This document shows, in pieces, positions 1 to 64,000 of a stretch of DNA of 64,000 nucleotides. Origin of the DNA: Algoriphagus boseongensis. Its GTDB lineage: Bacteria > Bacteroidota > Bacteroidia > Cytophagales > Cyclobacteriaceae. A program made the translations under genes and the position numbers. Within the stretch, counting starts at the first letter, position 1, and every line of letters begins with the position of its first letter. The notes under the pieces are model-generated. The model was given only the letters and a program-made list of their open reading frames with translations, searched no databases and was not told the origin of the DNA. The stretch lies in assembly GCF_004362805.1 (NCBI RefSeq), contig NZ_SNYF01000005.1:248001-312000 (forward strand), read 5' to 3'.

Positions 1-1
1 C

Positions 2-721
2 TTCTTTGTGGATGAGTTTACCAATCATAATGATACTTCAATAGGGATTAAGGCAATTTCCCTTTTGAAAAAATTGGGCTACGATATTAAAATTGTTCAG
101 CATGAAGAAAGTGGGCGATCGGCCCTTTCAAAAGGACTTTTGCCAAAGGCAAAAAAGCATGCGGAAGCCAATGTGAAAATCTTTGAAAAGCTAATCGATG
201 GCAATACTCCTTTGATTGGAATCGAGCCTTCGGCCATCTTGAGTTTCCGGGATGAATATCCAAGGATTGTAAGTCCGGACTTAGTTCCAGCGGCCAAAAA
301 GCTGAAGTTTCATGTACAATTGATCGATGAGTTTTTGGGGAAAGAAATAGCTGCCGGAAACATAAAGGCAGAGTCTTTTACTACCAAAACCCAGAAGATT
401 AAGCTTCATGGGCATTGTCATCAAAAGGCACTTTCTTCCCTCAGCTGGACTCAGAAACTACTCACTCTTCCGGTGAATTATACCGTAGAAACCATCCCAA
501 GCGGATGCTGTGGAATGGCTGGTTCTTTTGGCTATGAGGCAGAGCATTATGAGGTTTCCCAGCAAGTGGGGGAGTTGGTTCTTTTCCCAGCCGTTAGAAA
601 AGCAGATTCGGAGACCTTGATCTCTGCTCCAGGAACTTCCTGTCGGCATCAGATTGCAGACGGTACAGGTAGAAAGGCCAAGCATCCCGTGGAGATACTT
701 TGGGAAGCGCTTAATAAATGA
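2..721 (+). CDS. FAD-linked oxidase / Fe-S oxidoreductase, C-terminal part (5' end outside window)
   Basis: This is the C-terminal 239 residues of a larger protein. The frame is already open at base 2, and a GTG at base 8 is an internal Val (FFVDEFTNHND), not a start. Two cysteine-rich CCG-type signatures used for Fe-S or haterodisulfide-type cofactors are visible: GHCHQKAL near residue 135, SGCCGMAGSFGYE near 166 and SCRHQI near 211. This arrangement matches the end of YdiJ-like FAD-binding/(Fe-S) D-2-hydroxyacid dehydrogenases. In this setting it could oxidise lactate, which is an end product of the non-phosphorylating fucose pathway encoded at 3.7-9.4 kb; that link is inference. A hairpin terminator follows the stop codon. 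The family is fairly sure, the substrate is not. Confidence 0.8.
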   Translation, partial: FFVDEFTNHNDTSIGIKAISLLKKLGYDIKIVQHEESGRSALSKGLLPKAKKHAEANVKIFEKLIDGNTPLIGIEPSAILSFRDEYPRIVSPDLVPAAKKLKFHVQLIDEFLGKEIAAGNIKAESFTTKTQKIKLHGHCHQKALSSLSWTQKLLTLPVNYTVETIPSGCCGMAGSFGYEAEHYEVSQQVGELVLFPAVRKADSETLISAPGTSCRHQIADGTGRKAKHPVEILWEALNK

Positions 722-749
722 AGAATTAAGAATGTAGAATTGAAAATTT

Positions 750-783
750 AAAAGCTCGATTAATTTCGAGCTTTTCGTTTTTT
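750..783 (+). terminator. Rho-independent terminator of the FAD/Fe-S oxidoreductase
   Basis: A perfect 10-bp inverted repeat (AAAAGCTCGA / TCGAGCTTTT) with a TTAATT loop is followed by CGTTTTTT. It lies 29 bases after the stop codon. Confidence 0.85.
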
Positions 784-880
784 AGAGGTTTACCCTTTTG
801 GGTCTTTTGATCTTCCATATTTTTTTCCAACTTATTGACATAAAGTCTTCATAGACTTTCAAACCCAAAATACCTCAAAG

Positions 881-1693
881 ATGCTTACTCCTTCACAGCA
901 GGAATCCTACCATCAGGATGGATTTCTTATAGTTCGAGAGCTTTTCAGTCCAGAAGAAATAGCGCTCTTGTATTCAGTTGCCACGGATGATACAGTTACT
1001 GGCAACTCTTTCGATCTTAATGACCAAGATGGTAAAAAGACCAAATTGACGCTTTGGTTTACAGCTGGAGATGATTCTTTCGGCTTGATGTCAAGATGCG
1101 AGCGAATGATCCAGTCAGTGCAAAGTCTGCTAGGGCCTGGGGAAGTTTGCCATTTTCACTCCAAGATTATGCAAAAACAACCTCGGGTTGGGGGAGCTTG
1201 GGAATGGCATCAGGATTATGGGTATTGGTACAAAAACGGATTCCTTTATCCAGAAGCAATGATTTCTGTCATGCTTGCCCTAACAGACGCGACCAAGGAA
1301 AATGGTTGTCTGCAGGTATTGAAAGGAACACACAAGATGCAGCGGTTTGAGCATACTTTTGTTGGAGAGCAACAAGGGGCAGATTTGGATTTTGTAGCTG
1401 AGGCTGAGAAAATTTCGGAACTGATTTATTGCGAATTGAAGGCTGGGGATGTGCTCTTTTTTCATCCAAATCTACTTCATCGCTCAGAAGCCAACCTCAG
1501 CGATAAGGCTCGATGGTCAGTAATTTCAGCTTATAATCTTTCTTACAATAAGCCATTTAGGGAAAAGAATACCTCCTGTATTACTCCTGTAGAAATGGTG
1601 CAAGATGAGGCCATTTTGGCAAGCGGACAGCGAAAGGTCAGTGGAGCAGATTTTTTAGTAAAGGAAAAAGAGATAACCCTAAACGTGAAATAA
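881..1693 (+). CDS. Phytanoyl-CoA dioxygenase (PhyH) family protein
   Basis: A 270-residue Fe(II)/2-oxoglutarate-dependent dioxygenase-like protein. The facial triad is visible as H110 and D112 in [10 protein letters not shown] and H200 in LLHRSEAN, with R211 placed to bind the 2-oxoglutarate carboxylate. Length fits the bacterial PhyH family. No signal peptide is present, so it is probably cytoplasmic. The stop is two bases before the start of the Gfo/Idh/MocA gene, so the two are almost certainly cotranscribed. PhyH/Gfo-Idh pairs often belong to sugar, inositol or compatible-solute catabolism, and the fucose operon lies next door. The substrate cannot be read from sequence. Confidence 0.85.
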
Positions 1694-1695
1694 CC

Positions 1696-2895
1696 ATGCT
1701 AAACTTATGTATTCTTGGAGGAGGTTTTATCGGAAGATTTTATGCGGAATCCCTGATTGGAAGAAGGGGGAAAGATCAGGTTTCCGTAGTCTATGCTCGA
1801 AGAGAAGAAACAGCTAAGCGCTTTTCCAAAGATTATGATGTTCCTGTCTGGACCACAAATATGGAAGAGGCAATCGCTCATCCCAAAACAGATGTAGTCA
1901 TCATTGCCTTACCCAATCATGTCCATGAGGATGCAGTGATGCTTTGCGTGAAGCATAAAAAGCCTGTTTTGTGTACCAAGCCATTGGGAAGAAATGCGGA
2001 GGAAGCCTTGAGAATGACCAAAGCAGTCGAGGAAGCAGGGGTATTCGCAGGCTATTTGGAGGATCTTTGCTACACTCCAAAATTCCTTAAATCAATTAAA
2101 AGCGTGGAGGCTGGAGCGATTGGTCGGGTACTTTGGGCCAAATCCCGTGAAACTCACCCCGGACCACATTCGGATTGGTTTTGGGATATGGAGAAAGCGG
2201 GGGGTGGAGCCATTGTTGATCTGGGCTGCCATTGTGTTGAAATCTCCAGGAATTTTATTGGCAAAGATGTCCTTCCTGTAGAGGTCATGTGTTGGGCGGA
2301 TACGCAGGTCAAACCCATCGAAGCAGAAGATCATGCCATCGGATTGGTCAAATACGAAAATGGAGCGATAGGGCAGTTTGAGGTTTCCTGGACTTTCAGG
2401 GGAGGAATGGATTTGCGGGATGAGGTAATGGGAACCGAGGGGACAATTTGGATCAATTCCTTTTTGAGAACAGGTTTTGAAATGTTCAGCAGTGGAGAAG
2501 GTCAAGGCTACGTGGCTGAAAAAGCGGAAACTTCCTCGGGATGGCTCTTTCCAGTGGGAGATGAGGCCCATGAATTAGGCTACCCAAACATGTTTATCGA
2601 TATGTTTGAATCCTTGGAAAAAGGCACTCAACCTAGGGAAACTTTCTACGATGGCTATGTGGTAAATGCCATCTTGGATGCAGCCTATAAGTCTGCAAAA
2701 ACGAAACTTTGGGAACCGGTAGATTTGCCACTTTGGAGAGGAAAAAGAGGATTAACCAAGCCTTCCGTATATAATTCCTATGACGAAGACCATTGGTTGA
2801 TCAAAGAAGAAGTGCTCCCGAATGGGGATAAGAAGGTGATTTTGAAAGAAAAGAAGACGGGGAAAATCTTTTCTAGAGACCACCTTGTTCAATAA
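1696..2895 (+). CDS. Gfo/Idh/MocA family oxidoreductase
   Basis: A 399-residue NAD(P)-dependent dehydrogenase-like protein. The N-terminal Rossmann motif GGGFIG is at residues 8-13. The family signature KPLGRN occurs around residue 95, corresponding to the EKP region with Thr-Lys-Pro, and the C-terminal domain includes [14 protein letters not shown] near 175. It starts two bases after the PhyH gene and ends before a strong terminator, so PhyH-Gfo is a two-gene unit. This family oxidises or reduces sugars, inositols and amino sugars; the specific substrate is unknown. A second, clearly different Gfo/Idh/MocA protein lies at 8.3-9.4 kb. Confidence 0.88.
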
Positions 2896-2930
2896 GCTCC
2901 ATTGAAGGGCAATTAGTATAAATGCTTTAT

Positions 2931-2962
2931 CAGGGTTCCTTTGTGACCCTGTTTTTGTTTTT
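2931..2962 (+). terminator. Terminator of the PhyH/Gfo pair
   Basis: Stem CAGGGT/ACCCTG around a nine-base loop is followed by TTTTTGTTTTTT. It also sits just past the 3' end of the convergent PIN gene. Confidence 0.8.
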
Positions 2963-2964
2963 TC

Positions 2965-3378
2965 TTAAAGGTTTTTTAAAACTTGTTTTGGCGTCAATAT
3001 TGGAAGATGAGGACGGGAGTGGCCCAAAAACTTTTTATCATTTGTCAAAATACAATCTGTCCCGTGAGTGATACAGATAAAGTAGTGGATCGCATCCTCC
3101 AAATCTGTAAACTGTGAATCCAATGCACTTAAAATCTCATTTTTCGAGCCTTCTAAAAATTCAAACCTGGAACAAATAATGCTGGCTATGCTTTTGGTTA
3201 CTTCGGTTCCTTTGGCCAGTTGGAGAAAATAACAAGCCGTTTGAAGAATTGAAATGGAAATGAATCCCTTTATTTCTCCCTCGTCTAATTTTTGAAATAT
3301 TTCATTGACAAGGGTTTGTTCTTGACTTCTTTCTAAGAAAAAATCAAGAATCACATTGACATCAAAAAAAACCTTCAT
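2965..3378 (-). CDS. PIN-domain protein, probable VapC-like toxin ribonuclease
   Basis: A 137-residue PIN domain. Acidic metal-binding positions are visible: D6 in FFDVNVILDFF, D93/E92 in FTDLEDAIHYF, and the TND signature in CILTNDKKF near residue 113. PIN toxins cleave RNA, often tRNA or rRNA, using Mg2+ or Mn2+. The gene follows the antitoxin gene by three bases on the same strand. This antitoxin-first order is typical of autoregulated toxin-antitoxin operons. It is full length with no sign of decay. The DFFLER motif after the first Asp is common in Bacteroidota PIN toxins. RNA target unknown. Confidence 0.82.
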   Translation of the reverse strand: MKVFFDVNVILDFFLERSQEQTLVNEIFQKLDEGEIKGFISISILQTACYFLQLAKGTEVTKSIASIICSRFEFLEGSKNEILSALDSQFTDLEDAIHYFICITHGTDCILTNDKKFLGHSRPHLPILTPKQVLKNL

Positions 3379-3381
3379 AGT

Positions 3382-3636
3382 CTATCCTTCTGCTCCTCTA
3401 CTTTTTCTGTATTCTTCTTTCCAGTTTATTTCTTCTGGAAATTCAACTTGAGACTTAGGTAAAGATTTCATGAATTCGATTAAGGTCATCCCTTTGGGAA
3501 AGAGTGGACGAGGCTTAAGTAAGGATTCAAAATGTTCCTGAACCAAGTCAGAAACTGATCTTTCTTGGCTCTCGGCATAAGCTTTTATTTTATCTAAAAG
3601 CTTTTCCTCAATAGTAATATTCAGTTTCTTTTTCAT
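3382..3636 (-). CDS. Antitoxin-like protein (DUF6364/ribbon-helix-helix type)
   Basis: An 84-residue protein beginning MKKKLNITIEEKLLDKIK, which has the basic beta-strand followed by helix expected of ribbon-helix-helix DNA binding. The C-terminal half (PKGMTLIEFMKSLPKSQ) would wrap the PIN toxin. A longer reading from an ATG at 3669 is possible, but that ATG lies inside one of two operator-like repeats, so I chose the ATG at 3636. The stop is three bases before the toxin start. Autorepression through the repeats upstream is inferred. Known antitoxins of this class neutralise PIN toxins by direct binding. Confidence 0.75.
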   Translation of the reverse strand: MKKKLNITIEEKLLDKIKAYAESQERSVSDLVQEHFESLLKPRPLFPKGMTLIEFMKSLPKSQVEFPEEINWKEEYRKSRGAEG

Positions 3637-3640
3637 TAGG

Positions 3641-3670
3641 TATACGTATAATTTAACAAATATACGCATA
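3641..3670 (-). promoter_or_regulatory. Duplicated operator-like boxes upstream of the toxin-antitoxin pair
   Basis: TATACGTATA (3641-3650, a perfect palindrome) and TATACGCATA (3661-3670, one change) start exactly 20 bp apart, about two helical turns, immediately before the antitoxin ATG. This is the layout expected for cooperative binding of a dimeric ribbon-helix-helix repressor. Function is inferred. Confidence 0.6.
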
Positions 3671-3720
3671 AGTAATTTTTAACTGATTACAGCCTTAAGA
3701 AAAAATTAGATCGTGTTTAG

Positions 3721-5037
3721 TTATGAAATTAAAATGGGCTTTTTTACCCTAACACTAAATGCAAAAACCATCAGGAAGCAGAGAAAAGGGAGGAAAAAGG
3801 AGAAGTTTACCTCCGGAACTCCGAGTATCAACGTATCGGTATACCCCTTGCCACCCCAGTCTAAAATCATTCCTTGAAGGGTGGGCATGATTGCTCCGCC
3901 TACAATAGCCATTACCAAATAAGCAGCTGCAAACTTCGAGTCCTCACCCAGTCCTTCCAATGCAATTCCATAGATGGTTGGGAACATCAAAGACATAGCG
4001 AAACTGATCCCAACCAAGGAATACAGGCCTAAAATTCCTTGGATAAAAATAGCGCCGACAGTAAATGCCATGGCAAGAATTGCAAAGCCTGCTAATAATT
4101 TGGTTGGGGAAATTACTCGTAGAAGTACCGTGCAAATCCATCTTCCAATCAAAAAAACTCCCAAAGAAGCATAGGCATAATTTACTGCATCATAGGTAGA
4201 GATACCAATCGACTCTGCATATTGGTAGATGTAGGTCCAAACCATAATCTGAGCTCCCACATAAAACATTTGAGCCAAAGTTCCCTCTACGAAATTCCTG
4301 TTTTTCAGGAGTCGTTTCATGGTAGCTCCAAAATCAATTTTCCCATGTGAATCCTTATTCTCCGGCATTTTTGCCAAGGCAATCACAACCAAAATAACCA
4401 GTACCACCAAGCCCAAAATCACGTATGGATTTCGAATGACCATCAAATCATTAGTTCGAATGGCTGCTTTTGAAACCTCATCCAAGGAGTCAAAAATGAT
4501 GTTTCCATTTTCGTCGGTATTGTTTGATTCGAGGGCATTTAAAATGAATGTTTTGGCTACAAAAAGCCCAGCCAAAGCTCCCATAGGATTGAAAGCTTGA
4601 GCCAAATTTAGTCTTTGAGTCGCTGTGGACTCGGGGCCCATTGAAAGGATGTATGGATTTGCAGTAGTTTCCAAAAATGCCAATCCAAAGGTCAGGATGT
4701 ACAAAGCCGCTAAAAAGAATCCATAGCTTTCCCATGCTGCAGCAGGGTAGAAAAGGACAGCCCCAAAGGCGTAAAGGCCTAATCCTAATAATACTCCGAT
4801 TTTATAGCTGTACTTTTTAATAAAAAAAGCAGCAGGCAAGGCCATGGTAAAATACCCACCGTAAAATGCCAGTTGGACCCAAGAGGCCTGGGTGTTATTC
4901 AGTTCTAAAACCCGCTTAAAAGCCGCTACCATCGGGTTGGTGATATCATTCGCAAATCCCCACAAAGCAAAAAGTGATGTGATCAGGATGAAGGGGACGA
5001 TTAGGTTTTTGGGTACTAGAGCGTGCTTTTGGGTCAT
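3721..5037 (-). CDS. fucP: Sugar MFS transporter, FucP-like (L-fucose:H+ symporter family)
   Basis: A 438-residue inner-membrane permease of the FHS/FucP branch of the major facilitator superfamily with about 12 hydrophobic segments. The N-terminal region SLFALWGFANDITNPMVAAF and the GYFTMALPAAFFIKKYSYK loop are characteristic of FucP/NagP/HexP proteins. It is the last gene of a minus-strand operon and overlaps the preceding dehydrogenase by four bases (ATGA), so translation is coupled. With the sugar dehydrogenase, lactonase, keto-deoxy-acid dehydrogenase and FAH hydrolase upstream, it most likely imports L-fucose or a related 6-deoxyhexose. Family members also carry glucose, galactose and mannose, so the substrate rests on context. 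Confidence 0.85.
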   Translation of the reverse strand: MTQKHALVPKNLIVPFILITSLFALWGFANDITNPMVAAFKRVLELNNTQASWVQLAFYGGYFTMALPAAFFIKKYSYKIGVLLGLGLYAFGAVLFYPAAAWESYGFFLAALYILTFGLAFLETTANPYILSMGPESTATQRLNLAQAFNPMGALAGLFVAKTFILNALESNNTDENGNIIFDSLDEVSKAAIRTNDLMVIRNPYVILGLVVLVILVVIALAKMPENKDSHGKIDFGATMKRLLKNRNFVEGTLAQMFYVGAQIMVWTYIYQYAESIGISTYDAVNYAYASLGVFLIGRWICTVLLRVISPTKLLAGFAILAMAFTVGAIFIQGILGLYSLVGISFAMSLMFPTIYGIALEGLGEDSKFAAAYLVMAIVGGAIMPTLQGMILDWGGKGYTDTLILGVPEVNFSFFLPFLCFLMVFAFSVRVKKPILIS

Positions 5038-5804
5038 AAAGATCGGTCGAGATGAGTGTAGCCACCGTCTACATAGAGATGCTGTCCGGTGATATGGGAG
5101 GCTTTATCTGAAAGTAGGAAAATTGCCATGGAAGCAATTTCTTCTGGAGTGGTCATTCTTTTTCCCAAGGGAATTTTTCGGTTGATTTCCTGAAGTTTTT
5201 CTTCAGGATTTGGGAAAGAGTTTATCCAGGATTCATACATGGGAGTGTAAACTTCTGCAGGCAATATCGCATTGACCCGGATTTGGTAGGGAAGGAGTTC
5301 TACTGCCCATTCTCTTGTCAATGCAAGTTGAGCCCCTTTGGCTGCTACATAGCCGGAAGTCCCGCCTTGGCCGGTCACGGCAGTTTTGGAAGAAATATTG
5401 ACTAAAGCCCCCTTACTTTTTTTGAGAAAAGGAAGGGCGTAGTGAACCAAATGATAATAATGGAACAGATTGTTGGCAATAGATTGGGCAAATTTCTCGG
5501 GAGTTCCATGTTCTAATCCAACACCGTCATTTGCCCCAGCATTGTTTACGACTCCATCGATTTTGCCAAACTTCTTTATGGTTGTTTGAACAACTTCTTG
5601 AGCCTGTTCCGGTGAAAAAAGTCGAATAGGGATTTGCAATGCCTTTCCTCCAGCAAGAGCTACAAGTTCTTTCCCCTCCTTTTCAGAGGGATCAATGAGT
5701 ACTGGAATAGCCCCTTCTTCAATCAACCCTCTGGAAATCGCACCTCCGATTCCTTTTGCCCCACCAGAGACTAAAATTACTTTGTCTTTTAAGTTCAGGT
5801 CCAT
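5034..5804 (-). CDS. SDR family oxidoreductase, probable L-fucose dehydrogenase
   Basis: A 256-residue classical short-chain dehydrogenase. The cofactor motif GGAKGIGG lies near residue 14, the NNAG motif near 88, and the catalytic Tyr-Lys pair is in SGYVAAKGAQ (YxxxK) with the upstream Ser in VNISSKT. The C-terminus carries the usual YVDGG(Y/F) motif. By operon position between the permease and an amidohydrolase-type lactonase, it probably oxidises the free sugar to its lactone with NAD(P)+, the first step of the non-phosphorylating route. An alternative role at the 2-keto-3-deoxy acid step is possible, since a second SDR lies two genes upstream. Confidence 0.82.
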   Translation of the reverse strand: MDLNLKDKVILVSGGAKGIGGAISRGLIEEGAIPVLIDPSEKEGKELVALAGGKALQIPIRLFSPEQAQEVVQTTIKKFGKIDGVVNNAGANDGVGLEHGTPEKFAQSIANNLFHYYHLVHYALPFLKKSKGALVNISSKTAVTGQGGTSGYVAAKGAQLALTREWAVELLPYQIRVNAILPAEVYTPMYESWINSFPNPEEKLQEINRKIPLGKRMTTPEEIASMAIFLLSDKASHITGQHLYVDGGYTHLDRSL

Positions 5805-5818
5805 GAAGTTCTTCGGAT

Positions 5819-6646
5819 TTAATTGATCTGATAAAATTCAGCTGCTGTTTCTCCCATAATCCTGTCCCTTTCTCCTGCCGAAAGAGCATTACTAAAATCC
5901 TCCACCACTTGAAAAACCTGTTCGTACTCTCCAGCTACCAAACAAACTGGCCAGTCGCTTCCAAACATTAACCTTTCAGGTCCAAAAAGTTCCAAGGCAA
6001 TTTCTAAGTAGGGGAAAAGTTCGGAGGGATTCCATTTTTTCCAATCCGCTTCAGTAATCATTCCGGAAAGCTTACAATGAATGAGCTCTCTTTCAGCTAG
6101 TGGAATCATAGCCTTTTTCCATTCTTTCCATTCCCCATCTTTGATATAGGGTTTCGACAAATGGTCAATTACAAATCGCTGATTTGGACAATTTTTCACC
6201 AGATCCAAAGCAGCCGATAATTGATGGGGAAAAGTCAAAATATCATAAGTGTAACCTCTTTTCTCCAATTTGTGGATTCCACGGATAAAATCTTTTCGCA
6301 GCATATACCCTGGATCCTTGGATTGAAGAACTTCCCTGAATCCCACCAAATGAGGATTTTGCGAATAGTTATCCAAGATTTCATCCAAGTCATCTTTTGC
6401 TAAATCAGCCCATCCTACCACACCAAGTATCCATTCATGCTGATCGGCTAAATCCAAAAGGAAGTCGGTTTCTCTTAAACTCTCATCAGCCTGAACAGCA
6501 ATGCACCCATCGATTTTGGCATCTTGCAAAAGTGGATAAAGGTCACCCGGTGCGAAATTTCTTCGTATCCGATTCATTTCAGGAGTGATCCAGTCCTGCT
6601 TTTGGGGATCATAATTCCAAAAATGCTGATGGGAGTCTACTCTCAT
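5819..6646 (-). CDS. Amidohydrolase family protein, probable L-fuconolactonase
   Basis: A 275-residue TIM-barrel amidohydrolase of the COG3618 group. The metal-site start MRVDSHQHFWNYDP, the HLSKP motif (FVIDHLSKPY) and the late FGSDWPVC signature are all present. This set is diagnostic of L-fuconolactone/L-rhamnonolactone/galactonolactone hydrolases. It would open the lactone made by the neighbouring dehydrogenase to the aldonate. Its start overlaps the stop of the FAH gene by four bases, and it is followed 14 bases later by the SDR gene. The reaction class is secure; choice of fuconate over rhamnonate is inferred from the FucP-type permease. Confidence 0.85.
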   Translation of the reverse strand: MRVDSHQHFWNYDPQKQDWITPEMNRIRRNFAPGDLYPLLQDAKIDGCIAVQADESLRETDFLLDLADQHEWILGVVGWADLAKDDLDEILDNYSQNPHLVGFREVLQSKDPGYMLRKDFIRGIHKLEKRGYTYDILTFPHQLSAALDLVKNCPNQRFVIDHLSKPYIKDGEWKEWKKAMIPLAERELIHCKLSGMITEADWKKWNPSELFPYLEIALELFGPERLMFGSDWPVCLVAGEYEQVFQVVEDFSNALSAGERDRIMGETAAEFYQIN

Positions 6647-7506
6647 GCTTCAGGATCTTTGAGAGCTACCTGTCTTGAAATTCCTAAGCCTTCAATACCC
6701 AACTCCACAATATCCCCATACTCCAAATAGCGAGGATTAGGCTTGAGACCCATGCCTACTCCGGCTGGTGTTCCTGTGGAAATGACGTCTCCTGGTAGCA
6801 AGGTCATGTATTGGCTTAGGTGCTCTATAAGAGTAGGGATATCAAAAATAAGATCTGAGGTATTGCTGTCCTGAAGGATTTTGCCATTCAGTTTCAACCA
6901 AAGTCTCAAGTTGTGTGGGTCAGGGATTTCATCCTTTGTAACTAAAGTTGGTCCGAGCGGAGCGAAATGATCCGCGCTTTTTCCTTTTACCCATTGTCCT
7001 CCATGGTGCAACTGGAAATCCCGCTCGCTGACATCATTGTGAAGGCAATAGCCAGCGATATATTCATAGGCATTTTCTTTTTTCACATACTTTGCTCGCT
7101 TGCCGATGACCACAGCGAGTTCTACTTCCCAATCTGTTTTTACAGAATTTCTGGGAATAAAAATGGGATCGTAAGGGCCGCAAAGTGAAGAAGTGGCCTT
7201 CATGAAAATAATCGGAACTTCAGGAACCGCCATTCCAGCTTCCTCTGCATGCTTTCTATAGTTCAAGCCAATGCAGATGATTTTAGAAGGCCGGGAAATA
7301 GGCGATCCGATCCTCGAACCAGCGGGAATCTCCTTCAATTGGTTCTGATTAGTTTTAAGCCAAGCAGACAATCTTGCCAATCCGTCTTTTGCAAAAAATG
7401 CTTCGTTCCAGTCCTCACCAAAACTGCTGCAGTCGAGATTTACTCCCTCGGAAGTTTGAATTCCGGGTTTTTCTGAGCCAAATTCTCCAAATCGTATAAG
7501 TTTCAT
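6643..7506 (-). CDS. Fumarylacetoacetate hydrolase family protein, probable 2,4-diketo-3-deoxy-L-fuconate hydrolase
   Basis: A 287-residue FAH-fold enzyme. Core motifs are IICIGLNYRKHAEEAG (near residue 77), the metal-binding EVELAVVIGK and the late TGTPAGVGMG signature. In the non-phosphorylating L-fucose/L-rhamnose pathway an enzyme of this type (LRA6-like) splits the diketo acid into pyruvate and L-lactate. The same proteins are often automatically labelled ureidoglycolate lyase. Its place between lactonase and keto-deoxy-acid dehydrogenase supports the sugar role. No signal peptide; cytoplasmic. Confidence 0.82.
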   Translation of the reverse strand: MKLIRFGEFGSEKPGIQTSEGVNLDCSSFGEDWNEAFFAKDGLARLSAWLKTNQNQLKEIPAGSRIGSPISRPSKIICIGLNYRKHAEEAGMAVPEVPIIFMKATSSLCGPYDPIFIPRNSVKTDWEVELAVVIGKRAKYVKKENAYEYIAGYCLHNDVSERDFQLHHGGQWVKGKSADHFAPLGPTLVTKDEIPDPHNLRLWLKLNGKILQDSNTSDLIFDIPTLIEHLSQYMTLLPGDVISTGTPAGVGMGLKPNPRYLEYGDIVELGIEGLGISRQVALKDPEA

Positions 7507-7549
7507 AGGGTAATGGTTTTAAAGTTTGGTGAAAAAGGAGGACTTGGAT

Positions 7550-8308
7550 TTACATCTTTAAGCCCATAAATCCTCCATCAATGGTGTAATTGGCTCCAGT
7601 AATAAAACTGCCAGCATCGGAACTTATAAAGTACGCCAATTCAGCAATTTCTTCCGGTGTTCCCATTCTTCCTAGCGGTTGGGTAGCAGCGAGTTTGGCG
7701 AACATTTCCTTTTCCTGTCCGGGATAATTTTTAGCTAAAAAACCATCCACAAATGGGGTATGTACTCTACCCGGAGAAATACAGTTGCAACGTATGCCTT
7801 GATCTACATAATCTCTGGCGATGCTTAAGGTCATGGATAAAACAGCTCCTTTGGTCATGCTGTAGGCAAAGCGATCCGGAATCCCGATGGTGGCCGCAAC
7901 CGAGCAGAGATTCAAAATAGAACCTCCGCCTTTTTCCAGGAGTTTGGGTAAAGCCGCTTTGATTGCATGAAATACTCCTTTGATGTTTACCGAATAAAGG
8001 CGATCAAAGTCCTCTCCAGTGGTGTTCTCAACTTTCCCGATATGGGAGATTCCAGCATTGTTGATAAGGACGTCTAATTTACTCGGAATAGAATGGACCA
8101 AATGGCGCACATTTTCTTCATCACTTAGATTCCCTTCCAGAAATTTTACGGAGAGACCTTTCTCATGCTCTTCCATTTGGACCTTGGTACCTTCTATGTG
8201 ATTGGTGTCGATAAAATAGACCTGAGATCCTTCCGCTGCGAATTTTTTCACCATTGCGAGCCCGATACCGCTGGCTCCTCCCGTGATCAAAACTGTTTTA
8301 TGTTTCAT
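7550..8308 (-). CDS. SDR family oxidoreductase, probable 2-keto-3-deoxy-L-fuconate dehydrogenase
   Basis: A 252-residue classical SDR with GGASGIG cofactor motif near residue 11, NNAGIS near 87, catalytic Ser in LCSVAATIG and YSMTKGA (YxxxK) near 149. The C-terminal ANYTIDGGFMGLKM ending is typical of keto-deoxy-sugar-acid dehydrogenases such as human-gut FucX-like and LRA5 enzymes. It is expected to oxidise the C4 hydroxyl of 2-keto-3-deoxy-L-fuconate, giving the diketo acid used by the FAH enzyme encoded 43 bases downstream. Which of the two SDRs does which step is inferred from order and sequence style. Confidence 0.8.
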   Translation of the reverse strand: MKHKTVLITGGASGIGLAMVKKFAAEGSQVYFIDTNHIEGTKVQMEEHEKGLSVKFLEGNLSDEENVRHLVHSIPSKLDVLINNAGISHIGKVENTTGEDFDRLYSVNIKGVFHAIKAALPKLLEKGGGSILNLCSVAATIGIPDRFAYSMTKGAVLSMTLSIARDYVDQGIRCNCISPGRVHTPFVDGFLAKNYPGQEKEMFAKLAATQPLGRMGTPEEIAELAYFISSDAGSFITGANYTIDGGFMGLKM

Positions 8309-8326
8309 AGCTGAGTTTTTATGGGA

Positions 8327-9400
8327 TTAAAGTCGAACCACCTCTCCAGTTTTCACAGATTCGTCACAGGCAAAAGCAATCTTGAGGCTGTTTAAAGCAT
8401 CATCCAAATGATCTGTTAAATCCCAATTTTCCTGAATTGCCTTCAAGAAATAGGCTTGTTCTCGATGACAAAGTTCCTGGTGCCCAGGTTCATCGGTCAT
8501 GTCTATCCATTCATCGGGTTTTATAAAGTGGTTTTTCTCATCCAAATCTGCATGATGTACCCGAATTGATTCGGTTTTGGTATGGGAATCCACATCGTCT
8601 GATTTCCCTGCTTTTCCAGCTTCTTTGGCGACTATGGATACTGCTCCTTTTGGTCCAAATACGTCTTTGACAAAAAAAGCAGTCTCACTGATCATCGGAC
8701 CCCAACCCGCCTCATACCAACCCACAGATCCATCCTCAAATCGAATTTGTAGTTGGCCGTAGTTGTAGTTGTCTTTAGAAATATCTTCTGTCAATCTTGC
8801 TCCAATGGCTGATACCCAAACTGGCTTGGATCTGGTCATTTGACACATCACATCAATATAGTGAACTCCACAATCCACAATTGGACTGAGGGATTTCATT
8901 AGGTTGCGGTGAACATCCCACATGAAACCATGGCTTTGCTGGTTTAGATTCATGCGCATCACCAAAGGTTTTCCCAGCTTTTGGGCTTCTTCAATAAAGC
9001 GAATCCAAGAAGGATGATGCCTTAATATGTAGCCCACCACCACTTTTTTCTGCTTCTCTTTCGCTTTGGCTATGATTTTCTCACATCCCAAAATAGAATC
9101 AGCCAGGGGTTTTTCTATAAAAATATGGCAATCTGCTTCCAGTGCCTTTAGAGCAAATTCCTCGTGGGTATCTGGATAAGTTGAGATACAAACGGCTTGG
9201 GGTTGCGTGGCATTTAGCGCCTCTTCAAAATCTTCAAATAGGTCGTACTTCCCACCTAATTTTTGGTTTAATCTGACTTTACTTTCCCCTCGGGCCACTA
9301 GTCCGCAGATTTCAAATTCAGGCATATGATGATAGGCAGTTGCATGAGAAGCTCCCATATTTCCACAGCCAACCACCAAAATTTTAATTTTATCACTCAT
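8327..9400 (-). CDS. Gfo/Idh/MocA family oxidoreductase in the fucose operon
   Basis: A 357-residue dehydrogenase-like protein with Rossmann motif GCGNMG near residue 11, the EKPLAD signature near 94 and the C-terminal PIVDCGVHYIDVM motif. It is probably the first gene of the catabolic operon; 18 bases separate it from the SDR gene. The upstream cyclophilin gene ends only 26 bases before it on the same strand, so a shared transcript is possible. No classical step of the fucose route needs this enzyme, so it may act on a side substrate or a different epimer. Function beyond NAD(P)-dependent oxidoreductase is not known. Confidence 0.85.
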   Translation of the reverse strand: MSDKIKILVVGCGNMGASHATAYHHMPEFEICGLVARGESKVRLNQKLGGKYDLFEDFEEALNATQPQAVCISTYPDTHEEFALKALEADCHIFIEKPLADSILGCEKIIAKAKEKQKKVVVGYILRHHPSWIRFIEEAQKLGKPLVMRMNLNQQSHGFMWDVHRNLMKSLSPIVDCGVHYIDVMCQMTRSKPVWVSAIGARLTEDISKDNYNYGQLQIRFEDGSVGWYEAGWGPMISETAFFVKDVFGPKGAVSIVAKEAGKAGKSDDVDSHTKTESIRVHHADLDEKNHFIKPDEWIDMTDEPGHQELCHREQAYFLKAIQENWDLTDHLDDALNSLKIAFACDESVKTGEVVRL

Positions 9401-9424
9401 TTGTTAGAATAGGTTTGATTGGGT

Positions 9425-10003
9425 TTATTGTTCAATAAGCTTAATTAATTCATCTTTTGAAAGATAAATTATATCGATGTCAAGCGTAATAGGATTGAGC
9501 GGTTGGTCAGTTTCGTCCCGTTTGACACTTACAATCTGATCCACTATTTCCATACCCTTGATGACTTTTCCAAAGACCGTGTATTTCCCGTCAAGCCGAT
9601 GTAAGCCTTCCTTATTTTGGACGATATAGAATTGGCACCTGGCAGAAAGCATGCCTGGATTATCATCCCTTCCAGCTCCAACCGCTCCATAAACATGCGT
9701 TAGCTCTGGATCAAATTCAGGTTCCAGTAAATATTCGGGATCCTTAAATCCTTCAGGAGTATCCGGACATCCACCTTGAGCTACAAAATTGGGAATGACC
9801 CGATTGAACGAAAGCGAATCCCAATACCCTAATTCTGCGAGCTGGATAAAGCTTTTTTGGTGATTTGGAGTGCGGTCATCCAAAGAAATAAGAATTTCTC
9901 CCAAAGGGGTGCTGATTTTTCCGACGGGAAGCGTTTCTTGCGCAAAACATAGATTACCGAGGAATAAAAGAAAAAAGAAGAGGGAGGTCAGTGTTTTTTT
10001 CAT
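9425..10003 (-). CDS. Exported cyclophilin-type peptidyl-prolyl cis-trans isomerase
   Basis: A 192-residue protein with a clear N-terminal signal peptide (MKKTLTSLFFFLLFLGNLCFAQ). The cyclophilin core follows: FNRVIPNFVAQGG carries the catalytic Phe-Arg-Gln region, and DGKYTVFGKVIKGMEIVD is the conserved C-terminal strand-helix. It catalyses X-Pro isomerisation and probably helps fold periplasmic proteins. The SARCQFYIVQNKEGLHRLDG segment replaces the usual GSQFFI motif, as in many Bacteroidota cyclophilins. It lies just upstream of the sugar operon but has no evident link to it. Confidence 0.88.
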   Translation of the reverse strand: MKKTLTSLFFFLLFLGNLCFAQETLPVGKISTPLGEILISLDDRTPNHQKSFIQLAELGYWDSLSFNRVIPNFVAQGGCPDTPEGFKDPEYLLEPEFDPELTHVYGAVGAGRDDNPGMLSARCQFYIVQNKEGLHRLDGKYTVFGKVIKGMEIVDQIVSVKRDETDQPLNPITLDIDIIYLSKDELIKLIEQ

Positions 10004-10072
10004 GCCTAGCTTTTGGGGCTTTTCTTAGGAAATCAAGTTACAAAACCCTTTGAACTTAGGCGCGCTCTCCAT

Positions 10073-11212
10073 TTACTTTTCCGGAATTTTTAACTGGTTT
10101 TGATTGACTACCGGATTTGCATACATGGCCAGGAAGTTTTTTACCAAAAATTCATTCTTGGCATCGACTTTATCATTCAGCCTTTTGGTGAAGGAGTTTT
10201 TTTCTTCTTCTGTGTAGAAGTTTGAAAAGGTTGAGCAATCATTTAGTAGGTCATAAGCAATGTAATTGCTAGGCCAAAGCTTATATCCCGACCAGATTTT
10301 GGAATCTATCACTTCCGCTAATTGGGATAGCTTTTCTCCCAAATTAGCCTCGGACCGATTGATTTCCCGAATTTCATGATTTAGTGTGCCATTTACCTGA
10401 ATGTGAATCCTTTTCTTGGTGCCCATGATTCCCCTCAGGAGATTTAGAAAGTCTTCATTTTCGGATTTCACATATTTTTCATCCCTTGCCTTTGCAATTA
10501 ATTCAGGCATTTTTAAGGCATCAGTTGGGTCATATTCATAAGAAATAGACACCGGAACCAAATTGATTTTCTCGAAGAAATCGAATGGATTTGCACTTTC
10601 CTCAGCCAAGGTTAGCATTTTCAAAACTCCCTTGTGCGTGGAGTCATTGCCATCCTTGGTTCTGCCTTCTTTTTGAGCGGTCCACACTGAGCGGTTTTCT
10701 TTCAGTAGGGATTTATGGATGAATTCTGAAACCAATTTAGAACTTTCGAATAAAGCCCTTCCCGACAATCCTCTTCTAATGGCAAAGTTTCTATTGAGCT
10801 TAGAAAGGATATGCAAAAAAGGCTGCCTGATCAAATTATCCCCAATTGCAGAGGTAGTCATTACCAAGCCTTTCTCATATAAGCAGGAATTTAGCAATGA
10901 GGTGTCCAGAATAATGTCCCGGTGATTGGAAATGAATAGGTAGGCGGTATTTGGTTTTAATACTTCAAATCCTCCGGTGAAAAGGCCATCTGAACTTTTT
11001 TCTAAAACTTTCTGCAGGGCAGGATAAATAAAATTGATCTGAAAATCACGAAGGGAATGAGTATGTAGCATTTGCTTTTTCCAATGGTTTTCAGTGTCAT
11101 TGGGAAAAGTGAAATTCATCATTGCTTCTAGCATTGGTTCATCAATGATCTGCTTGATAGCAGCATTGGCTTCCGCATCGTAAAAGGGTCTGATAGGGTC
11201 AAATTTGGACAT
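10073..11212 (-). CDS. Glycerol-3-phosphate/1-acylglycerol-3-phosphate acyltransferase-like protein
   Basis: A 379-residue PlsB/PlsC-superfamily protein. Acyltransferase blocks are in order: block I FISNHRDIILD near residue 105, block II NFAIRRGLSGR near 154, block III VWTAQKEGRTKDGND near 187 and block IV LVPVSISYEYDP near 221. These correspond to acyl-donor and glycerol-phosphate binding regions. Block I reads H-X5-D rather than the canonical H-X4-D, with an additional Asp two residues after the His. No transmembrane segments are obvious, so it may be a peripheral membrane enzyme of phospholipid synthesis. Exact substrate not determined. Confidence 0.72.
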   Translation of the reverse strand: MSKFDPIRPFYDAEANAAIKQIIDEPMLEAMMNFTFPNDTENHWKKQMLHTHSLRDFQINFIYPALQKVLEKSSDGLFTGGFEVLKPNTAYLFISNHRDIILDTSLLNSCLYEKGLVMTTSAIGDNLIRQPFLHILSKLNRNFAIRRGLSGRALFESSKLVSEFIHKSLLKENRSVWTAQKEGRTKDGNDSTHKGVLKMLTLAEESANPFDFFEKINLVPVSISYEYDPTDALKMPELIAKARDEKYVKSENEDFLNLLRGIMGTKKRIHIQVNGTLNHEIREINRSEANLGEKLSQLAEVIDSKIWSGYKLWPSNYIAYDLLNDCSTFSNFYTEEEKNSFTKRLNDKVDAKNEFLVKNFLAMYANPVVNQNQLKIPEK

Positions 11213-11297
11213 AATGTTGGGTGTCTCGCTGCAAAAAGCAAAATTAACCTGGAAATTGTAAGACTTTTTTAGATAGACGGGCAGTCAACCGAAAGAA

Positions 11298-12173
11298 TTA
11301 ATTTCTTTTAAGATACTTATTTAGAAAATGGAAGTGGACCGGAAGAGCATCTGTCCAATACTGCCAAGTATGGGCACCGGGTCGTTCGGTATATTCATGG
11401 GGAGTTCCATTTTCCAAAAGTAATTGGTGCATCTGTCGATTGGTATCAATCAGGAAATCATCAACTCCACAATCAATGATCAAAGCCAATCCATTTGCTT
11501 TCATTTGATTCACCAATCCCACGACTGTAAAAGGGTTGAAGGCAGGGCCATCATAATTCAGATTCTCACCAAGCATTTCCTTTTGTCCATCCGCTCTCAA
11601 CTTTCGGAAGTCTTCGGGAACTTCCCACATTCTAGTATCAATATTCATCACTCCACTCATACTACCAGCTGCTGAAAATAATTCTGGATGTTTGGCAGAA
11701 AGCATGAGTGAACCATGTCCACCCATGGAAAGTCCGGTGATGGCTCGGGATTCTTTTTGAGCTAGAGTTCGGTAATTTCTATCAATATGAGGAATCAATT
11801 CATTGATGAAATAGGTCTCGTATTTCACAGAATCCATTTTTGGACTGTCATAATAATAACTGGCAGGACCAACACTAGGAGTAACTATAATTAAGTCATA
11901 TTGCTCTGCCAATTGATTGACCAGGCCTTTTTGAGTGACTTTTTGATGCCAATCACTGAAAGAACCAGATCCACCGTGGAGGAGATAGATGACTGCAAAC
12001 TTTTTATCAGAGTTGGAATAGGAAGATGGAAGGGTCACAGCTGCTCGAAGATTTTTCTTCATGGTAGGACTATACACTTCTATGCTATCCACCTTTGCCT
12101 GTCCAATGGATAGCAAAGGAATAGACAGAAATAGAAGAAGAATAATAGTCTTTACTATTCGGCTTCTGCGCAT
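11298..12173 (-). CDS. Secreted alpha/beta-hydrolase esterase (esterase D / S-formylglutathione hydrolase-like)
   Basis: The 291-residue form starts at an ATG (12173) that gives a good signal peptide (RIVKTIILLLFLSIPLLSIGQ); an upstream in-frame ATG at 12251 would bury it. The Esterase_D fold shows the oxyanion region YLLHGGSGS, nucleophile elbow GLSMGGHGS, the acid DCGVDDFLID and the catalytic His in PGAHTWQYW. Enzymes of this group hydrolyse feruloyl, acetyl or mycolyl-type esters of carbohydrates or small phenolics. It appears monocistronic, divergent from the AI-2E permease. Natural substrate unknown. Confidence 0.82.
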   Translation of the reverse strand: MRRSRIVKTIILLLFLSIPLLSIGQAKVDSIEVYSPTMKKNLRAAVTLPSSYSNSDKKFAVIYLLHGGSGSFSDWHQKVTQKGLVNQLAEQYDLIIVTPSVGPASYYYDSPKMDSVKYETYFINELIPHIDRNYRTLAQKESRAITGLSMGGHGSLMLSAKHPELFSAAGSMSGVMNIDTRMWEVPEDFRKLRADGQKEMLGENLNYDGPAFNPFTVVGLVNQMKANGLALIIDCGVDDFLIDTNRQMHQLLLENGTPHEYTERPGAHTWQYWTDALPVHFHFLNKYLKRN

Positions 12174-12352
12174 AGATAAATAGTTTTCTATCAGTTTCTT
12201 GGATAAAATATTGGCGCTCATTTCAAGGGATTTTGTGCTTTTTTGGGTCATTAAAGTTAGTATTAAAAGTCAGGATTGAACCAGATTTGTACTGCTTATC
12301 ATTGAGAATCCTAAATTGAAAATGTATCTTCCAGTAATCTATCCGATACTAG

Positions 12353-13450
12353 ATGAGCAATCTCCAAAAAACGGCCTATTTTCTAATGGTAATTGTTTTT
12401 GGCGCAATAGTGCTTAAAGAGGGCGCTTTTATATTGGTTCCTCTGGTCTGGGGAGTGTTTTTTGCCTTTGCGCTTTATCCTATATCAAGGTGGTTTGAAA
12501 ACAAAAGAATCCCAAGAGGAATGGCAATTATCCTATCCATCCTTTTGATTACGATTTTCGCTTTTTCAATTTTTTATCTTCTGCTAAATCAAATGGTAGG
12601 GCTGATCCGAGAAATCCCTGAAATAGGGGAAAACCTTGAAATGAAGCTTCATAGGTACTCGGATGAGTTGTCGTTGATTTTGGGTAAAGAATGGCTAAAT
12701 CCGAATCACAATCAAGATATTCTAGCTGTCATTACGCCTGAAAATTTCCAAAGCACCTTATTTGAAACTGGAAAATCTTTGGCCCTTGCCGGAGTAATTC
12801 CACTTTATAGTTTCCTTTTTCTCTATTACAAAGATTTCTTTACTGAGTTTCTTTTCAGGCTTTCAAAGGATAATAAGGATGAGCTCATTTTGTGGGTGGA
12901 GAATTCTGGTCAGGTAATTCAATCATATTTGGCTGGAATTATTCGTGTTACTGGAATAGTTGCCGTTCTGTGTGGTTTGTTTTTTTTAGCAATAGGAGTC
13001 AAATACTTTCTTCTATTCGCAGTTTTCTTGGCAATAATGAATCTGATTCCTTATGTCGGCGTCGTGATTTCTTCCTTTTTTGTAATTCTTTACGTGTTTT
13101 TGACAACGGATAGTTTGTTCTATCCTTTGGTAACCGGTTTTACGCTTTGGGGAATCCAGCTTTTGGAAAATAATATTATTACTCCACTTGTGGTTGGGTC
13201 TAAAGTAAAAGTGAATGCCTTGGCGGTGATTTTGGCTATTTTATTGGGAGGATGGCTTTGGGGGATTTCAGGAATGGTTCTTTTCATACCCCTAGTTGGC
13301 GTATTAAAAATTACTCTGAGTAGAAATGAGAGTCTTCATCCCTTTGCATATTTATTGGGAGATGAAGTTCCTGTCACTGAATTGAATGAGAATTTTTTGA
13401 AGATTTTGGGAAGGAAGATGAAAAAGAAAAATCCAAATCCACACAATTGA
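12353..13450 (+). CDS. AI-2E family transporter (PerM-like permease)
   Basis: A 365-residue membrane protein with N-terminal hairpin helices (residues 7-45), a helix around 65, a soluble segment (about 90-150) and a cluster of C-terminal helices including the GVVISSFFVILYV and WGISGMVLFIPLVGVLKI stretches. PYVGVVI and the PL(V)xGxK-type motif PLVVGSKVKVN are hallmarks of the AI-2E/PerM family. Members have been linked to autoinducer-2 or ion export, but the family assignment says little about substrate. It stands alone, divergent from the esterase gene. Confidence 0.85.
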   Translation: MSNLQKTAYFLMVIVFGAIVLKEGAFILVPLVWGVFFAFALYPISRWFENKRIPRGMAIILSILLITIFAFSIFYLLLNQMVGLIREIPEIGENLEMKLHRYSDELSLILGKEWLNPNHNQDILAVITPENFQSTLFETGKSLALAGVIPLYSFLFLYYKDFFTEFLFRLSKDNKDELILWVENSGQVIQSYLAGIIRVTGIVAVLCGLFFLAIGVKYFLLFAVFLAIMNLIPYVGVVISSFFVILYVFLTTDSLFYPLVTGFTLWGIQLLENNIITPLVVGSKVKVNALAVILAILLGGWLWGISGMVLFIPLVGVLKITLSRNESLHPFAYLLGDEVPVTELNENFLKILGRKMKKKNPNPHN

Positions 13451-13637
13451 TAGGATGAATTTGGAGATTTATTTATTTGATTTTCAGGGTTAATTGAAAA
13501 ATTTTAAGCTTTATTTTCTAAATTTTGAAAGGATTAAGGAAATATTGATAAGGTTTGAATTTTAGAATCAATTTTTTCCTTTTCCCTTGAATTAGGGTGT
13601 ACTAGACCTGTTTTTTATCCATTTAATTTTTAGAACT

Positions 13638-15107
13638 ATGAAAATTCCAATTAATCCCGATGGAACAATAGATTCAGATTCCATCAAAAAAATAATCCGT
13701 GAAATCTTGGAGGAGATGGGGCTAGCTCCTAATTCCAAATTTTCCAGTTCGGAAGAAAAAAAGGAAAGTCTTGTGGAAAATGAGGTAATAAAGCCTGCAG
13801 TAGCTGCCTCTGTGGCCTCTAACCAAATTGAAAACTTTGATGAGCTCTTTTCTTCAGGGGAGGAAATTATTCGTCTTCCGGAATCATGGTATGGAAAAGA
13901 AATCTCTATTCGATCAAATGGGATGATCAAGCCTGGAAAAGTAAAGGCAATTATCGGGAATGAGACGCGATTGACCTTTGCAGAATGGAATAGTTCACCC
14001 ACCCAGCTTTTTGATTTGGAAAACTGCCAAGAGCTGGGAATTCGTGGATGTACTTTTCTTTGTCCCCCCAATAGGCCAATGAGGACAGGTTTTCCCGACA
14101 AAGAATTGTTTGGATGGAAAAGAGATTCAGTATTTAAAGGGAAGTTTGCCTACATCGATGGACAAGAAATCAAGGACAAAGAAAGGGTCACCTATGGACT
14201 TTCAAGATTTTGCTATTCTTCAGATTCTCCCGATAGGATTTATTTAATAGCAGAAAACATTCATCATAATGGATTTAATTTCACCCAAATAAAAAATCCC
14301 GAGAAAGGAAACCTATGGTTAATTCTGAGGAATGTAAGTATTTATAATCCGGTCATTGAACAGCCCAGAAGTCATTATTATTCTCCAACCCGATTTAAAG
14401 TAAGGGTAAGTGTGAAAGATGGAATTGCTACAATCATATCAGACAATACTTTTGATCAGATCTTAACCCATTGGGGATATAACATAGGTTCTCAAAGGTC
14501 AATACTCCATTTTGATCGCTTTGTTTTTGATATCTCTGAAGTTCAGTTAATTGATCAGAAAACCCTTAAACTCTGGGATCAACGCGGAAATCTTGAACGA
14601 ATTTCTCCTCAATCAATCCGGACTAATTTTGAACTTCAGCCTTTAGACCAAACTAATTTGGGAATTGTGGTCTCTAAACAAATTGATGAAACTAGAAGGT
14701 TTAACTGGGTTTATGAGATGGATAGACCTTCATTTGAGACTGAAATTAAACTTTCCTATAGACAAAGTACAGATGGAGAATTTGATGCCTTTATTGTTTC
14801 TAAAGGCAATGCCCTATTTTCTGTGCCAGTGACTAAGGAAACTAAATTTGGTGATGATTATTGGGAAAGCGGAGTCATAACAATTTCTCATGGCTACGGA
14901 TGGACCTGGTACAACGAAGAGTTTTCAGGATTTATCGAAAATTATCATGGGTTAGGCTATCACCGAAATTCTGGTGGGTCGGGAATTACCCAAGGTTTGA
15001 CGATAAAAGACTCCACATTTGAATTTAACCCTCCTTTACCAACTGGTAACCTAGAGAAAGTGCCGGACGAAGTGAGCGATTATTTAAAATGGCTGAGGTC
15101 CATTTGA
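13638..15107 (+). CDS. Uncharacterised 489-residue protein
   Basis: I do not recognise this protein. It has no signal peptide or membrane segment. Residues 1-65 are charged and probably helical or disordered (IKKIIREILEEMG, then Glu/Lys/Ser-rich). Residues 75-480 are rich in aromatic, Gly and beta-favouring residues (for example SHGYGWTWYNEEFSGFIENY), suggesting a large beta-structured domain. The ATG at 13638 is preceded by an AT-rich leader. It sits alone between the AI-2E permease and a tRNA operon and ends before a strong bidirectional terminator. Position next to tRNA genes and lack of known relatives make it a candidate accessory gene. A phage- or toxin-like role is possible but unsupported. 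Confidence 0.7.
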   Translation: MKIPINPDGTIDSDSIKKIIREILEEMGLAPNSKFSSSEEKKESLVENEVIKPAVAASVASNQIENFDELFSSGEEIIRLPESWYGKEISIRSNGMIKPGKVKAIIGNETRLTFAEWNSSPTQLFDLENCQELGIRGCTFLCPPNRPMRTGFPDKELFGWKRDSVFKGKFAYIDGQEIKDKERVTYGLSRFCYSSDSPDRIYLIAENIHHNGFNFTQIKNPEKGNLWLILRNVSIYNPVIEQPRSHYYSPTRFKVRVSVKDGIATIISDNTFDQILTHWGYNIGSQRSILHFDRFVFDISEVQLIDQKTLKLWDQRGNLERISPQSIRTNFELQPLDQTNLGIVVSKQIDETRRFNWVYEMDRPSFETEIKLSYRQSTDGEFDAFIVSKGNALFSVPVTKETKFGDDYWESGVITISHGYGWTWYNEEFSGFIENYHGLGYHRNSGGSGITQGLTIKDSTFEFNPPLPTGNLEKVPDEVSDYLKWLRSI

Positions 15108-15122
15108 AAAAAATATAGCGAC

Positions 15123-15158
15123 AAAAAAGCCCAATAGACTGATCTATTGGGCTTTTTT
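15123..15158. terminator. Bidirectional terminator between the 489-residue gene and the tRNA operon
   Basis: A perfect 16-bp inverted repeat (AAAAAAGCCCAATAGA / its complement) with CTGA loop. A/T runs on both sides allow it to serve both convergent units. Confidence 0.9.
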
Positions 15159-15159
15159 G

Positions 15160-15241
15160 TGCGGACGAAAAGATTCGAACTTTCACACCCGGAGGCGCTG
15201 CCGCCTGAAGACAGTGCGTCTACCAATTTCGCCACGTCCGC
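15160..15241 (-). tRNA. tRNA-Leu (anticodon CAG)
   Basis: The acceptor pair GCGGACG/CGTCCGC closes a class II tRNA with a long variable arm. The anticodon stem CTGTC/GGCAG encloses the loop TTCAGGC, anticodon CAG. The TTCGAAT T-loop is present, and CCA is not encoded. It is the last of three tRNAs in one minus-strand unit. Confidence 0.95.
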
Positions 15242-15262
15242 AAACTGACAAGAAAACTAAAG

Positions 15263-15336
15263 TCGGGGTGGCAGGATTCGAACCTACGACCTCCACATCC
15301 CAAATGTGGCGCGATACCGGGCTACGCTACACCCCG
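15263..15336 (-). tRNA. tRNA-Pro (anticodon TGG)
   Basis: Acceptor CGGGGTG/CACCCCG, anticodon stem CCACA/TGTGG with loop TTTGGGA, anticodon TGG, and T-loop TTCGAAT. Length is 74, discriminator A. Middle gene of the Ser-Pro-Leu unit. Confidence 0.95.
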
Positions 15337-15348
15337 AACTAAATACTG

Positions 15349-15437
15349 CAGAGAGTGGGGGATTCGAACCCCCGGTACAGTTTAACCCGTACGACAGTTT
15401 AGCAAACTGTTGGTTTCAGCCACTCACCCAACTCTCT
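15349..15437 (-). tRNA. tRNA-Ser (anticodon GCT)
   Basis: Class II tRNA with acceptor AGAGAGT/ACTCTCT, discriminator G (usual for serine), anticodon stem ACAGT/ACTGT with loop TTGCTAA, anticodon GCT, and a long variable arm. First gene of the unit. Confidence 0.95.
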
Positions 15438-15467
15438 GTTTCCTTTTAGCCTTTAGCTAAAGTGTTG

Positions 15468-15500
15468 CAAATATAAACCAATTGGCAATATTTAAACAAA
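15468..15500 (-). promoter_or_regulatory. Promoter of the tRNA operon (Bacteroidota type)
   Basis: On the minus strand TTTG (15500-15497), a 21-base spacer and TATATTTG (15475-15468) match the TTG-N17-23-TAnnTTTG pattern. The predicted start lies roughly 25 bases before tRNA-Ser. Confidence 0.75.
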
Positions 15501-15807
15501 TAGAAGCCTAATAAGATGTGTGCTAAAGAAAGATTAGAATTAATCCCTTGATTATCAATTTGAATATTTATGAATTAAAAATATCCGCAATTCCATTAGT
15601 AAGAGAATTTAGGATTTCGAATGAAGCGGATATTAGTCCACAGACCGCAGACGACAGCACGTAAAATCTATCCTCAAACCCTTTTCAGTTAGTAAGTGGC
15701 AACAAATCAATTATATCAAGTTTAATTTTTTTAAGCCCAAAAAATACCCACTACTTGGTATTTTTTACGATGACTTCTTTTTTACTTTTGAATAAGAATA
15801 CATTTTT
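15501..15807. other. Gene-free stretch upstream of the 84-residue ORF
   Basis: AT-rich DNA with no supported gene. The only pattern seen is AGACCGCAGACGACAG at 15642-15657. It matches 13 of 16 bases of AGACCGAAGACGGAAG in the array next to the first four-helix-bundle gene (56.6 kb) and may be a solo copy of that repeat. Confidence 0.4.
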
Positions 15808-16062
15808 ATGGTAATCCGCACTACGTCCTCCGAATTTTTAATTGAAGCCTGTGAATCAGGGGTGGGCTGCGTCTACATTTATTGTAATGAATCTGAAGAG
15901 TTGGAGCGTTTTTTTGGCTCTAAAATCATTGAATTGCCTGTAGGTTCTGGATGGAAATTCAGAACTAAAACGTGCAAGCAGGACTTTGCTCATGCTTTAA
16001 TCCAATTGGTTAAGGAGATTGATTACAAGCATTTTCCAGGATTTAAATCCTTGCTCGTCTAA
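15808..16062 (+). CDS. Small hypothetical protein (84 residues)
   Basis: An 84-residue acidic/aromatic protein with three cysteines (C15, C21, C26; another at C55) and no signal or membrane segment. The pattern VGCVYIYCNESEELERFFGSK looks like a strand-helix alpha/beta fold. The ATG at 15808 is preceded by an AT-rich leader with no clear ribosome-binding site. It sits 259 bases before the PAS protein on the same strand. I recognise no family. Coding looks plausible from amino-acid composition and codon use, but is not proven. Confidence 0.5.
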   Translation: MVIRTTSSEFLIEACESGVGCVYIYCNESEELERFFGSKIIELPVGSGWKFRTKTCKQDFAHALIQLVKEIDYKHFPGFKSLLV

Positions 16063-16321
16063 CCTTTCTAAAAAATTATTATTTCGAGAGATTTTTTTTA
16101 TTTCCCGCAATTTGGGATGAAAAACATTTTTGTTGAAAACAGATACCTTTTTTTCTAGATCAAAATAAAATACTGATTTAATTTAAAAATTGGTATAAAA
16201 TTCTACAAAAAAATGTTTTTTCTAATTAAAATTTTTTATCCATCTTTCGGACCGTCACCCGATTTAAACTTAACACTTGATCTGTACTGAAAACATTGAA
16301 AACCTTATTCCAAAGTCCGTT

Positions 16322-17578
16322 ATGGATTTTGGCCATTTCCATATTGTTATTTTGGATGTTGAGGGTCGTGTTTTAAAGTCAAATAAAAGTTTTGAGAAAA
16401 TTAGCCCAAGTCCTTTGGGTAAGGAGTTTTGGAAATCTCTTTCCTTAGAAACTGCCGAGGAATTTTGCTACTCATTTGAGTTGATGCTTAGCAGTCCAAA
16501 AATCCGAAGACACCTTTTATTGGAGCATCCAGGTTGGGATGAGAACAGATTCTCTCAGATTTGGTGGGAGTTTTCTGTAATTACCACCCCGGAAATGGAT
16601 ATTTCCGCCGTGATTGGTATCGGTATCGGTGTTCATCTGCTTGAGCAGGAAATGCCTTGGACTAATCTGGTAGATGTATTGGGCTTTGGTAAAATTTCTT
16701 TGGATAGGAATTTCAGAATTATTGACTGGGATGATCGAATTGAAAATTGGTTTGGAGAAAATGTCCAAGAGTGGAAGAAGAAAGCCTTAACTCAAACCAA
16801 AGATTTTGGGGAGGAAACGGTGATTTTTGAAGGGCTTCATGCTGTTTTGGATAATCCTAAGCCATTTTGCTTTTTGCTGAAGAATAAAGGAGAGAATAAA
16901 TCCGATTTTGCTGCCCTTTTGGCCAGTGGAAATAATGGATACCAATTCTTTCTAGTTCCAAAGGAAAATTCGAAAAGTAAATCTCAAGAAGCTAAAGTTT
17001 TCTCAGACAGAGATATTAATCTGATAAAAGGTCCCATGTTTGTCTTGAACCACGAGGGTATTTTGGTTCAACAGAACTTGGAGGCTAAAAAATTTGGAGC
17101 GGATTGTTTAGGTAGAGCCAATACAATTGGATATCACTTGAATTTTTCAGCTGCTCCAGAAAAGTTTTTAAAGTTTTTTAGTGCGATTGATTCAGCTAAA
17201 AAAGGTATTTCCTCCCAGTTTGAGCAAAGCATATTTATTTCCAAGGATGAGATTAGATTTTGGGAGGTGAGTATTCGTCCTGTTCAAAATTTTAAAGGAG
17301 AAATGAAAGGTATCATCATTCACCTTTTGGAAACTACCTCCTATAAGAAGCAAATTTTTGAATTGTATCAGGAGAATGACAAACTAAAGGAAATGGCGAT
17401 CCAACCATCTCATATCCTTAGAGGCCCCTTATCCAGTATGTTGGGGATTTTGGAATTAATAGATCCAAAGGATTTATCGGAAGAAAACAAGAAGCTTTTC
17501 GGGTATCTCAAACCCCTGGCGATGGAGATGGATGATAAAATCCGAGAATACGCTAAAACGATTAGCAGTTGGAAGTAA
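16322..17578 (+). CDS. PAS-domain protein ending in a histidine-kinase DHp-like helix, no ATPase domain
   Basis: A 418-residue cytoplasmic protein starting at ATG 16322; an in-frame TTG at 16277 could add 15 residues. Three PAS-like segments follow one another: one near FGHFHIVILDVEGRVLKSNKSF, one around IDWDDRIENWFGEN and one around PMFVLNHEGILVQ. The last 60 residues contain an H-box, PSHILRGPLSSMLGILEL, like Bacteroidota hybrid kinases, and then simply end. No HATPase_c domain exists in any frame downstream, because gldH follows convergently. It may be phosphorylated by another kinase, act as a heterodimer partner, or be a decayed kinase. Function inferred only at domain level. Confidence 0.75.
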   Translation: MDFGHFHIVILDVEGRVLKSNKSFEKISPSPLGKEFWKSLSLETAEEFCYSFELMLSSPKIRRHLLLEHPGWDENRFSQIWWEFSVITTPEMDISAVIGIGIGVHLLEQEMPWTNLVDVLGFGKISLDRNFRIIDWDDRIENWFGENVQEWKKKALTQTKDFGEETVIFEGLHAVLDNPKPFCFLLKNKGENKSDFAALLASGNNGYQFFLVPKENSKSKSQEAKVFSDRDINLIKGPMFVLNHEGILVQQNLEAKKFGADCLGRANTIGYHLNFSAAPEKFLKFFSAIDSAKKGISSQFEQSIFISKDEIRFWEVSIRPVQNFKGEMKGIIIHLLETTSYKKQIFELYQENDKLKEMAIQPSHILRGPLSSMLGILELIDPKDLSEENKKLFGYLKPLAMEMDDKIREYAKTISSWK

Positions 17579-17592
17579 AAGAATCGGTCTTT

Positions 17593-18060
17593 TTACTTTT
17601 TTAATATTTTAATTCCGATCGCTTCAATACCCTCGACCTCCTCTTTTCTCATGTATTGAAGGATAGTTATGCTTCTTCCTTTTTCATTCAGAGGAAATCT
17701 TAAGGTGTCAAATTTTGTAAATGTATCTCCGAACCCTTTTCCAATGGGTTTTCCTGATTTTGAATCGAAAAGGGGAATATTCAATAGCTTGGTCTCAAGT
17801 ACATTCCCCGAAGAATCGTTGACCCAAAAGTTGACATAAAGATTAGAAAAGGGGTAATTCTCATTAAATCTTACTCCAATTAATGTCTCTCCAAGTTCAT
17901 TTGGCTCTTTATTTAATTCGAATTTAACTGTGTCGGTTAAAGTCCAAGTTTCTCCAGGAAAGGCATGAAACTCCTCAAAGGCCCGGTTTCCGTCGCAGGA
18001 AACCAAAGCCCCGAAACTCAATAAAAGACCCCAGATAACTAGTTTATTCCTTGTTTTCAT
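17593..18060 (-). CDS. gldH: Gliding motility lipoprotein GldH
   Basis: A 155-residue lipoprotein: MKTRNKLVIWGLLLSFGALVSC gives a signal peptide ending in an LVSC lipobox with Cys22. The mature part (FHAFPGETWTLTDTVKFEL, NLYVNFWV, and LNIPLFDSKSGKPIGKGFGD) matches the GldH family, needed with other Gld proteins for gliding/type IX secretion in Bacteroidota. The frame is open well upstream, but the ATG at 18060 is the only one giving a lipoprotein signal. It overlaps the 3' end of ricT by 17 bases, so translation is probably coupled. The ricT-gldH order is common in the phylum. Confidence 0.88.
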   Translation of the reverse strand: MKTRNKLVIWGLLLSFGALVSCDGNRAFEEFHAFPGETWTLTDTVKFELNKEPNELGETLIGVRFNENYPFSNLYVNFWVNDSSGNVLETKLLNIPLFDSKSGKPIGKGFGDTFTKFDTLRFPLNEKGRSITILQYMRKEEVEGIEAIGIKILKK

Positions 18061-19495
18061 TTCCAGGGCCTTGGTTACGTCTTGGAGGGAATCTTCTTTT
18101 TGATTCAGGCTTTTCATTTCCGGAATCAGTGCTCTTATTTTCAGCTTTCGGTGGATTAGGTACCTGACCATTTTTAGGGTTTGGTCGGTTACGGTTTTTC
18201 TTTCTTCTTCTGTTTTCTCCACCTGTTTTTTTCTCCTGATTCCCGCTAGCCTCCAGTTTTGGTTGGTTAGAAGGTTTGGATTCATTAGAGGTAGTTTTGC
18301 CTTCAGGTCTTGGATTTGATGGGCTAGGCTTAGGTGAATTTTCTTCTCTTCCATTCCTTGGTGGGAAAGGTGAATTGCCATTTGAAGGAGATTTTTTCTT
18401 CTTTTTCTTCTTCTTGTTTTTGGCAAACTTTTGATCCAAAAGCTCCAGTTCCCTAGTAGATTGAGCAACTAGGTCTTCCACATCAGTAGATTTATCCACT
18501 TGAAGATTAAAGACTTTTATGCCTTGCTCGTTCAGCTCCTGAATTTCTTTAACCCGATCACAGGTGATACTGATCCAGTCATTGTCATTGTTGTAGCTGA
18601 ACCACATCAACTTTCTGAAAATGTCTGTTTTCTGAAGTTTAGCTGGACCTTGTTCGGTTTGAAGTGGCTTCTCGACCTGAGGAATGTCCTTGATGGCATC
18701 CATGTACGTGTCTAATTCATAGTTCAGACAGCACTTTAGTCTTCCACATTGCCCACTAAGTTTGGTTGGATTCAGAGAAAGGTTTTGATATCGTGCAGCT
18801 GAGGTGGTGACATTTTTGAAATCTACCAGCCAGGTAGAACAGCAAAGCTCTCGTCCACATACACCAATTCCCCCTAATCTTCCAGCTTCTTGCCTCAAAC
18901 TAATCTGACGCATTTCTACCCGGATTTTAAACTCCCCTGCCAATACTTTGATCAATTCTCTGAAGTCAACCCGGTCTTCGGCAGAGTAGTAAAAAGTCGC
19001 CTTGGAATTGTCAGCCTGGTATTCCACATCAGACATTTTCATTTGAAGCCCGAGTTCATCTACGATTTGCTTACATCGATATAGCGTAGGCATCTCCCTA
19101 TTACGGGCTTCTTCCCACTTTTCCATATCCTTTTGATTAGCAATGCGATAGATTCGAGTGATATTGTCATCATCCCGTATTTTACGCTTTTGCATCTGCA
19201 ATCTTACCAATTCGCCTTGAAGGGAAACATATCCTATATGGTGTCCATTTGGAACATCTACCACTACAGGATCACCTGTATTCAGGCTTAGGTAATCTAC
19301 ATTTCTGAAATATTCCTTTCTTCCTCCCTTAAACTTGATTTCGACAATATCAAAGTTATCCACCTGAGGTATTCCCATGTGGGCAAGCCAATCGAAGGAA
19401 TTCATTTTATTGCAATCGCTCGTGCCGCAGGTGCCATTGTTTTGGCATCCACCGGTACCACCTGAGGTGGTAGAGCAGGTACTACATCCAGCCAT
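18044..19495 (-). CDS. ricT: PSP1-domain protein RicT (YaaT-like)
   Basis: A 483-residue protein. An N-terminal Cys-rich segment (CSTCSTT, CQNNGTC, CNKM; residues 4-29) precedes the PSP1 domain. That domain holds the conserved clusters CGRELCCSTWL near 214 and SGQCGRLKCCLNYELD near 248, which bind Fe-S in RicT of Bacillus. The last 120 residues are low complexity: a run of about ten lysines followed by Pro/Asn/Lys-rich sequence. RicT associates with RNase Y complexes in Firmicutes; in Bacteroidota its role is less clear. First gene of the ricT-gldH pair. Confidence 0.88.
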   Translation of the reverse strand: MAGCSTCSTTSGGTGGCQNNGTCGTSDCNKMNSFDWLAHMGIPQVDNFDIVEIKFKGGRKEYFRNVDYLSLNTGDPVVVDVPNGHHIGYVSLQGELVRLQMQKRKIRDDDNITRIYRIANQKDMEKWEEARNREMPTLYRCKQIVDELGLQMKMSDVEYQADNSKATFYYSAEDRVDFRELIKVLAGEFKIRVEMRQISLRQEAGRLGGIGVCGRELCCSTWLVDFKNVTTSAARYQNLSLNPTKLSGQCGRLKCCLNYELDTYMDAIKDIPQVEKPLQTEQGPAKLQKTDIFRKLMWFSYNNDNDWISITCDRVKEIQELNEQGIKVFNLQVDKSTDVEDLVAQSTRELELLDQKFAKNKKKKKKKKSPSNGNSPFPPRNGREENSPKPSPSNPRPEGKTTSNESKPSNQPKLEASGNQEKKTGGENRRRKKNRNRPNPKNGQVPNPPKAENKSTDSGNEKPESKRRFPPRRNQGPGNENKE

Positions 19496-19536
19496 AATCT
19501 ATATTCAGGGCTTTCGCCTCGTTTAGTCCTTTGGGT

Positions 19537-20826
19537 TTATTTGATAAGCTTCAAAATATCTTGGCCTATATCTCTTCTAAAGTAGGCTTTTTCCCAAGAA
19601 ATTTTTTCTACCGTTGAAAAGGCATTTGCTAGGGCCTGTTCCAGTTTTTCTCCAAAACCGGTTACTGCAATTACTCTTCCGCCTTGGTTTACTAATTCTC
19701 CTTTTGCATTTCTGCTCGTTCCGGCATGAAAAATCACGCTGTTTTCAGTTTGTGAAGGGACAGAAATCGGAAATCCTTTTTCATAATTTCCGGGATATCC
19801 TCCGCTAACCATCACCACGGTTGTGGCATAATTTGGAGAAATTTCTATTTGGTAATTGTCCAAAGTTCCATTCGCGATTCCAGAAAGTAAGTCCACAAAA
19901 TCGCTTTTTATTCTCGGTAAAACAGCTTCGGTTTCTGGATCTCCCATTCGGACATTGTACTCAATGACATAGGGTTCTCCATCCTGATTCATCAAACCGA
20001 TAAAAAGGAATCCTTTGTAGTCAATTTTTTCTTTTGCTAGTCCAGATATTGAAGGCTTTACAATCCGGTCTTCTACCTTTTGCATAAATTCTGCATCTGC
20101 AAAAATCACCGGACTTACCGCACCCATCCCTCCGGTGTTTAAGCCGGTATCTCCTTCACCAATTCGCTTGTAGTCTTTAGCCTCCGGAAGAATTTTATAG
20201 CTTTTGCCATCAGTTGCTACAAAAACAGAAAGCTCGATTCCTGTTAGAAACTCCTCGACCACCACCTTCGAAGATGCATCGCCAAATTTTGCGTCAAGCA
20301 ACATCTCTTTGAGGGATTCTTTAGCTTCCTCCAAAGTTTGACAAATCAAAACACCCTTGCCAGCAGCAAGTCCATCAGCTTTTAGTACGATGGGAAGTTT
20401 CTGCTTTTCTAAATAGGCAAGTCCTTCATTGATTTGATCAGCTATGAAGGTCTCGTAGGCAGCAGTTGGGATTCCATTTCTCTGCATAAATCGCTTGGAG
20501 AAATCCTTGCTTCCTTCCAAAGTCGCTCCTAACTGAGATGGACCAACGATGGGCAAATTTTCAGTTTTTGGCTGGGTGTGCAGGTAATCTACCAAACCCT
20601 TAACCAATGGTTCTTCAGGACCAACCACCACCATTTCAATGGAATTGTCCAAAATAAATTGATGAATTGCTGGAAAATCTGTGGCAGAAAGTGCCACATT
20701 CTGGGCTATTTGGGCCGTTCCTGCATTACCAGGAGCGACAAAAAGACGCGAGCATTTGGGACTTTGTACAATCTTCCAAGCAAAAGCATGCTCTCTGCCT
20801 CCGCTTCCCAATAAGGGTATATTCAT
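19537..20826 (-). CDS. purD: Phosphoribosylamine--glycine ligase
   Basis: A 429-residue ATP-grasp enzyme of purine synthesis that joins glycine to 5-phosphoribosylamine. Visible motifs are GSGGREHAFAWK at the N-terminus, APGNAGT near 33, VVGPEEPLVKGL near 72, the ATP-grasp block LKADGLAAGKGV near 147 and EYNVRMGDPETEAVLPR near 290. Length matches the family. It lies 15 bases after recQ on the same strand and 41 bases before ricT. No sign of truncation. Confidence 0.96.
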   Translation of the reverse strand: MNIPLLGSGGREHAFAWKIVQSPKCSRLFVAPGNAGTAQIAQNVALSATDFPAIHQFILDNSIEMVVVGPEEPLVKGLVDYLHTQPKTENLPIVGPSQLGATLEGSKDFSKRFMQRNGIPTAAYETFIADQINEGLAYLEKQKLPIVLKADGLAAGKGVLICQTLEEAKESLKEMLLDAKFGDASSKVVVEEFLTGIELSVFVATDGKSYKILPEAKDYKRIGEGDTGLNTGGMGAVSPVIFADAEFMQKVEDRIVKPSISGLAKEKIDYKGFLFIGLMNQDGEPYVIEYNVRMGDPETEAVLPRIKSDFVDLLSGIANGTLDNYQIEISPNYATTVVMVSGGYPGNYEKGFPISVPSQTENSVIFHAGTSRNAKGELVNQGGRVIAVTGFGEKLEQALANAFSTVEKISWEKAYFRRDIGQDILKLIK

Positions 20827-20841
20827 TGACTCGGTTCTAGT

Positions 20842-23019
20842 TTAGTTGGCATGTTCGGAGATAAACTTGATTCGGTAGACGCGAAGTTCATCTTCTGCGA
20901 AATCCTCATCAGCAAGTTCTTCCAATGCCGCTTTTATATGATCGGTTTCTGCATTCATAAAATAATCATGGAGAATATCTTCTCGCTCTTCGTCCATAAT
21001 GTGCTGAATGTAGTAATCGATATTTAGTTTAGTTCCGCTATAGATAATCTGCTCAATTTCTTGAAGCAATTCACCCATACTGATATTGAGATTTTCGGCA
21101 ATCTCATCCAGGTCGATTTTGCGGTCAATCTGCTGGATAATTGAAATCTTTACTTTGGAGCGAGTTCCGGAAGTTTTGACAACTACTTCAGAAGCAGTTT
21201 CGATTTCATTTTCTTCCACATAAGTGGCTATTAACTTTAGGAAAGGTGCACCAAATTTGGCGACTTTTCCCATTCCAACCCCATTGATTTGGGCTAATTC
21301 TTCCCGAGTTGTAGGATAAACCGTTGCCATTTCCTCCAAGGAAGGATCTTGGAAAATCACGTATGGAGGAAGGTTCTTGGTTTTTGCGATCCGCTTTCGT
21401 TCTGCTTTTAGCAGTTCAAAAAGCTTTTCGTCGTAAGCAGGCCCTGAACTGATCTGTACCTCTGGAGTTTCTGAAATCGCAAGTTTTTCAAAGTCATGGT
21501 CTTTTACCAAATCGACTGAATAAGGCGCTTCCAAGAATTCTTCGCCTTTTTTAGTCAACTTCAAAACCCCATAATTCTCAATATCCTTTTCTAGGAAAGC
21601 AAGGATCATGGCCTGACGGATTATTGAAATCCAAAGCTTTTCATCCTCTTCTTTTCCCTTTCCAAATACATCAAGGGTGTCATGGTTGTAACTCTGAACA
21701 TATTCATCCATTTCCCCTCTGATCACTTTGACCAAATGATTTAATGCAAATCTCTGGTTGGTTTGTTTGACGGTTTCAAGTGCGTTAATCAGTAAATCCA
21801 TTCCTTCGAATGTCTCCCGATCACGTTTGCAATTGTCACAGAAACCGCAATCATCATTTAAAGTTTCGCCAAAATAATTGAGGATAAATTTTCTTCGACA
21901 AACTCCAGTTTCAGCATAGGCAGACATTTCCTGAAGGAGAATTTTTGCATTTTCCCGTTCAGTTACCGCCTTGTCTTTGTTGAATTTATCCAGTTTGATG
22001 ATGTCTTCATATCTGTAAAACATCAAGCAATGACCTTCCAAACCATCACGGCCAGCTCTACCAGTTTCCTGATAATAGCCTTCCAATGATTTAGGAACAT
22101 CGTAATGGATCACATAGCGGACGTCCGGCTTGTCAATTCCCATCCCAAATGCAATGGTCGCCACGATCACATCCAATTCCTCATTCAAAAAGTCATCTTG
22201 AGTTTTAATTCGTACCGAAGAATCCAAACCTGCATGGTAAGGAGCGGCATTGATTTGATTGACTTTAAGCAACTCGGCTATTTCCTCGACTTTCTTTCTG
22301 CTGAGGCAGTAAATAATTCCTGATTTTCCTTTGTGTTGCTTGATAAATTTGATCAAAGCCTTTTTGGATTCATTCTTAACCTTTGGTCTCACTTCATAAA
22401 ACAGGTTTGTTCTGTTGAATGAGGATTTGAAAAGGTCAGCTTCTTCCATTTGAAGGTTTCGCTGAATATCCTGCTGCACCTTGGGGGTTGCCGTAGCAGT
22501 CAAAGCGATAATCGGAAGATTTGGCGCAATCTGGGCGACGATAGTTTTGATTTTTCGGTATTCTGGACGGAAATCATGTCCCCATTCCGAAATACAATGG
22601 GCCTCGTCAATTGCCACGAAACTCAGCTTTGCTGACTTTAAGAAAGCAATATTTTCTTCTTTGGTCAGGGATTCCGGAGCGACATAAAGCAGCTTTGTTT
22701 TTCCCTTAATTACCTCATTTTTTACTTTAGTCGCTTCTGATTTAGTCAAAGTCGAGTTCAAGAAATGGGCATTTACTCCAACCGCATTCAATTGATCGAC
22801 CTGATTTTTCATCAAGGCAATCAGGGGGGAAATGACAATGGCAGTTCCTTCACTGACTACAGCCGGAAGTTGATAGCATAGAGATTTGCCAGCCCCGGTT
22901 GGCATGATGACAAACGTATTTCTTTGATTGAGCAAATTGTCCACAATGGGTTCTTGATTCCCACGGAACTGGCTGAATCCAAAGATTTTCTTAAGGTCTT
23001 CTTTTACTTTTTCCTCCAC
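20842..23019 (-). CDS. recQ: ATP-dependent DNA helicase RecQ
   Basis: A 725-residue helicase. Walker A MPTGAGKSLCYQLP is near 40, the DEAH box in AIDEAHCISEWGHDF near 137, and motif VI QETGRAGRDG near 322. These are followed by the zinc-binding RQC cysteines (CRRKF, CGFCDNC, near 375-400) and an HRDC domain (DEKLFELLKAERKRIAK) near 525. A C-terminal extension with a helical domain ends at 725, longer than the E. coli protein (about 610) as is usual in Bacteroidota. It unwinds DNA during recombinational repair. Divergent from the kdsD-like gene. Confidence 0.95.
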   Translation of the reverse strand: MEEKVKEDLKKIFGFSQFRGNQEPIVDNLLNQRNTFVIMPTGAGKSLCYQLPAVVSEGTAIVISPLIALMKNQVDQLNAVGVNAHFLNSTLTKSEATKVKNEVIKGKTKLLYVAPESLTKEENIAFLKSAKLSFVAIDEAHCISEWGHDFRPEYRKIKTIVAQIAPNLPIIALTATATPKVQQDIQRNLQMEEADLFKSSFNRTNLFYEVRPKVKNESKKALIKFIKQHKGKSGIIYCLSRKKVEEIAELLKVNQINAAPYHAGLDSSVRIKTQDDFLNEELDVIVATIAFGMGIDKPDVRYVIHYDVPKSLEGYYQETGRAGRDGLEGHCLMFYRYEDIIKLDKFNKDKAVTERENAKILLQEMSAYAETGVCRRKFILNYFGETLNDDCGFCDNCKRDRETFEGMDLLINALETVKQTNQRFALNHLVKVIRGEMDEYVQSYNHDTLDVFGKGKEEDEKLWISIIRQAMILAFLEKDIENYGVLKLTKKGEEFLEAPYSVDLVKDHDFEKLAISETPEVQISSGPAYDEKLFELLKAERKRIAKTKNLPPYVIFQDPSLEEMATVYPTTREELAQINGVGMGKVAKFGAPFLKLIATYVEENEIETASEVVVKTSGTRSKVKISIIQQIDRKIDLDEIAENLNISMGELLQEIEQIIYSGTKLNIDYYIQHIMDEEREDILHDYFMNAETDHIKAALEELADEDFAEDELRVYRIKFISEHAN

Positions 23020-23079
23020 GAGAAGAAAGGGCTTTAAGGGTGAACAAAACCTGTGAACAGGAATGAACGATTAGTTTTT

Positions 23080-23087
23080 TACCTTTG
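23080..23087 (+). promoter_or_regulatory. -7 element TACCTTTG before the KpsF-type isomerase gene
   Basis: Exact TAnnTTTG match 30 bases upstream of the TTG start. It leaves a leader containing GAAGG just before the start codon, which supports that start. No good -33 TTG was seen. Confidence 0.55.
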
Positions 23088-23116
23088 TACAAAATTAGTG
23101 ATTAACGAAGGTAAAA

Positions 23117-24085
23117 TTGAATTTAGCTAAAAATATTAGAAATACAGCCGCTCGGGTTTTGGAAAATGAAGCAAATGCAATCCTTAAACTTGTGGATTAC
23201 ATTGATGGCGATTTTGAAGCTTGTGTTGAGAAGATTTTATCTTCAAAAGGAAGGGTAGTTTTAACAGGTGTGGGTAAGAGTGCGATTATCGCCAATAAAA
23301 TAGTTGCCACCCTAAATTCTACAGGCACACCTGCTCTTTTCATGCATGCTGCCGATGCTATTCATGGAGATTTGGGAATGGTGCAGGAGGATGATGTCGT
23401 GATTTGTATTTCCAAATCTGGCAATACCCCAGAAATTAAAGTCCTTGTCCCTTTGCTGAAAAAGCTAGGCTCAGTCTTAGTGGCTTTAGTTTCAAATACC
23501 CAATCTTACTTGGCAGAACATGCAGATTTTGTGCTCAATGCAACCATTGGGGAAGAAGCTTGTCCTCATAATTTAGCCCCAACTACCAGCACAACAGTTC
23601 ACTTGGCAATGGGTGATGCTTTGGCAGTATGTCTTTTGGAAGCAAGGGGATTTACTTCAGATGACTTTGCAAAGTACCATCCAGGGGGATCTTTGGGGAA
23701 ACAATTGTATCTCAAAGTTGGAGATGTGCTTTCAAAAAGTCAATTGCCAGTGGTATCTGAAAATGCCTCACTAGCTGAAGTCATCGTAGAAATTTCTGGG
23801 AAAAGACTTGGAGCCACCGCCGTCATTGATGATTCAGAAAATCTGAAAGGAATTATCACGGACGGAGACTTAAGAAGAATGCTCCAAAAATCGCTGGATA
23901 TTCAAAATTTAAAAGCAAAGGATATCATGACAATACACCCCAAAACCATCTCTGCTGATGAGTTTGCCATTCGAGCTTTAAATTTGATGCGTAATCATAA
24001 TATAACTCAGCTGGTAGCAATGAATGGGGAAAAAATTGCCGGATTTGTTCATATTCACGATCTGATGAAAGAAGGCATCGTATAA
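23117..24085 (+). CDS. kdsD: KpsF/GutQ family sugar isomerase (D-arabinose-5-phosphate isomerase)
   Basis: A 322-residue protein: SIS domain (GVGKSAIIANKIVATLNSTG near 51; ISKSGNTPEIK near 101) followed by two CBS domains (about 205-322). It interconverts ribulose-5-phosphate and arabinose-5-phosphate for Kdo and lipopolysaccharide synthesis. The HPGGSLGK signature near 193 is typical. The start is TTG, preceded by AAGG, with no suitable ATG nearby. It lies eight bases before a mannose-1-phosphate guanylyltransferase gene, so the pair probably serves envelope polysaccharide synthesis. Confidence 0.9.
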   Translation: MNLAKNIRNTAARVLENEANAILKLVDYIDGDFEACVEKILSSKGRVVLTGVGKSAIIANKIVATLNSTGTPALFMHAADAIHGDLGMVQEDDVVICISKSGNTPEIKVLVPLLKKLGSVLVALVSNTQSYLAEHADFVLNATIGEEACPHNLAPTTSTTVHLAMGDALAVCLLEARGFTSDDFAKYHPGGSLGKQLYLKVGDVLSKSQLPVVSENASLAEVIVEISGKRLGATAVIDDSENLKGIITDGDLRRMLQKSLDIQNLKAKDIMTIHPKTISADEFAIRALNLMRNHNITQLVAMNGEKIAGFVHIHDLMKEGIV

Positions 24086-24092
24086 TTTAATC

Positions 24093-25169
24093 ATGCAAGA
24101 AAAACCCTATATCGTCATTATGGCAGGGGGAATTGGATCCCGTTTTTGGCCATACAGCAGGAATCATAAACCGAAACAATTTTTAGATGTATTGGGCACA
24201 GGAAGAACCCTTCTTCAGAGCACTTACGATAGGTTTAGAATAATTGCAGATCCTGAGCAGTTTTTGGTTGTAACCAGCCAAGGTTATTTTGATTTGGTTT
24301 CTGAGCAATTACCGGATTTGAAACCTGAGCAGATTTTGACCGAACCACTTCGAAAAAATACTGCTGCTTGCATTGCTTATGCTGTTTTTAGAATTCATCA
24401 ACTAGATCCTGATGCAAGCTTAGTAGTGACTCCAGCGGATCATTTGATTCTTCAGGAGCAAAAATTTATTGACACCATCCAAAAGGCCGTCAAAGCTTCC
24501 AAATCTGATAAAAAACTGATTACTATAGGAATTCAACCGAATCGCCCTGAAACTGGCTATGGATACATTCAATTCCATGAAAAAGAAGAGGCTGATGGCA
24601 CAAAAAAGGTCAAAACTTTTACAGAAAAGCCCAATTTAAAGCTGGCAAAAACCTTTTTGGAAAGCGGAGACTTCGTGTGGAATTCTGGGATGTTCGTCTG
24701 GAAGGCAAAAAGCCTGTTGCATGCTTTTCATAAATACTTGCCTGATGTAGCCGAGGTTTTTGAAGAAGGAAAAAACCATTTTGGGAAGGAAAGCGAAGGT
24801 GATTTTATCAATCGAGCTTATACCCAGGTCAAAAATATTTCCATCGATTATGGGATCATGGAAAAATCAGACAAAGTCTATGTGATTTTGGGAGATTTTG
24901 GCTGGTCTGATTTGGGTTCATGGCTTAGCCTTCATGAACTCAAGGAAAAGGATGAATATAACAATGCCGTGGAAGCAAATGCTCTTTTATTCGAGACCAC
25001 TAATTCCTATATCAAAACAGATTCTGACAAATTGGTTGTGGTGCAAGGACTTGACAACTACCTAGTCAATGAATCAGAAAACGTCCTTTTGATCTGCAAA
25101 TTAGACGGGGAGGAGAAGTTTAGGGAATTCGTAGCCGGAGCTAAGAAAAAAGGAGAGGACTTTGTTTGA
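24093..25169 (+). CDS. manC: Mannose-1-phosphate guanylyltransferase
   Basis: A 358-residue nucleotidyltransferase that makes GDP-mannose from GTP and mannose-1-phosphate. The signature is MAGGIGSRFWPYSR followed by KPKQFLDVLG (residues 10-34), with VTPADHLI near 110, GYGYIQF near 152, EKPNL and FVWNSGMFVWKA near 193. The C-terminal phosphomannose-isomerase domain found in long ManC proteins is absent, as in most Bacteroidota. Second gene of the pair with the KpsF-type isomerase. Its last codons form half of a 13-bp inverted repeat shared with the convergent rlmB. Confidence 0.92.
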   Translation: MQEKPYIVIMAGGIGSRFWPYSRNHKPKQFLDVLGTGRTLLQSTYDRFRIIADPEQFLVVTSQGYFDLVSEQLPDLKPEQILTEPLRKNTAACIAYAVFRIHQLDPDASLVVTPADHLILQEQKFIDTIQKAVKASKSDKKLITIGIQPNRPETGYGYIQFHEKEEADGTKKVKTFTEKPNLKLAKTFLESGDFVWNSGMFVWKAKSLLHAFHKYLPDVAEVFEEGKNHFGKESEGDFINRAYTQVKNISIDYGIMEKSDKVYVILGDFGWSDLGSWLSLHELKEKDEYNNAVEANALLFETTNSYIKTDSDKLVVVQGLDNYLVNESENVLLICKLDGEEKFREFVAGAKKKGEDFV

Positions 25170-25189
25170 TTTCCAAATCAAACAAAGTC
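25158..25189. terminator. Inverted repeat between manC and rlmB
   Basis: A perfect 13-bp palindrome GACTTTGTTTGAT / ATCAAACAAAGTC around TTCCAA covers the manC stop and ends six bases before the rlmB stop. A likely shared terminator, although the U-tract is only the stem's own T's. Confidence 0.6.
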
Positions 25190-25194
25190 TGAAT

Positions 25195-25968
25195 TTATTT
25201 TCGCTGTCTGATTACTTCGTAAATCGCCACACCTGCCGAGACAGAAACGTTCAAGCTTTCAATTTTCCCGATCATCGGGATTTTAACTTTCGCGTCAGCA
25301 ATTCCCATGATTTCCTGAGAAATTCCATCTTCCTCAGAACCTAAAACAAGGGCAGTAGGAGAAGAGAAATCCGCCTCATACATCAGACTTTCGGTTTTTT
25401 CTGTAACTGCAATTAAGCTTAAGCCCATTTTTTGAAGATCTCGGCAAGCATAAAAAAGATTTTTAACGCGAGCAACAGGCATGAAATTCAAGGCTCCAGC
25501 AGAGGTTTTCACCGCATCAGAATTGATCTGGGCACTGCCTCTTTCCGGGATTACAATGGCATCAACTCCGGCGCATTCAGCTGTTCGGGCAATAGCTCCA
25601 AAGTTTCTCACATCGGTGATATGGTCCAAAACCAAAATAAACGGAGCCTTTCCAATCGCGTAGCAATTGTCAATTACATTATCCAGGGAAGCGTATTCTA
25701 TCGCCGACATTTGAGCGACGACTCCCTGATGGTTTTTTCTGGTGATTCTGTTCAGTTTGGCATCCGGAACTCTGACCACAGGGATATTAGAGCTTTTGCA
25801 AAGCTGAAGTAATTCTTTGATCAGGTCATTGTTGAGTTCTTTCTGGACTAAAACTTTGTCAATTTCTTTGCTGGCATGAATAGCCTCCATGATCGCTCTT
25901 GTGCCAAAAATATAATCCTTTTCGTGGGCTCCTTTGTCTATCAGAAAGCCATCCTTCCGCTTCTCCAT
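25195..25968 (-). CDS. rlmB: 23S rRNA (guanosine-2'-O)-methyltransferase RlmB
   Basis: A 257-residue SpoU/TrmH methyltransferase. The N-terminal substrate-binding domain (FGTRAIMEAIHASKEIDKV) precedes the knotted catalytic domain with motif 1 VRNFGAIARTAECAG near 120, motif 2 LVLGSEEDGIS near 208 and motif 3 IPMIGKIESLNVSVSAGVA near 226. It uses S-adenosylmethionine to methylate G2251 in the peptidyl-transferase centre. The ATG at 25968 gives the usual start; an ATG at 25989 would add seven residues. It overlaps the 3' end of the GWxTD gene by 28 bases. Confidence 0.92.
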   Translation of the reverse strand: MEKRKDGFLIDKGAHEKDYIFGTRAIMEAIHASKEIDKVLVQKELNNDLIKELLQLCKSSNIPVVRVPDAKLNRITRKNHQGVVAQMSAIEYASLDNVIDNCYAIGKAPFILVLDHITDVRNFGAIARTAECAGVDAIVIPERGSAQINSDAVKTSAGALNFMPVARVKNLFYACRDLQKMGLSLIAVTEKTESLMYEADFSSPTALVLGSEEDGISQEIMGIADAKVKIPMIGKIESLNVSVSAGVAIYEVIRQRK

Positions 25969-27176
25969 TGGGAAATGTTTTTGAACCAAATCGGCTGGTA
26001 GGCTCTTGATCGGTTCAAGGTGTAGAAATGTGGGGTCAAAATTGTTTTTGCCCGGACAAAAGTAAACTTAATTTTCGAGCTGGCATCCATCCCGGCATAA
26101 GACCACACTTCACGATCTTCGAAAAAGTTGACTTCTTGAGGAGGTCCCATCACAATATAGACCATGCCACGATCGGTTTTCCATCCTTCTTTAAAGTCCG
26201 TGAAAAGGATATTGGCAAATTCAACCATCTTGAAATAGTTCCGGATCAGCTGCTGAGCTAGCTCTGGACTTCGGGTCAGATTGATCCAATACTGATCTAA
26301 AGCCCTCTTTTTATCTTCAGCTAAAAGCAAGGTTTCGTGCTCTTTTCTAGTAGAAATGTAAGTCACCATTTGAACCATTTCATCCCAATCCTTCACTTTC
26401 GGGAAGGCTTCATGGCTTGATTTTAGGAGTAATCCTGAGGCGGCTGTCGTATCAGTTTGAAAGAAATAATACCCTTCCTTCTCAAATTTTTTGGGAAGGT
26501 TGGATAAAAAGTCTCCTTCATTAACCACTGAAAGTTCTTTTGGAACATCAGCCGGACGGGTTTCCATAGGAGGGAATGGCACATCAAATACCATGGGATA
26601 GAAAAAGCTCTGGATAGAAGGCCCTCCGGAAGATTTGAAAAGAAGGGACTCATTGGTATTGATAAAGGTTTGATCAAATGCTACCTCGTTGGCAAAGTAG
26701 GCTCCAAAGTTCGGCACCTCCTCTACAAATTTGCTTTTCAAATCTATATGGTATACATATTCATCGCCCTGTCGGGTATCCAAAGCTGATAAATAGGCTA
26801 TAGCTGTGGTTTGAGAAGAAGGGATATCTACAGTTTTTTCAAAATACCAATGCCTTTCGGTGTCTGCTTTCAGATCGGCGCTGGTCAGTAAATTGATTTT
26901 ATCGGAAGTAATCTGTTCATCATAGGAATTAAGCACTGCAAAGGAAAAACTGTAGGCATTGAACTCTGGCTTTTCTTCAATTTTTTCGACAACTAATTGA
27001 AGTTTGTATTGAGAATCAGAAACTTTCACCGGAATGATTTTCAGCCCCAACCTCGAGTACAAGGAATACCTAAGTGCTTGATCTGTTTCGCTGAGCGACT
27101 TTTGTCCAAAAGTGGAAATGGAAAGCAAAGAGAAAAAAGATAGTATAATTATTCTTAAGGGTGATTTGTGATTCAT
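25941..27176 (-). CDS. GWxTD-domain protein
   Basis: A 411-residue exported protein with signal peptide (LRIIILSFFSLLSISTFGQ). The name-giving motif is EGWKTDRGMVYIVMGPPQEV near residue 338, followed by EVWSYAG. The family is widespread in Bacteroidota and related phyla, and its function is unknown. The protein probably acts in the periplasm. It ends inside the start of rlmB, so the two are probably cotranscribed, and it is divergent from the methyltransferase gene starting 60 bases away. Confidence 0.85.
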   Translation of the reverse strand: MNHKSPLRIIILSFFSLLSISTFGQKSLSETDQALRYSLYSRLGLKIIPVKVSDSQYKLQLVVEKIEEKPEFNAYSFSFAVLNSYDEQITSDKINLLTSADLKADTERHWYFEKTVDIPSSQTTAIAYLSALDTRQGDEYVYHIDLKSKFVEEVPNFGAYFANEVAFDQTFINTNESLLFKSSGGPSIQSFFYPMVFDVPFPPMETRPADVPKELSVVNEGDFLSNLPKKFEKEGYYFFQTDTTAASGLLLKSSHEAFPKVKDWDEMVQMVTYISTRKEHETLLLAEDKKRALDQYWINLTRSPELAQQLIRNYFKMVEFANILFTDFKEGWKTDRGMVYIVMGPPQEVNFFEDREVWSYAGMDASSKIKFTFVRAKTILTPHFYTLNRSRAYQPIWFKNISQWRSGRMAF

Positions 27177-27236
27177 TGGGAAGCGATTCAGGTTTTAAAA
27201 ATTAGCCTTACTTTTGCCAAAATACTAAAATTTCAA

Positions 27237-28013
27237 ATGGCTACCTATACCACGGAAATCGCTTCTGACAAGTTGCAAAGTGACAATCCGATCCATCAAC
27301 GCTTATTGAAAGCCTACATTGCTGCGAAGCCCTGGGTTTCAGGGGATTTGCTGGAAGTGGGTTGTGGAGAAGGAAGAGGAGTGGAAGAACTTTTACCTTT
27401 GGCAGATAGCTATATTGGCTTGGATAAAATCGGTGAGGTGATCTCTATGCTTCAGGGAAAATTTCCAGGAGTGGATTTCCGACAGGCTGTAATACCCCCA
27501 TTTGAAGGATTTGCTGATAATTCTTTCGATACCATTGTGAGTTTTCAGGTCATCGAGCATATCGAAAATGACCGACTTTTTCTTCAGGAAATCTACCGAA
27601 TGCTAAAGCCGGGTGGAAAAGCAATCATTTCAACTCCAAACAATACCCATACGCTTTCCAGAAATCCTTGGCATGTAAGAGAATATATTCCAAAGGAATT
27701 GATTGACTTATCAGCTGGAATTTTTGACCGAGTGGAGGCAAAAGGAATCGGAGGAAATGAGAAAGTTTGGGCTTACCATGAGGCAAATCGAGCTTCAGTT
27801 CAGAAGATTATGCGCTTCGATATTTTTGATTTGCAGCACAAACTGCCTGCATCGATTCTTAGAATGCCTTATGAAATTCTAAATAGACTAAACCGAAACA
27901 AGCTTCATAAGCAGCAAGGAAATTCGGTTTTGGATATTACCCACGAAGATTATCCTGTGGTGGAAGATCCTTCTAGAGGCTTGGATCTTTTCTATATCCT
28001 TTGGAAAAAATAG
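27237..28013 (+). CDS. Class I SAM-dependent methyltransferase
   Basis: A 258-residue protein using ATG 27237; a longer reading from 27168 would run into the GWxTD start region. Motif I VGCGEGRGVEE near 40, the post-motif acidic residue in YIGLDKIG, and the SFQVIEHIEND/MLKPGGKAIIST region identify a Methyltransf_11-type enzyme. The C-terminus (about 170-258) is family specific. The acceptor is unknown; similar genes modify quinones, lipids or envelope glycans. It converges on the DinB-like gene with one base between stops. Confidence 0.85.
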   Translation: MATYTTEIASDKLQSDNPIHQRLLKAYIAAKPWVSGDLLEVGCGEGRGVEELLPLADSYIGLDKIGEVISMLQGKFPGVDFRQAVIPPFEGFADNSFDTIVSFQVIEHIENDRLFLQEIYRMLKPGGKAIISTPNNTHTLSRNPWHVREYIPKELIDLSAGIFDRVEAKGIGGNEKVWAYHEANRASVQKIMRFDIFDLQHKLPASILRMPYEILNRLNRNKLHKQQGNSVLDITHEDYPVVEDPSRGLDLFYILWKK

Positions 28014-28014
28014 T

Positions 28015-28542
28015 CTATTGAACCCCTTGGGACGAATCCCACCAGCCTTTCATCTTTCGGATGTAAATAATCTGTCCGGTGTGGTAGGCGTTATGCGCTG
28101 AAATATTGGCAATAGTAGTAGTCCAATCAGCCAATTGTTTGTCTTCTGCACTTGCAACCTCAGCTTCCCAATCGATCATAACTTGGTCTAGCTCTTTTAG
28201 GGTAGTTGACCAAGTTAAGCTGTCAAGTTGAGCAAAAGTTTCCCTATTGTCTCCTTCGAATTCTTCCACATTTTGTCCCTGATAGGAGTAAAGAAGTCTT
28301 TTATTCCAAAATAGCAGATGGGAAGCAAGCTGAGCTATGGAATGATTTTCTGAAGAATCTTTCCAATTCGCTTGCTCTAAAGACAACCCTTTTAAAGCAT
28401 CATTCATCGGGACAAACCATTCCGCTTTTGAATGTGAGTTTAAGAGTTGTCCTTCGAGAAATAAGTGAAGATTATTCTCATTTTCAGTCTTTTGGCAGGA
28501 AACCAAAAGCATGATTGCTAGGAAGTAGAATAGATTTTTCAT
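28015..28542 (-). CDS. DinB-like four-helix lipoprotein
   Basis: A 175-residue protein with lipoprotein signal MKNLFYFLAIMLLVSC (Cys16). The mature part is a DinB/YfiT helical bundle. Candidate metal ligands are His67 or so in HSIAQLASH and the His pair in SAHNAYHTGQI near 155, a triad common to this metal-binding family. DinB-fold proteins include thiol transferases and many of unknown role. An exported, lipid-anchored version is somewhat unusual. No partner gene is evident. Confidence 0.8.
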   Translation of the reverse strand: MKNLFYFLAIMLLVSCQKTENENNLHLFLEGQLLNSHSKAEWFVPMNDALKGLSLEQANWKDSSENHSIAQLASHLLFWNKRLLYSYQGQNVEEFEGDNRETFAQLDSLTWSTTLKELDQVMIDWEAEVASAEDKQLADWTTTIANISAHNAYHTGQIIYIRKMKGWWDSSQGVQ

Positions 28543-28576
28543 GGCTGGGTAGAATTCTATTTCCTATAATTTCCAT

Positions 28577-28605
28577 AAAAAAAGTCAGGAAACCCTGACT
28601 TTTCT
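28577..28605 (-). terminator. Terminator of the DUF2723 gene
   Basis: Stem AAGTCAGG/CCTGACTT with a short loop is followed on the minus strand by a run of seven T. It lies directly after the stop codon. Confidence 0.85.
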
Positions 28606-28608
28606 TGT

Positions 28609-31596
28609 TTAATCTACCCTTTTCAAAATCCCTGGTGACTGACTTTCTTGTCCGATTAGGGATTCGAGTCGGAGTTTTAAAGCCTGAGCTTCTTCCTGAT
28701 AACCTCTTTCCTCCAGTAATGGGATAAAGTATTTGACCATTTCGATAGAGATCATCATGTCTCGGTCATAGCCCCGATCTTCTTTGGTATAAAACTCAAT
28801 CATGTCCAAAGACCGTTTGGAGATTTTGTCGATGATATCCAGTGCTTTTTCATCTTCACCCACTTCAAAGAATAAAGGAACAGACTGTCCACTGCTCAAA
28901 TCGTATGGGACTGACTCATGTGGAATGGCTTCCAAGCCTCTGTTTAGAAGGTTTGCAGCTTCTTCCATTTTGTCCTCATCCAAAAGTGCCATAGCGATGC
29001 TATTGAGCGCACTTCGGTGATTGGAGGTGAATCTTCTGTATTCCTCGTCATAGTAAGCATCAGGATTATCCATGCCCCGGAAGGCAAAATTCTCCATGTA
29101 GTTTTTATAGGCTATGTCAGTATTGACCAATTCGTCTCGTACATAATCAGGCTTTCTAACAGGAAGAAGTCTGTATGTCATCCCCTCCATCACCACGTGA
29201 TCTTCGATATTGATTCCAATGGTAGAAAGGGAAGTGTTGTTGAAGTAAATCGGTCTTTCCCAATTGTTGCTCACGATCAAGTCAATCAACATCAAATTGC
29301 CTTTGGTTAGGTAATTTCCTTTGACCTGAAGGTTCATTTGAGGAGCGAACAAAGATTTGAATTGTGGAGGAACGATTTCATCATTGTTGATAAAGGTGCT
29401 GTCCACTTCCAAAATCAAATTTCTGGCTGGAACCATGTTCACTACGCTTTTTCCTCCGGTTTGCATTTTAAGAAGATCAGAACCAGTGTTTAAAAGTCTA
29501 AGATATTCCTTTGCAGAAATGGCATTGAGGTTTTCACGCTCCATTACATAAAGGACATCATTGGTTCCTTTTTGATAGCGTTCACTAACCAAGGAGAAAG
29601 GTAGTGGAGCAGATTCATCAGCCTGCTTGGTCATTTGCTCTACATACCAATCGGTATCGAAGTAGCTGAGAACAATTACCCGAACATCAGTTCGGAAGTT
29701 TTCAACTTCCTGAACATACCAAAGAGGGAAGGTGTCATTATCTCCTCCGGTAAACAAAATGGCATTTGGAGCGCAGGAGGCAAGGAAATTTCTGGCAGAA
29801 TCTACTGAGAAATATCTTCCCTGGCGGTTGTGATCATTCCAGTTTTGAGCTCCCATCAAGCCAGCCACAGGCAAGGTCAAAAGAGTGGCAATTATGCCGC
29901 CTGTTCCCAGATTTTTGGTTGCTTTTCCTAAAGCATGGGCGATTGCCAAAGTTCCTAGGCCAATCCAAATGGCAAAAGCATAAAAGCTACCCACATAGAT
30001 ATAATCACGCTCTCTAGGTTCTACAGGAGGTGAGTTGAGGTAAAGAACCAATACCACGCCCATCATCAGGAAGAGCATGAGATTTACATAAAAATATTTG
30101 GGATCCTTTTTAGCCTGGAAAAACAAGCCAATCAGACCCAAAATCAAAGGAAGCATGAAATAGGTGTTATGCCCCTTATTGTCCTTGATGTAATCCGGGT
30201 ATTTATCTCCAAATGAATCCAATAAGCTTACCCATGGTGCATCCATGAAATCACTTTCTCGGCCTGAAAAATTCCACATGAAATATCTCCAATACATGTG
30301 ACCCAACTGATGGCTGAGCATGAAGTAGATATTGTCACCAAAGGTCGGATCTTGTCCTTCTCTAAGTCCAAGCTTTTGGCGATAGATTCGCTTGTGATTT
30401 TCCTGAGTAGAGTAAATTCTTGGAAGAATTGTGGTTTTTGAAGGGTCGTAGGTGTTTTTGAGTTCGTAATCTACGACTTCGTATTTGTCTTTTCCCTTCA
30501 TATAAATCGGAGCTCCTTCTTCTTGATCTACCAATTGGGCAGTGAAATACTGCCCATGAAGAAGTGGTCTGTACCCATATTGCTCACGCTTCAGATAGGA
30601 AACATAACTTATGATGTCCTTTGGAGCATTTTCATTGATAATGGGGTCTTGGTTGGCTCGGATAATAATCAAGGTGTAACTGGAATACCCGATCAAGATG
30701 AAAGTCAATGAAAGGAGAATGGTATTGAGCAGAGCTTTTTCTTTTTGGAGAGAATAACGAATTCCAAAAATCAAGGCTCCTAAGAAAAGGATAATAAACA
30801 CCACGATTCCTGCCCCGAAAGGAAGTCCAAGACTGTTCACAAAGAAAATCTCCATAGAACCCGCCAAACTTGGGAGTCCCGGAATGATCAAATTGTTGAT
30901 GATAATCAAGGCAACCCCTCCCAGAAACATGGCATAAATTGCTCCTTTGAAGCTTGGGTCAGGATACTTTTTGAAATAATAAATCAAAGCCAAAGCCGGC
31001 AAAGTCACCAAGTTCAGCAAGTGAACTCCAATAGAAAGACCCACCAAATAGGCAATAAAAATCATCCATCTGTTTTCCTCTTTTGGATCTTTGATAACCT
31101 CCCACTTCAGGAATGCCCAAATCACGATAGCCGTGAAAAAAGAAGACATGGCATAAACTTCTGCTTCCACAGCAGAAAACCAGAAACTGTCAGAAAAAGT
31201 GTAAACCATAGATCCAACCAAGCCAGCACCCATCAACGCAATGGTTTGGGCTTTGGATTCCTTGCCTTCCTCGATAGAGAAAATCCTTTTTCCGAAAAGT
31301 GTAATCGACCAAAACAAGAAAAGAATGGTGAATCCTGAGAATAAAGCACTTCCGATATTCATCCAATATGCCACTTGCAAGCCATCCCCCATGGCCAGAA
31401 ATCCAAACATCTTGTACACCAAAAGCATGAATGGTGCCCCAGGAGGGTGAGGAACTTGAAGCTTGTATGAAACTGCGATGAATTCTCCCGGATCCCAAAA
31501 ACTAGCTGTTTGTTCTACAGTAAGGATATATACCAAAGTGGCGACTGCAAAAACTACCCATCCGGTTAGGTTATTGATCTGCTTATAATTGAGCAT
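28609..31596 (-). CDS. DUF2723 (glycosyltransferase family 117-like) membrane protein
   Basis: A 995-residue protein. The first about 580 residues carry roughly a dozen membrane helices with the conserved N-terminal block SFWDPGEFIAVSYKLQVPHPPG near residue 33, which contains the Asp-Pro-Gly-Glu catalytic-type motif of DUF2723/GT-C enzymes. A large soluble domain follows, including the GGDNDTFPLWYVQEV motif near 622 and a helical, TPR-like C-terminus. Family members resemble protein O-mannosyltransferases and are proposed to glycosylate exported proteins in Bacteroidota. Monocistronic, divergent from the sulfur module. Confidence 0.88.
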   Translation of the reverse strand: MLNYKQINNLTGWVVFAVATLVYILTVEQTASFWDPGEFIAVSYKLQVPHPPGAPFMLLVYKMFGFLAMGDGLQVAYWMNIGSALFSGFTILFLFWSITLFGKRIFSIEEGKESKAQTIALMGAGLVGSMVYTFSDSFWFSAVEAEVYAMSSFFTAIVIWAFLKWEVIKDPKEENRWMIFIAYLVGLSIGVHLLNLVTLPALALIYYFKKYPDPSFKGAIYAMFLGGVALIIINNLIIPGLPSLAGSMEIFFVNSLGLPFGAGIVVFIILFLGALIFGIRYSLQKEKALLNTILLSLTFILIGYSSYTLIIIRANQDPIINENAPKDIISYVSYLKREQYGYRPLLHGQYFTAQLVDQEEGAPIYMKGKDKYEVVDYELKNTYDPSKTTILPRIYSTQENHKRIYRQKLGLREGQDPTFGDNIYFMLSHQLGHMYWRYFMWNFSGRESDFMDAPWVSLLDSFGDKYPDYIKDNKGHNTYFMLPLILGLIGLFFQAKKDPKYFYVNLMLFLMMGVVLVLYLNSPPVEPRERDYIYVGSFYAFAIWIGLGTLAIAHALGKATKNLGTGGIIATLLTLPVAGLMGAQNWNDHNRQGRYFSVDSARNFLASCAPNAILFTGGDNDTFPLWYVQEVENFRTDVRVIVLSYFDTDWYVEQMTKQADESAPLPFSLVSERYQKGTNDVLYVMERENLNAISAKEYLRLLNTGSDLLKMQTGGKSVVNMVPARNLILEVDSTFINNDEIVPPQFKSLFAPQMNLQVKGNYLTKGNLMLIDLIVSNNWERPIYFNNTSLSTIGINIEDHVVMEGMTYRLLPVRKPDYVRDELVNTDIAYKNYMENFAFRGMDNPDAYYDEEYRRFTSNHRSALNSIAMALLDEDKMEEAANLLNRGLEAIPHESVPYDLSSGQSVPLFFEVGEDEKALDIIDKISKRSLDMIEFYTKEDRGYDRDMMISIEMVKYFIPLLEERGYQEEAQALKLRLESLIGQESQSPGILKRVD

Positions 31597-31697
31597 TAAA
31601 TCGGTAAATTTAGAGGGACGAAAATATAAAATTTTACTCCAAGTCAGGGGTTTTTAGCACTTTTTAAAACTTCGGGTTTACTGGACTGATTTCCCGG

Positions 31698-31713
31698 TGT
31701 GACAAAAATTACT
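31698..31713 (+). promoter_or_regulatory. Crp/Fnr-type box 1 (thioredoxin promoter), imperfect
   Basis: TGTGACAAAAATTACT keeps a perfect TGTGA left half and a weak right half. Its centre is 37.5 bp before the G of the TAAATTTG -7 element, the same offset as in the tsdA promoter. Confidence 0.5.
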
Positions 31714-31735
31714 GTATTATGGGTTTTGGGTATGC

Positions 31736-31743
31736 TAAATTTG
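31736..31743 (+). promoter_or_regulatory. -7 element TAAATTTG of the thioredoxin gene
   Basis: Exact TAnnTTTG match, 23 bases before the thioredoxin ATG, with no good -33 TTG. That is consistent with activator dependence. Confidence 0.65.
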
Positions 31744-31766
31744 TACTCATATTAAAATCTTTAACC

Positions 31767-32087
31767 ATGAGTGCACAACCTAAAACCTTTCAGGAACTAA
31801 TCGACGGAGACACACCGGTATTGGTGGATTTCTTTGCGGTTTGGTGCGGACCTTGTAAAATGATGCAACCGATTTTGGAAGATACTGCGCAAAAACTTGG
31901 GGATAAAGTCAAAATCATCAAAGTCGATGTAGACAGAAATCCATTGGCAGCCAGTAAATTTCAAGTGAGGGGAGTCCCAACCTTGATCTTATTTCACAAA
32001 GGAAATGTGGTCTGGAGACAATCGGGAGTAGTTCCGTCGCACCAGCTGATCCAAATCATTGAATCAAATCTTCTGGCGAAAGCTTGA
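31767..32087 (+). CDS. Thioredoxin
   Basis: A 106-residue thioredoxin with the redox-active WCGPCKMMQP motif near residue 29 and the cis-Pro loop VRGVPTLILF near 74. ATG 31767 (MSAQPKTF) gives family length; an upstream ATG at 31719 overlaps the promoter and was rejected. It starts the sulfur module and is 86 bases from the persulfide dioxygenase gene. That gene has its own regulatory box, so the two may be separately transcribed. Likely role here: reducing rhodanese-bound persulfides or handling sulfane sulfur, inferred from neighbours. Confidence 0.93.
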   Translation: MSAQPKTFQELIDGDTPVLVDFFAVWCGPCKMMQPILEDTAQKLGDKVKIIKVDVDRNPLAASKFQVRGVPTLILFHKGNVVWRQSGVVPSHQLIQIIESNLLAKA

Positions 32088-32093
32088 TTTGAT

Positions 32094-32109
32094 TGTGACA
32101 AAAGTCATT
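32094..32109 (+). promoter_or_regulatory. Crp/Fnr-type box 2 (persulfide dioxygenase promoter)
   Basis: TGTGACAAAAGTCATT, a TGTGA-N6-TCA match. A TAATTTTA -7-like element ends 36.5 bp from its centre (32131-32138), seven of eight bases fitting TAnnTTTG apart from the last. Confidence 0.6.
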
Positions 32110-32173
32110 TTATTGCCTTTTCTTGAAAGGTAATTTTACAAGAATATATTAAAGACCTTAAAAAAATATAGAT

Positions 32174-33595
32174 ATGAAAATAGAACAAATTTATACCGGA
32201 TGCTTGGCTCAGGGAGCTTACTATCTAGAATCTGATGGAGAAGCGGCAATCATTGATCCGCTAAGAGAGGTTCAGCCTTATATCGAAAAAGCTGAGCGCA
32301 GAAATGCTAAAATCAAATATGTTTTTGAAACGCATTTCCATGCGGATTTTGTGTCTGGACATAAGGATTTGGCTGCCAAAACTGGAGCTAAGATTGTTTA
32401 TGGACCTACCGGTATGAAAATGGGCTTTGATGCGATAGTCGCTGAAGACAACCAAGAGTTTCAATTGGGAAAAGCCAAAATCAGAGTTGTCCATACTCCA
32501 GGCCACACCATGGAGTCAGTTTGTTATCTTTTGATCAATGAGGAAGGTAAAGAAGAGGCGATTTTCACAGGAGATACTTTGTTTATCGGAGACGTAGGCC
32601 GACCAGATCTAGCTCAAAAAGTCGTGAAGGACTTGACTCAGGAAAAATTGGCAGCTCATCTGTACGATTCCTTGAGAAATAAGCTGATGCCATTGTCTGA
32701 TGATTTGATTGTATATCCTGCGCACGGAGCTGGTTCTGCTTGTGGTAAAAATATGAGCAAAGAAACTTCAGACACCTTAGGAAATCAAAAGAAAACCAAT
32801 TACGCCCTTCAGCCGATGAGCAAAGAAGAGTTTATTAAAGAAGTTTTGACTGGATTGACTCCTCCTCCTGCTTATTTCCCACAGAACGTTCTGATGAACA
32901 TTCAGGGGTATGATAGCATAGATGAGGTTTTGGAAAGAGGTGTTAAACCTTTAACTCCAGCCGAATTTGAAGCTGCTGCAAATGAGACTGGTGCTTTGAT
33001 TTTGGATACAAGAGATGCTCAGACTTTTGCCAAAGGATTTATTCCAAATTCAATCAATATCGGAATCGACGGAAGTTTTGCAGTATGGGTAGGAGCAATG
33101 ATTCCTGACTTGAAGCAAGAAATCTTGGTTGTGGCAGAAGAAGGAAGAGAAGAAGAAGTAATTACCAGATTGGCCAGAGTTGGATATGACTATTCTATCG
33201 GCTATTTGAAAGGAAGCTTCAAAGCTTGGAAAGAATCAGGCCATGAGGTGGATTCAATTACTTCAATTTCGGTTGATGAATTAGCCAAAATCAAGGAATC
33301 TGATCCGAACATCCACATTTTGGATGTGAGAAAGAATTCAGAATACCTTTCTGAGCATGTAATGGATGCAGAAAACGCACCTTTGGATTACATCAATGAC
33401 AGCATGCTAAAAGTAAATAAGGATAAAACGTATTATGTACATTGTGCTGGTGGATATAGATCCATGGTCTTCAATTCCATCCTTAGAGCAAGAGGCTATG
33501 ACAATTTGATCGACGTTGCAGGTGGATTTAAGGCCATCAAAGAATCAGGGAAATTCAAAGTGTCCGACTACGTTTGTCCTACTACTTTGCTTTAA
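32174..33595 (+). CDS. MBL-fold persulfide dioxygenase fused to two rhodanese domains
   Basis: A 473-residue cytoplasmic protein. Residues 1-235 are an ETHE1-type metallo-beta-lactamase fold with THFHADFVSGH (H54, H56, D58, H63), HTPGHTMES and FTGDTLFIGDVGRPDL, an Fe(II) persulfide dioxygenase set that makes sulfite. Residues about 255-350 form a rhodanese fold whose active-site loop reads VVAEEGREE, without Cys. Residues 365-470 form a second rhodanese with intact loop HCAGGYRS. It would transfer sulfane sulfur and oxidise persulfide. A terminator follows. Confidence 0.9.
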   Translation: MKIEQIYTGCLAQGAYYLESDGEAAIIDPLREVQPYIEKAERRNAKIKYVFETHFHADFVSGHKDLAAKTGAKIVYGPTGMKMGFDAIVAEDNQEFQLGKAKIRVVHTPGHTMESVCYLLINEEGKEEAIFTGDTLFIGDVGRPDLAQKVVKDLTQEKLAAHLYDSLRNKLMPLSDDLIVYPAHGAGSACGKNMSKETSDTLGNQKKTNYALQPMSKEEFIKEVLTGLTPPPAYFPQNVLMNIQGYDSIDEVLERGVKPLTPAEFEAAANETGALILDTRDAQTFAKGFIPNSINIGIDGSFAVWVGAMIPDLKQEILVVAEEGREEEVITRLARVGYDYSIGYLKGSFKAWKESGHEVDSITSISVDELAKIKESDPNIHILDVRKNSEYLSEHVMDAENAPLDYINDSMLKVNKDKTYYVHCAGGYRSMVFNSILRARGYDNLIDVAGGFKAIKESGKFKVSDYVCPTTLL

Positions 33596-33619
33596 TAATC
33601 CAGTAGAAAAGTCGCTTAG

Positions 33620-33650
33620 AAAATGGCAGGTCGAAAGACTTGCCATTTTT
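33620..33650 (+). terminator. Terminator of the persulfide dioxygenase gene
   Basis: Stem AAAATGGCA...TGCCATTTTT with an inner GTC-GAAA-GAC. It ends in five T, 18 bases before the next Crp/Fnr-type box. Confidence 0.85.
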
Positions 33651-33667
33651 AGTTTATGGAAATCCGA

Positions 33668-33683
33668 TGTGATTAAAGTCACC
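33668..33683 (+). promoter_or_regulatory. Crp/Fnr-type box 3 (first porin gene)
   Basis: TGTGATTAAAGTCACC, nine of ten half-site bases matching TGTGA-N6-TCACA. It lies only 20 bases before the porin ATG, so it may repress, or the promoter lies unusually close. Confidence 0.6.
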
Positions 33684-33702
33684 AGATTAAAAATCTTTCC
33701 TA

Positions 33703-35112
33703 ATGAAATTTGTACCTAAAGTCATCTGGCTAATTGTCGGATTAGTCTGGTTGAATACCAATTCCTCAGTAGTACTGGCGCAACACCATGCTGAACACGA
33801 TCCAGATACTCTTTCGAACAAAAAGATGTTCGGTAAAATCTTGAATTCAGGGCATTTTGAATTTCATCTGAGATCATTCTTCATGTACACCGGAAATGAG
33901 CCTGGTCTTTTAGACTATTCTACTTGGGGTACAGGGGCTGGTTTGGGTTACTTCAGTCCGAGATGGAAAGGTTTGGGGATAGGGTTTAGTGGGTTCTTTG
34001 TTTTTAGACATTTTGAAAACAATATTACTATTCTAGATCCTGAGACAGGCCTTAGAAATCGGTATGAATTAACTCTGTATGATGTCCATCATCCGGAAAA
34101 TAACCACGATATGGACCGACTGGAAGAATTTTTCCTCTCCTATGAAAAGGAGAAATTCTTCGCTTGGATTGGGCGTCATCACATCGAAAGTCCTTTGTTG
34201 AATGCATCAGACAATAGAATGAGACCCAATCTATTCAGCGGCGTATCGGGGAGTTATCGTCCAGGTAATTGGAAATTGACAGGGACTTGGATCACTCATT
34301 TGATCTCTCGTGGGTCTTTGGAATGGGTGCCCGTAGAAGAATCTGTTGGTTTTTATTCCACAGGTAGAAACCCGACTGGTTCGGATGAAATCTATACCCA
34401 TCATCTCCATTCCAAAGGGATTGGAATTCTTGGGGTAGAATATCAGGATGAAAGATTGAATTTGAAATCTTGGAATTACCTAGCCGAAGGGATGTTCGCC
34501 ATCAGTTTTGCAGAAGCTACGACAAAGATTCCTCTGGGAGTCAACCACAAAGCAATATTTGGGGTTCAGGGCTTTTATCAAAGTGCAGTAGGAGATGGAG
34601 GAAATCCAGAACCGGAAAAAGCGTATATTTTACCTGGGGAGAAAACCTTTGGTGTGGGTTTGAGATCGGGAATTCTTTGGGATAATAATCAGTTAACTGT
34701 TAATTATCTGGGGATTTCAGATCAGGGACGATTTCTTTTCCCCAGAGAGTGGGGTAGAGAACAATTCTTTGTGAGTATGCAAAGAGAAAGGTTTGAAGGA
34801 TTGGGAGGAGTTCATGCTTTCAACTTGATGTATGAAAAAACGATTCATGATCAATTGAAAGTCGCAATAGGAGCGGGGCATGCCTCAACTCCAAAATTGG
34901 AAAATGTGAAACTGAATAAATATGGCTTGCCCCATTATTATCATTTCACAGGATTGATTGATTATAAATTTGACGGGTTTTTCAAAGGTTTGGATCTTCA
35001 GCTTTTGGTAGCTCACAAAGGGGAAAATACCGATCAGGACCTTCCTCGGGAATATGTAATCAATCGGGTAAACATGACTAACGTCAGTTTGATTTTAGAC
35101 TACAGATTTTAA
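33703..35112 (+). CDS. OprD-like outer-membrane porin of the sulfur module
   Basis: A 469-residue protein with signal peptide (VIWLIVGLVWLNTNSSVVLAQ) and a mature part of alternating, aromatic-rich beta strands ending in an outer-membrane C-terminal Phe (LILDYRF). A His/Asp-rich segment (QHHAEHDPD) follows the cleavage site. It is clearly paralogous to the porin at 39.5 kb; shared landmarks include SPREWG/FPREWG, RGSLEW/RGSSEW and a matching GR-rich loop. Between a persulfide dioxygenase and two YeeE/YedE transporters, it most likely passes a sulfur oxyanion such as thiosulfate or tetrathionate; inferred. Confidence 0.75.
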   Translation: MKFVPKVIWLIVGLVWLNTNSSVVLAQHHAEHDPDTLSNKKMFGKILNSGHFEFHLRSFFMYTGNEPGLLDYSTWGTGAGLGYFSPRWKGLGIGFSGFFVFRHFENNITILDPETGLRNRYELTLYDVHHPENNHDMDRLEEFFLSYEKEKFFAWIGRHHIESPLLNASDNRMRPNLFSGVSGSYRPGNWKLTGTWITHLISRGSLEWVPVEESVGFYSTGRNPTGSDEIYTHHLHSKGIGILGVEYQDERLNLKSWNYLAEGMFAISFAEATTKIPLGVNHKAIFGVQGFYQSAVGDGGNPEPEKAYILPGEKTFGVGLRSGILWDNNQLTVNYLGISDQGRFLFPREWGREQFFVSMQRERFEGLGGVHAFNLMYEKTIHDQLKVAIGAGHASTPKLENVKLNKYGLPHYYHFTGLIDYKFDGFFKGLDLQLLVAHKGENTDQDLPREYVINRVNMTNVSLILDYRF

Positions 35113-35137
35113 TAGCAACTAATTAAGTTAAGTATAT

Positions 35138-35719
35138 ATGGAGCAATTCATTGAATGGATTAAACAACCTTGGCCCTGGTATGTAGCAGGTCCCATGATT
35201 GGACTTACCGTCCCAGCACTATTGATTTTAGGAAACAAAACCTTCGGGATTTCATCCTCGCTCAGACATATCTGTGCGGCTTGCGTTCCTGCAGGGATTC
35301 CTTTCTTTACCTACAATTGGAAAAAGGAAATCTGGAATTTACTATTTGTGCTTGGGGTAGCCATTGGCGGTTTCATTGCCACAAATTTTCTCGCCAACCC
35401 AGAAACAATCGTTGTTTCTGAGGCAACACAAGCTGATCTTGCCGCTTTGGGAATTACCGATTTCTCGGATTTGATGCCGGCGGATATTTTCTCCTGGGAA
35501 AATATGACAAACGCAAAAGGCCTTCTATTCTTCGTTTTTGGAGGATTTTTGGTAGGATTTGGTACCCGATATGCAGGAGGATGTACTTCCGGACATGCCA
35601 TTATGGGTATTAGCTCCTTGCAGTGGCAATCAGTAGTAGCTACCACGTTTTTCATGATCGGTGGCTTCTTAATGACCCACGTTTTGATGGAGCCTTTAAT
35701 GAAAATGGTTGGATTCTAA
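35138..35719 (+). CDS. YeeE/YedE family transporter, first half (thiosulfate uptake-like)
   Basis: A 193-residue inner-membrane protein with about five helices. The conserved Cys motif is [13 protein letters not shown] near residue 150; a second Cys pair, ICAAC, is near 45. This is one half of the DUF395/YeeE-YedE family. Fused relatives (TsuA) import thiosulfate through a chain of cysteines, and here the second half is a separate gene 12 bases downstream. It is 25 bases after the porin gene, so porin and both halves form one unit. Substrate inferred from homologues and neighbours. Confidence 0.82.
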
Positions 35720-35731
35720 ACTTTTGATAAA

Positions 35732-36226
35732 ATGACTAAAGTAGCAGAAAAGAAAATAGAGGTGCAGGATCCACATTGTGCAGCACCTAATCTGAGAGAA
35801 GATCACGATAAAGGCCTTGAGCTGTTAAAGTATCTTGTTATTGGCCTAATCTTCGGGATCGTATTTGTTAAGGCAGAAATTATTTCTTGGTTTAGAATAC
35901 AGGAAATGTTCCGTCTTCAATCTTTCCACATGTATGGAGTAATTGGGTCGGCAGTTGTCACCGGAATTATTTCAGTGCAATTGATCAAAAGACTTAATGT
36001 TAAGACTATCCACGGTGAGACCATCGAAATTCCTGATAAAGTATTCAAAAAAGGTCAGGTGATCGGAGGATTTATTTTCGGATTGGGTTGGGCACTTACC
36101 GGAGCATGTCCAGGTCCTTTGTTTGCCCAAATTGGCAGTGGATATACGGTAGTTTTAGTGACCTTAATATCAGCTTTGGCGGGAACATGGGTTTATGGGA
36201 AATATGCCCATAAGCTTCCGAACTAA
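35732..36226 (+). CDS. YeeE/YedE family transporter, second half (DUF6691-like)
   Basis: A 164-residue inner-membrane protein with about four helices and the second conserved Cys motif, TGACPGPLFAQIGSG near residue 122. The N-terminus (residues 1-40) is hydrophilic with CAAPNL, possibly cytoplasmic. It would pair with the product of the preceding gene to form the complete thiosulfate or sulfane-sulfur channel. The stop is followed by a strong terminator. Confidence 0.82.
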   Translation: MTKVAEKKIEVQDPHCAAPNLREDHDKGLELLKYLVIGLIFGIVFVKAEIISWFRIQEMFRLQSFHMYGVIGSAVVTGIISVQLIKRLNVKTIHGETIEIPDKVFKKGQVIGGFIFGLGWALTGACPGPLFAQIGSGYTVVLVTLISALAGTWVYGKYAHKLPN

Positions 36227-36243
36227 GTTCTGATATAAAATTG

Positions 36244-36275
36244 AAAGCCACTTTCGTAAGAAGGTGGCTTTTTTT
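36244..36275 (+). terminator. Terminator of the porin-YeeE-YedE unit
   Basis: Stem AAAGCCAC/GTGGCTTT extended by G-T pairs, followed by TTTTT. Confidence 0.8.
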
Positions 36276-36354
36276 AATTAAAGACCTTTTTGACTATAAA
36301 TCTGATCAAAAGGATAATGGAGGCTATAATGACTCCAACGATAATAAATTCCAT
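36274..36354 (-). CDS. Candidate 26-residue membrane micropeptide
   Basis: The minus strand reads MEFIIVGVIIASIILLIRF then IVKKVFN and a TAA stop. It is a single hydrophobic helix of about 17 residues followed by a basic tail, the layout of known bacterial membrane micropeptides with the C-terminus inside. It ends at the terminator of the convergent YedE gene. No ribosome-binding site or clear promoter is visible, and one hydrophobic ORF this short can occur by chance in AT-rich DNA. If real, it could modulate a neighbouring membrane transporter; function unknown. Confidence 0.35.
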   Translation of the reverse strand: MEFIIVGVIIASIILLIRFIVKKVFN

Positions 36355-36470
36355 GTGAAGTGTTTGGGGTTTAACTAGGAGCAATGGGGAATAGTTTCTC
36401 CTTTTTTATTCTTTCTCCAATTCCGGATCAAACTTCCTAAATTCGCCTGATTTTCCAGCCTATTAAACCA

Positions 36471-37634
36471 ATGAATTACCTTTCCAAAAGGAGAGTTGCT
36501 CTCGGCGCGATGTTTTTCTTTATGGGGCTTTGCTTCTCAAGTTGGGCGGCAAGGATTCCTGACATCCAAGCAAAATTTCAGCTTTCTGAAGGCCAATTGG
36601 GGACTATTTTACTTTGCCTCCCCATAGGTTCTATGCTCGGATTACCCATTGCCGGTTGGTCAGTGCATCAATATGGAAGTAGGGTGGTGATCTTAATTAT
36701 CAGTTTCGCTTATGCCTGTACCTTGCCTTTGATTGGCTTGGCCACGACCACCTGGATGCTAGTTCCAATCCTTATCCTTTTTGGCATGTTCGGGAATATT
36801 ATGAACATCTCGCTCAATACCCAAGCCTTGGGATTGGAGGATCAAATGGGGAAAAGCATTTTGGCTTCTTTCCATGGATTATGGAGTATGGCTGGATTTA
36901 CTGGAGCTGGATTTGGGGCAGGAATGATTTTGTTGAATATCTCACCTGCAGGGCATTATGGCCTAATTATGCTGATCTCTTTCGTGATCGTTCTTCTTTC
37001 TCAAAAATTTGTACTAAACGACAAAAATCAATCGGATGAAGGAGGATTGGTCTTGAAAAGACCGGATGATTTGCTGCTGCGAATTGGACTGATAGCTTTC
37101 CTCGGAATGATGACAGAAGGCTGCATGTTTGATTGGAGTGGGGTTTATTTCAAAAAGATAGTCTTGGCAGAACCTGGCTTAGTGGCTCTTGGCTATGTGT
37201 GTTTTATGGGAGCTATGGCCTCCGGTCGATTTATGACGGATAAATCCACTCATCGATTTGGAAGAGTTCCTGTTTTACGGGTAAGTGGAGTGTTGATTTT
37301 CTTGGGGCTTTTGATTTCTGTGATTTGGCCGGGTATTTATTCAGCAGCACTTGGGTTTTTACTGGTCGGTTTTGGAGTTGCTTCCATCATTCCCGTTTCT
37401 TATAGCATTGCTGGCCGTTCCAAACTTTACCCTCCAAGTGTAGCACTAGCCTTGGTCTCTACCATTTCGTTTTTCGGATTTTTGCTGGGTCCTCCTTTGA
37501 TTGGATTTGTGGCAGATTTGTTTGATTTGAAAGTTTCCTTTGCGCTTATTGCAATCAATGGTTTGGGGATTTTCCTTTTGACTAGCATTAGGAAAAAGGT
37601 ATTTGAACCCCAGCCGATTAATTCTGTAGAATGA
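36471..37634 (+). CDS. MFS transporter (YbjJ-like)
   Basis: A 387-residue permease with 12 predicted helices. The N-terminal stretch SSWAARIPDIQAKFQLSEGQ followed by GTILLCLPIGSM is typical of the YbjJ/Bypass-of-stop-codon-type branch of the major facilitator superfamily. The stop overlaps the start of the acyl-ACP thioesterase by four bases (ATGA). Substrate unknown; no relation to sulfur metabolism is apparent although it lies inside the module. Gene and family confident, function not. Confidence 0.85.
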   Translation: MNYLSKRRVALGAMFFFMGLCFSSWAARIPDIQAKFQLSEGQLGTILLCLPIGSMLGLPIAGWSVHQYGSRVVILIISFAYACTLPLIGLATTTWMLVPILILFGMFGNIMNISLNTQALGLEDQMGKSILASFHGLWSMAGFTGAGFGAGMILLNISPAGHYGLIMLISFVIVLLSQKFVLNDKNQSDEGGLVLKRPDDLLLRIGLIAFLGMMTEGCMFDWSGVYFKKIVLAEPGLVALGYVCFMGAMASGRFMTDKSTHRFGRVPVLRVSGVLIFLGLLISVIWPGIYSAALGFLLVGFGVASIIPVSYSIAGRSKLYPPSVALALVSTISFFGFLLGPPLIGFVADLFDLKVSFALIAINGLGIFLLTSIRKKVFEPQPINSVE

Positions 37635-38359
37635 TTTTACCGGAGGAGTTTCAGTTTACCAAAGAGTTTGAGGTGGGATCTTTCCAGGTTCATCCCAATG
37701 GAAATATCTGCCTGACTTCCCTTGCTGATTTGCTTCAGGAAATTGCCTGGAGACATGCGGATTCTGGGGATTTTGGAAGAAACCTGATGGAAACCCAGCA
37801 AATGTGGGTGCTTTCCAGACTGGAAATAAAGGTCCAAAAATTCCCAAAATGGGGAGATAAGATCAGGATTTTTACGGGTGGACGAGGAACTGAAAAGTTG
37901 TTTGCTTTTCGGGAGTTTTTGATTTGGAATGAAAAAGAGGAGGTTTTGGCTAGAGCCATGTCCTCTTGGTTATTGCTTCATTCTGAAACGAAAAAAATTC
38001 TCAGACCAGAAATTGTTTTGCCAGCCGAACTTTTTGATCCTAGCAAAAAGCCGGATTGGCAGCCGGGCAAAATTTCACTTTCAGGTGAACTCATTTCTGA
38101 GGAAAAAATTCAAGTCAGAAATTCGGATTTGGACTTGTACCACCATGTCAATAATACCAGCTACATCCGATGGGTTGAAAATGCATTGGCAGCCCAAGAT
38201 TGGTTTCCTCAAGAAATTTCAATCAACTATTTGGCGGAATGCTTGTCGGGAGATCAGGTAGAATTAAAGCTTTTTAAAGATGAGGAATTTGGCTTTTTGG
38301 AAGGGAAGGTTGGTGACAGAATGGTCTTTTCTGCTAAGGTGAAATTAGATAATTCCTGA
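37631..38359 (+). CDS. Acyl-ACP thioesterase
   Basis: A 242-residue double-hotdog thioesterase. Hallmarks are QEIAWRHADSGDFG near residue 35, WVLSRLEIKV near 57, and the catalytic-region motif YHHVNNTSYIRWVEN near 170 with the Asn and His used in catalysis. It releases free fatty acids from acyl carrier protein. Translationally coupled to the preceding MFS gene. Length fits bacterial FatA/FatB-like proteins. It lies just before the tsdA promoter, with no evident metabolic link to sulfur. Confidence 0.88.
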   Translation: MILPEEFQFTKEFEVGSFQVHPNGNICLTSLADLLQEIAWRHADSGDFGRNLMETQQMWVLSRLEIKVQKFPKWGDKIRIFTGGRGTEKLFAFREFLIWNEKEEVLARAMSSWLLLHSETKKILRPEIVLPAELFDPSKKPDWQPGKISLSGELISEEKIQVRNSDLDLYHHVNNTSYIRWVENALAAQDWFPQEISINYLAECLSGDQVELKLFKDEEFGFLEGKVGDRMVFSAKVKLDNS

Positions 38360-38365
38360 TTTTCC

Positions 38366-38381
38366 TGTGATTCTAGTCACA
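38366..38381 (+). promoter_or_regulatory. Crp/Fnr-type box 4 (tsdA promoter), perfect
   Basis: TGTGATTCTAGTCACA matches TGTGA-N6-TCACA in all ten half-site bases. Its centre is 37.5 bp before the G of CACTTTTG (38404-38411), placing it near -42 to -45 of the likely start, as for class II activation. Confidence 0.7.
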
Positions 38382-38428
38382 GCTTTAGGCCTTAATTTTA
38401 ATGCACTTTTGTACATTGCTATACGACT

Positions 38429-39490
38429 ATGAATCAAATGATGCAGCCTTTTGTCAAATTGATCACGCTCATGGTAGCCCTTTTGGGTCTTTCCGTGGCC
38501 TTGATAGGAGTGATCGGATTGGTTTTATTTTTATCCTATTCGGGAGTTCAACTGCCAAGTTTAAGCGAAGAGGAAGTTACAGCCCCTCAGGCCGTCGCAG
38601 CCGTTCCTGTGGTAAAAGCTCTTGCTGATCCTTCGGGTATGTGGAAGGCTCCAGATTTGGCAAGTTTGGATTCTGATCCAAACGGAGATGAGATCAAATA
38701 TGGCCGGGAATTAATTGCAAACACCTCAGAATATCTTGGTCCAAATGGGAAAGTCAAGGCGATTTCAAATGGAATGAACTGTCAGAATTGCCATTTGCAA
38801 GCTGGAAGAGCTCCTTTGGGAAACAACTATAGCGCCGTTGCATCAACCTACCCTAAAGTCAGAGCACGATCCGGCCAATCTGAAGATGTTCAAAAGCGGA
38901 TCAACGATTGTTTTGAAAGAAGCTTGAATGGACAAGCCTTGTCCAGAGATTCCAGAGAAATGAAAGCTATGGTGGCCTACATTAATTGGTTGGGAAAAGA
39001 TGTACCAAAGGGAGAATCTCCTCAAGGTGTGGGGCTTTACGAGGTGCCATTACTAGACCGTGCAGCAGATCCTTCCAAGGGAAAATTGGTGTATGACAGT
39101 CAGTGCGCAGTTTGCCATCAGCCAAATGGAGAAGGAATAGCTAAGCCAGATGGAACAGGCTATACTTATCCCCCACTTTGGGGTAAGAATAGCTACAATT
39201 CCGGGGCAGGTCTCTTTAGACTTTCGAGATTTGCAGGATATGTGAGAGCAAACATGCCTCTAGGCGCAACTTTTGAAAACCCAATGCTTACGGACGAAGA
39301 AGCATGGGATGTAGCAGCTTATGTAAATAGCATGGAAAGGCCTTCCAAGGACTTGTCAAAGGACTGGCCGGATATTTCCAAAAAGCCAATGGACCATCCT
39401 TTTGGTCCCTATTCGGATGAGTTTTCAGAAGAGCAACACAAATTCGGTCCTTTCAAACCGATCAAAGAAGCCAAAGCTCAAACCAAGTGA
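38429..39490 (+). CDS. tsdA: Dihaem cytochrome c, TsdA-like thiosulfate dehydrogenase
   Basis: A 353-residue protein with an N-terminal membrane anchor (residues 10-37) and a periplasmic dihaem domain. Haem sites are CQNCH (118-122) and CAVCH (226-230). Between them RINDCFERSLNG places Cys161 where TsdA uses a Cys as axial ligand of the active-site haem. Known TsdA enzymes join two thiosulfates into tetrathionate, or reverse this. It is preceded by a perfect Crp/Fnr-type box, and its stop overlaps a porin start by four bases. Thiosulfate activity is inferred from this motif and the sulfur context. Confidence 0.82.
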   Translation: MNQMMQPFVKLITLMVALLGLSVALIGVIGLVLFLSYSGVQLPSLSEEEVTAPQAVAAVPVVKALADPSGMWKAPDLASLDSDPNGDEIKYGRELIANTSEYLGPNGKVKAISNGMNCQNCHLQAGRAPLGNNYSAVASTYPKVRARSGQSEDVQKRINDCFERSLNGQALSRDSREMKAMVAYINWLGKDVPKGESPQGVGLYEVPLLDRAADPSKGKLVYDSQCAVCHQPNGEGIAKPDGTGYTYPPLWGKNSYNSGAGLFRLSRFAGYVRANMPLGATFENPMLTDEEAWDVAAYVNSMERPSKDLSKDWPDISKKPMDHPFGPYSDEFSEEQHKFGPFKPIKEAKAQTK

Positions 39491-40842
39491 TCAGGAAATC
39501 TGCGGTTTACTTACTTCTTTTCTTAGGTATTTCTAATTTTTCAAAAGCTCAAGAAGAGAAAAAAGACCTTGTTGTTTCGCCCGATATCCATTTCAGATCC
39601 TTTTGGATGAATACGGCATATCCCGGACTGGACTTTAAAAAAGACTATGCCTTGGGTATGTCCCTGAATCTAGGAGCAAAGCTGGAATTCAAGGAAAATT
39701 TGAAAATGCACGTTGGCTATCGTGGATTTACCAATGTGGCCAGTTCGGAATTTTGGAATCCCGACCCAATTTCTGGTCAATCTAATCGATATGAAGCTGG
39801 GCTTTTTGATTTATTAAATCCTAAGGATAAGGTTTTTGGAAAATTAGAAACACTCTCTTTAGAATATTCTACTCAAAATTTTGGAGCGAAGGTAGGCCGG
39901 ATGGGAATCAATTCGGATTGGATCAATGCTCAGGATGGAAGATTGTCACCTACGGCTTTGGAGGGGATTAATCTTTGGTTTAACCCAGATAAAAATTGGA
40001 AATTTTCCCTTTGGGGAATTAGCAGATTGAGTATTCGGGGAAGTAGTGAATGGTTTAATCCGGGAGAAACCTTGGGTATTTATCCTCAAGGAAGAACTGA
40101 AACCGGGAAGCCAGGCAATTATTTTGGAAATACCCAAAGCGAGTGGATTGGAATTGCTGAAATAGACCGGAAAATAGGAAGTCGAAGCAAGATTCACTTT
40201 TCCCAGACTTTGGTTCAAAATATTTCCTCAACCTACTGGATGGCCTGGGAATCCAACTTGGTTAAGAAAGATGGCCTGATCAATTTGGGTGTAATGGGAG
40301 GTTTTCAACATGGCATTGGAAATGGAGGGAATCTCAATTTAGAATTGCGATACAAAAATCCTGAGGATAAGAATTTTGCCATTTCAGGAAGAGTTGGATG
40401 GAAAAGCGCACGATGGGTTACCCATTTGAATGTAACTCAGGTATTCGGAAAGGGTAGGTGGCTGAGTCCACGGGAATGGGGAAAAGATGCCTGGTATACA
40501 TTTATTCCAAGGGAAAGAAATGAAGGGTTTGAGTCAGTAACTGCAGTTGTTGGGTATGCTGAATACCGCTTTGAAAAATTCCCAATCCAACTTTACAGTC
40601 ATATGGGAGTACATTTTCTTCCTGATACCCAAAGTCCTCTTGAAAACAAATACAATTTCCCGAGCTATTTCCAGTCCAACTTGGGATTGAAATACCAACC
40701 TAAAAAGATCAAGAATCTGGACTTCCATTTCATTTTGGTTTCTAAGGAAGCATTAAGACCGAATGGTCTGACTTCCAATCAGATCTATAATAAAGTGGAA
40801 ATGCTGCATTTCAATGCGATTTTGAACTGGAGGCTAAATTGA
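39487..40842 (+). CDS. OprD-like outer-membrane porin paired with tsdA
   Basis: A 451-residue protein starting at GTG, overlapping the tsdA stop (GTGA). Signal peptide SAVYLLLFLGISNFSKAQ; mature part of beta-barrel strands with SPREWGKDAWYTF, RLSIRGSSEWFNPGE and the GNGGNLNLELRY loop. It shares layout and several motifs with the porin at 33.7 kb and is its paralogue. Translational coupling to tsdA suggests it passes the substrate or product (thiosulfate or tetrathionate). Ends in LNWRLN rather than the usual terminal Phe. Confidence 0.75.
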   Translation: MIRKSAVYLLLFLGISNFSKAQEEKKDLVVSPDIHFRSFWMNTAYPGLDFKKDYALGMSLNLGAKLEFKENLKMHVGYRGFTNVASSEFWNPDPISGQSNRYEAGLFDLLNPKDKVFGKLETLSLEYSTQNFGAKVGRMGINSDWINAQDGRLSPTALEGINLWFNPDKNWKFSLWGISRLSIRGSSEWFNPGETLGIYPQGRTETGKPGNYFGNTQSEWIGIAEIDRKIGSRSKIHFSQTLVQNISSTYWMAWESNLVKKDGLINLGVMGGFQHGIGNGGNLNLELRYKNPEDKNFAISGRVGWKSARWVTHLNVTQVFGKGRWLSPREWGKDAWYTFIPRERNEGFESVTAVVGYAEYRFEKFPIQLYSHMGVHFLPDTQSPLENKYNFPSYFQSNLGLKYQPKKIKNLDFHFILVSKEALRPNGLTSNQIYNKVEMLHFNAILNWRLN

Positions 40843-41149
40843 GACAAGGCCTGATTTTCTAAAAAATTAGGAATTGTGAAATCCTATACCCAAATTTGTC
40901 GCGTCGGAGAAAGGTTTCCGTGACTTGTAATCAAGTGTTATTTGGCTGAGTCCTGCCTAGTAGTAAAGTAATAGAGTTCCCCTTCATCAGGTTTCAATTC
41001 TTAATGCCCCTACTTTTCAAATCGAACTTGCCTCAAATGCTTTTTCGAGTTGAAGCCTGCAGTAATCCCATTTCCTAAATTTCAATTCAAGGTCTTTCAG
41101 GCCAATTTGGATTTTTTATTCAGGGAAAATCAACCATAAAATCTTCTAC
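40843..41149 (+). other. Gene-free stretch, probably 3' hairpin plus long 5' leader of the cold-shock operon
   Basis: CCTGATTTT-CTAA-AAAATTAGG at 40850-40871 is a weak hairpin after the porin gene. The rest has no credible ORF. Cold-shock mRNAs often carry long structured leaders, so part of it may be such a leader; I see no recognisable cold box. Confidence 0.35.
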
Positions 41150-41386
41150 ATGTCAAAAAATCAAAACACGTTCATCAAAAAGCAAAAAGCTGAACTGAAA
41201 AGAAGAAAACAAAAAGAAAAATTTGAAAAAAAACTAGAGCGTAAAGCTCAATCCAAAGACGGGAGTCTTGAAAATATGATCGCTTATGTGGATCACCTCG
41301 GAAATATCACCGATACTCCTCCTGAGCCAATTGTAGAAAAAAAGAGACCCGATAATACCAATTCAAAAAAACCGAGTAAACAATAA
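41150..41386 (+). CDS. Small basic protein upstream of cspA
   Basis: A 78-residue protein dominated by Lys/Arg/Glu in its first half (KKQKAELKRRKQKEKFEKK, predicted helix or coiled coil), then DGSLENMIAYVDHLGNITDTPPEP and a Lys-rich tail. No signal or membrane segment. Proteins of this type commonly precede a cold-shock domain gene in Cytophagales and may bind RNA or ribosomes. It is 17 bases from cspA in the same direction, so they are cotranscribed. Function unknown. Confidence 0.75.
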   Translation: MSKNQNTFIKKQKAELKRRKQKEKFEKKLERKAQSKDGSLENMIAYVDHLGNITDTPPEPIVEKKRPDNTNSKKPSKQ

Positions 41387-41403
41387 CAAACATTTCAGAA
41401 ATC

Positions 41404-41598
41404 ATGAATGAAGGAACAGTAAAATTCTTTAACACAACCAAAGGGTTTGGATTTATCACTCCTGCGGACCAATCAGAAGACGTTTTCGTACACCATAGCG
41501 GTTTGGTACACGAAATCAGAGAAAATGACAAAGTTACTTATGACAAAGTTCAGGGTAAAAAAGGCATTAACGCTGTAAATGTAAAGGTGGTTAAATAA
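41404..41598 (+). CDS. Cold-shock domain protein
   Basis: A 64-residue OB-fold protein of the CspA family. RNP1 is TKGFGFITP and RNP2 is DVFVHHSGL, the aromatic surface that binds single-stranded RNA. EGTVKFFNTTKGFGFI is the classical start. It acts as an RNA chaperone. Follows the small basic protein and is closed by a bidirectional terminator. Confidence 0.95.
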   Translation: MNEGTVKFFNTTKGFGFITPADQSEDVFVHHSGLVHEIRENDKVTYDKVQGKKGINAVNVKVVK

Positions 41599-41619
41599 TC
41601 CCCCGTGTATCAGCTAATA

Positions 41620-41653
41620 AAAATCCCCGGATTGAAAGATCTGGGGATTTTTT
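41620..41653. terminator. Bidirectional terminator between cspA and the D-lactate dehydrogenase gene
   Basis: Stem AAAATCCCCGGAT/ATCTGGGGATTTT with one G-T pair and T-tracts on both sides. Confidence 0.85.
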
Positions 41654-41666
41654 GTTTTTAAATACT

Positions 41667-42662
41667 TTAGGAAATTACAACCTCGTTTATAAGGGGTTTT
41701 CCTTCTTCAAAGTCTGTGATATTTTTTAGCGTAGTCAAAGCAATTTGCTCCAGAGCTTCTTTGGTCAAAAATGCCTGATGTCCTGTGATCAAGACATTCG
41801 GAAAAGTCATCAAGCGGGAAATCTGTTCATCCTGTAAAATTTCCTCGGATAGGTTTTGAAAAAAAATATGTTCCTCCTGTTCGTACACATCGATTCCTAG
41901 AAATCCGATCTTTTTTGTTTTTAGGGACTTGATGACAGCTTTTGTATCAATTAATCCTCCTCGGCTGGTGTTGATAAGCGCCACGCCCTTTTGCATAAAA
42001 GAGAGGGTTTCGGCATTGATGAGGTGTTTGGTTTCTGGGGTTAGCGGGCAGTGAAGAGAGATGATTTGGCTTTGTGCGAATACTTCCTTAAGCGGCAAAT
42101 AGGTAACACCGATTCTCTTCATTTCCTCATTTTCTACCACGTCATGGGCTAAAATTTTACACCCGAAGCCCTTAGCTATTCTGCAAAATGCCCTGCCAAT
42201 GGCTCCGGTTCCAATTACCCCGACCGTCTTTCCATGAATATTCACTCCTGTCAGTCCTTCCAAAGAGAAGTTATTTTCCCTGACCCGGTTGTAGGCTTTA
42301 TGGGTTTTTCTGGAAAGGGTAAGAATCAAAGCAAACGCGTGTTCGGCGACTGCTTCAGGGCTGTAGGCAGGAACTCGAACCACTTTAATTCCCAATTCTT
42401 TCGCGGCTTTAATATCAACTTGGTTATATCCAGCGCATCTCAAAGCAATTAATTTGATTCCAAGTTTTGCCATTTTATCTAAAATGCCTTTTTGGATATG
42501 ATCATTAACGAATGAGCAGATCACCTCATGTCCTTCGGCCAAAGAGACCGTTCTTGAGTCAAGTTGCACATCTAAAAAGCTAATCTGATGACCAAAATCC
42601 TGTAGGTGATTTTGAAAGCTTTCACGATCGTAGGATTTGGTACTAAAAAAAGCAACTTTCAT
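41667..42662 (-). CDS. 2-hydroxyacid dehydrogenase (D-lactate dehydrogenase type)
   Basis: A 331-residue D-isomer-specific 2-hydroxyacid dehydrogenase. The cofactor motif VIGTGAIGRAFCRIAKG is near 151, ISLHCPLTPETKHLI near 200, and catalytic Arg/Glu/His residues occur in NTSRGGLIDT and LITGHQAFLT. The LdhA-like N-terminus MKVAFFSTKSYDRESF begins at ATG 42662; an in-frame ATG seven codons upstream is less likely. It reduces pyruvate to D-lactate with NADH during fermentation. Single gene. Confidence 0.9.
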   Translation of the reverse strand: MKVAFFSTKSYDRESFQNHLQDFGHQISFLDVQLDSRTVSLAEGHEVICSFVNDHIQKGILDKMAKLGIKLIALRCAGYNQVDIKAAKELGIKVVRVPAYSPEAVAEHAFALILTLSRKTHKAYNRVRENNFSLEGLTGVNIHGKTVGVIGTGAIGRAFCRIAKGFGCKILAHDVVENEEMKRIGVTYLPLKEVFAQSQIISLHCPLTPETKHLINAETLSFMQKGVALINTSRGGLIDTKAVIKSLKTKKIGFLGIDVYEQEEHIFFQNLSEEILQDEQISRLMTFPNVLITGHQAFLTKEALEQIALTTLKNITDFEEGKPLINEVVIS

Positions 42663-42773
42663 GGTATACGAGGTTTTAAGCAAAATTGAAATCTAGATTT
42701 CCCTTTTGCTAAGTTCTATTTTAAATGCTTATTTAAGTTAAGTTTTATCCTAAAAACCAAAACCATCAGCCTT

Positions 42774-43205
42774 ATGAAAAAAGTCTTCTATTTATTGCCT
42801 TTAGTATTTACAATGGCTTGTTCCCAGCCAGATTCAAACACTGAAGCCCAAACTGAAACTCAGACCGAAACCATAATTCAAGAAGTTCCTATGCCAGATT
42901 CTGTACTTAGACACGTTGTCCTTTTTGGTTTTAAAGAAACCTCATCCCCCGAAGATGTTCAAATGATTGTCGATGCTTTCAAAGCTTTACCATCCAAGAT
43001 TTCTGAAATCAAGGGCTTTGAATGGGGAGTAAATTCAAGTCCAGAAGGTTTGAATCAAGGCTTGACTCATGCTTTCACGCTCACCTTTCATTCGGATGCA
43101 GATCGTGATGCATATTTACCTCATCCCGCACACAAAGAATTTGGACAAATTCTAGGACCGCACTTGGATAAGGTGACAGTTTTAGATTATTGGACTAAAG
43201 AATAA
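42774..43205 (+). CDS. Dabb-domain (stress-responsive alpha/beta barrel) lipoprotein
   Basis: A 143-residue protein with lipoprotein signal MKKVFYLLPLVFTMAC (Cys16), a Gln/Thr/Glu-rich linker, then a dimeric alpha/beta barrel domain: VLRHVVLFGFKETSSPED near 45, GFEWGVNSSPEG near 83 and the HPAHKEFG motif near 123. Dabb domains bind small hydrophobic molecules or act as enzymes in secondary metabolism; exported lipoprotein forms are common in Bacteroidota. Function unknown. Its stop is adjacent to the stop of the convergent hypothetical gene. Confidence 0.82.
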   Translation: MKKVFYLLPLVFTMACSQPDSNTEAQTETQTETIIQEVPMPDSVLRHVVLFGFKETSSPEDVQMIVDAFKALPSKISEIKGFEWGVNSSPEGLNQGLTHAFTLTFHSDADRDAYLPHPAHKEFGQILGPHLDKVTVLDYWTKE

Positions 43206-43613
43206 TCACCTGTCGACAGGCAGGGTGCTTCCATCCGATCCAGCACTTTCCTGAATATTGATGACTTCTGTCACCACAAATTCGCTAGTACCTCTCCAAG
43301 GAAGTATGCCGTTGAATTCTTGATAGCGAAGCTCCAGGTGTTTGCCGGAGTTTCGCTCCAAAACAGCAGCAACCTCTGGGTCCACTACACTGAATCTAAA
43401 TTCATTGCTTTGTAAAGCTCCAGAAGTAGGGCTTTGGAAACCTTCTTGGACCATTCTTCCTTCCCAAGTTTTAAAAATCACTCCTTTTTTCACGAAGTAA
43501 TTCAAGCTGCCGGCTTTGACACCTTCGCCGAAAACAAAATAGAATTTCCACCAAAAGAAAATTCCCAATACCAAGACCAAAATTAATCCAGAGGTCCAAA
43601 GAAACTTTTTCAT
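43206..43613 (-). CDS. Hypothetical single-pass membrane protein
   Basis: A 135-residue protein. ATG 43613 gives MKKFLWTSGLILVLVLGIFFWW, a single N-terminal membrane helix; an upstream ATG at 43697 adds an unrelated tail. The remainder (VKAGSLNYFVKKGVIFKTWEG, EFRFSVVDPEVAAVLERNSG) is a small beta-rich domain facing the periplasm. Relatives are conserved in Bacteroidota and sometimes mislabelled 6-phosphogluconate dehydrogenase; none of that enzyme's motifs is present. Function unknown. Confidence 0.75.
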   Translation of the reverse strand: MKKFLWTSGLILVLVLGIFFWWKFYFVFGEGVKAGSLNYFVKKGVIFKTWEGRMVQEGFQSPTSGALQSNEFRFSVVDPEVAAVLERNSGKHLELRYQEFNGILPWRGTSEFVVTEVINIQESAGSDGSTLPVDR

Positions 43614-43711
43614 AAGTATGAGTTTAAGCTTACTAAATATAAAAGCCTTTTGACCAAAATAATAAATAGGAAGAAAAATAAACCCTGAGCACAACAACCT
43701 GTTTTAAAGGA

Positions 43712-44320
43712 ATGCAAGCTTCTCTTTTTCATAGTTCTGGCGAAAATCTCCTTCCTTTTCAAGGGGAAACTATATTTTATCCTGAGTTTCTAGCTAAGCA
43801 ATCAGCAGATCACTATTTCCTAAAGCTCAAAGAAAGTTTGTCTTGGAAACAGGAACCCATCAAGCTATTTGGGAAAACAGTGATGCAGCCTAGGCTGACT
43901 GCTTTGTATGGAAATCCGGATATTCCTTACGGCTATTCAGGGATTGTAATGCGGGCATTTCCTTGGACTCAAGAATTGGAGGATTTGAAAAATCTGGTTG
44001 AAGAAAAAGCGGGTCAGGAATTTACCCATGTGCTTTGCAATTTTTATCGGGATGGTCAGGATAGTATGGGGTGGCATCGAGATAATGAACCAGCTTTAGG
44101 AAAAAATCCTTGTATTGCTTCCCTGACTTTTGGAGCTACGCGAAATTTCCAGCTTAGGCATTACGAGACTAAAGGACATAAACTGGATATTCCACTTTCT
44201 CATGGGAGTTTGCTTTTGATGATAGGGGAAAGTCAACATTACTGGGAGCATCAATTGCCAAAAACCAAAAAAGTATTGGGGGCCAGGATTAATCTTACTT
44301 TCAGAAAAATAAAAAGATAA
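43712..44320 (+). CDS. AlkB-like 2-oxoglutarate/Fe(II) dioxygenase
   Basis: A 202-residue AlkB-type protein. Facial triad WHRDNEP (H and D near 127-129) and a later His in HYWEHQLPK near 175, with the C-terminal Arg pair RINLTFRKIKR that binds 2-oxoglutarate. The nucleotide-recognition lid NFYRDGQDSMGWH precedes the triad. Such proteins reverse N-alkyl damage in DNA or RNA by oxidative demethylation. Stands alone; a nested inverted-repeat element follows its stop. Confidence 0.88.
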   Translation: MQASLFHSSGENLLPFQGETIFYPEFLAKQSADHYFLKLKESLSWKQEPIKLFGKTVMQPRLTALYGNPDIPYGYSGIVMRAFPWTQELEDLKNLVEEKAGQEFTHVLCNFYRDGQDSMGWHRDNEPALGKNPCIASLTFGATRNFQLRHYETKGHKLDIPLSHGSLLLMIGESQHYWEHQLPKTKKVLGARINLTFRKIKR

Positions 44321-44429
44321 AAAAAGGGCTGTCACATTGAGCGAAGTCGAAATGTTTTCCAAAATGCTGGAATCGGCCTTCGACTCCGCTCAGGCTGACT
44401 AAGAAACAATTTTTGAGACAGCCTCTTTT
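44321..44429. repeat. Nested inverted-repeat element (Bacteroidota intergenic repeat, terminator-like)
   Basis: The outer arms GGGCTGTC (44326-44333) and GACAGCCTC enclose inner arms TTGAGCGAAGTCGAA and TTCGACTCCGCTCAG, which are inverted copies with two mismatches. The resulting long cruciform lies between the convergent alkB-like and msr genes. The inner motif looks like a dispersed REP-like family of this phylum; copy number cannot be judged from one window. Confidence 0.65.
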
Positions 44430-44432
44430 CTA

Positions 44433-45539
44433 TTAATCCACTAACCAAAGATAATCTCCATATCCTTGGGCTTCCATTTCCGATTTTGGAATAAACTTCA
44501 TTGCAGCGGAATTCATGCAATACCTGAGATTCGTAGGAGCAGGTCCGTCATAGAATACATGGCCTAAATGACTGTTTCCAAATTTACTTCTAACCTCTAC
44601 TCGAGTCATTCCCAAGGTGCTATCGATAGGTTTATCGATAGCTCTTGCATCAATTGGTTTGACAAAGCTCGGCCATCCTGAACCACTTTCATACTTGTCT
44701 TTGCTGCTGAAGAGCGGTGCGCCAGAAACAATACATACATAGATTCCCTCTTCCTTATTGCCATTGTATTCATTTTGGAAGGCATATTCCGTGGCATCCT
44801 CCATGGTCACCTCATATTGAAGAGGAGTAAGGGTCTTTTTCAGTTCAGGTTTGGCGGGAGCAGTATATTTCTTTTCACTCAATTCCGGCCAGTGGGCTTT
44901 GATGAAAGCATCTCTTCCAGATCCAGTTCTATAAGCATAATATTCCTTTGGATTCTTTTTGTAATAATCCTGGTGGTAATCCTCGGCTGGATAGAAGTTG
45001 GTGTATTTGATAATTGGAGTAGCCACTGGCTTGTTAAATCTTTTGGATTGGTCCAATCTCTTTTTAGACTCCTCTGCTACCTGCTTTTGTTCAGCATCAT
45101 GGTAGAAAATTGCCGATTCGTATTGACTTCCTCGATCATAAAAAGAACCTCCAACATCGGTTGGATCATAGGTTTGCCAGAAAATATCCACCAATTCAGA
45201 ATAGCTGATTACTTCCGGATCGAAGGTGATCTGAACAGACTCTCTGTGGGAAGTTTTTCCTGAGGACACTTCTCCATAGGTTGGATTTTTTTCTTTTCCG
45301 CCTGCATAACCGGACACGACTGAGATCACTCCATCAATTCCTTCAAATGGAGCCTCTACGCACCAAAAACAACCTCCTGCAAAAGTGGCTAGTTGTGTTT
45401 TGGCTGAAAAGGTTTCCACTTTTTCATCCGTAGAAATTACTTCTGATTCGACTGCTTTTTCTGTGGAGGGACTGCTGCAGGCCATCAAAAGGCCTAAAAT
45501 AAAACTCATCATGGGTAGGTGATATTTATAGATTTTCAT
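44433..45539 (-). CDS. msrAB: Fused peptide methionine sulfoxide reductase MsrA-MsrB, lipoprotein
   Basis: A 368-residue fusion using ATG 45539, which gives lipoprotein signal FILGLLMAC (Cys21); the ATG at 45605 would not. MsrA: catalytic Cys57 in [15 protein letters not shown]. Msr[14 protein letters not shown] near 295 and [13 protein letters not shown] near 345 with its catalytic Cys. The zinc-binding CxxC pairs of many MsrB proteins are absent (CIVSGAPLF). It repairs S- and R-methionine sulfoxide in exported proteins, using thioredoxin-like donors. Single gene. Confidence 0.92.
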
Positions 45540-45732
45540 TTTGTGTGTATTCAAATGCGAGGTGAGTATAATAATTGGTCGGTTTTTTGAAAGAAACAAA
45601 AACATTCCGCTTTCTGTTTGTTTTCGATTCTAAAATCATCTTAAATCTAATTTAGAGTTAAGTACGGGTTGAAGTCAAAACTGGATTGTCGGATAGCTTA
45701 CCATTTTCAGTATTTATCTAAAAACCGCTGAT

Positions 45733-46329
45733 ATGAAATTGAAACTTGTCTTTCTTTCTCTCCTTTTTTTTGGGTCTTTTTCATTCCTGACTCAAGCTCA
45801 GCAAGGTTCCGGTTTTGGGATAAAAGGTGGTTTGAATTACAATACCAGCGGGAAATATTTCAAGGATGCTGAAAATATTTTCACCAAACCTGGGGAAAAT
45901 ATGGGCTATCATTTTGGTGTATTTTACCAACTCACAAGTTTTGATTTAGCACTTCGACCTGAGTTGATTTTCACCAATACTGAATTTGAAACCACCTTGG
46001 GAAAAGTCAATTACCAAAAGTTTGATCTCCCCATTTTGGTAAAAATGAATTTTTTCAAAATCATCAGCTTTCAAGCCGGACCATCCTTTCATTATACGGT
46101 AAAAGAAAAGTTTTCAATTCCTGAAAATTTCCAGCCTACTGATCCATTTGGATTAGGATTTCAATTGGGATTGGGGGTAAACATTGGTCCGGTTGGATTG
46201 GATTTGCGGTTTGAGCGAGAGCTGAATGATCGGAAATTTACTTTTGATAATGTTCTAGGAAAGGAAGATTTCAAAAGTCAGCAATTGATCTTGGGAGCGT
46301 CCTTTAAAATTCCAGGAAAGAAAAAATAA
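45733..46329 (+). CDS. Outer-membrane beta-barrel protein (porin family, PorT-like fold)
   Basis: A 198-residue protein with signal peptide (LVFLSLLFFGSFSFLTQAQ) and a small barrel: FGIKGGLNYNTSGK, GYHFGVFYQL, LRPELIFTNTEF, FDLPILVKMNF, FQLGLGVNIGPVGLDLRFER, LILGASFKI. This is the OMP_b-brl_2 pattern common in Bacteroidota. Role unknown, often structural or transport. Divergent from msrAB and upstream of the PQQ fusion gene, with its own 78-base gap. Confidence 0.82.
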   Translation: MKLKLVFLSLLFFGSFSFLTQAQQGSGFGIKGGLNYNTSGKYFKDAENIFTKPGENMGYHFGVFYQLTSFDLALRPELIFTNTEFETTLGKVNYQKFDLPILVKMNFFKIISFQAGPSFHYTVKEKFSIPENFQPTDPFGLGFQLGLGVNIGPVGLDLRFERELNDRKFTFDNVLGKEDFKSQQLILGASFKIPGKKK

Positions 46330-46407
46330 GACCACCCAGGCAAAAACAATTTCCAACTCCAATCATTTTTCTATCTTGATCGGGTCAAAATCCTGGACAA
46401 GAGATTT

Positions 46408-49068
46408 ATGAAAAAAAATTGGGCATTTGGGTTAATTCTACTTTTATCGATTTGGGGCTGTGCTAAGGATGAGGTTGATCCTTTTGCTACCATTAAGCCT
46501 GAAGAAAGCCGCTTCAACAAAATCACTTTGGTAGAAAAACTCAATGAACCCATGGAGTTGGAGGTTCTGGATAATTTTGACGTCCTTTTTATCGAGCGAG
46601 GAGGAAAGCTCAGAAAATTTGTATCGGAATCTGGTGAAATTGAGGAAATCGGCTTTTTAGATGTTTATGCCCAGAGTGAAGATGGCTTGTTGGGTTTGGC
46701 TAAAGACCCAAAATTCAATGAAAACCAGTGGATTTATTTGTACTACGCTCCGGCAGGCCCAGATTCCATCAACCGCTTGTCCAGATTTACGCTGACGGAT
46801 GGATTATTAGACAAATCCACTGAGAAAATCCTTTTGGAGGTTCCCGTTTTTCGGGGTTGTTGCCATTCCGGTGGTTCTTTGGAATTTGATTCCAAAGGAA
46901 ATCTCTTTTTGAGTTTGGGAGACGATACCACACCTTTTGAATCGTCTAATTACAATCCAATTGATGAAAGAGCCGGAAGACCAGGAAACGTAGATGCTCA
47001 AAAAACATCCGGGAACACCAATGATCTAAGAGGCTCAATTATTCGAATTACCCCAACTGCAGAAGGTGGATATACGATACCTGAAGGAAATCTCTTTCCT
47101 CAGGGAACTCCCAATACCCGTCCCGAAATCTATGTAAAAGGAAATCGAAACCCATTCAGAATTGCCGTGGATCAAAGAAATGGCAATCTTTTCTGGGGAG
47201 AAGTTGGACCTGATGCCTCTGTGGATAGCATGGGACGAGGACCCAAAGGCCATGACGAGTTTAATCTAGCTACTAAGCCTGGCTATTTTGGATGGCCTTA
47301 TTTTGTTGGTAACAATAAGCCTTATTGGAAATTCGATTTTGAGAAAGGGGAAAGTCTTTTTGAGTTTGATCCCAAGGCCCCTAAAAATACTTCTCCAAAT
47401 TCTACAGGATTGGAAATTCTTCCTCCTGCTACCCCTGCTTTGATTTGGTATCCTTACGATGAGTCTGTTGAATTCCCCATGTTGGGAACAGGAGGTAGGA
47501 ATGCCATGGCTGGACCAGTTTATTATCGGGAAGATTATGAAAAGTCCGATGTCCGATTCCCCGGCTATTTCGATGGCAAGGTGTTTTTCTTTGATTGGAT
47601 GCGAAACTGGATTTTCACGGTGAAATTGACCGAGGATTTTCTATACGATACCATGGAGCGGTTTATGCCTTCCACGGTTTTTGATAAACCTGTTGATATG
47701 CAATTCGCGAAAGACGGTTCTCTGTACATTTTGGAATATGGAACCTTTTGGAGTTCCCAGAATGACGATTCAGGAATTTATCGGATAGAATTTGCTGCTG
47801 GAAATAGAAAGCCTCAGGTCAAAGCATCAGCCGATCAATATGCTGGAGCTGCTCCTTTAGCAGTTAATTTCTCTTCCGAAGGAACTGTTGATTTTGACCC
47901 TGAAGATCAATTGACCTACTCTTGGGATTTTGGAAATGGGAAAAAGTCAACCGAGCCAAATCCATCTATGACTTTTGAGCAGGCAGGAACTTATCAGGTT
48001 AAACTATCTGTAGTAGATTCTTCAGGAGAAAAATCAGAAACCAGCTTGGAAATCAAAGTGGGGAATGAAGCTCCGATCGTTGAGCTTGAATGGCAAGGAA
48101 ATCGAAGCTTTTACTTTGGAAAGGAAAGCTTGAATTATGCTGTCAAAGTGAGTGATCGGGAGGATGGAGAAATAGATCCCTCCAAAGTGAGTTTCTCCAT
48201 TGATTATATCGAAGGCGGTTTTGATTTGATTCAAGCAGGCCATCAGCAGGAAGCGCCAATTTCTCCGGGAGAAAATTACATCACCCAAGCCGGTTGCAAA
48301 GCTTGCCACGCCATTGAAAAGGAATCTGTGGGACCGATGTACACGGCAGTTTCGGAGAAATATAAAAATCAAGCAGAGGCCAAGGATTATCTGGTAAATA
48401 AAATTCTCAAAGGTGGGGGAGGTGTATGGGGAGAGCGAATTATGCCCGGACATCCTCAATTGGAACTAGCTCAAGTGGAGTCAATGGTGGAATATATTCT
48501 TTCCCTTGCCAATCCTGATGCTTACAAAACTAAGCTTCCACTGCAGGGAGTTTACACTTTAGATCAGGTTTCCAATCCCGAAGGATATTATCTGGTGCAG
48601 GCTAGCTACTCAGACCTAGGATCAAATGGAATTCCTTCCTTAACAGGTAGAACCTCTTTGACTCTGAGAAATAGTCAAGTCAGAGCGGCTTCTGCAAATG
48701 AACTCAAGGACGTGGCTAAAGCCAATGGGCCTCAATTTCAATTCGTGAGATTTACTGCCAAAGGAGCGTGGATACGATTTGATCAAATCGATCTTTCAGG
48801 AATTAGAGAGATGATTTTGGAAGTGAATCCAGGAAATACGAAGGGGAAAATCTCAATTAGATCAGGAAGTCCAGAAGGTGCAATTTTGGGAGAAACCAAA
48901 GTCTTGACTAAAGAGGATAGACCAAAAAATGCCGATCAGTTTTTCGAAGTGAAGATCAATCTAGTTTCCACTTCAGGGTATCAGGATTTGTATTTTGTAT
49001 TTGAACCTGAATCAGAAGTTTCCATCTGGAATACATTCAACCTAAATACTTTCAAGGTTTTGAGATAA
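46408..49068 (+). CDS. PQQ-dependent sugar dehydrogenase-PKD-cytochrome c-CBM-like fusion lipoprotein
   Basis: An 886-residue multidomain lipoprotein. The signal LILLLSIWGC gives Cys18. Residues about 35-450 are a six-bladed glucose/sorbosone-type dehydrogenase propeller (EDGLLGLAKDPKFNEN, GGSLEFDSKGNLFLSLGD, NRNPFRIAVD, GEVGPDA). A PKD domain follows (about 475-555; LTYSWDFGNGKKSTEPNPS), then a cytochrome c with CKACH near 631 and a Met ligand in RIMPGHPQ, and a beta-rich carbohydrate-binding-like C-terminus. The fused haem could take electrons from the quinoprotein. Substrate unknown. Confidence 0.85.
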   Translation: MKKNWAFGLILLLSIWGCAKDEVDPFATIKPEESRFNKITLVEKLNEPMELEVLDNFDVLFIERGGKLRKFVSESGEIEEIGFLDVYAQSEDGLLGLAKDPKFNENQWIYLYYAPAGPDSINRLSRFTLTDGLLDKSTEKILLEVPVFRGCCHSGGSLEFDSKGNLFLSLGDDTTPFESSNYNPIDERAGRPGNVDAQKTSGNTNDLRGSIIRITPTAEGGYTIPEGNLFPQGTPNTRPEIYVKGNRNPFRIAVDQRNGNLFWGEVGPDASVDSMGRGPKGHDEFNLATKPGYFGWPYFVGNNKPYWKFDFEKGESLFEFDPKAPKNTSPNSTGLEILPPATPALIWYPYDESVEFPMLGTGGRNAMAGPVYYREDYEKSDVRFPGYFDGKVFFFDWMRNWIFTVKLTEDFLYDTMERFMPSTVFDKPVDMQFAKDGSLYILEYGTFWSSQNDDSGIYRIEFAAGNRKPQVKASADQYAGAAPLAVNFSSEGTVDFDPEDQLTYSWDFGNGKKSTEPNPSMTFEQAGTYQVKLSVVDSSGEKSETSLEIKVGNEAPIVELEWQGNRSFYFGKESLNYAVKVSDREDGEIDPSKVSFSIDYIEGGFDLIQAGHQQEAPISPGENYITQAGCKACHAIEKESVGPMYTAVSEKYKNQAEAKDYLVNKILKGGGGVWGERIMPGHPQLELAQVESMVEYILSLANPDAYKTKLPLQGVYTLDQVSNPEGYYLVQASYSDLGSNGIPSLTGRTSLTLRNSQVRAASANELKDVAKANGPQFQFVRFTAKGAWIRFDQIDLSGIREMILEVNPGNTKGKISIRSGSPEGAILGETKVLTKEDRPKNADQFFEVKINLVSTSGYQDLYFVFEPESEVSIWNTFNLNTFKVLR

Positions 49069-49112
49069 CCATTTCCCTGGAAGTTGGTAATTGAAGAAAT
49101 TTTTTTGGAAGT

Positions 49113-49148
49113 AATTCAGCATAGGGATTAAATTCCTTATGCTGAATT
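49113..49148 (+). terminator. Hairpin after the PQQ fusion gene
   Basis: AATTCAGCATA...TATGCTGAATT plus inner GGA/TCC pairs. A strong stem, but only ATTT follows. Confidence 0.65.
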
Positions 49149-49152
49149 ATTT

Positions 49153-49166
49153 ATGATTTAAATCAT
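49153..49166 (+). promoter_or_regulatory. FNR-like palindrome upstream of the 152-residue lipoprotein gene
   Basis: ATGATTTAAATCAT is a perfect 14-bp palindrome resembling TTGAT-N4-ATCAA with outer bases changed. It is 69 bases before the ATG. Regulatory role is only a guess. Confidence 0.3.
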
Positions 49167-49234
49167 ATCCTGTTTTGAAATTTTTCGCAGGCTGATCGCG
49201 TTCTTACTTCAAATCCAATTTAATCCAGAAAACT

Positions 49235-49693
49235 ATGAAATCTCTTTTTAAAACATGTTTAGGCCTTGCTTTGACATTTTTGCTTGTTTTTGCAATTGGC
49301 TGTAACAATGAATCAGATCCCAACTCAAATCAGATTGATGAAATTCAAAATGAAGTGAGTTCCGGACAATGGGTAATCACCAGATTTGAAGACTCAGGGA
49401 AGAATGAGACAAGTAATTTCTCAGGCTTCTTTTTCGTATTCTCTCCATCGGGCACTTTGACGGCAACTAAATCTCCAACTGGTTACACTGGAAATTGGTC
49501 TATTACAGATAGCAATAGCAATGACGATAGTCCTGATGACCTGGAGTTTAATATTTTCTTCAGCTTGACCAATGACTTTGAGGACTTAAATGACGATTGG
49601 GATATTGTTAGTCATTCTTCCTCAAAAATCGAATTGATTGACGTAAGCGGAGGTGGAGGCGGAACTGATTACCTAACTTTTGAAAAAAGATAG
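49235..49693 (+). CDS. Hypothetical lipoprotein (lipocalin-like fold possible)
   Basis: A 152-residue protein with lipoprotein signal LTFLLVFAIGC (Cys23), then SGQWVITRFEDSGKNETSNFSGFFFVFSPSG and GYTGNWSITDSNSN, with a late glycine run (VSGGGGGTDYLTF). Strand-turn patterns and the GxW-like SGQWVIT suggest a small lipocalin-like or META-type barrel as seen in many Bacteroidota lipoproteins. Very acidic central part. Monocistronic. Function unknown. Confidence 0.75.
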   Translation: MKSLFKTCLGLALTFLLVFAIGCNNESDPNSNQIDEIQNEVSSGQWVITRFEDSGKNETSNFSGFFFVFSPSGTLTATKSPTGYTGNWSITDSNSNDDSPDDLEFNIFFSLTNDFEDLNDDWDIVSHSSSKIELIDVSGGGGGTDYLTFEKR

Positions 49694-49722
49694 AGGCTTT
49701 TGACCACAATCAATTCCAACTC

Positions 49723-50460
49723 TTAATGGATTAAAAAACCGAATTGTAGGGTAATCATTGAAGTTTGAGCCCTGTTTTCTTCAAAAGTTATTTGCCCTGC
49801 AGGATTGACCTCAATTGTATTTCTTATCACGTATTTGGTTTTATCTCCATACTGATACATCAGCTTTACAAAAAGTGATCCTCCCAATTCATTCGCTTCC
49901 TTGGGTTTTGCCCGATGATAAAATCCAATTCCCACTCCGTAGGTCAACCCTTCATAATTTGTGGAAAGTAAGGACTCCAAATACTCTTGATCTAGCAAGG
50001 TGTCTACCAAGTCATTGTCGACCCGGGTTTTGGTGTTCATGATTTTCATCCCGATTAGAGCATCTACAAAAGGAATCATCCCAGTTTGCTTATCAGTCAA
50101 AGCTAACCTAAACAAGGGACCTAAAGTGAAGTAATTGAAGGTCGTCTTCAGTTTAGGAAGGAACTGACTTTCTGGAGTTTTTTCAGTACCCAGATTTAAA
50201 TAGTTAAAATCCAGCCCTAAAAGAAGAGGGGAGTACCCTTCTTTTTTTGGATTTAGGAGAAAGTGAAAACCTCCTCCAAAACCCAAGTCTCCTAAAGAGT
50301 TGTCAATTGCATTTTTGAACTCACCAACAGGAATCCCAACCGTCCCTTGCAGACCGATTTGAATCGACTCTCTTTCCTGAGCAGCGCTGTTAAATGCTGT
50401 AATTGAAAGCAATCCAATTCCGATAATTGCTTTCCAAACCCTAGAAAAAATTGATTTCAA
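49723..50460 (-). CDS. Outer-membrane beta-barrel protein
   Basis: A 245-residue exported barrel: signal peptide AIIGIGLLSITAFNSAAQ, then strands IQIGLQGTVGIPVGEF, GGGFHFLLNP, LLLGLDFNYLNLG, FTLGPLFRLAL, YGVGIGFYHRA, LFVKLMYQYGD, ending MITLQFGFLIH. Role unknown. Its start overlaps the stop of the helical-repeat gene by four bases, so the two are cotranscribed and coupled, which suggests a shared job. Confidence 0.82.
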   Translation of the reverse strand: MKSIFSRVWKAIIGIGLLSITAFNSAAQERESIQIGLQGTVGIPVGEFKNAIDNSLGDLGFGGGFHFLLNPKKEGYSPLLLGLDFNYLNLGTEKTPESQFLPKLKTTFNYFTLGPLFRLALTDKQTGMIPFVDALIGMKIMNTKTRVDNDLVDTLLDQEYLESLLSTNYEGLTYGVGIGFYHRAKPKEANELGGSLFVKLMYQYGDKTKYVIRNTIEVNPAGQITFEENRAQTSMITLQFGFLIH

Positions 50461-50972
50461 AGAAGATGATTTTGGAAAAACTCTTTCAGTTTCACGGCTT
50501 CCTGATCATCCACCTTTTGATCAGCTAAAACAGATTCTACCAAAGGAATCAGCTCATCAAAAGGGCTTTCTCCTTTAAGATTTGAATTTTTCTCTAGCCA
50601 CTGCTTTAGTCTGTAGATTTCATAGGTATTGATGTCCCCGCTAGCCAAAATCCCCTCAAAGATTCCGTTAAGGAAATAAAGATTGGGATGCTTGATTTCT
50701 TCAGATTCAAAGTCCCCTAAAAATGTTTTGAGGATCTGATTCATATCATGGAGTTCCTCATGATTTACCTTTCCGTCAAGGATAAGAGGTTGAATTTTCT
50801 CGTAAAGTGTCTGGAAAGTGCTGTCTTGGCACAGAGATTCATTTTGAAAGCACCAATTTTTAAGTGCTTCATATTCATTCCGGTTCACTGTTCCGTCCAG
50901 AGAAATGCCATAAATCATTCCTGCCAGTTCGTAGGCAGCTTTTAGAGTTTCTGAGTTATTTTGGGTTTTCAT
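50457..50972 (-). CDS. Helical tandem-repeat protein (TerB-like)
   Basis: A 171-residue cytoplasmic protein from ATG 50972; an ATG at 51011 adds 13 residues. Four similar units can be seen, each with a short acidic loop followed by a helix: DGTVNRNEYEALKNW, DGKVNHEELHDMNQIL, SGDINTYEIYRLKQWL and DQKVDDQEAVKLKEFF. The pattern resembles TerB/YebE-like or calcium-independent EF-hand-like helical bundles. Translation is coupled to an outer-membrane barrel gene. Function not known. Confidence 0.72.
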   Translation of the reverse strand: MKTQNNSETLKAAYELAGMIYGISLDGTVNRNEYEALKNWCFQNESLCQDSTFQTLYEKIQPLILDGKVNHEELHDMNQILKTFLGDFESEEIKHPNLYFLNGIFEGILASGDINTYEIYRLKQWLEKNSNLKGESPFDELIPLVESVLADQKVDDQEAVKLKEFFQNHLL

Positions 50973-51135
50973 GGTAAAGTATTCCTTCGGTGATAAAAAT
51001 ATTCCTTCCATTCAATTTACTCTCTATTCAGGATATTTTATAAGTTTTTTTGATTTTATGATTTACTGAAAAGGCTGATTCCAAAAGAATTTCCATTATT
51101 TATCAGAATATTAAGGATTCCATTTCTCCCTGATT

Positions 51136-52287
51136 ATGTCTATTTCCTGCCAAAAACATCTCTTTTCCATAAATCCTGAAGTTTCCTATTTGAACAATGC
51201 CTACCGAGGGCCTTTATTGAAATCCTCTGAAAAGGCTGCTCAGTTGGATTTAGAGGCTATGCGTAATCCATTTTCGATCCAACCCATTGACTTTTTCACT
51301 AAGGTAGAGCGGGTAAAAGACCTTTTTGGAAAGCTTGTTTCCTGTCAAAAAGATCAGGTTGCAATAGTTCCCAGCACTTCTTATGGCTTTGCTGTTGCTC
51401 TGAACAATTGGAAACCGATAGGGAAAAGAAAGGCTATTGTGGTAAAAGATGAATTCCCCAGCGGGTATTTTTCAATGCAAAGATGGGCTGATGAAAATAA
51501 AGGAATTCTAGAGGTGATCGAACCCTCAGATTCAAGCGAAAATCTTGGTCAATCCTGGAATGAAAAACTCCTAACTGCCATAGATGAAAATACTGCCGTG
51601 GTGCTGATTTCCAGTGTGCATTGGATGAATGGGGTTAAGTTTGACTTAAAGGCTATCGGTGAAAAGTGTAGGCAACATGGAGCAATGTTCATTGTGGATG
51701 GCACCCAATCTGTGGGGGTTCAGCCCATCGATGTCATGGAATGTAAAATTGATGCTTTGGTTTGCGCTACCTATAAGTGGATGCTGGGTCCATATTCCTT
51801 GGCTTTGGCCTATTTCGGGGAAAAGTTGGAAGGTGGAAAGCCTCTGGAAGAGTCCTGGATGAATCGTACAAACTCCAAAAACTTTTCAGGACTCACGAAT
51901 TATCAAGCCGAATTTCTGCCTCACGCCAATCGATTTGATGTGGGTGAAGTCAGTCATTTTGTGTTAATGCCAATGCTCGAAAAATCCTTAGCGCAAATTC
52001 TGGAATGGAATCCTCAAAATATTCAGATCTATGTCAGAAGATTGAAATCCCAACTGGCTTCTTTTCAAAATGAACAAGGATTGAGTTTGGATATGGGTGA
52101 TTTTTCTTCTAACCATCTTTTTTCCCTTCCACTGAAAAAAGGAATTTTTCCAGCCTCAATTCGGGATCTTCTAGAAAAAAATCAGATTTACGTATCCTTG
52201 AGAGGAGATTCCTTACGTGTTTCTCTGAATGTATTTAATGAGGAAAGGGATATTCAAAGATTGTTGGAAGTCTTGAGACTAGCTTAA
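51136..52287 (+). CDS. Aminotransferase class V-fold protein (cysteine desulfurase-like)
   Basis: A 383-residue PLP enzyme. The PLP Lys lies in ALVCATYKWMLGPY near residue 215, and the cofactor Asp/Gln in FIVDGTQSVGVQPID near 190. EVSYLNNAYRGPLL is the substrate-side N-terminus. No conserved active-site Cys loop typical of cysteine desulfurases is evident near 320, so it may be a kynureninase/isopenicillin-N-epimerase-like or other class V member. Single gene converging on the sensor kinase with seven bases between stops. Substrate unknown. Confidence 0.85.
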   Translation: MSISCQKHLFSINPEVSYLNNAYRGPLLKSSEKAAQLDLEAMRNPFSIQPIDFFTKVERVKDLFGKLVSCQKDQVAIVPSTSYGFAVALNNWKPIGKRKAIVVKDEFPSGYFSMQRWADENKGILEVIEPSDSSENLGQSWNEKLLTAIDENTAVVLISSVHWMNGVKFDLKAIGEKCRQHGAMFIVDGTQSVGVQPIDVMECKIDALVCATYKWMLGPYSLALAYFGEKLEGGKPLEESWMNRTNSKNFSGLTNYQAEFLPHANRFDVGEVSHFVLMPMLEKSLAQILEWNPQNIQIYVRRLKSQLASFQNEQGLSLDMGDFSSNHLFSLPLKKGIFPASIRDLLEKNQIYVSLRGDSLRVSLNVFNEERDIQRLLEVLRLA

Positions 52288-52294
52288 TTCCAAA

Positions 52295-53647
52295 CTATCT
52301 GAAGTTAAGGCTGAAAATCGTTTTCCGATCTGGGTCTGAGCTTACAGTCAAGCTACCTCGATGCAAGTTCATAATCTGTCTTGAGATCGCTAATCCAATG
52401 CCTGAACCGGTTTTTTTCGTGGTGTAGAAAGGGACAAAGATTCTTTCTAAGGCTTCAGGAACAATACCCGGTCCTTTATCTTCCACCATGATTTGGGTTC
52501 CCAAATCTCCCTGGCCTACAGCTTTCAGCCAAATTTGCCGGTCTGCCTGATTTTGAAGTGACTCTGAAGCATTTTTGATCAGATTGATCAGAATCATGGA
52601 TATTTGATCAGGATCGCAAAGCACCTCCAAATCCTCCGGCATTATTTCAGTTTGAATACTTACTTCTTTGGACTTCAAATCTTCCTTCATCAGTCCAAGG
52701 ACATTTTCAAAAAGAGATTTGACAGGAACCGATTCTTTTTTCGGAATAGGAATATTGGTGTAATCCCGGTAGGCATTCACAAAATTTACCAGTCCCTTGC
52801 TTCGATTCGCAATCGTGTCAAGCCCTTCCTGAATGTCCTGGAATCCATCTTTTTTGATCAGCATACCTTCTTTTTGCACATAGCTGTCCTCATCGAGAAT
52901 CGTTCTTAAGGATTCTACCAAACTTGAAATCGGAGTAATAGAATTCATGATTTCATGTCTGAGCACCTTGGTCAGGTTTTGCCAGGCTTCCAATTCATTG
53001 GATTGGAGTTCCGCATTGATATTTTGAAAGGAGAGTAGCGTCCAACTTTGACCTCCCATTTTCAATGACGTGGATTGGATGATCAGGTGTAATCCTGGAT
53101 TGACTTTGAAGGAGATTCTTTGCCCCGGCTTCATTTCCATAATCTCCTGAAGCAACTTGACCGATAGCTTCCCCAAATCAGAAATATCCCTGAATTGAGG
53201 AATTTGAAGCAGGTGTTTAGCTGCATTGTTAATCACTCCGATTTTTCCTTCGGCGTTGAAGGAAATGATTCCTGTATTGATATGCTGAATGATCACTTGC
53301 AGAAAAAGCATTTGCTCTTCCTTTTCTGCCCTGGTTTGTTTGAAGACTTCCATTACTTCATTGAAGGCCTTGTTCACTTCCCGAAAGGATCCTCCCATTT
53401 TACTATCTGAGGTAAACGAAGAAGAAAAATCAGTGAATCGAATTGAATCTAAAAAACGTGCAAGTTTGTGGTTTATGGAATTGACATAATACACCATTTC
53501 CCCAGCCAAAAGTAAAACCACAAATGTTAGAATTGCAGGAGCAAGGAGTAATCCCTGACTCAGATAAAGCCAGATTGCTAAAAAAATCGCTAAAGAAATA
53601 CCCAGGATTCTCAGGGTAATTCCTATCGAAAATCTCCTATAGACCAT
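52295..53647 (-). CDS. Sensor histidine kinase (NtrY-like)
   Basis: A 450-residue kinase with two N-terminal membrane helices (about 9-50), an extended HAMP/helical linker, a PAS domain (about 112-215; GIISFNAEGKIGVINNAAKHLL), DHp with the H-box VLRHEIMNSITPISSL near 230, and HATPase with N-box LINLIKNASES, DKGPGI and GSGIGLAISRQIM. It overlaps the upstream response regulator by 11 bases, so the two form a two-component system. Likely signal: a membrane or envelope condition relieved by the divergent exporter; inferred. Confidence 0.9.
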   Translation of the reverse strand: MVYRRFSIGITLRILGISLAIFLAIWLYLSQGLLLAPAILTFVVLLLAGEMVYYVNSINHKLARFLDSIRFTDFSSSFTSDSKMGGSFREVNKAFNEVMEVFKQTRAEKEEQMLFLQVIIQHINTGIISFNAEGKIGVINNAAKHLLQIPQFRDISDLGKLSVKLLQEIMEMKPGQRISFKVNPGLHLIIQSTSLKMGGQSWTLLSFQNINAELQSNELEAWQNLTKVLRHEIMNSITPISSLVESLRTILDEDSYVQKEGMLIKKDGFQDIQEGLDTIANRSKGLVNFVNAYRDYTNIPIPKKESVPVKSLFENVLGLMKEDLKSKEVSIQTEIMPEDLEVLCDPDQISMILINLIKNASESLQNQADRQIWLKAVGQGDLGTQIMVEDKGPGIVPEALERIFVPFYTTKKTGSGIGLAISRQIMNLHRGSLTVSSDPDRKTIFSLNFR

Positions 53648-55028
53648 ATTTTTCCAGTCTTCTGTAGAGTGAGGATCTTGTTAAGCCTAATTCCTCAGCT
53701 GCTCGGGTGATGTGGCCATTGTGTTTTTGAAGGGCTTTCCGGATGAGTATTCTCTCTACATCTTCAATGTTAAGGTGCTCCAAACTCACATTCTCCTCAG
53801 ATTTTTCAGGTTGTCCCATTTTTTGAAGGAAAAGATCTTCTGGTTGCAGCACATTGTGGTTGCTCATGATAACTGCTCGCTCAATGCTATGCTGAAGCTC
53901 ACGGATATTTCCAGGCCAATGGTACTTGCTCATCCGTTTGAGGAGAGGTTCGGAAGCTTTGCGGATATCCTTGTTGTACTTTTTGGAATAATAGCTGATA
54001 AAATGATCTGCCAGCAAAGGAATATCTTCCACTCGCTCCCGTAAAGGAGGAAGTTGAATTTCTATGGTATTGATTCGGTAAAGCAAATCTTGACGGAAGG
54101 AATTGTCATAAACCATATTGTAGATCGGCATATTCGTGGCTGAGATCAGGCGGATATTCACGTCCACGGGTTTATTTGCTCCGACTCGAGTGACTTGACG
54201 GTTTTGCAAAGCAGCCAATAATTTCGATTGAAGGGCTAAAGGTAAATTTCCGATTTCATCCAAAAACAAAGTGCCTTTATGGGCTTGCTCGAACCTTCCG
54301 GCTCGATCTTCTTTAGCGTCGGTAAAGGATCCCTTTTTATGTCCAAAGAGCTCAGATTCGAATAAGGTGGAGGTAATCGAACCTAAATCCACTCCTACAA
54401 AAGCTTCTCGATTTCTTCGGGAATGTCTATGAATCGCCCGGGCAATCAATTCCTTTCCAGTTCCGTTTTCTCCCAAAATCAAAACATTGGCGTCAGTTGC
54501 AGCCACCCGCTCAATGGTTTCAAAAACCTTTTGCATGGACGGACTTTGACCGATGATGTCTTTGAATTTATTGTCAATATCCTGCTGCAAAGTCTGCTTT
54601 TGGTCTTTGAGAAGGTTGACTTCCAGCTTTTTTTGGCGAAGCTGGAGTGCAGTATTTAAAGTGGCAAGTAAGCGTTCATTTTCCCATGGTTTGAGGACAA
54701 AGTCAGTTGCTCCTTCCTTGATGGCTTTTACGGCCAGATTTACATCCCCGTAAGCAGTAATTAATACCACCACAGCCGAAGGATCCAATTCTAAAATTCT
54801 ATCCAGCCAGTAAAATCCCTCCTGACCCGAACTCACATCCTTGGTGAAATTCATGTCCAAAAGGATGACATCGTAATTTTCGTTGTGAGTAAGAATAGGC
54901 AGCAGATCCGGGTTGGTTTCTGTATCCACTTGGGCAAAATGTCTTTTTAGAAAAATCTTGGCTGCTTTGAGCAGATCTTCATTGTCATCTACAATTAAGA
55001 TTTTTCCGATTCTTTGCTCGTTCATCAT
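53637..55028 (-). CDS. Sigma-54-dependent response regulator (NtrC family)
   Basis: A 463-residue activator. Receiver domain with phospho-acceptor Asp in VILLDMNFT near 56; AAA+ domain with Walker A GENGTGKE near 188 and Walker B GTLFLDEIG near 255. A Fis-type HTH follows (HNGHITRAAEELGLTRSSLYRRLEKYGL). The sigma-54 contact loop reads GSFTDA instead of the textbook GAFTGA, a change shared partly by other GAFTDA activators. It is transcribed divergently from the adaptor gene 317 bases away, where I see a candidate binding site and a -24/-12-like promoter. It probably activates the exporter. Confidence 0.92.
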   Translation of the reverse strand: MMNEQRIGKILIVDDNEDLLKAAKIFLKRHFAQVDTETNPDLLPILTHNENYDVILLDMNFTKDVSSGQEGFYWLDRILELDPSAVVVLITAYGDVNLAVKAIKEGATDFVLKPWENERLLATLNTALQLRQKKLEVNLLKDQKQTLQQDIDNKFKDIIGQSPSMQKVFETIERVAATDANVLILGENGTGKELIARAIHRHSRRNREAFVGVDLGSITSTLFESELFGHKKGSFTDAKEDRAGRFEQAHKGTLFLDEIGNLPLALQSKLLAALQNRQVTRVGANKPVDVNIRLISATNMPIYNMVYDNSFRQDLLYRINTIEIQLPPLRERVEDIPLLADHFISYYSKKYNKDIRKASEPLLKRMSKYHWPGNIRELQHSIERAVIMSNHNVLQPEDLFLQKMGQPEKSEENVSLEHLNIEDVERILIRKALQKHNGHITRAAEELGLTRSSLYRRLEKYGL

Positions 55029-55215
55029 GGGTTGTTTTTGATTTTAACCAAAACTGGTGTCGGATATAGTGATTCCAAAAGTCTGCCGAATTTCATTTTG
55101 GCTGATAAATTCAAAGAAAGTGTCAAATCCAGACGATTTTGGCCGTTTTTGAGCTTGAAGTTCTATGCTATAAGGTAAAAAATATTTTTCGGCTTTGACT
55201 CACTTTTGTTCGCTG

Positions 55216-55232
55216 GCGGACGAAAATGTTCG
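55216..55232 (+). promoter_or_regulatory. Candidate enhancer site 1 for the NtrC-family regulator
   Basis: GCGGACGAAAATGTTCG, of which CGGAC...GTTCG is palindromic. It is 14/17 identical to the reverse complement of 61015-61031 and centred 71 bp before TGGCAC. Confidence 0.55.
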
Positions 55233-55294
55233 AGTAAGGTTTTTAGAGTTTTTTCCAAAAGGCCTCTAGAGATAGTTTCAGGCTGTTTTTTTCA

Positions 55295-55311
55295 TGGCAC
55301 AGCCTTTGGCA
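55295..55311 (+). promoter_or_regulatory. Sigma-54-like promoter of the exporter adaptor gene
   Basis: TGGCACAGCCTTTGGCA: a perfect -24 TGGCAC with correct spacing to TTG at -12, but TTGG where the consensus has TTGC. Predicted start about 25 bases before the ATG. Confidence 0.5.
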
Positions 55312-55345
55312 TAAAAGGGAAGAGCCATAGATGGCCTTTTTACAC

Positions 55346-56596
55346 ATGGACAGAAAAATTGAAAAGAAAACCTGGACTCCCAGAAAAATCGCAGCCATTG
55401 TTGGTGGAGCAGTTTTGCTTGGGGGAATTATTTATCAAATCGGATTCGCAGACCATAGATCCACCATGAATGTGGAGAAGGATCGCTTGAGTATTGGCAC
55501 AGTCAAAACAGGAGAGTTTACCGATTATATTTTAGTTTCCGGGCAGATCGAACCTGCAAGGACAGTTTTTTTGGACGCTATTGAAGGTGGCGTAGTCAAT
55601 CAAGTGGTTCGTGAATCAGGGGCATTAGTAAAGAGAGGAGATACTATTTTGGTTTTGAACAATTCAAACCTTCAGCTCGATGTCATGCAGCGGGAAACTA
55701 TGCTTTATGAGCAAATCAATAATCTCAGACAAACCCGACTTCTTTTGGATCAAAACGATTTGAGCCAACAAGGACAATTGGCGGAGATAGATTACCAAAT
55801 CAGTCTTCTTGAGCCCCAGTACAAGCGATTCAAGGAGCTACATGAAAAGAAATTGGTCTCTGATCGAGAATTTGAAGAAGTCAAAGAGCAATACGAATAC
55901 AATATCAAAAGGAGAAAATTGACTTATGCCTCCTATAGAAACGATTCCATCGCCAGATCCATTCAATTGAATCAGTTGAGAATGTCTGAGAATCGTATGC
56001 AGGCATCTTTGACTGGTGTGGGCAATATTTTGGATAATTTGATCATTACTGCTCCTATCTCCGGGCAGCTTGCCACTCCTGAACAACTTGAAATCGGTCA
56101 AGCGATCAATCCAGGACAGCGCTATGGACAAATAGATATTTTGGATGAATTCAAAGTGAGGGTGCCAATTGATGAGCTTTACCTTCCAAGAATCAGCTCA
56201 GGTTTGAGAGGGAAGTTTTCCTTAAGTGGGCAAGATTACGAACTAGAGATCTCCAAAATCTATCCAACCATCACCAATGGACGATTTGAAGTGGATATGA
56301 TTTTCACGGGTGAAAGACCAGAAGGAATCCGAAGAGGTCAAAGTGTGAGAATCAGACTGGAATTGGGACAAAGTGAGCAAAGTCTCCTTTTACCGACAGG
56401 TGGATTCTTCAAGGATACAGGCGGGAATTGGGTATTTGTCCTCAATGCGGCTGGAAATGCTGAGAAGAGAAACATTCGACTAGGAAGGAAAAATCCCGAA
56501 TTCTATGAAGTGCTTGAAGGCCTAGTGGAAGGAGAAAAGGTAATAATCAGTGGGTACGAAAACTTTGGAAATAATGAAATTTTGGAGTTGAAATGA
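55346..56596 (+). CDS. Efflux periplasmic adaptor (HlyD/RND-MFP type) of a MacB-like exporter
   Basis: A 416-residue protein from ATG 55346 with an N-terminal membrane anchor (IAAIVGGAVLLGGIIYQIGF). A biotinyl-lipoyl hairpin (EGGVVNQVVRESGALVKRGDTIL) follows, then a long alpha-hairpin coiled coil (about 105-215) and beta-barrel and membrane-proximal domains (ITAPISGQLATPEQLEIGQ; GEKVIISGYENFGNNEILEL). It links the inner-membrane ABC transporter to an outer-membrane channel. First gene of the exporter cluster, divergent from its presumed regulator. Cargo unknown. Confidence 0.9.
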   Translation: MDRKIEKKTWTPRKIAAIVGGAVLLGGIIYQIGFADHRSTMNVEKDRLSIGTVKTGEFTDYILVSGQIEPARTVFLDAIEGGVVNQVVRESGALVKRGDTILVLNNSNLQLDVMQRETMLYEQINNLRQTRLLLDQNDLSQQGQLAEIDYQISLLEPQYKRFKELHEKKLVSDREFEEVKEQYEYNIKRRKLTYASYRNDSIARSIQLNQLRMSENRMQASLTGVGNILDNLIITAPISGQLATPEQLEIGQAINPGQRYGQIDILDEFKVRVPIDELYLPRISSGLRGKFSLSGQDYELEISKIYPTITNGRFEVDMIFTGERPEGIRRGQSVRIRLELGQSEQSLLLPTGGFFKDTGGNWVFVLNAAGNAEKRNIRLGRKNPEFYEVLEGLVEGEKVIISGYENFGNNEILELK

Positions 56597-56597
56597 G

Positions 56598-56627
56598 TTG
56601 GGAGAGGGAAGACCGAAGACGGAAGAA
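56598..56627 (+). repeat. Purine-rich GAAGACCG-type array, left of four-helix-bundle gene A
   Basis: GGGAAGACCGAAGACGGAAG plus neighbours follow the adaptor stop almost directly. The reverse-complement type (CTTCTGTCTTCGTACTTCCG) occurs at 57271-57296 on the other side of the gene. Confidence 0.6.
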
Positions 56628-56712
56628 TGAATTCAGGTTAAGAGGGGATGAATCCAGATTAATTATCATAAGATTTAATTATTCTAGCTAGAGAAAGTAA
56701 AAGTATAAAACG

Positions 56713-57066
56713 ATGGGATTCAAGTTTGAAAAGCTTCTGATTTGGCAAAAGGCTATGGACTTAGCTGAAGAAGTTCATACACTTTCTAAAAAGTTTCCAA
56801 AAGAAGAACAATATAATTTGACTAGCCAAATAAATAGAGCTGTTGATTCGATAGCGCTAAATATTGCTGAAGGTTCAATTATTCAGACTAATCCGGAGCA
56901 ACATAGGTTCTTAGGTTATTCAATAAGATCTATTGCAGAGGTGGTAACCTGTCTACATAAAGCAAAAAGAAGAGCATATATCACAGACGAAGAATTTGAA
57001 AAAAGTTACAATGACTTTCAAGATTTGATGAATATGACGGTTGGCTTCAAGAATAAAATCAATTAG
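56713..57066 (+). CDS. Four-helix-bundle protein A (S23/IVP family)
   Basis: A 117-residue protein of the family first seen as ORFs inside 23S rRNA intervening sequences. The signature runs FEKLLIWQKAMDLAEEVH, NLTSQINRAVDSIALNIAEG, FLGYSIRSIAEVVTCLHKAKRR. Related bundles (Avd) serve diversity-generating retroelements, but no reverse transcriptase is present here. It lies between the adaptor and ATPase genes, which are normally adjacent. Protein B at 58.1 kb is about half identical and oppositely oriented. Function unknown; insertion into the operon is inferred. Confidence 0.88.
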   Translation: MGFKFEKLLIWQKAMDLAEEVHTLSKKFPKEEQYNLTSQINRAVDSIALNIAEGSIIQTNPEQHRFLGYSIRSIAEVVTCLHKAKRRAYITDEEFEKSYNDFQDLMNMTVGFKNKIN

Positions 57067-57307
57067 AGTGTTAATCAGGATATTTATTTCTCCGAGATGC
57101 AACCTTCCTATAATTCTAAACATCTGTCAAAATGTGAGCTTGAAAAATTTTGCTTTTATAAATCAGACTATAAATACTTAAAAATTTACTTACCGATGGG
57201 TCATTTGACTTTGGTCTTCTGTCTCCCATCTTCAAACTTAAAACTGTAATTAAACGATGGGGTATCGAGGCTTCTGTCTTCGTACTTCCGTCTTCAAACT
57301 CAAAACC
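57067..57307. other. Spacer between four-helix-bundle gene A and the ABC ATPase
   Basis: No gene. AT-rich for 120 bases, then the two repeat units listed at 57194-57306. It looks like inserted DNA within the exporter operon. Confidence 0.5.
57194..57306 (+). repeat. Two tandem units of about 51 bp before the ABC ATPase
   Basis: Unit 1 (57194-57244) and unit 2 (57255-57306) both begin CGATGGG, have a pyrimidine-rich TCTTCTGTCT-type middle and end TCTTCAAACT(T/C)AAAAC. The second ends one base before the ATPase ATG. Confidence 0.6.
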
Positions 57308-58006
57308 ATGGAAAACGTAATCAAAACCGTAAACCTCCGGAAACTTTATACCACGGAGGAAGTAGAAACTACCGCATTGGATGGAATCCAAATCGAAATC
57401 AAAAAGGGGGAATTTGTGGCCATCATGGGGCCATCAGGTTGTGGTAAATCAACCCTTCTGAATATTATTGGTCTCTTGGATAATCCGGATAGTGGTGAAT
57501 ATTATTTTTTGGATAAAGAGGTAGCGGGTTTTTCCGAAAGACAGCGCTCTGCTTTAAGAAAGGGAAATATTGGATTCGTTTTCCAAAGCTTCAATCTGAT
57601 TGACGAATTGACTGTATTTGAAAATGTTGAATTGCCCCTTCTTTATTTGAAAACTCCAGCTGATGAGCGTAAGAAAAGAGTAGAGGAAGTCCTCACCCGA
57701 ATGAACATCATGCACAGAAGAAATCACTTTCCTCAGCAGCTATCTGGTGGTCAGCAACAGCGAGTAGCTATTGCCAGAGCGATTGTGGCTAAGCCTTCAG
57801 TTATTCTTGCCGATGAGCCTACAGGTAACTTGGATTCTAAAAATGGTGAAGAAGTGATGCGTCTTTTGGAAGAATTGAATAATGAGGGAACTACTATAGT
57901 CATGGTAACTCACTCTCCTCATGACGCCAATTATGCTCACCGGGTGATCAATCTATTCGACGGAAAAGTGGTCACAGAGAATATCCGTGAGCAGTTTCAC
58001 GTATGA
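57308..58006 (+). CDS. ABC transporter ATP-binding protein (MacB/LolD type)
   Basis: A 232-residue ATPase from ATG 57308. Walker A GPSGCGKSTLLN near 41, Q-loop VFQSFNLIDE, signature LSGGQQQRVAIARAI near 141, Walker B VILADEPTGNLDS near 162 and H-loop VTHSPHDA near 198. It powers the large permeases encoded downstream, in the mechanotransmission style of MacB. Upstream adaptor and downstream permease are each separated from it by a four-helix-bundle gene. Confidence 0.93.
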   Translation: MENVIKTVNLRKLYTTEEVETTALDGIQIEIKKGEFVAIMGPSGCGKSTLLNIIGLLDNPDSGEYYFLDKEVAGFSERQRSALRKGNIGFVFQSFNLIDELTVFENVELPLLYLKTPADERKKRVEEVLTRMNIMHRRNHFPQQLSGGQQQRVAIARAIVAKPSVILADEPTGNLDSKNGEEVMRLLEELNNEGTTIVMVTHSPHDANYAHRVINLFDGKVVTENIREQFHV

Positions 58007-58007
58007 T

Positions 58008-58045
58008 GCATGGAAGAAGGGGAGTTTGGAAGCAAGGAAGTCAGT
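58008..58045 (+). repeat. Purine-rich array left of four-helix-bundle gene B
   Basis: GCATGGAAGAAGGGGAG then TTTGGAAGCAAGGAAG directly after the ATPase stop. Mirrored on the far side of gene B by pyrimidine-rich repeats ending CTTCCTCCCCATGC. Confidence 0.55.
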
Positions 58046-58070
58046 TCCCTTGGGAATTGACACTTCCTCT

Positions 58071-58442
58071 TTAAGTTGGCTTTTTGGTTTCTAAAGTAGT
58101 CCGAAAAGCGCCCATACTATTCATCAATGTATAAGCTTGGGAATAATAGGTAGAGAATTCTGCTTCTAAAATATACTTCCTTCTTTTTGCCTTGTGCAAA
58201 CAAGTGACCACTTCGGCTGATGACCTCAAGGAATAGCCAATGAATTTTCGAAATTCTTTGGTCGATTGGCCGGTGGAACCTTCGGCAATATTTAAGGCAA
58301 TAGAATCAGCAGCTCTTCGAATCTGTGAGGTTAAATTGTATTTCTCGTCTGAGGGAAATTTTCCGGAAGTTTCAAAAATTAACTCTCCAAATTCCATGGC
58401 CGTATGCCATATTCTCAGTTTTTCAAACTTGAAAGTTTCCAT
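58071..58442 (-). CDS. Four-helix-bundle protein B (S23/IVP family)
   Basis: A 123-residue paralogue of protein A on the opposite strand to the exporter operon. Shared core: FKFEKLRIWHTAMEF, YNLTSQIRRAADSIALNIAEG, FIGYSLRSSAEVVTCLHKAKRR. Because it faces against the operon between ATPase and permease, it is very unlikely to be part of the transporter. Purine-rich arrays in inverted orientation lie on either side. Function unknown; family is sure. Confidence 0.88.
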   Translation of the reverse strand: METFKFEKLRIWHTAMEFGELIFETSGKFPSDEKYNLTSQIRRAADSIALNIAEGSTGQSTKEFRKFIGYSLRSSAEVVTCLHKAKRRKYILEAEFSTYYSQAYTLMNSMGAFRTTLETKKPT

Positions 58443-58532
58443 AGGATTTTATGTTTCTAAAAAATTGAAAATCAATTCACTAAAATAAAATATTGATGCA
58501 ATTACAACACATCAAAATTATAAAAACATAAG

Positions 58533-58631
58533 CCCCAATCCTCCCAACTCCCTAACTCCCTAACTTCCCAACCCCCAAACCTCCTAACTTCCCAACTCCT
58601 TAACTTCCCAACTCCTATACTTCCTCCCCAT
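58533..58631 (+). repeat. 99-nt G-free pyrimidine-rich repeat (CTAACTTCCCAACTCC-type)
   Basis: Degenerate repeats of CCTAACTTCCCAACTCC run up to the permease ATG with no G on the plus strand from 58533 to 58631. The opposite strand is purine-rich like the array at 58008-58045. Confidence 0.75.
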
Positions 58632-60990
58632 GCTCCGCCACCACTTAGTATTAGCCTTTAGAAGTTTCAAAAAGCATAAATCAATTTTTGCCATTAATCT
58701 TTTTGGATTGACTTTAGGACTCACCACGGTGGTTCTGATAATGCTTTGGGTAAAGGATGAATTGAGTATAAATCGGTATCATTCCAAGATTGATAGAATC
58801 TACTCTGTTATGACAAACCATGACAATGCCAATGGATTGGTTTCTTTGGATATGACTCCAGCTAGAATGGCCGAGTCGATGGAGGAGGAATTAAGTCAGG
58901 TGGAAAGTGCTACAGCCATTTCTCCATTTATCGAAGGAGTTAGCTTTGAGCAAGGAGAAACAAAAATGACAGGCGATGGCTATTTCGTGGATCAGACCTA
59001 TCTGGAAATTTTTGACCTAGAATTTTTATCAGGGAATAAGGAAAAAGCCCTGACTGGGATTAATTCAGTTGTCCTTTCTGAAGCCCTAGCTACCAAGCTT
59101 TTCGGTTCACCACAACTTGCATTGGGAAAATCTCTGCACTGGAAAGTTTTCAGTTTTGAAAATGAGGTGGAGGTCACTGGGGTATACCAAGATTTAGGAA
59201 ATCTGGACTTGGTTAAACCTGAATTTCTTCTGGCTTTTCCATTCTTTCTAGAGATGTTGGGAGAAGGAGCACACTGGGATAATTACAATGCATCAACCGT
59301 AATTCTGATCAAAGAGGGAACTGATGTCGATTCTTTCAATTCTCAGATTTCAAATTTCATAAAGGAAAAAGAGGCCAAATCCAATGTTTCTGCATGGGTT
59401 CAAAACTATGGAGATACTTACCTCTACGGAACGTATGAAGGAGGAAAAGCAGTAGGTGGGAGAATAAGTTACGTGAAGTTGTTTTCTGCAATTGCGCTTT
59501 TTATCCTCGCGATAGCCTGCATCAATTTCATGAATCTTACCACTGCAAGGTCCATGAGTAGAGTGAAGGAGATTGGTGTGAAAAAATCCATAGGAGCCAG
59601 TCGAGGAAGTTTGATTTCCCAATTTCTTTCCGAATCGCTTTTGCTGAGCATGATGGCTTTAGTCTTGGCCATTCTAGCTTCTTACATTCTGCAACCCATT
59701 TTTAATCAAATCACCGGCAAGACTATAGGGATGACTTTCGGCGTAAATGAATTCCTGATGTTGGGCGGAATATGGTTAATCACCGGACTTTTTGCCGGAA
59801 TATATCCAGCCATTTACCTTTCCAGATACAAGCCGATAGAGGTGATGAAATCCCAGATTAAGGGAAGTTTCGGGGAGCTTTTGGCCAGAAAAGGATTGGT
59901 GGTTTTTCAATTTTCCATATCTCTGCTCCTGATCATTGGGATTGCTGTTTTGGGAAAGCAGATGGCCTATATCCAAAATCAAAACCTAGGATACAATCAA
60001 GCACACTTGCTTGAGATCAATACTCCAGCAATTGAACCTGCTCGTCTTGAATCTTTTTTAGCACAGTCAAAAAATCTTCCCGGAGTAGAAAATGCCTCTA
60101 GTCTTAGTCATCCTTTAGTTGGATTATCCAGCGCAACCATTGGTTTGAATTGGGAAGGAAAAAACCCAGAAGATCAAATCAAATTCGAGAATATCACAGT
60201 CAACTTCGGTTTGATAGAAACCATGGGATTTGAAATGAAGGAAGGGAGGGCATTTTCTCCTGATTTCGGTGAAGAACAAACTAAGATTATTCTCAATGAA
60301 GCTGCCGTAAAGACAATAGGTTTTCAGGATCCGGTTGGAAAAATCGTCAATCTTTGGGGTGAAGACAAGGAAGTGATTGGGGTGGTGAAGGACTTCAATT
60401 TCGAATCCTTAAAGGAAACGGTGAAGCCAGCATTTCTGAAATATGATCCGAGTTTTGCTCAAAAAATCATGATCCGAATCGATCCTGTGAATCAGCCAGA
60501 AACTATTGCTGGGATTTCTGAACTCTATGAGAAATTCACCGGGCAAAGCCTGAATTACAAATTTATGGATGAGGATTATCAGACCCTCTATGCTTCTGAG
60601 CAAAGAACTTCGGCACTCGCCAAATACTTTGGTGCCTCTGCTATTTTCTTGTCTTGTCTAGGACTATTTGGTCTGGCAGCTTTTACGGCTGAAAAGAGGA
60701 AAAAGGAAATAGGAATACGAAAGGTCATGGGAGCTACTACAGCTGGGATTTTGACTTTGATATCCAGAGATTTTGTGAATTTGGTTTTGATTTCCATTCT
60801 GATTGCTGTGCCGATAGCCTGGTATTTTGCTGATGCCTGGCTAAAATCCTATGCTTCACAGACATCCTTGAGTTGGTGGATTTTCGCCGGATCTGGATTT
60901 GTATTGATTTTCATTTCCTTAATGACCGTTGGCTATCAGGCCTTTAAGGCGGCTACTAGTAATCCGGTGACATCTTTGAAAAGTGAGTAA
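58630..60990 (+). CDS. MacB-like ABC transporter permease 1 (FtsX family)
   Basis: A 786-residue permease. N-terminal helix (FAINLFGLTLGLTTVVLIML), MacB periplasmic core (about 50-250), three FtsX helices (about 285-410, including FSAIALFILAIACINFMNLTTARS). A second periplasmic domain and three more helices follow, with the motif EKRKKEIGIRKVMGA near 695, typical of the duplicated Bacteroidota form. It works with the ATPase 624 bases upstream. The start codon abuts a long pyrimidine-rich repeat, so no normal ribosome-binding site is visible. Cargo unknown. Confidence 0.9.
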   Translation: MLRHHLVLAFRSFKKHKSIFAINLFGLTLGLTTVVLIMLWVKDELSINRYHSKIDRIYSVMTNHDNANGLVSLDMTPARMAESMEEELSQVESATAISPFIEGVSFEQGETKMTGDGYFVDQTYLEIFDLEFLSGNKEKALTGINSVVLSEALATKLFGSPQLALGKSLHWKVFSFENEVEVTGVYQDLGNLDLVKPEFLLAFPFFLEMLGEGAHWDNYNASTVILIKEGTDVDSFNSQISNFIKEKEAKSNVSAWVQNYGDTYLYGTYEGGKAVGGRISYVKLFSAIALFILAIACINFMNLTTARSMSRVKEIGVKKSIGASRGSLISQFLSESLLLSMMALVLAILASYILQPIFNQITGKTIGMTFGVNEFLMLGGIWLITGLFAGIYPAIYLSRYKPIEVMKSQIKGSFGELLARKGLVVFQFSISLLLIIGIAVLGKQMAYIQNQNLGYNQAHLLEINTPAIEPARLESFLAQSKNLPGVENASSLSHPLVGLSSATIGLNWEGKNPEDQIKFENITVNFGLIETMGFEMKEGRAFSPDFGEEQTKIILNEAAVKTIGFQDPVGKIVNLWGEDKEVIGVVKDFNFESLKETVKPAFLKYDPSFAQKIMIRIDPVNQPETIAGISELYEKFTGQSLNYKFMDEDYQTLYASEQRTSALAKYFGASAIFLSCLGLFGLAAFTAEKRKKEIGIRKVMGATTAGILTLISRDFVNLVLISILIAVPIAWYFADAWLKSYASQTSLSWWIFAGSGFVLIFISLMTVGYQAFKAATSNPVTSLKSE

Positions 60991-61014
60991 ACCTAAAAAT
61001 ACTTTGACCGAAAG

Positions 61015-61031
61015 CGAACATTTTTGGTCGC
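61015..61031 (-). promoter_or_regulatory. Candidate enhancer site 2 for the NtrC-family regulator
   Basis: Read on the minus strand it is GCGACCAAAAATGTTCG, matching site 1 at 14 of 17 positions. It is centred 67 bp upstream of TGGCAT (61090). Confidence 0.55.
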
Positions 61032-61089
61032 ATGGCAAAGAAGAAAAATTTGAAATGCTGCTTAAATTGAGTTTTTAGGCCTTTTTTCT

Positions 61090-61105
61090 TGGCATAAATA
61101 CTGAA
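61090..61105 (+). promoter_or_regulatory. Weak sigma-54-like promoter of permease 2
   Basis: TGGCAT-A-AATA-CTGA: a good -24 half, and only TG of TTGC at -12. Supported mainly by its spacing from site 2 and from the ATG at 61139. Confidence 0.35.
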
Positions 61106-61138
61106 ATTTCTTCAGCATAGCCTAAATCTATTCAACCT

Positions 61139-63544
61139 ATGCTCAAGAACTACTTCAAAATTGCCCTTCGTAGCCTCTTCAAAAGAAGGCTTTTCTCCTT
61201 GATCAATATTCTGGGACTCGTTTTGGGATTACTGACTTTTTTGGTTTTGTATGCTTTTGTGATCACTGAGTTTTCCTACAATGATTTTCATGCAAATAAG
61301 GACCGAATTTTTCAGGTGGTAATTGAAGAGAAAAATGGCACCTATGAAACCTACCTTCCTCCGGGATATGCAGGCATTATTACCAGTAATTTTTCCTCAG
61401 TACAATCTGTAGAAAGAGTTGCGGGGTATATAGGAAGTGGCTTGGTAGCTATTCCGGATACCGATTTGGCTTTTAAGGAAAACGCAGTCGGATTTGTGGA
61501 GAGAGATTTTTTCCAAAATTTCTCTTTTCCGATTGAGCGTGGTACGGCTGACCTTTCGAAGCCTTATTCGGCTGTGATTACCAAGCAATTGGCTGAAAAG
61601 TATTTTGGAGAGGCTGATGCGATTGGGAAAAGCATTTCTCTGAGTAATCAATTTGGAAAGGCTGATTTTACCATCACAGGTGTATTGCAGCCAATCCCTG
61701 AGCTTTCAGATCTTCAATCGGATATTTTTCTTTCTATCCACACTTTGGAAAGGCCGGAATATCGAAAAGAAAACGGATGGGCTGATCCCAATGGATTGGA
61801 GTCTGGCTTTGTGAATCTGTTTTTGGTCGCCAAAGAAGGAGAGGATGTGAGTGAGCTTCCCGGTTTGCTGACCGATTTTGCCTCAAAAGTCCCTGATTCT
61901 AAAGTTGCGAATGTATTGCTTCAGCCCTTGGACGAAATTCATCTGGGCAGTTCCATTGCAGACCCTATGCCCAAGGTGAGTTCAATGGGAAGCATTTTGG
62001 TGTTTTTGGCCATGGCCGTATTAATTCTATTTATTGCCTTTGTCAATTACATCAATCTTTCCTCTGCAAACCTTTTGACCCGAATTAAGGAAATCCGAAT
62101 GAGGAAGGTGTTGGGAGCTTATTCCTGGCAGTTGGCTCAGCAATTTATGGTGGAGACTTTCTTGCTGATGGGACTTGCATTGATTTTAGCTTTGGGCTTA
62201 TTCAATTTATTGGATCCTCTATTTTTTGAGATTTTAGGGAAGCCAGTTTGGACAGGTGTATTGCTGGAACTCATTACTATTTTGGTGATTTGTGGAATTT
62301 TGGGATTTGCTGCTTTATTCTCTGGGCTTTATGTGGTTTTCCTTTCCGGTCAATTTGAGAAAAAATCCAAGCTTAGATTTATCGCTTCTGAGGGACAATG
62401 GGGAAGAAAAGCCCTGGTTGTTTTTCAATTTGTGATTTCTATCGGAATCATCGTTTGTACTTTGGTTATTCGGGATCAGCTCTCTTTTATGCAGCAGCAG
62501 CCTTTGGGGATGAATCTGAATCAGCGCGTAGTGGTAGAAGGGCCTGAAGATTTCAAAGGAGACAGAAAGGGGAAAATGAATGCCTTTAAAGAGAAGCTTT
62601 CCTCCCAAAGCTTTATTCAAGGAATAGCAGGTTCGAATTCTTTGCCTGGGTATAGTTATAATTTTTCCGCAGGAGGAATTACTCCTTTGGTTCCAAGGCC
62701 TGAGGATAAGGATTACAGCTATTCCATGTTTATCATCGACAATGAGTTTATTCCAACTTATGGAATAGAGGTGGTGGCCGGAAGAAATTTTACCTTTGAG
62801 GAGGCGGATGCCAATTGGAATAATCTTCCCAAAGTCATGCTCAATGCAAAAGCAGCTCGGCAATTGGGCTTTGAAAATCCCGAATCGGCTGTAGGGCAAT
62901 CTATTCTTTGGGGGAAGCCTTATGAAGTGGTTGGGGTAATAGCTGATTACCATCACATGTCTCTCAGGGAGGAAATCAGCCCCATGATACTTCTGGCAGC
63001 ACAAGCTTCCGGTTATTTTACTTTGATCATGGATACTCAGGAGATGCAAGGCAATCTTGCTCAGGTTCAATCCATTTATCAGGAGATTTTCCCGGGAAAT
63101 CCATTCACGTATTCCTTCCTAGATGAAATCTACGGAAGGCAATACCAAGCTGAACAGCAACTCAGTAGGGCGTTTAGCATTGCAGGAGCATTAGCGATTT
63201 TGATTTCCTGTCTGGGTTTATTTGGATTGGCGGCCTATTCTGTTCAGCAGAGAACAAAGGAAATAGGCATCCGAAAAGTGCTTGGTGCCAGTACCCAAAG
63301 TTTACTCAACCTGATCAGTAAGGATTTTCTGATCCTAGTTGGGATTGCGATGGTGCTTGCATTCCCACTCGCTTGGTATGCCATGCAAAGCTGGCAAGCG
63401 GATTTTCCATATAGGGCTGGGCTTTCTTGGATAACTTTTGTATGGGCGGGAATGGGCTCAATGGGAATTGCCTTGTTGACAGTGGGATTTCAAGCTTTAA
63501 AAGCAGCCTGGTCCAATCCGGTTGAGTCCATCCGAAATGAATGA
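61139..63544 (+). CDS. MacB-like ABC transporter permease 2 (FtsX family)
   Basis: An 801-residue permease of the same duplicated design as permease 1: N-terminal helix (LINILGLVLGLLTFLVLYAF), periplasmic core, FtsX helices beginning MGSILVFLAMAVLILFIAFVNYI, a second core and a last FtsX set with QQRTKEIGIRKVLGA near 707. It has its own upstream regulatory motifs and a terminator after it, so it may be a separate transcription unit. Probably alternative or partner subunit for the same ATPase. Cargo unknown. Confidence 0.9.
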   Translation: MLKNYFKIALRSLFKRRLFSLINILGLVLGLLTFLVLYAFVITEFSYNDFHANKDRIFQVVIEEKNGTYETYLPPGYAGIITSNFSSVQSVERVAGYIGSGLVAIPDTDLAFKENAVGFVERDFFQNFSFPIERGTADLSKPYSAVITKQLAEKYFGEADAIGKSISLSNQFGKADFTITGVLQPIPELSDLQSDIFLSIHTLERPEYRKENGWADPNGLESGFVNLFLVAKEGEDVSELPGLLTDFASKVPDSKVANVLLQPLDEIHLGSSIADPMPKVSSMGSILVFLAMAVLILFIAFVNYINLSSANLLTRIKEIRMRKVLGAYSWQLAQQFMVETFLLMGLALILALGLFNLLDPLFFEILGKPVWTGVLLELITILVICGILGFAALFSGLYVVFLSGQFEKKSKLRFIASEGQWGRKALVVFQFVISIGIIVCTLVIRDQLSFMQQQPLGMNLNQRVVVEGPEDFKGDRKGKMNAFKEKLSSQSFIQGIAGSNSLPGYSYNFSAGGITPLVPRPEDKDYSYSMFIIDNEFIPTYGIEVVAGRNFTFEEADANWNNLPKVMLNAKAARQLGFENPESAVGQSILWGKPYEVVGVIADYHHMSLREEISPMILLAAQASGYFTLIMDTQEMQGNLAQVQSIYQEIFPGNPFTYSFLDEIYGRQYQAEQQLSRAFSIAGALAILISCLGLFGLAAYSVQQRTKEIGIRKVLGASTQSLLNLISKDFLILVGIAMVLAFPLAWYAMQSWQADFPYRAGLSWITFVWAGMGSMGIALLTVGFQALKAAWSNPVESIRNE

Positions 63545-63594
63545 GTTTGCCCGAGAGCGGACGAATTGGACACTCCACGAACAGTTTTATTCCA

Positions 63595-63634
63595 AAAAAG
63601 GCCTTTCTGATCATCAGAAAGGCCTTTTTCTTTT
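63595..63634 (+). terminator. Terminator of permease 2
   Basis: AAAAAGGCCTTTCTGAT and its complement separated by one base form a 17-bp stem, followed by CTTTTT. Confidence 0.9.
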
Positions 63635-63746
63635 TGGAATATTTCATGAACTCTCTTTGCAACCTTTAACTCAAAAGCTGCATCTGATTAATTGAAAGCT
63701 AAACCAACACTTTTTCTGAAAACTAAACCAACTAGTATAACCAGCC

Positions 63747-64000
63747 ATGTGGAAAAATTACCTAACCGTTGCCCTGCGTAATTTAAAACGCAACAAAATC
63801 TATTCAGCCATCAATATCATAGGTCTTGGACTTGGAATGGCTGCCAGTATTCTGATCGCTCTTTTTGTCCTAGATGAACTCAGTTACGACCAATTCATCC
63901 CAAATGGAAAACGAATCTACCGAGCTAATGTCAGTGGAAAAATGAACGGGAATGAGTTTACCACTTCTACTTCAGCCACGCCAATGGCTCCTACGATGCT
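63747..64000 (+). CDS. MacB-like ABC transporter permease 3, 5' part (runs off the window)
   Basis: The first 84 residues of a third large permease: MWKNYLTVALRNLKRNKIYS, then the N-terminal helix INIIGLGLGMAASILIALF and LDELSYDQFIPNGKRIYR, the conserved start of the periplasmic core. The frame is open to the last base. It follows permease 2 after a terminator and 200 bases, so it is likely a separate unit in the same permease array. Confidence 0.88.
   Translation, partial: MWKNYLTVALRNLKRNKIYSAINIIGLGLGMAASILIALFVLDELSYDQFIPNGKRIYRANVSGKMNGNEFTTSTSATPMAPTM

Follow-up and report, generated by a model that had tools for sequence, protein, structure and literature searches.

Reactive-sulfur control of persulfide dioxygenase (PDO) genes is known from the ArsR, CsoR and sigma-54 families. 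The Crp/Fnr family has thiol-based regulators of its own, CprK and FLP, in which cysteines are used as a switch, and a nitrosative-stress regulator, HcpR. In Acinetobacter, Crp is just one among many persulfidated proteins (PMC7315123). A search of the full-text literature, in which coverage of subscription papers is thin, found no Bacteroidota PDO or tsdA genes described as being under Crp/Fnr control, which is weak evidence of novelty. The regulon proposed here, in which a Crp/Fnr class II activator would control sulfane-sulfur and thiosulfate genes, appears to be new; we infer the binding, the sign of regulation and the signal chemistry.

We analyzed a stretch of 64 kb (the window, C1:248001-312000) from an Algoriphagus genome of 4.18 Mb. 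It carries a sulfur module whose genes, boxes and −7 elements are collected in Table 1. Also in the module are a second porin-like protein and two genes that lack a box of their own, which encode an MFS protein and an acyl-ACP thioesterase. The porin at 33703..35112 has no Pfam or NCBIfam match, the TsdA-like gene does not reach the NCBIfam TsdA equivalog, and Rfam matched nothing in 31000-40000. Upstream, a divergent TMEM260-like gene (28609-31596, minus strand) has a conserved block near its start (31596-31698; consensus TTTTAACAGCATTTAAGG) that is common to orthologues and is probably that gene's own promoter.

Table 1. Genes, Crp/Fnr-type boxes and −7 elements of the sulfur module, in window coordinates.
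Feature	Position	Strand	Details
Box before trx	31698..31712	+	TGTGACAAAAATTAC; 18/22 orthologues keep box with −7
−7 element of trx	31736..31743	+	TAAATTTG; 23 bp past box; predicted start 31748
Thioredoxin gene (trx), 106 aa	31767..32087	+	TIGR01068, 113.8 bits (cut-off 96.8)
Box before PDO	32094..32108	+	TGTGACAAAAGTCAT; at most 2 mismatches including −7 in 29/30 orthologues
−7 element of PDO	32131..32138	+	TAATTTTA; 22 bp past box; predicted start 32143
PDO-like gene, 473 aa	32174..33595	+	Metallo-beta-lactamase fold PF00753, two rhodanese domains PF00581
Box before first porin	33668..33682	+	TGTGATTAAAGTCAC; −7-like octamer GAAATTTG at 33705-33712, past ATG
Putative outer-membrane porin, 469 aa	33703..35112	+	Open frame with signal peptide; name from the first-pass annotation
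Two half-size TsuA/YeeE-like sulfur transport genes, 193 and 164 aa	35138..36226	+	PF04143 in both; PF20398 in second
Box before tsdA	38366..38381	+	TGTGATTCTAGTCACA, perfect 16-mer, also written TGTGATTCTAGTCAC(A); 18/22 orthologues perfect with −7
−7 element of tsdA	38404..38411	+	CACTTTTG; 23 bp past box; predicted start 38416
TsdA-like dihaem cytochrome c gene, 353 aa	38429..39490	+	PF21342 SoxA-TsdA cytochrome domain, PF00034

The first-pass annotation had placed four Crp/Fnr-type boxes in this module, and all four are present. It had also put the end of the −7 element 36.5-37.5 bp past the box center at trx, PDO and tsdA; measured from the dyad, these distances are 37.5, 36.5 and 37.5 bp. 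In Flavobacterium psychrophilum, the TAnnTTTG −7 box occupies −12 to −5 (PMC9723704), and this published position yields the predicted starts of Table 1 and dyads at −42.5 (trx), −41.5 (PDO) and −42.5 (tsdA). The predicted geometry of these three promoters is class II, with a dyad near −41.5 and no −33/−35 element of their own. At tsdA, the first base of the −7 element is C in most orthologues. Exact copies of TGTGA-N6-TCAC occur in the 64-kb window only at 33668 and 38366, both inside the sulfur module. All remaining window matches to the pattern have a mismatch, and boxes with one mismatch number 16, compared with 11.3 ± 3.9 in shuffles, a difference that is not significant.

We then considered conservation, for which orthologues were drawn from 119 family genomes and their upstream regions were aligned without using the box as a guide. 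The box and the −7 element are the best-conserved blocks in these alignments; the intervening 20-odd bases are unconserved, with no conserved −33 element in this spacer. Box and −7 together are perfect in 17 PDO orthologues and within 2 mismatches in 29/30, and they are perfect in 18/22 orthologues for both trx and tsdA, so that the boxes keep the same offset in orthologous promoters. The spacing from box to −7 is always 22 or 23 bp, in every orthologue set, and one mismatch is reached in 0.1-0.4% of shuffled upstream regions. A strict form of the element precedes 16/21 trx, 16/31 PDO, 16/30 tsdA, 15/54 regulator and 7/17 rhodanese genes, compared with just 4/517 other genes of the same loci. 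Across genomes, the boxes of trx, PDO and tsdA vary less than the boxes before the regulator's own gene and rhodanese. The four boxes are far from chance. Among the four other genes, two are a peroxiredoxin gene and one resembling a sulfate permease.

Exact TGTGA-N6-TCAC is found at about 20 places in the genome, mostly inside genes. Intergenic copies are the porin box, the tsdA box, one in the region between the SQR-like gene and a Crp/Fnr gene, one before a soxB-like gene, one before a peroxiredoxin gene and one between a lipoprotein and a YbjQ-like gene. We set the intragenic boxes aside and built the case on the spacing of box and −7 and on conservation. Across both strands of the 4.18 Mb, box plus −7 at class II distance gave 12 matches, of which 4 are the module boxes and 1 belongs to the regulator. 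A stricter consensus, with 22 or 23 bp, gave ten matches versus one in the reversed control. Eight of the ten precede sulfur or thiol genes (trx, PDO, tsdA, rhodanese, TauE, a second PDO-like gene, a YgaP-like gene of 67 aa and peroxiredoxin), and the remaining two lie inside unrelated open frames. The boxes are enriched before sulfur genes. The names YgaP-like and second PDO-like were read from sequence without a profile search; the latter gene (448 aa; L297 (G000:C2:539803), 1577-2923) has a box one off in its first base and a −7 at 23 bp. The SQR-like gene carries a near box, GGTGACATATATCAC. The gene at G000:C3:140 kb, which has a box before it, was rejected as SoxB: its TIGR04486 score of 236.7 bits is below the cut-off of 550, and we therefore call it SoxB-like only; a relative of this gene adjoins tsdA in locus L166. 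In six relatives, a pattern-only search returned intergenic matches before trx, PDO, tsdA, SQR (four genomes), rhodanese (five) and the regulator, together with scattered single genes. Box plus −7 also occurs in single relatives before genes named by eye as cytochrome bd-like (L284, G074), Hsp20-like (L248, L278) and sulfate-permease-like (L170).

The boxes had been ascribed to one Crp/Fnr-family regulator encoded outside the window. Indeed, the HTH_Crp_2 profile found no Crp/Fnr gene in the 64-kb window, and three proteins of the genome score above its cut-off. The candidate regulator has 218 aa and is encoded at G000:C1:1318701-1319354(-). The SQR-like gene (NF049943, 253 bits, under the cut-off of 525) lies divergently beside it, and further neighbors are TauE, a membrane protein and rhodanese. 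It belongs to the Crp/Fnr superfamily, with PF00027 at 33.6 bits and PF13545 at 50 bits, both above cut-off, and a Foldseek search with its model matched CRP/FNR structures. Its own promoter reads TGTGAGAATTATCAC, 22 bp, CATTTTTG. Close orthologues (at least 73%) are found in about 27/119 family genomes, and 16/27 have box plus −7 in this promoter with at most one mismatch. In more distant genomes, the regulator is itself part of the sulfur cluster. Locus L166 runs tsdA, soxB-like, porin-like, TsuA pair, regulator, box, TauE, PDO, rhodanese, thioredoxin, and a similar arrangement with boxes before trx and PDO is seen in L155 and L156. In 80 Bacteroidota loci with 8-kb flanks, we found a TauE relative in 35, a PDO relative in 30, and 20 strict boxes versus 0 in reversed sequences. 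Relatives of the regulator adjoin PDO, TauE, SQR or TsuA-like genes across Bacteroidota, which suggests that this putative sulfur-oxidation control circuit is found in much of the phylum. Its linkage, its autoregulatory box and its recognition helix all make this SQR-linked protein the probable regulator outside the window, which would bind the boxes.

The recognition helix comes in two types. Among 5-6-5 palindromes before sulfur genes, the top word is TGTGA at loci whose regulator has SRE (47, versus 0.9 in shuffles) and TGTAA at loci whose regulator has SRV (49, versus 2.4 in shuffles). The SRV-type boxes, TGTAA-N6-TTACA, lie 22 bp before the −7 in 29/31 cases. In E. coli CRP, changing Glu181 to Val shifts the base-pair preference from G:C to A:T. 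Helix type thus matches box type (SRE with TGTGA, SRV with TGTAA) in the direction that CRP Glu181 predicts. On the protein tree, considering rows that have a box call, SRE and SRV were exchanged once, and there are no independent pairs beyond one; the Fisher p-value for the match ignores this relatedness. Because there was a single evolutionary event, we take the match as agreement with a known mechanism rather than as statistics. SRV regulators with TGTAAC-N4-GTTACA operators before TauE, PDO, SQR and TsuA-like genes are seen in many Flavobacteriia and other Bacteroidota (L346-L381, L161-L171).

Judged from sequence, the boxes are very probably operators of one Crp/Fnr class II activator, the 218-aa protein, which would switch on a sulfane-sulfur and thiosulfate regulon. 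A regulator dimer would bind TGTGA-N6-TCACA centered at −41.5/−42.5, where a −33 element would lie, and the bound regulator would recruit RNA polymerase to a bare −7 element by class II activation. Predicted targets in the window are trx, PDO, tsdA and probably the porin/TsuA-like transporter group; outside it, they would be the regulator's own gene, the SQR-like, rhodanese, TauE, second PDO-like and YgaP-like genes and peroxiredoxin.

What the regulator senses is suggested by its cysteines. It has only three, Cys78, Cys84 and Cys85; of 50 sequences compared, all keep Cys78 and 49 keep Cys84. Both map to the loop that holds the cAMP ligands in CRP. Among these ligands, Glu72 falls in a gap, another residue stands in place of Ser83, and the Arg82 position is variable. 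Since the cAMP ligands are not kept and the two cysteines are near-invariant, persulfide or thiol sensing is plausible, and we see an even chance that the signal is persulfide or polysulfide and that Cys78 and Cys84, in the former cAMP loop, detect it. The regulator model has a pLDDT of 86.5 overall and of <50 at 81-83, in the cysteine loop; given this low confidence, we claim no geometry for Cys78/Cys84. It is possible, if doubtful, that a regulator as described responds to oxygen or disulfide stress rather than to sulfane sulfur. Thioredoxin and peroxiredoxin are among its predicted targets, and Crp/Fnr members that use disulfides, CprK and FLP, are known. The most constant targets and neighbors, however, are PDO, SQR, TauE, rhodanese and TsuA-like genes, which argues for a sulfur signal. 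FNR itself was rejected as an identity: its [4Fe-4S] cluster needs four cysteines, of which three are N-terminal.

The same regulator might instead bind as a repressor and be released by reactive sulfur. In other phyla, PDO genes are in several cases controlled by persulfide-responsive repressors (CstR, SqrR/BigR), and the porin box adjoins a start codon. We consider this unlikely: repression needs no fixed spacing, so the constant 22-23 bp to the −7 and a spacer without a conserved −33 fit activation. The porin box does depart from the other three. The first-pass site at 33668 is real, but class II geometry fails there: the −7-like octamer at the class II distance falls past the ATG (33703), the only plausible one, and this geometry gives no usable porin promoter as annotated. 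In loci L080, L081, L105 and L106, the −7 is past the porin ATG. The genus shares the porin box, which is found in about 11/30 relatives, in some of which it is reversed or directly before the TsuA-like gene. Its promoter may serve the downstream transporter pair, with the porin expressed from the PDO transcript; alternatively, the annotated start codon may be wrong.

The boxes could also be bound by another Crp/Fnr protein within a broader respiratory regulon, for example the FNR-like protein (C1:168 kb, L037:7777-8490) or a further one at C1:1503.6 kb. Both carry HTH_Crp_2, and the box precedes the FNR-like gene in one relative, G097 (L269). Against this stand their helices, TATESVIRLL and TSRQTVSMVL, which are not the CRP-like SRE-x-x-SR; moreover, in this genome no own box ties either protein to the sulfur genes, and box type tracks the helix of the SQR/PDO-linked regulator. 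We regard this reading as quite improbable. The box in G097 also hints at a cascade. It is most improbable that the regulator is cAMP-CRP and places the sulfur genes under carbon catabolite control. The half-site is that of E. coli CRP and the fold is Crp/Fnr, but the protein scores 52.9 bits against the NCBIfam CRP cut-off of 266 and does not keep the cAMP ligands, so this identity was rejected. Chance similarity of AT-rich intergenic sequence, which would suit the unremarkable one-mismatch count in the window, is refuted by orthologue conservation, as well as by spacing and genome-wide enrichment, and has a negligible probability.

A Crp/Fnr solution would name the missing regulator of sulfide and thiosulfate oxidation in the abundant aerobic heterotrophs of Bacteroidota and would predict its targets base by base. 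The switch between SRE and SRV would be a natural experiment on the CRP recognition code. More broadly, chances seem evenly divided on whether, in much of Bacteroidota, the cysteine-loop Crp/Fnr subfamily both senses sulfane sulfur and acts as master activator for the oxidation of sulfide, persulfide and thiosulfate, a single helix residue deciding between the operator dialects TGTGA and TGTAA.

The regulator resembles E. coli CRP in its predicted TGTGA-N6-TCACA site, a dyad near −41.5, the RE...R helix and the fold; it differs in lacking the cAMP ligands and in its predicted Bacteroidota −7 (TAnnTTTG) promoters and sulfur-gene targets. With CprK and FLP it shares the Crp/Fnr fold and cysteines that are likely a switch, whereas the places of the cysteines, the signals and the targets differ. 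CstR (CsoR family), SqrR/BigR (ArsR family) and FisR (a sigma-54 activator) offer a parallel in the reactive-sulfur control of PDO and SQR genes, with a dithiol pair proposed, but these protein families are unrelated to the Crp/Fnr regulator. HcpR of Porphyromonas gingivalis (PDB 9day) is likewise a Bacteroidota Crp/Fnr protein, similar in structure (TM-score about 0.7) though only 15% identical. The best PDB sequence match (1.1e-28 by profile) is EUBREC_1222 of Eubacterium rectale (PDB 3dv8), an uncharacterized Crp/Fnr protein from another phylum with about a quarter identity. Its cysteines align with both Cys78 and Cys84, and the cysteine subfamily may therefore extend past Bacteroidota.
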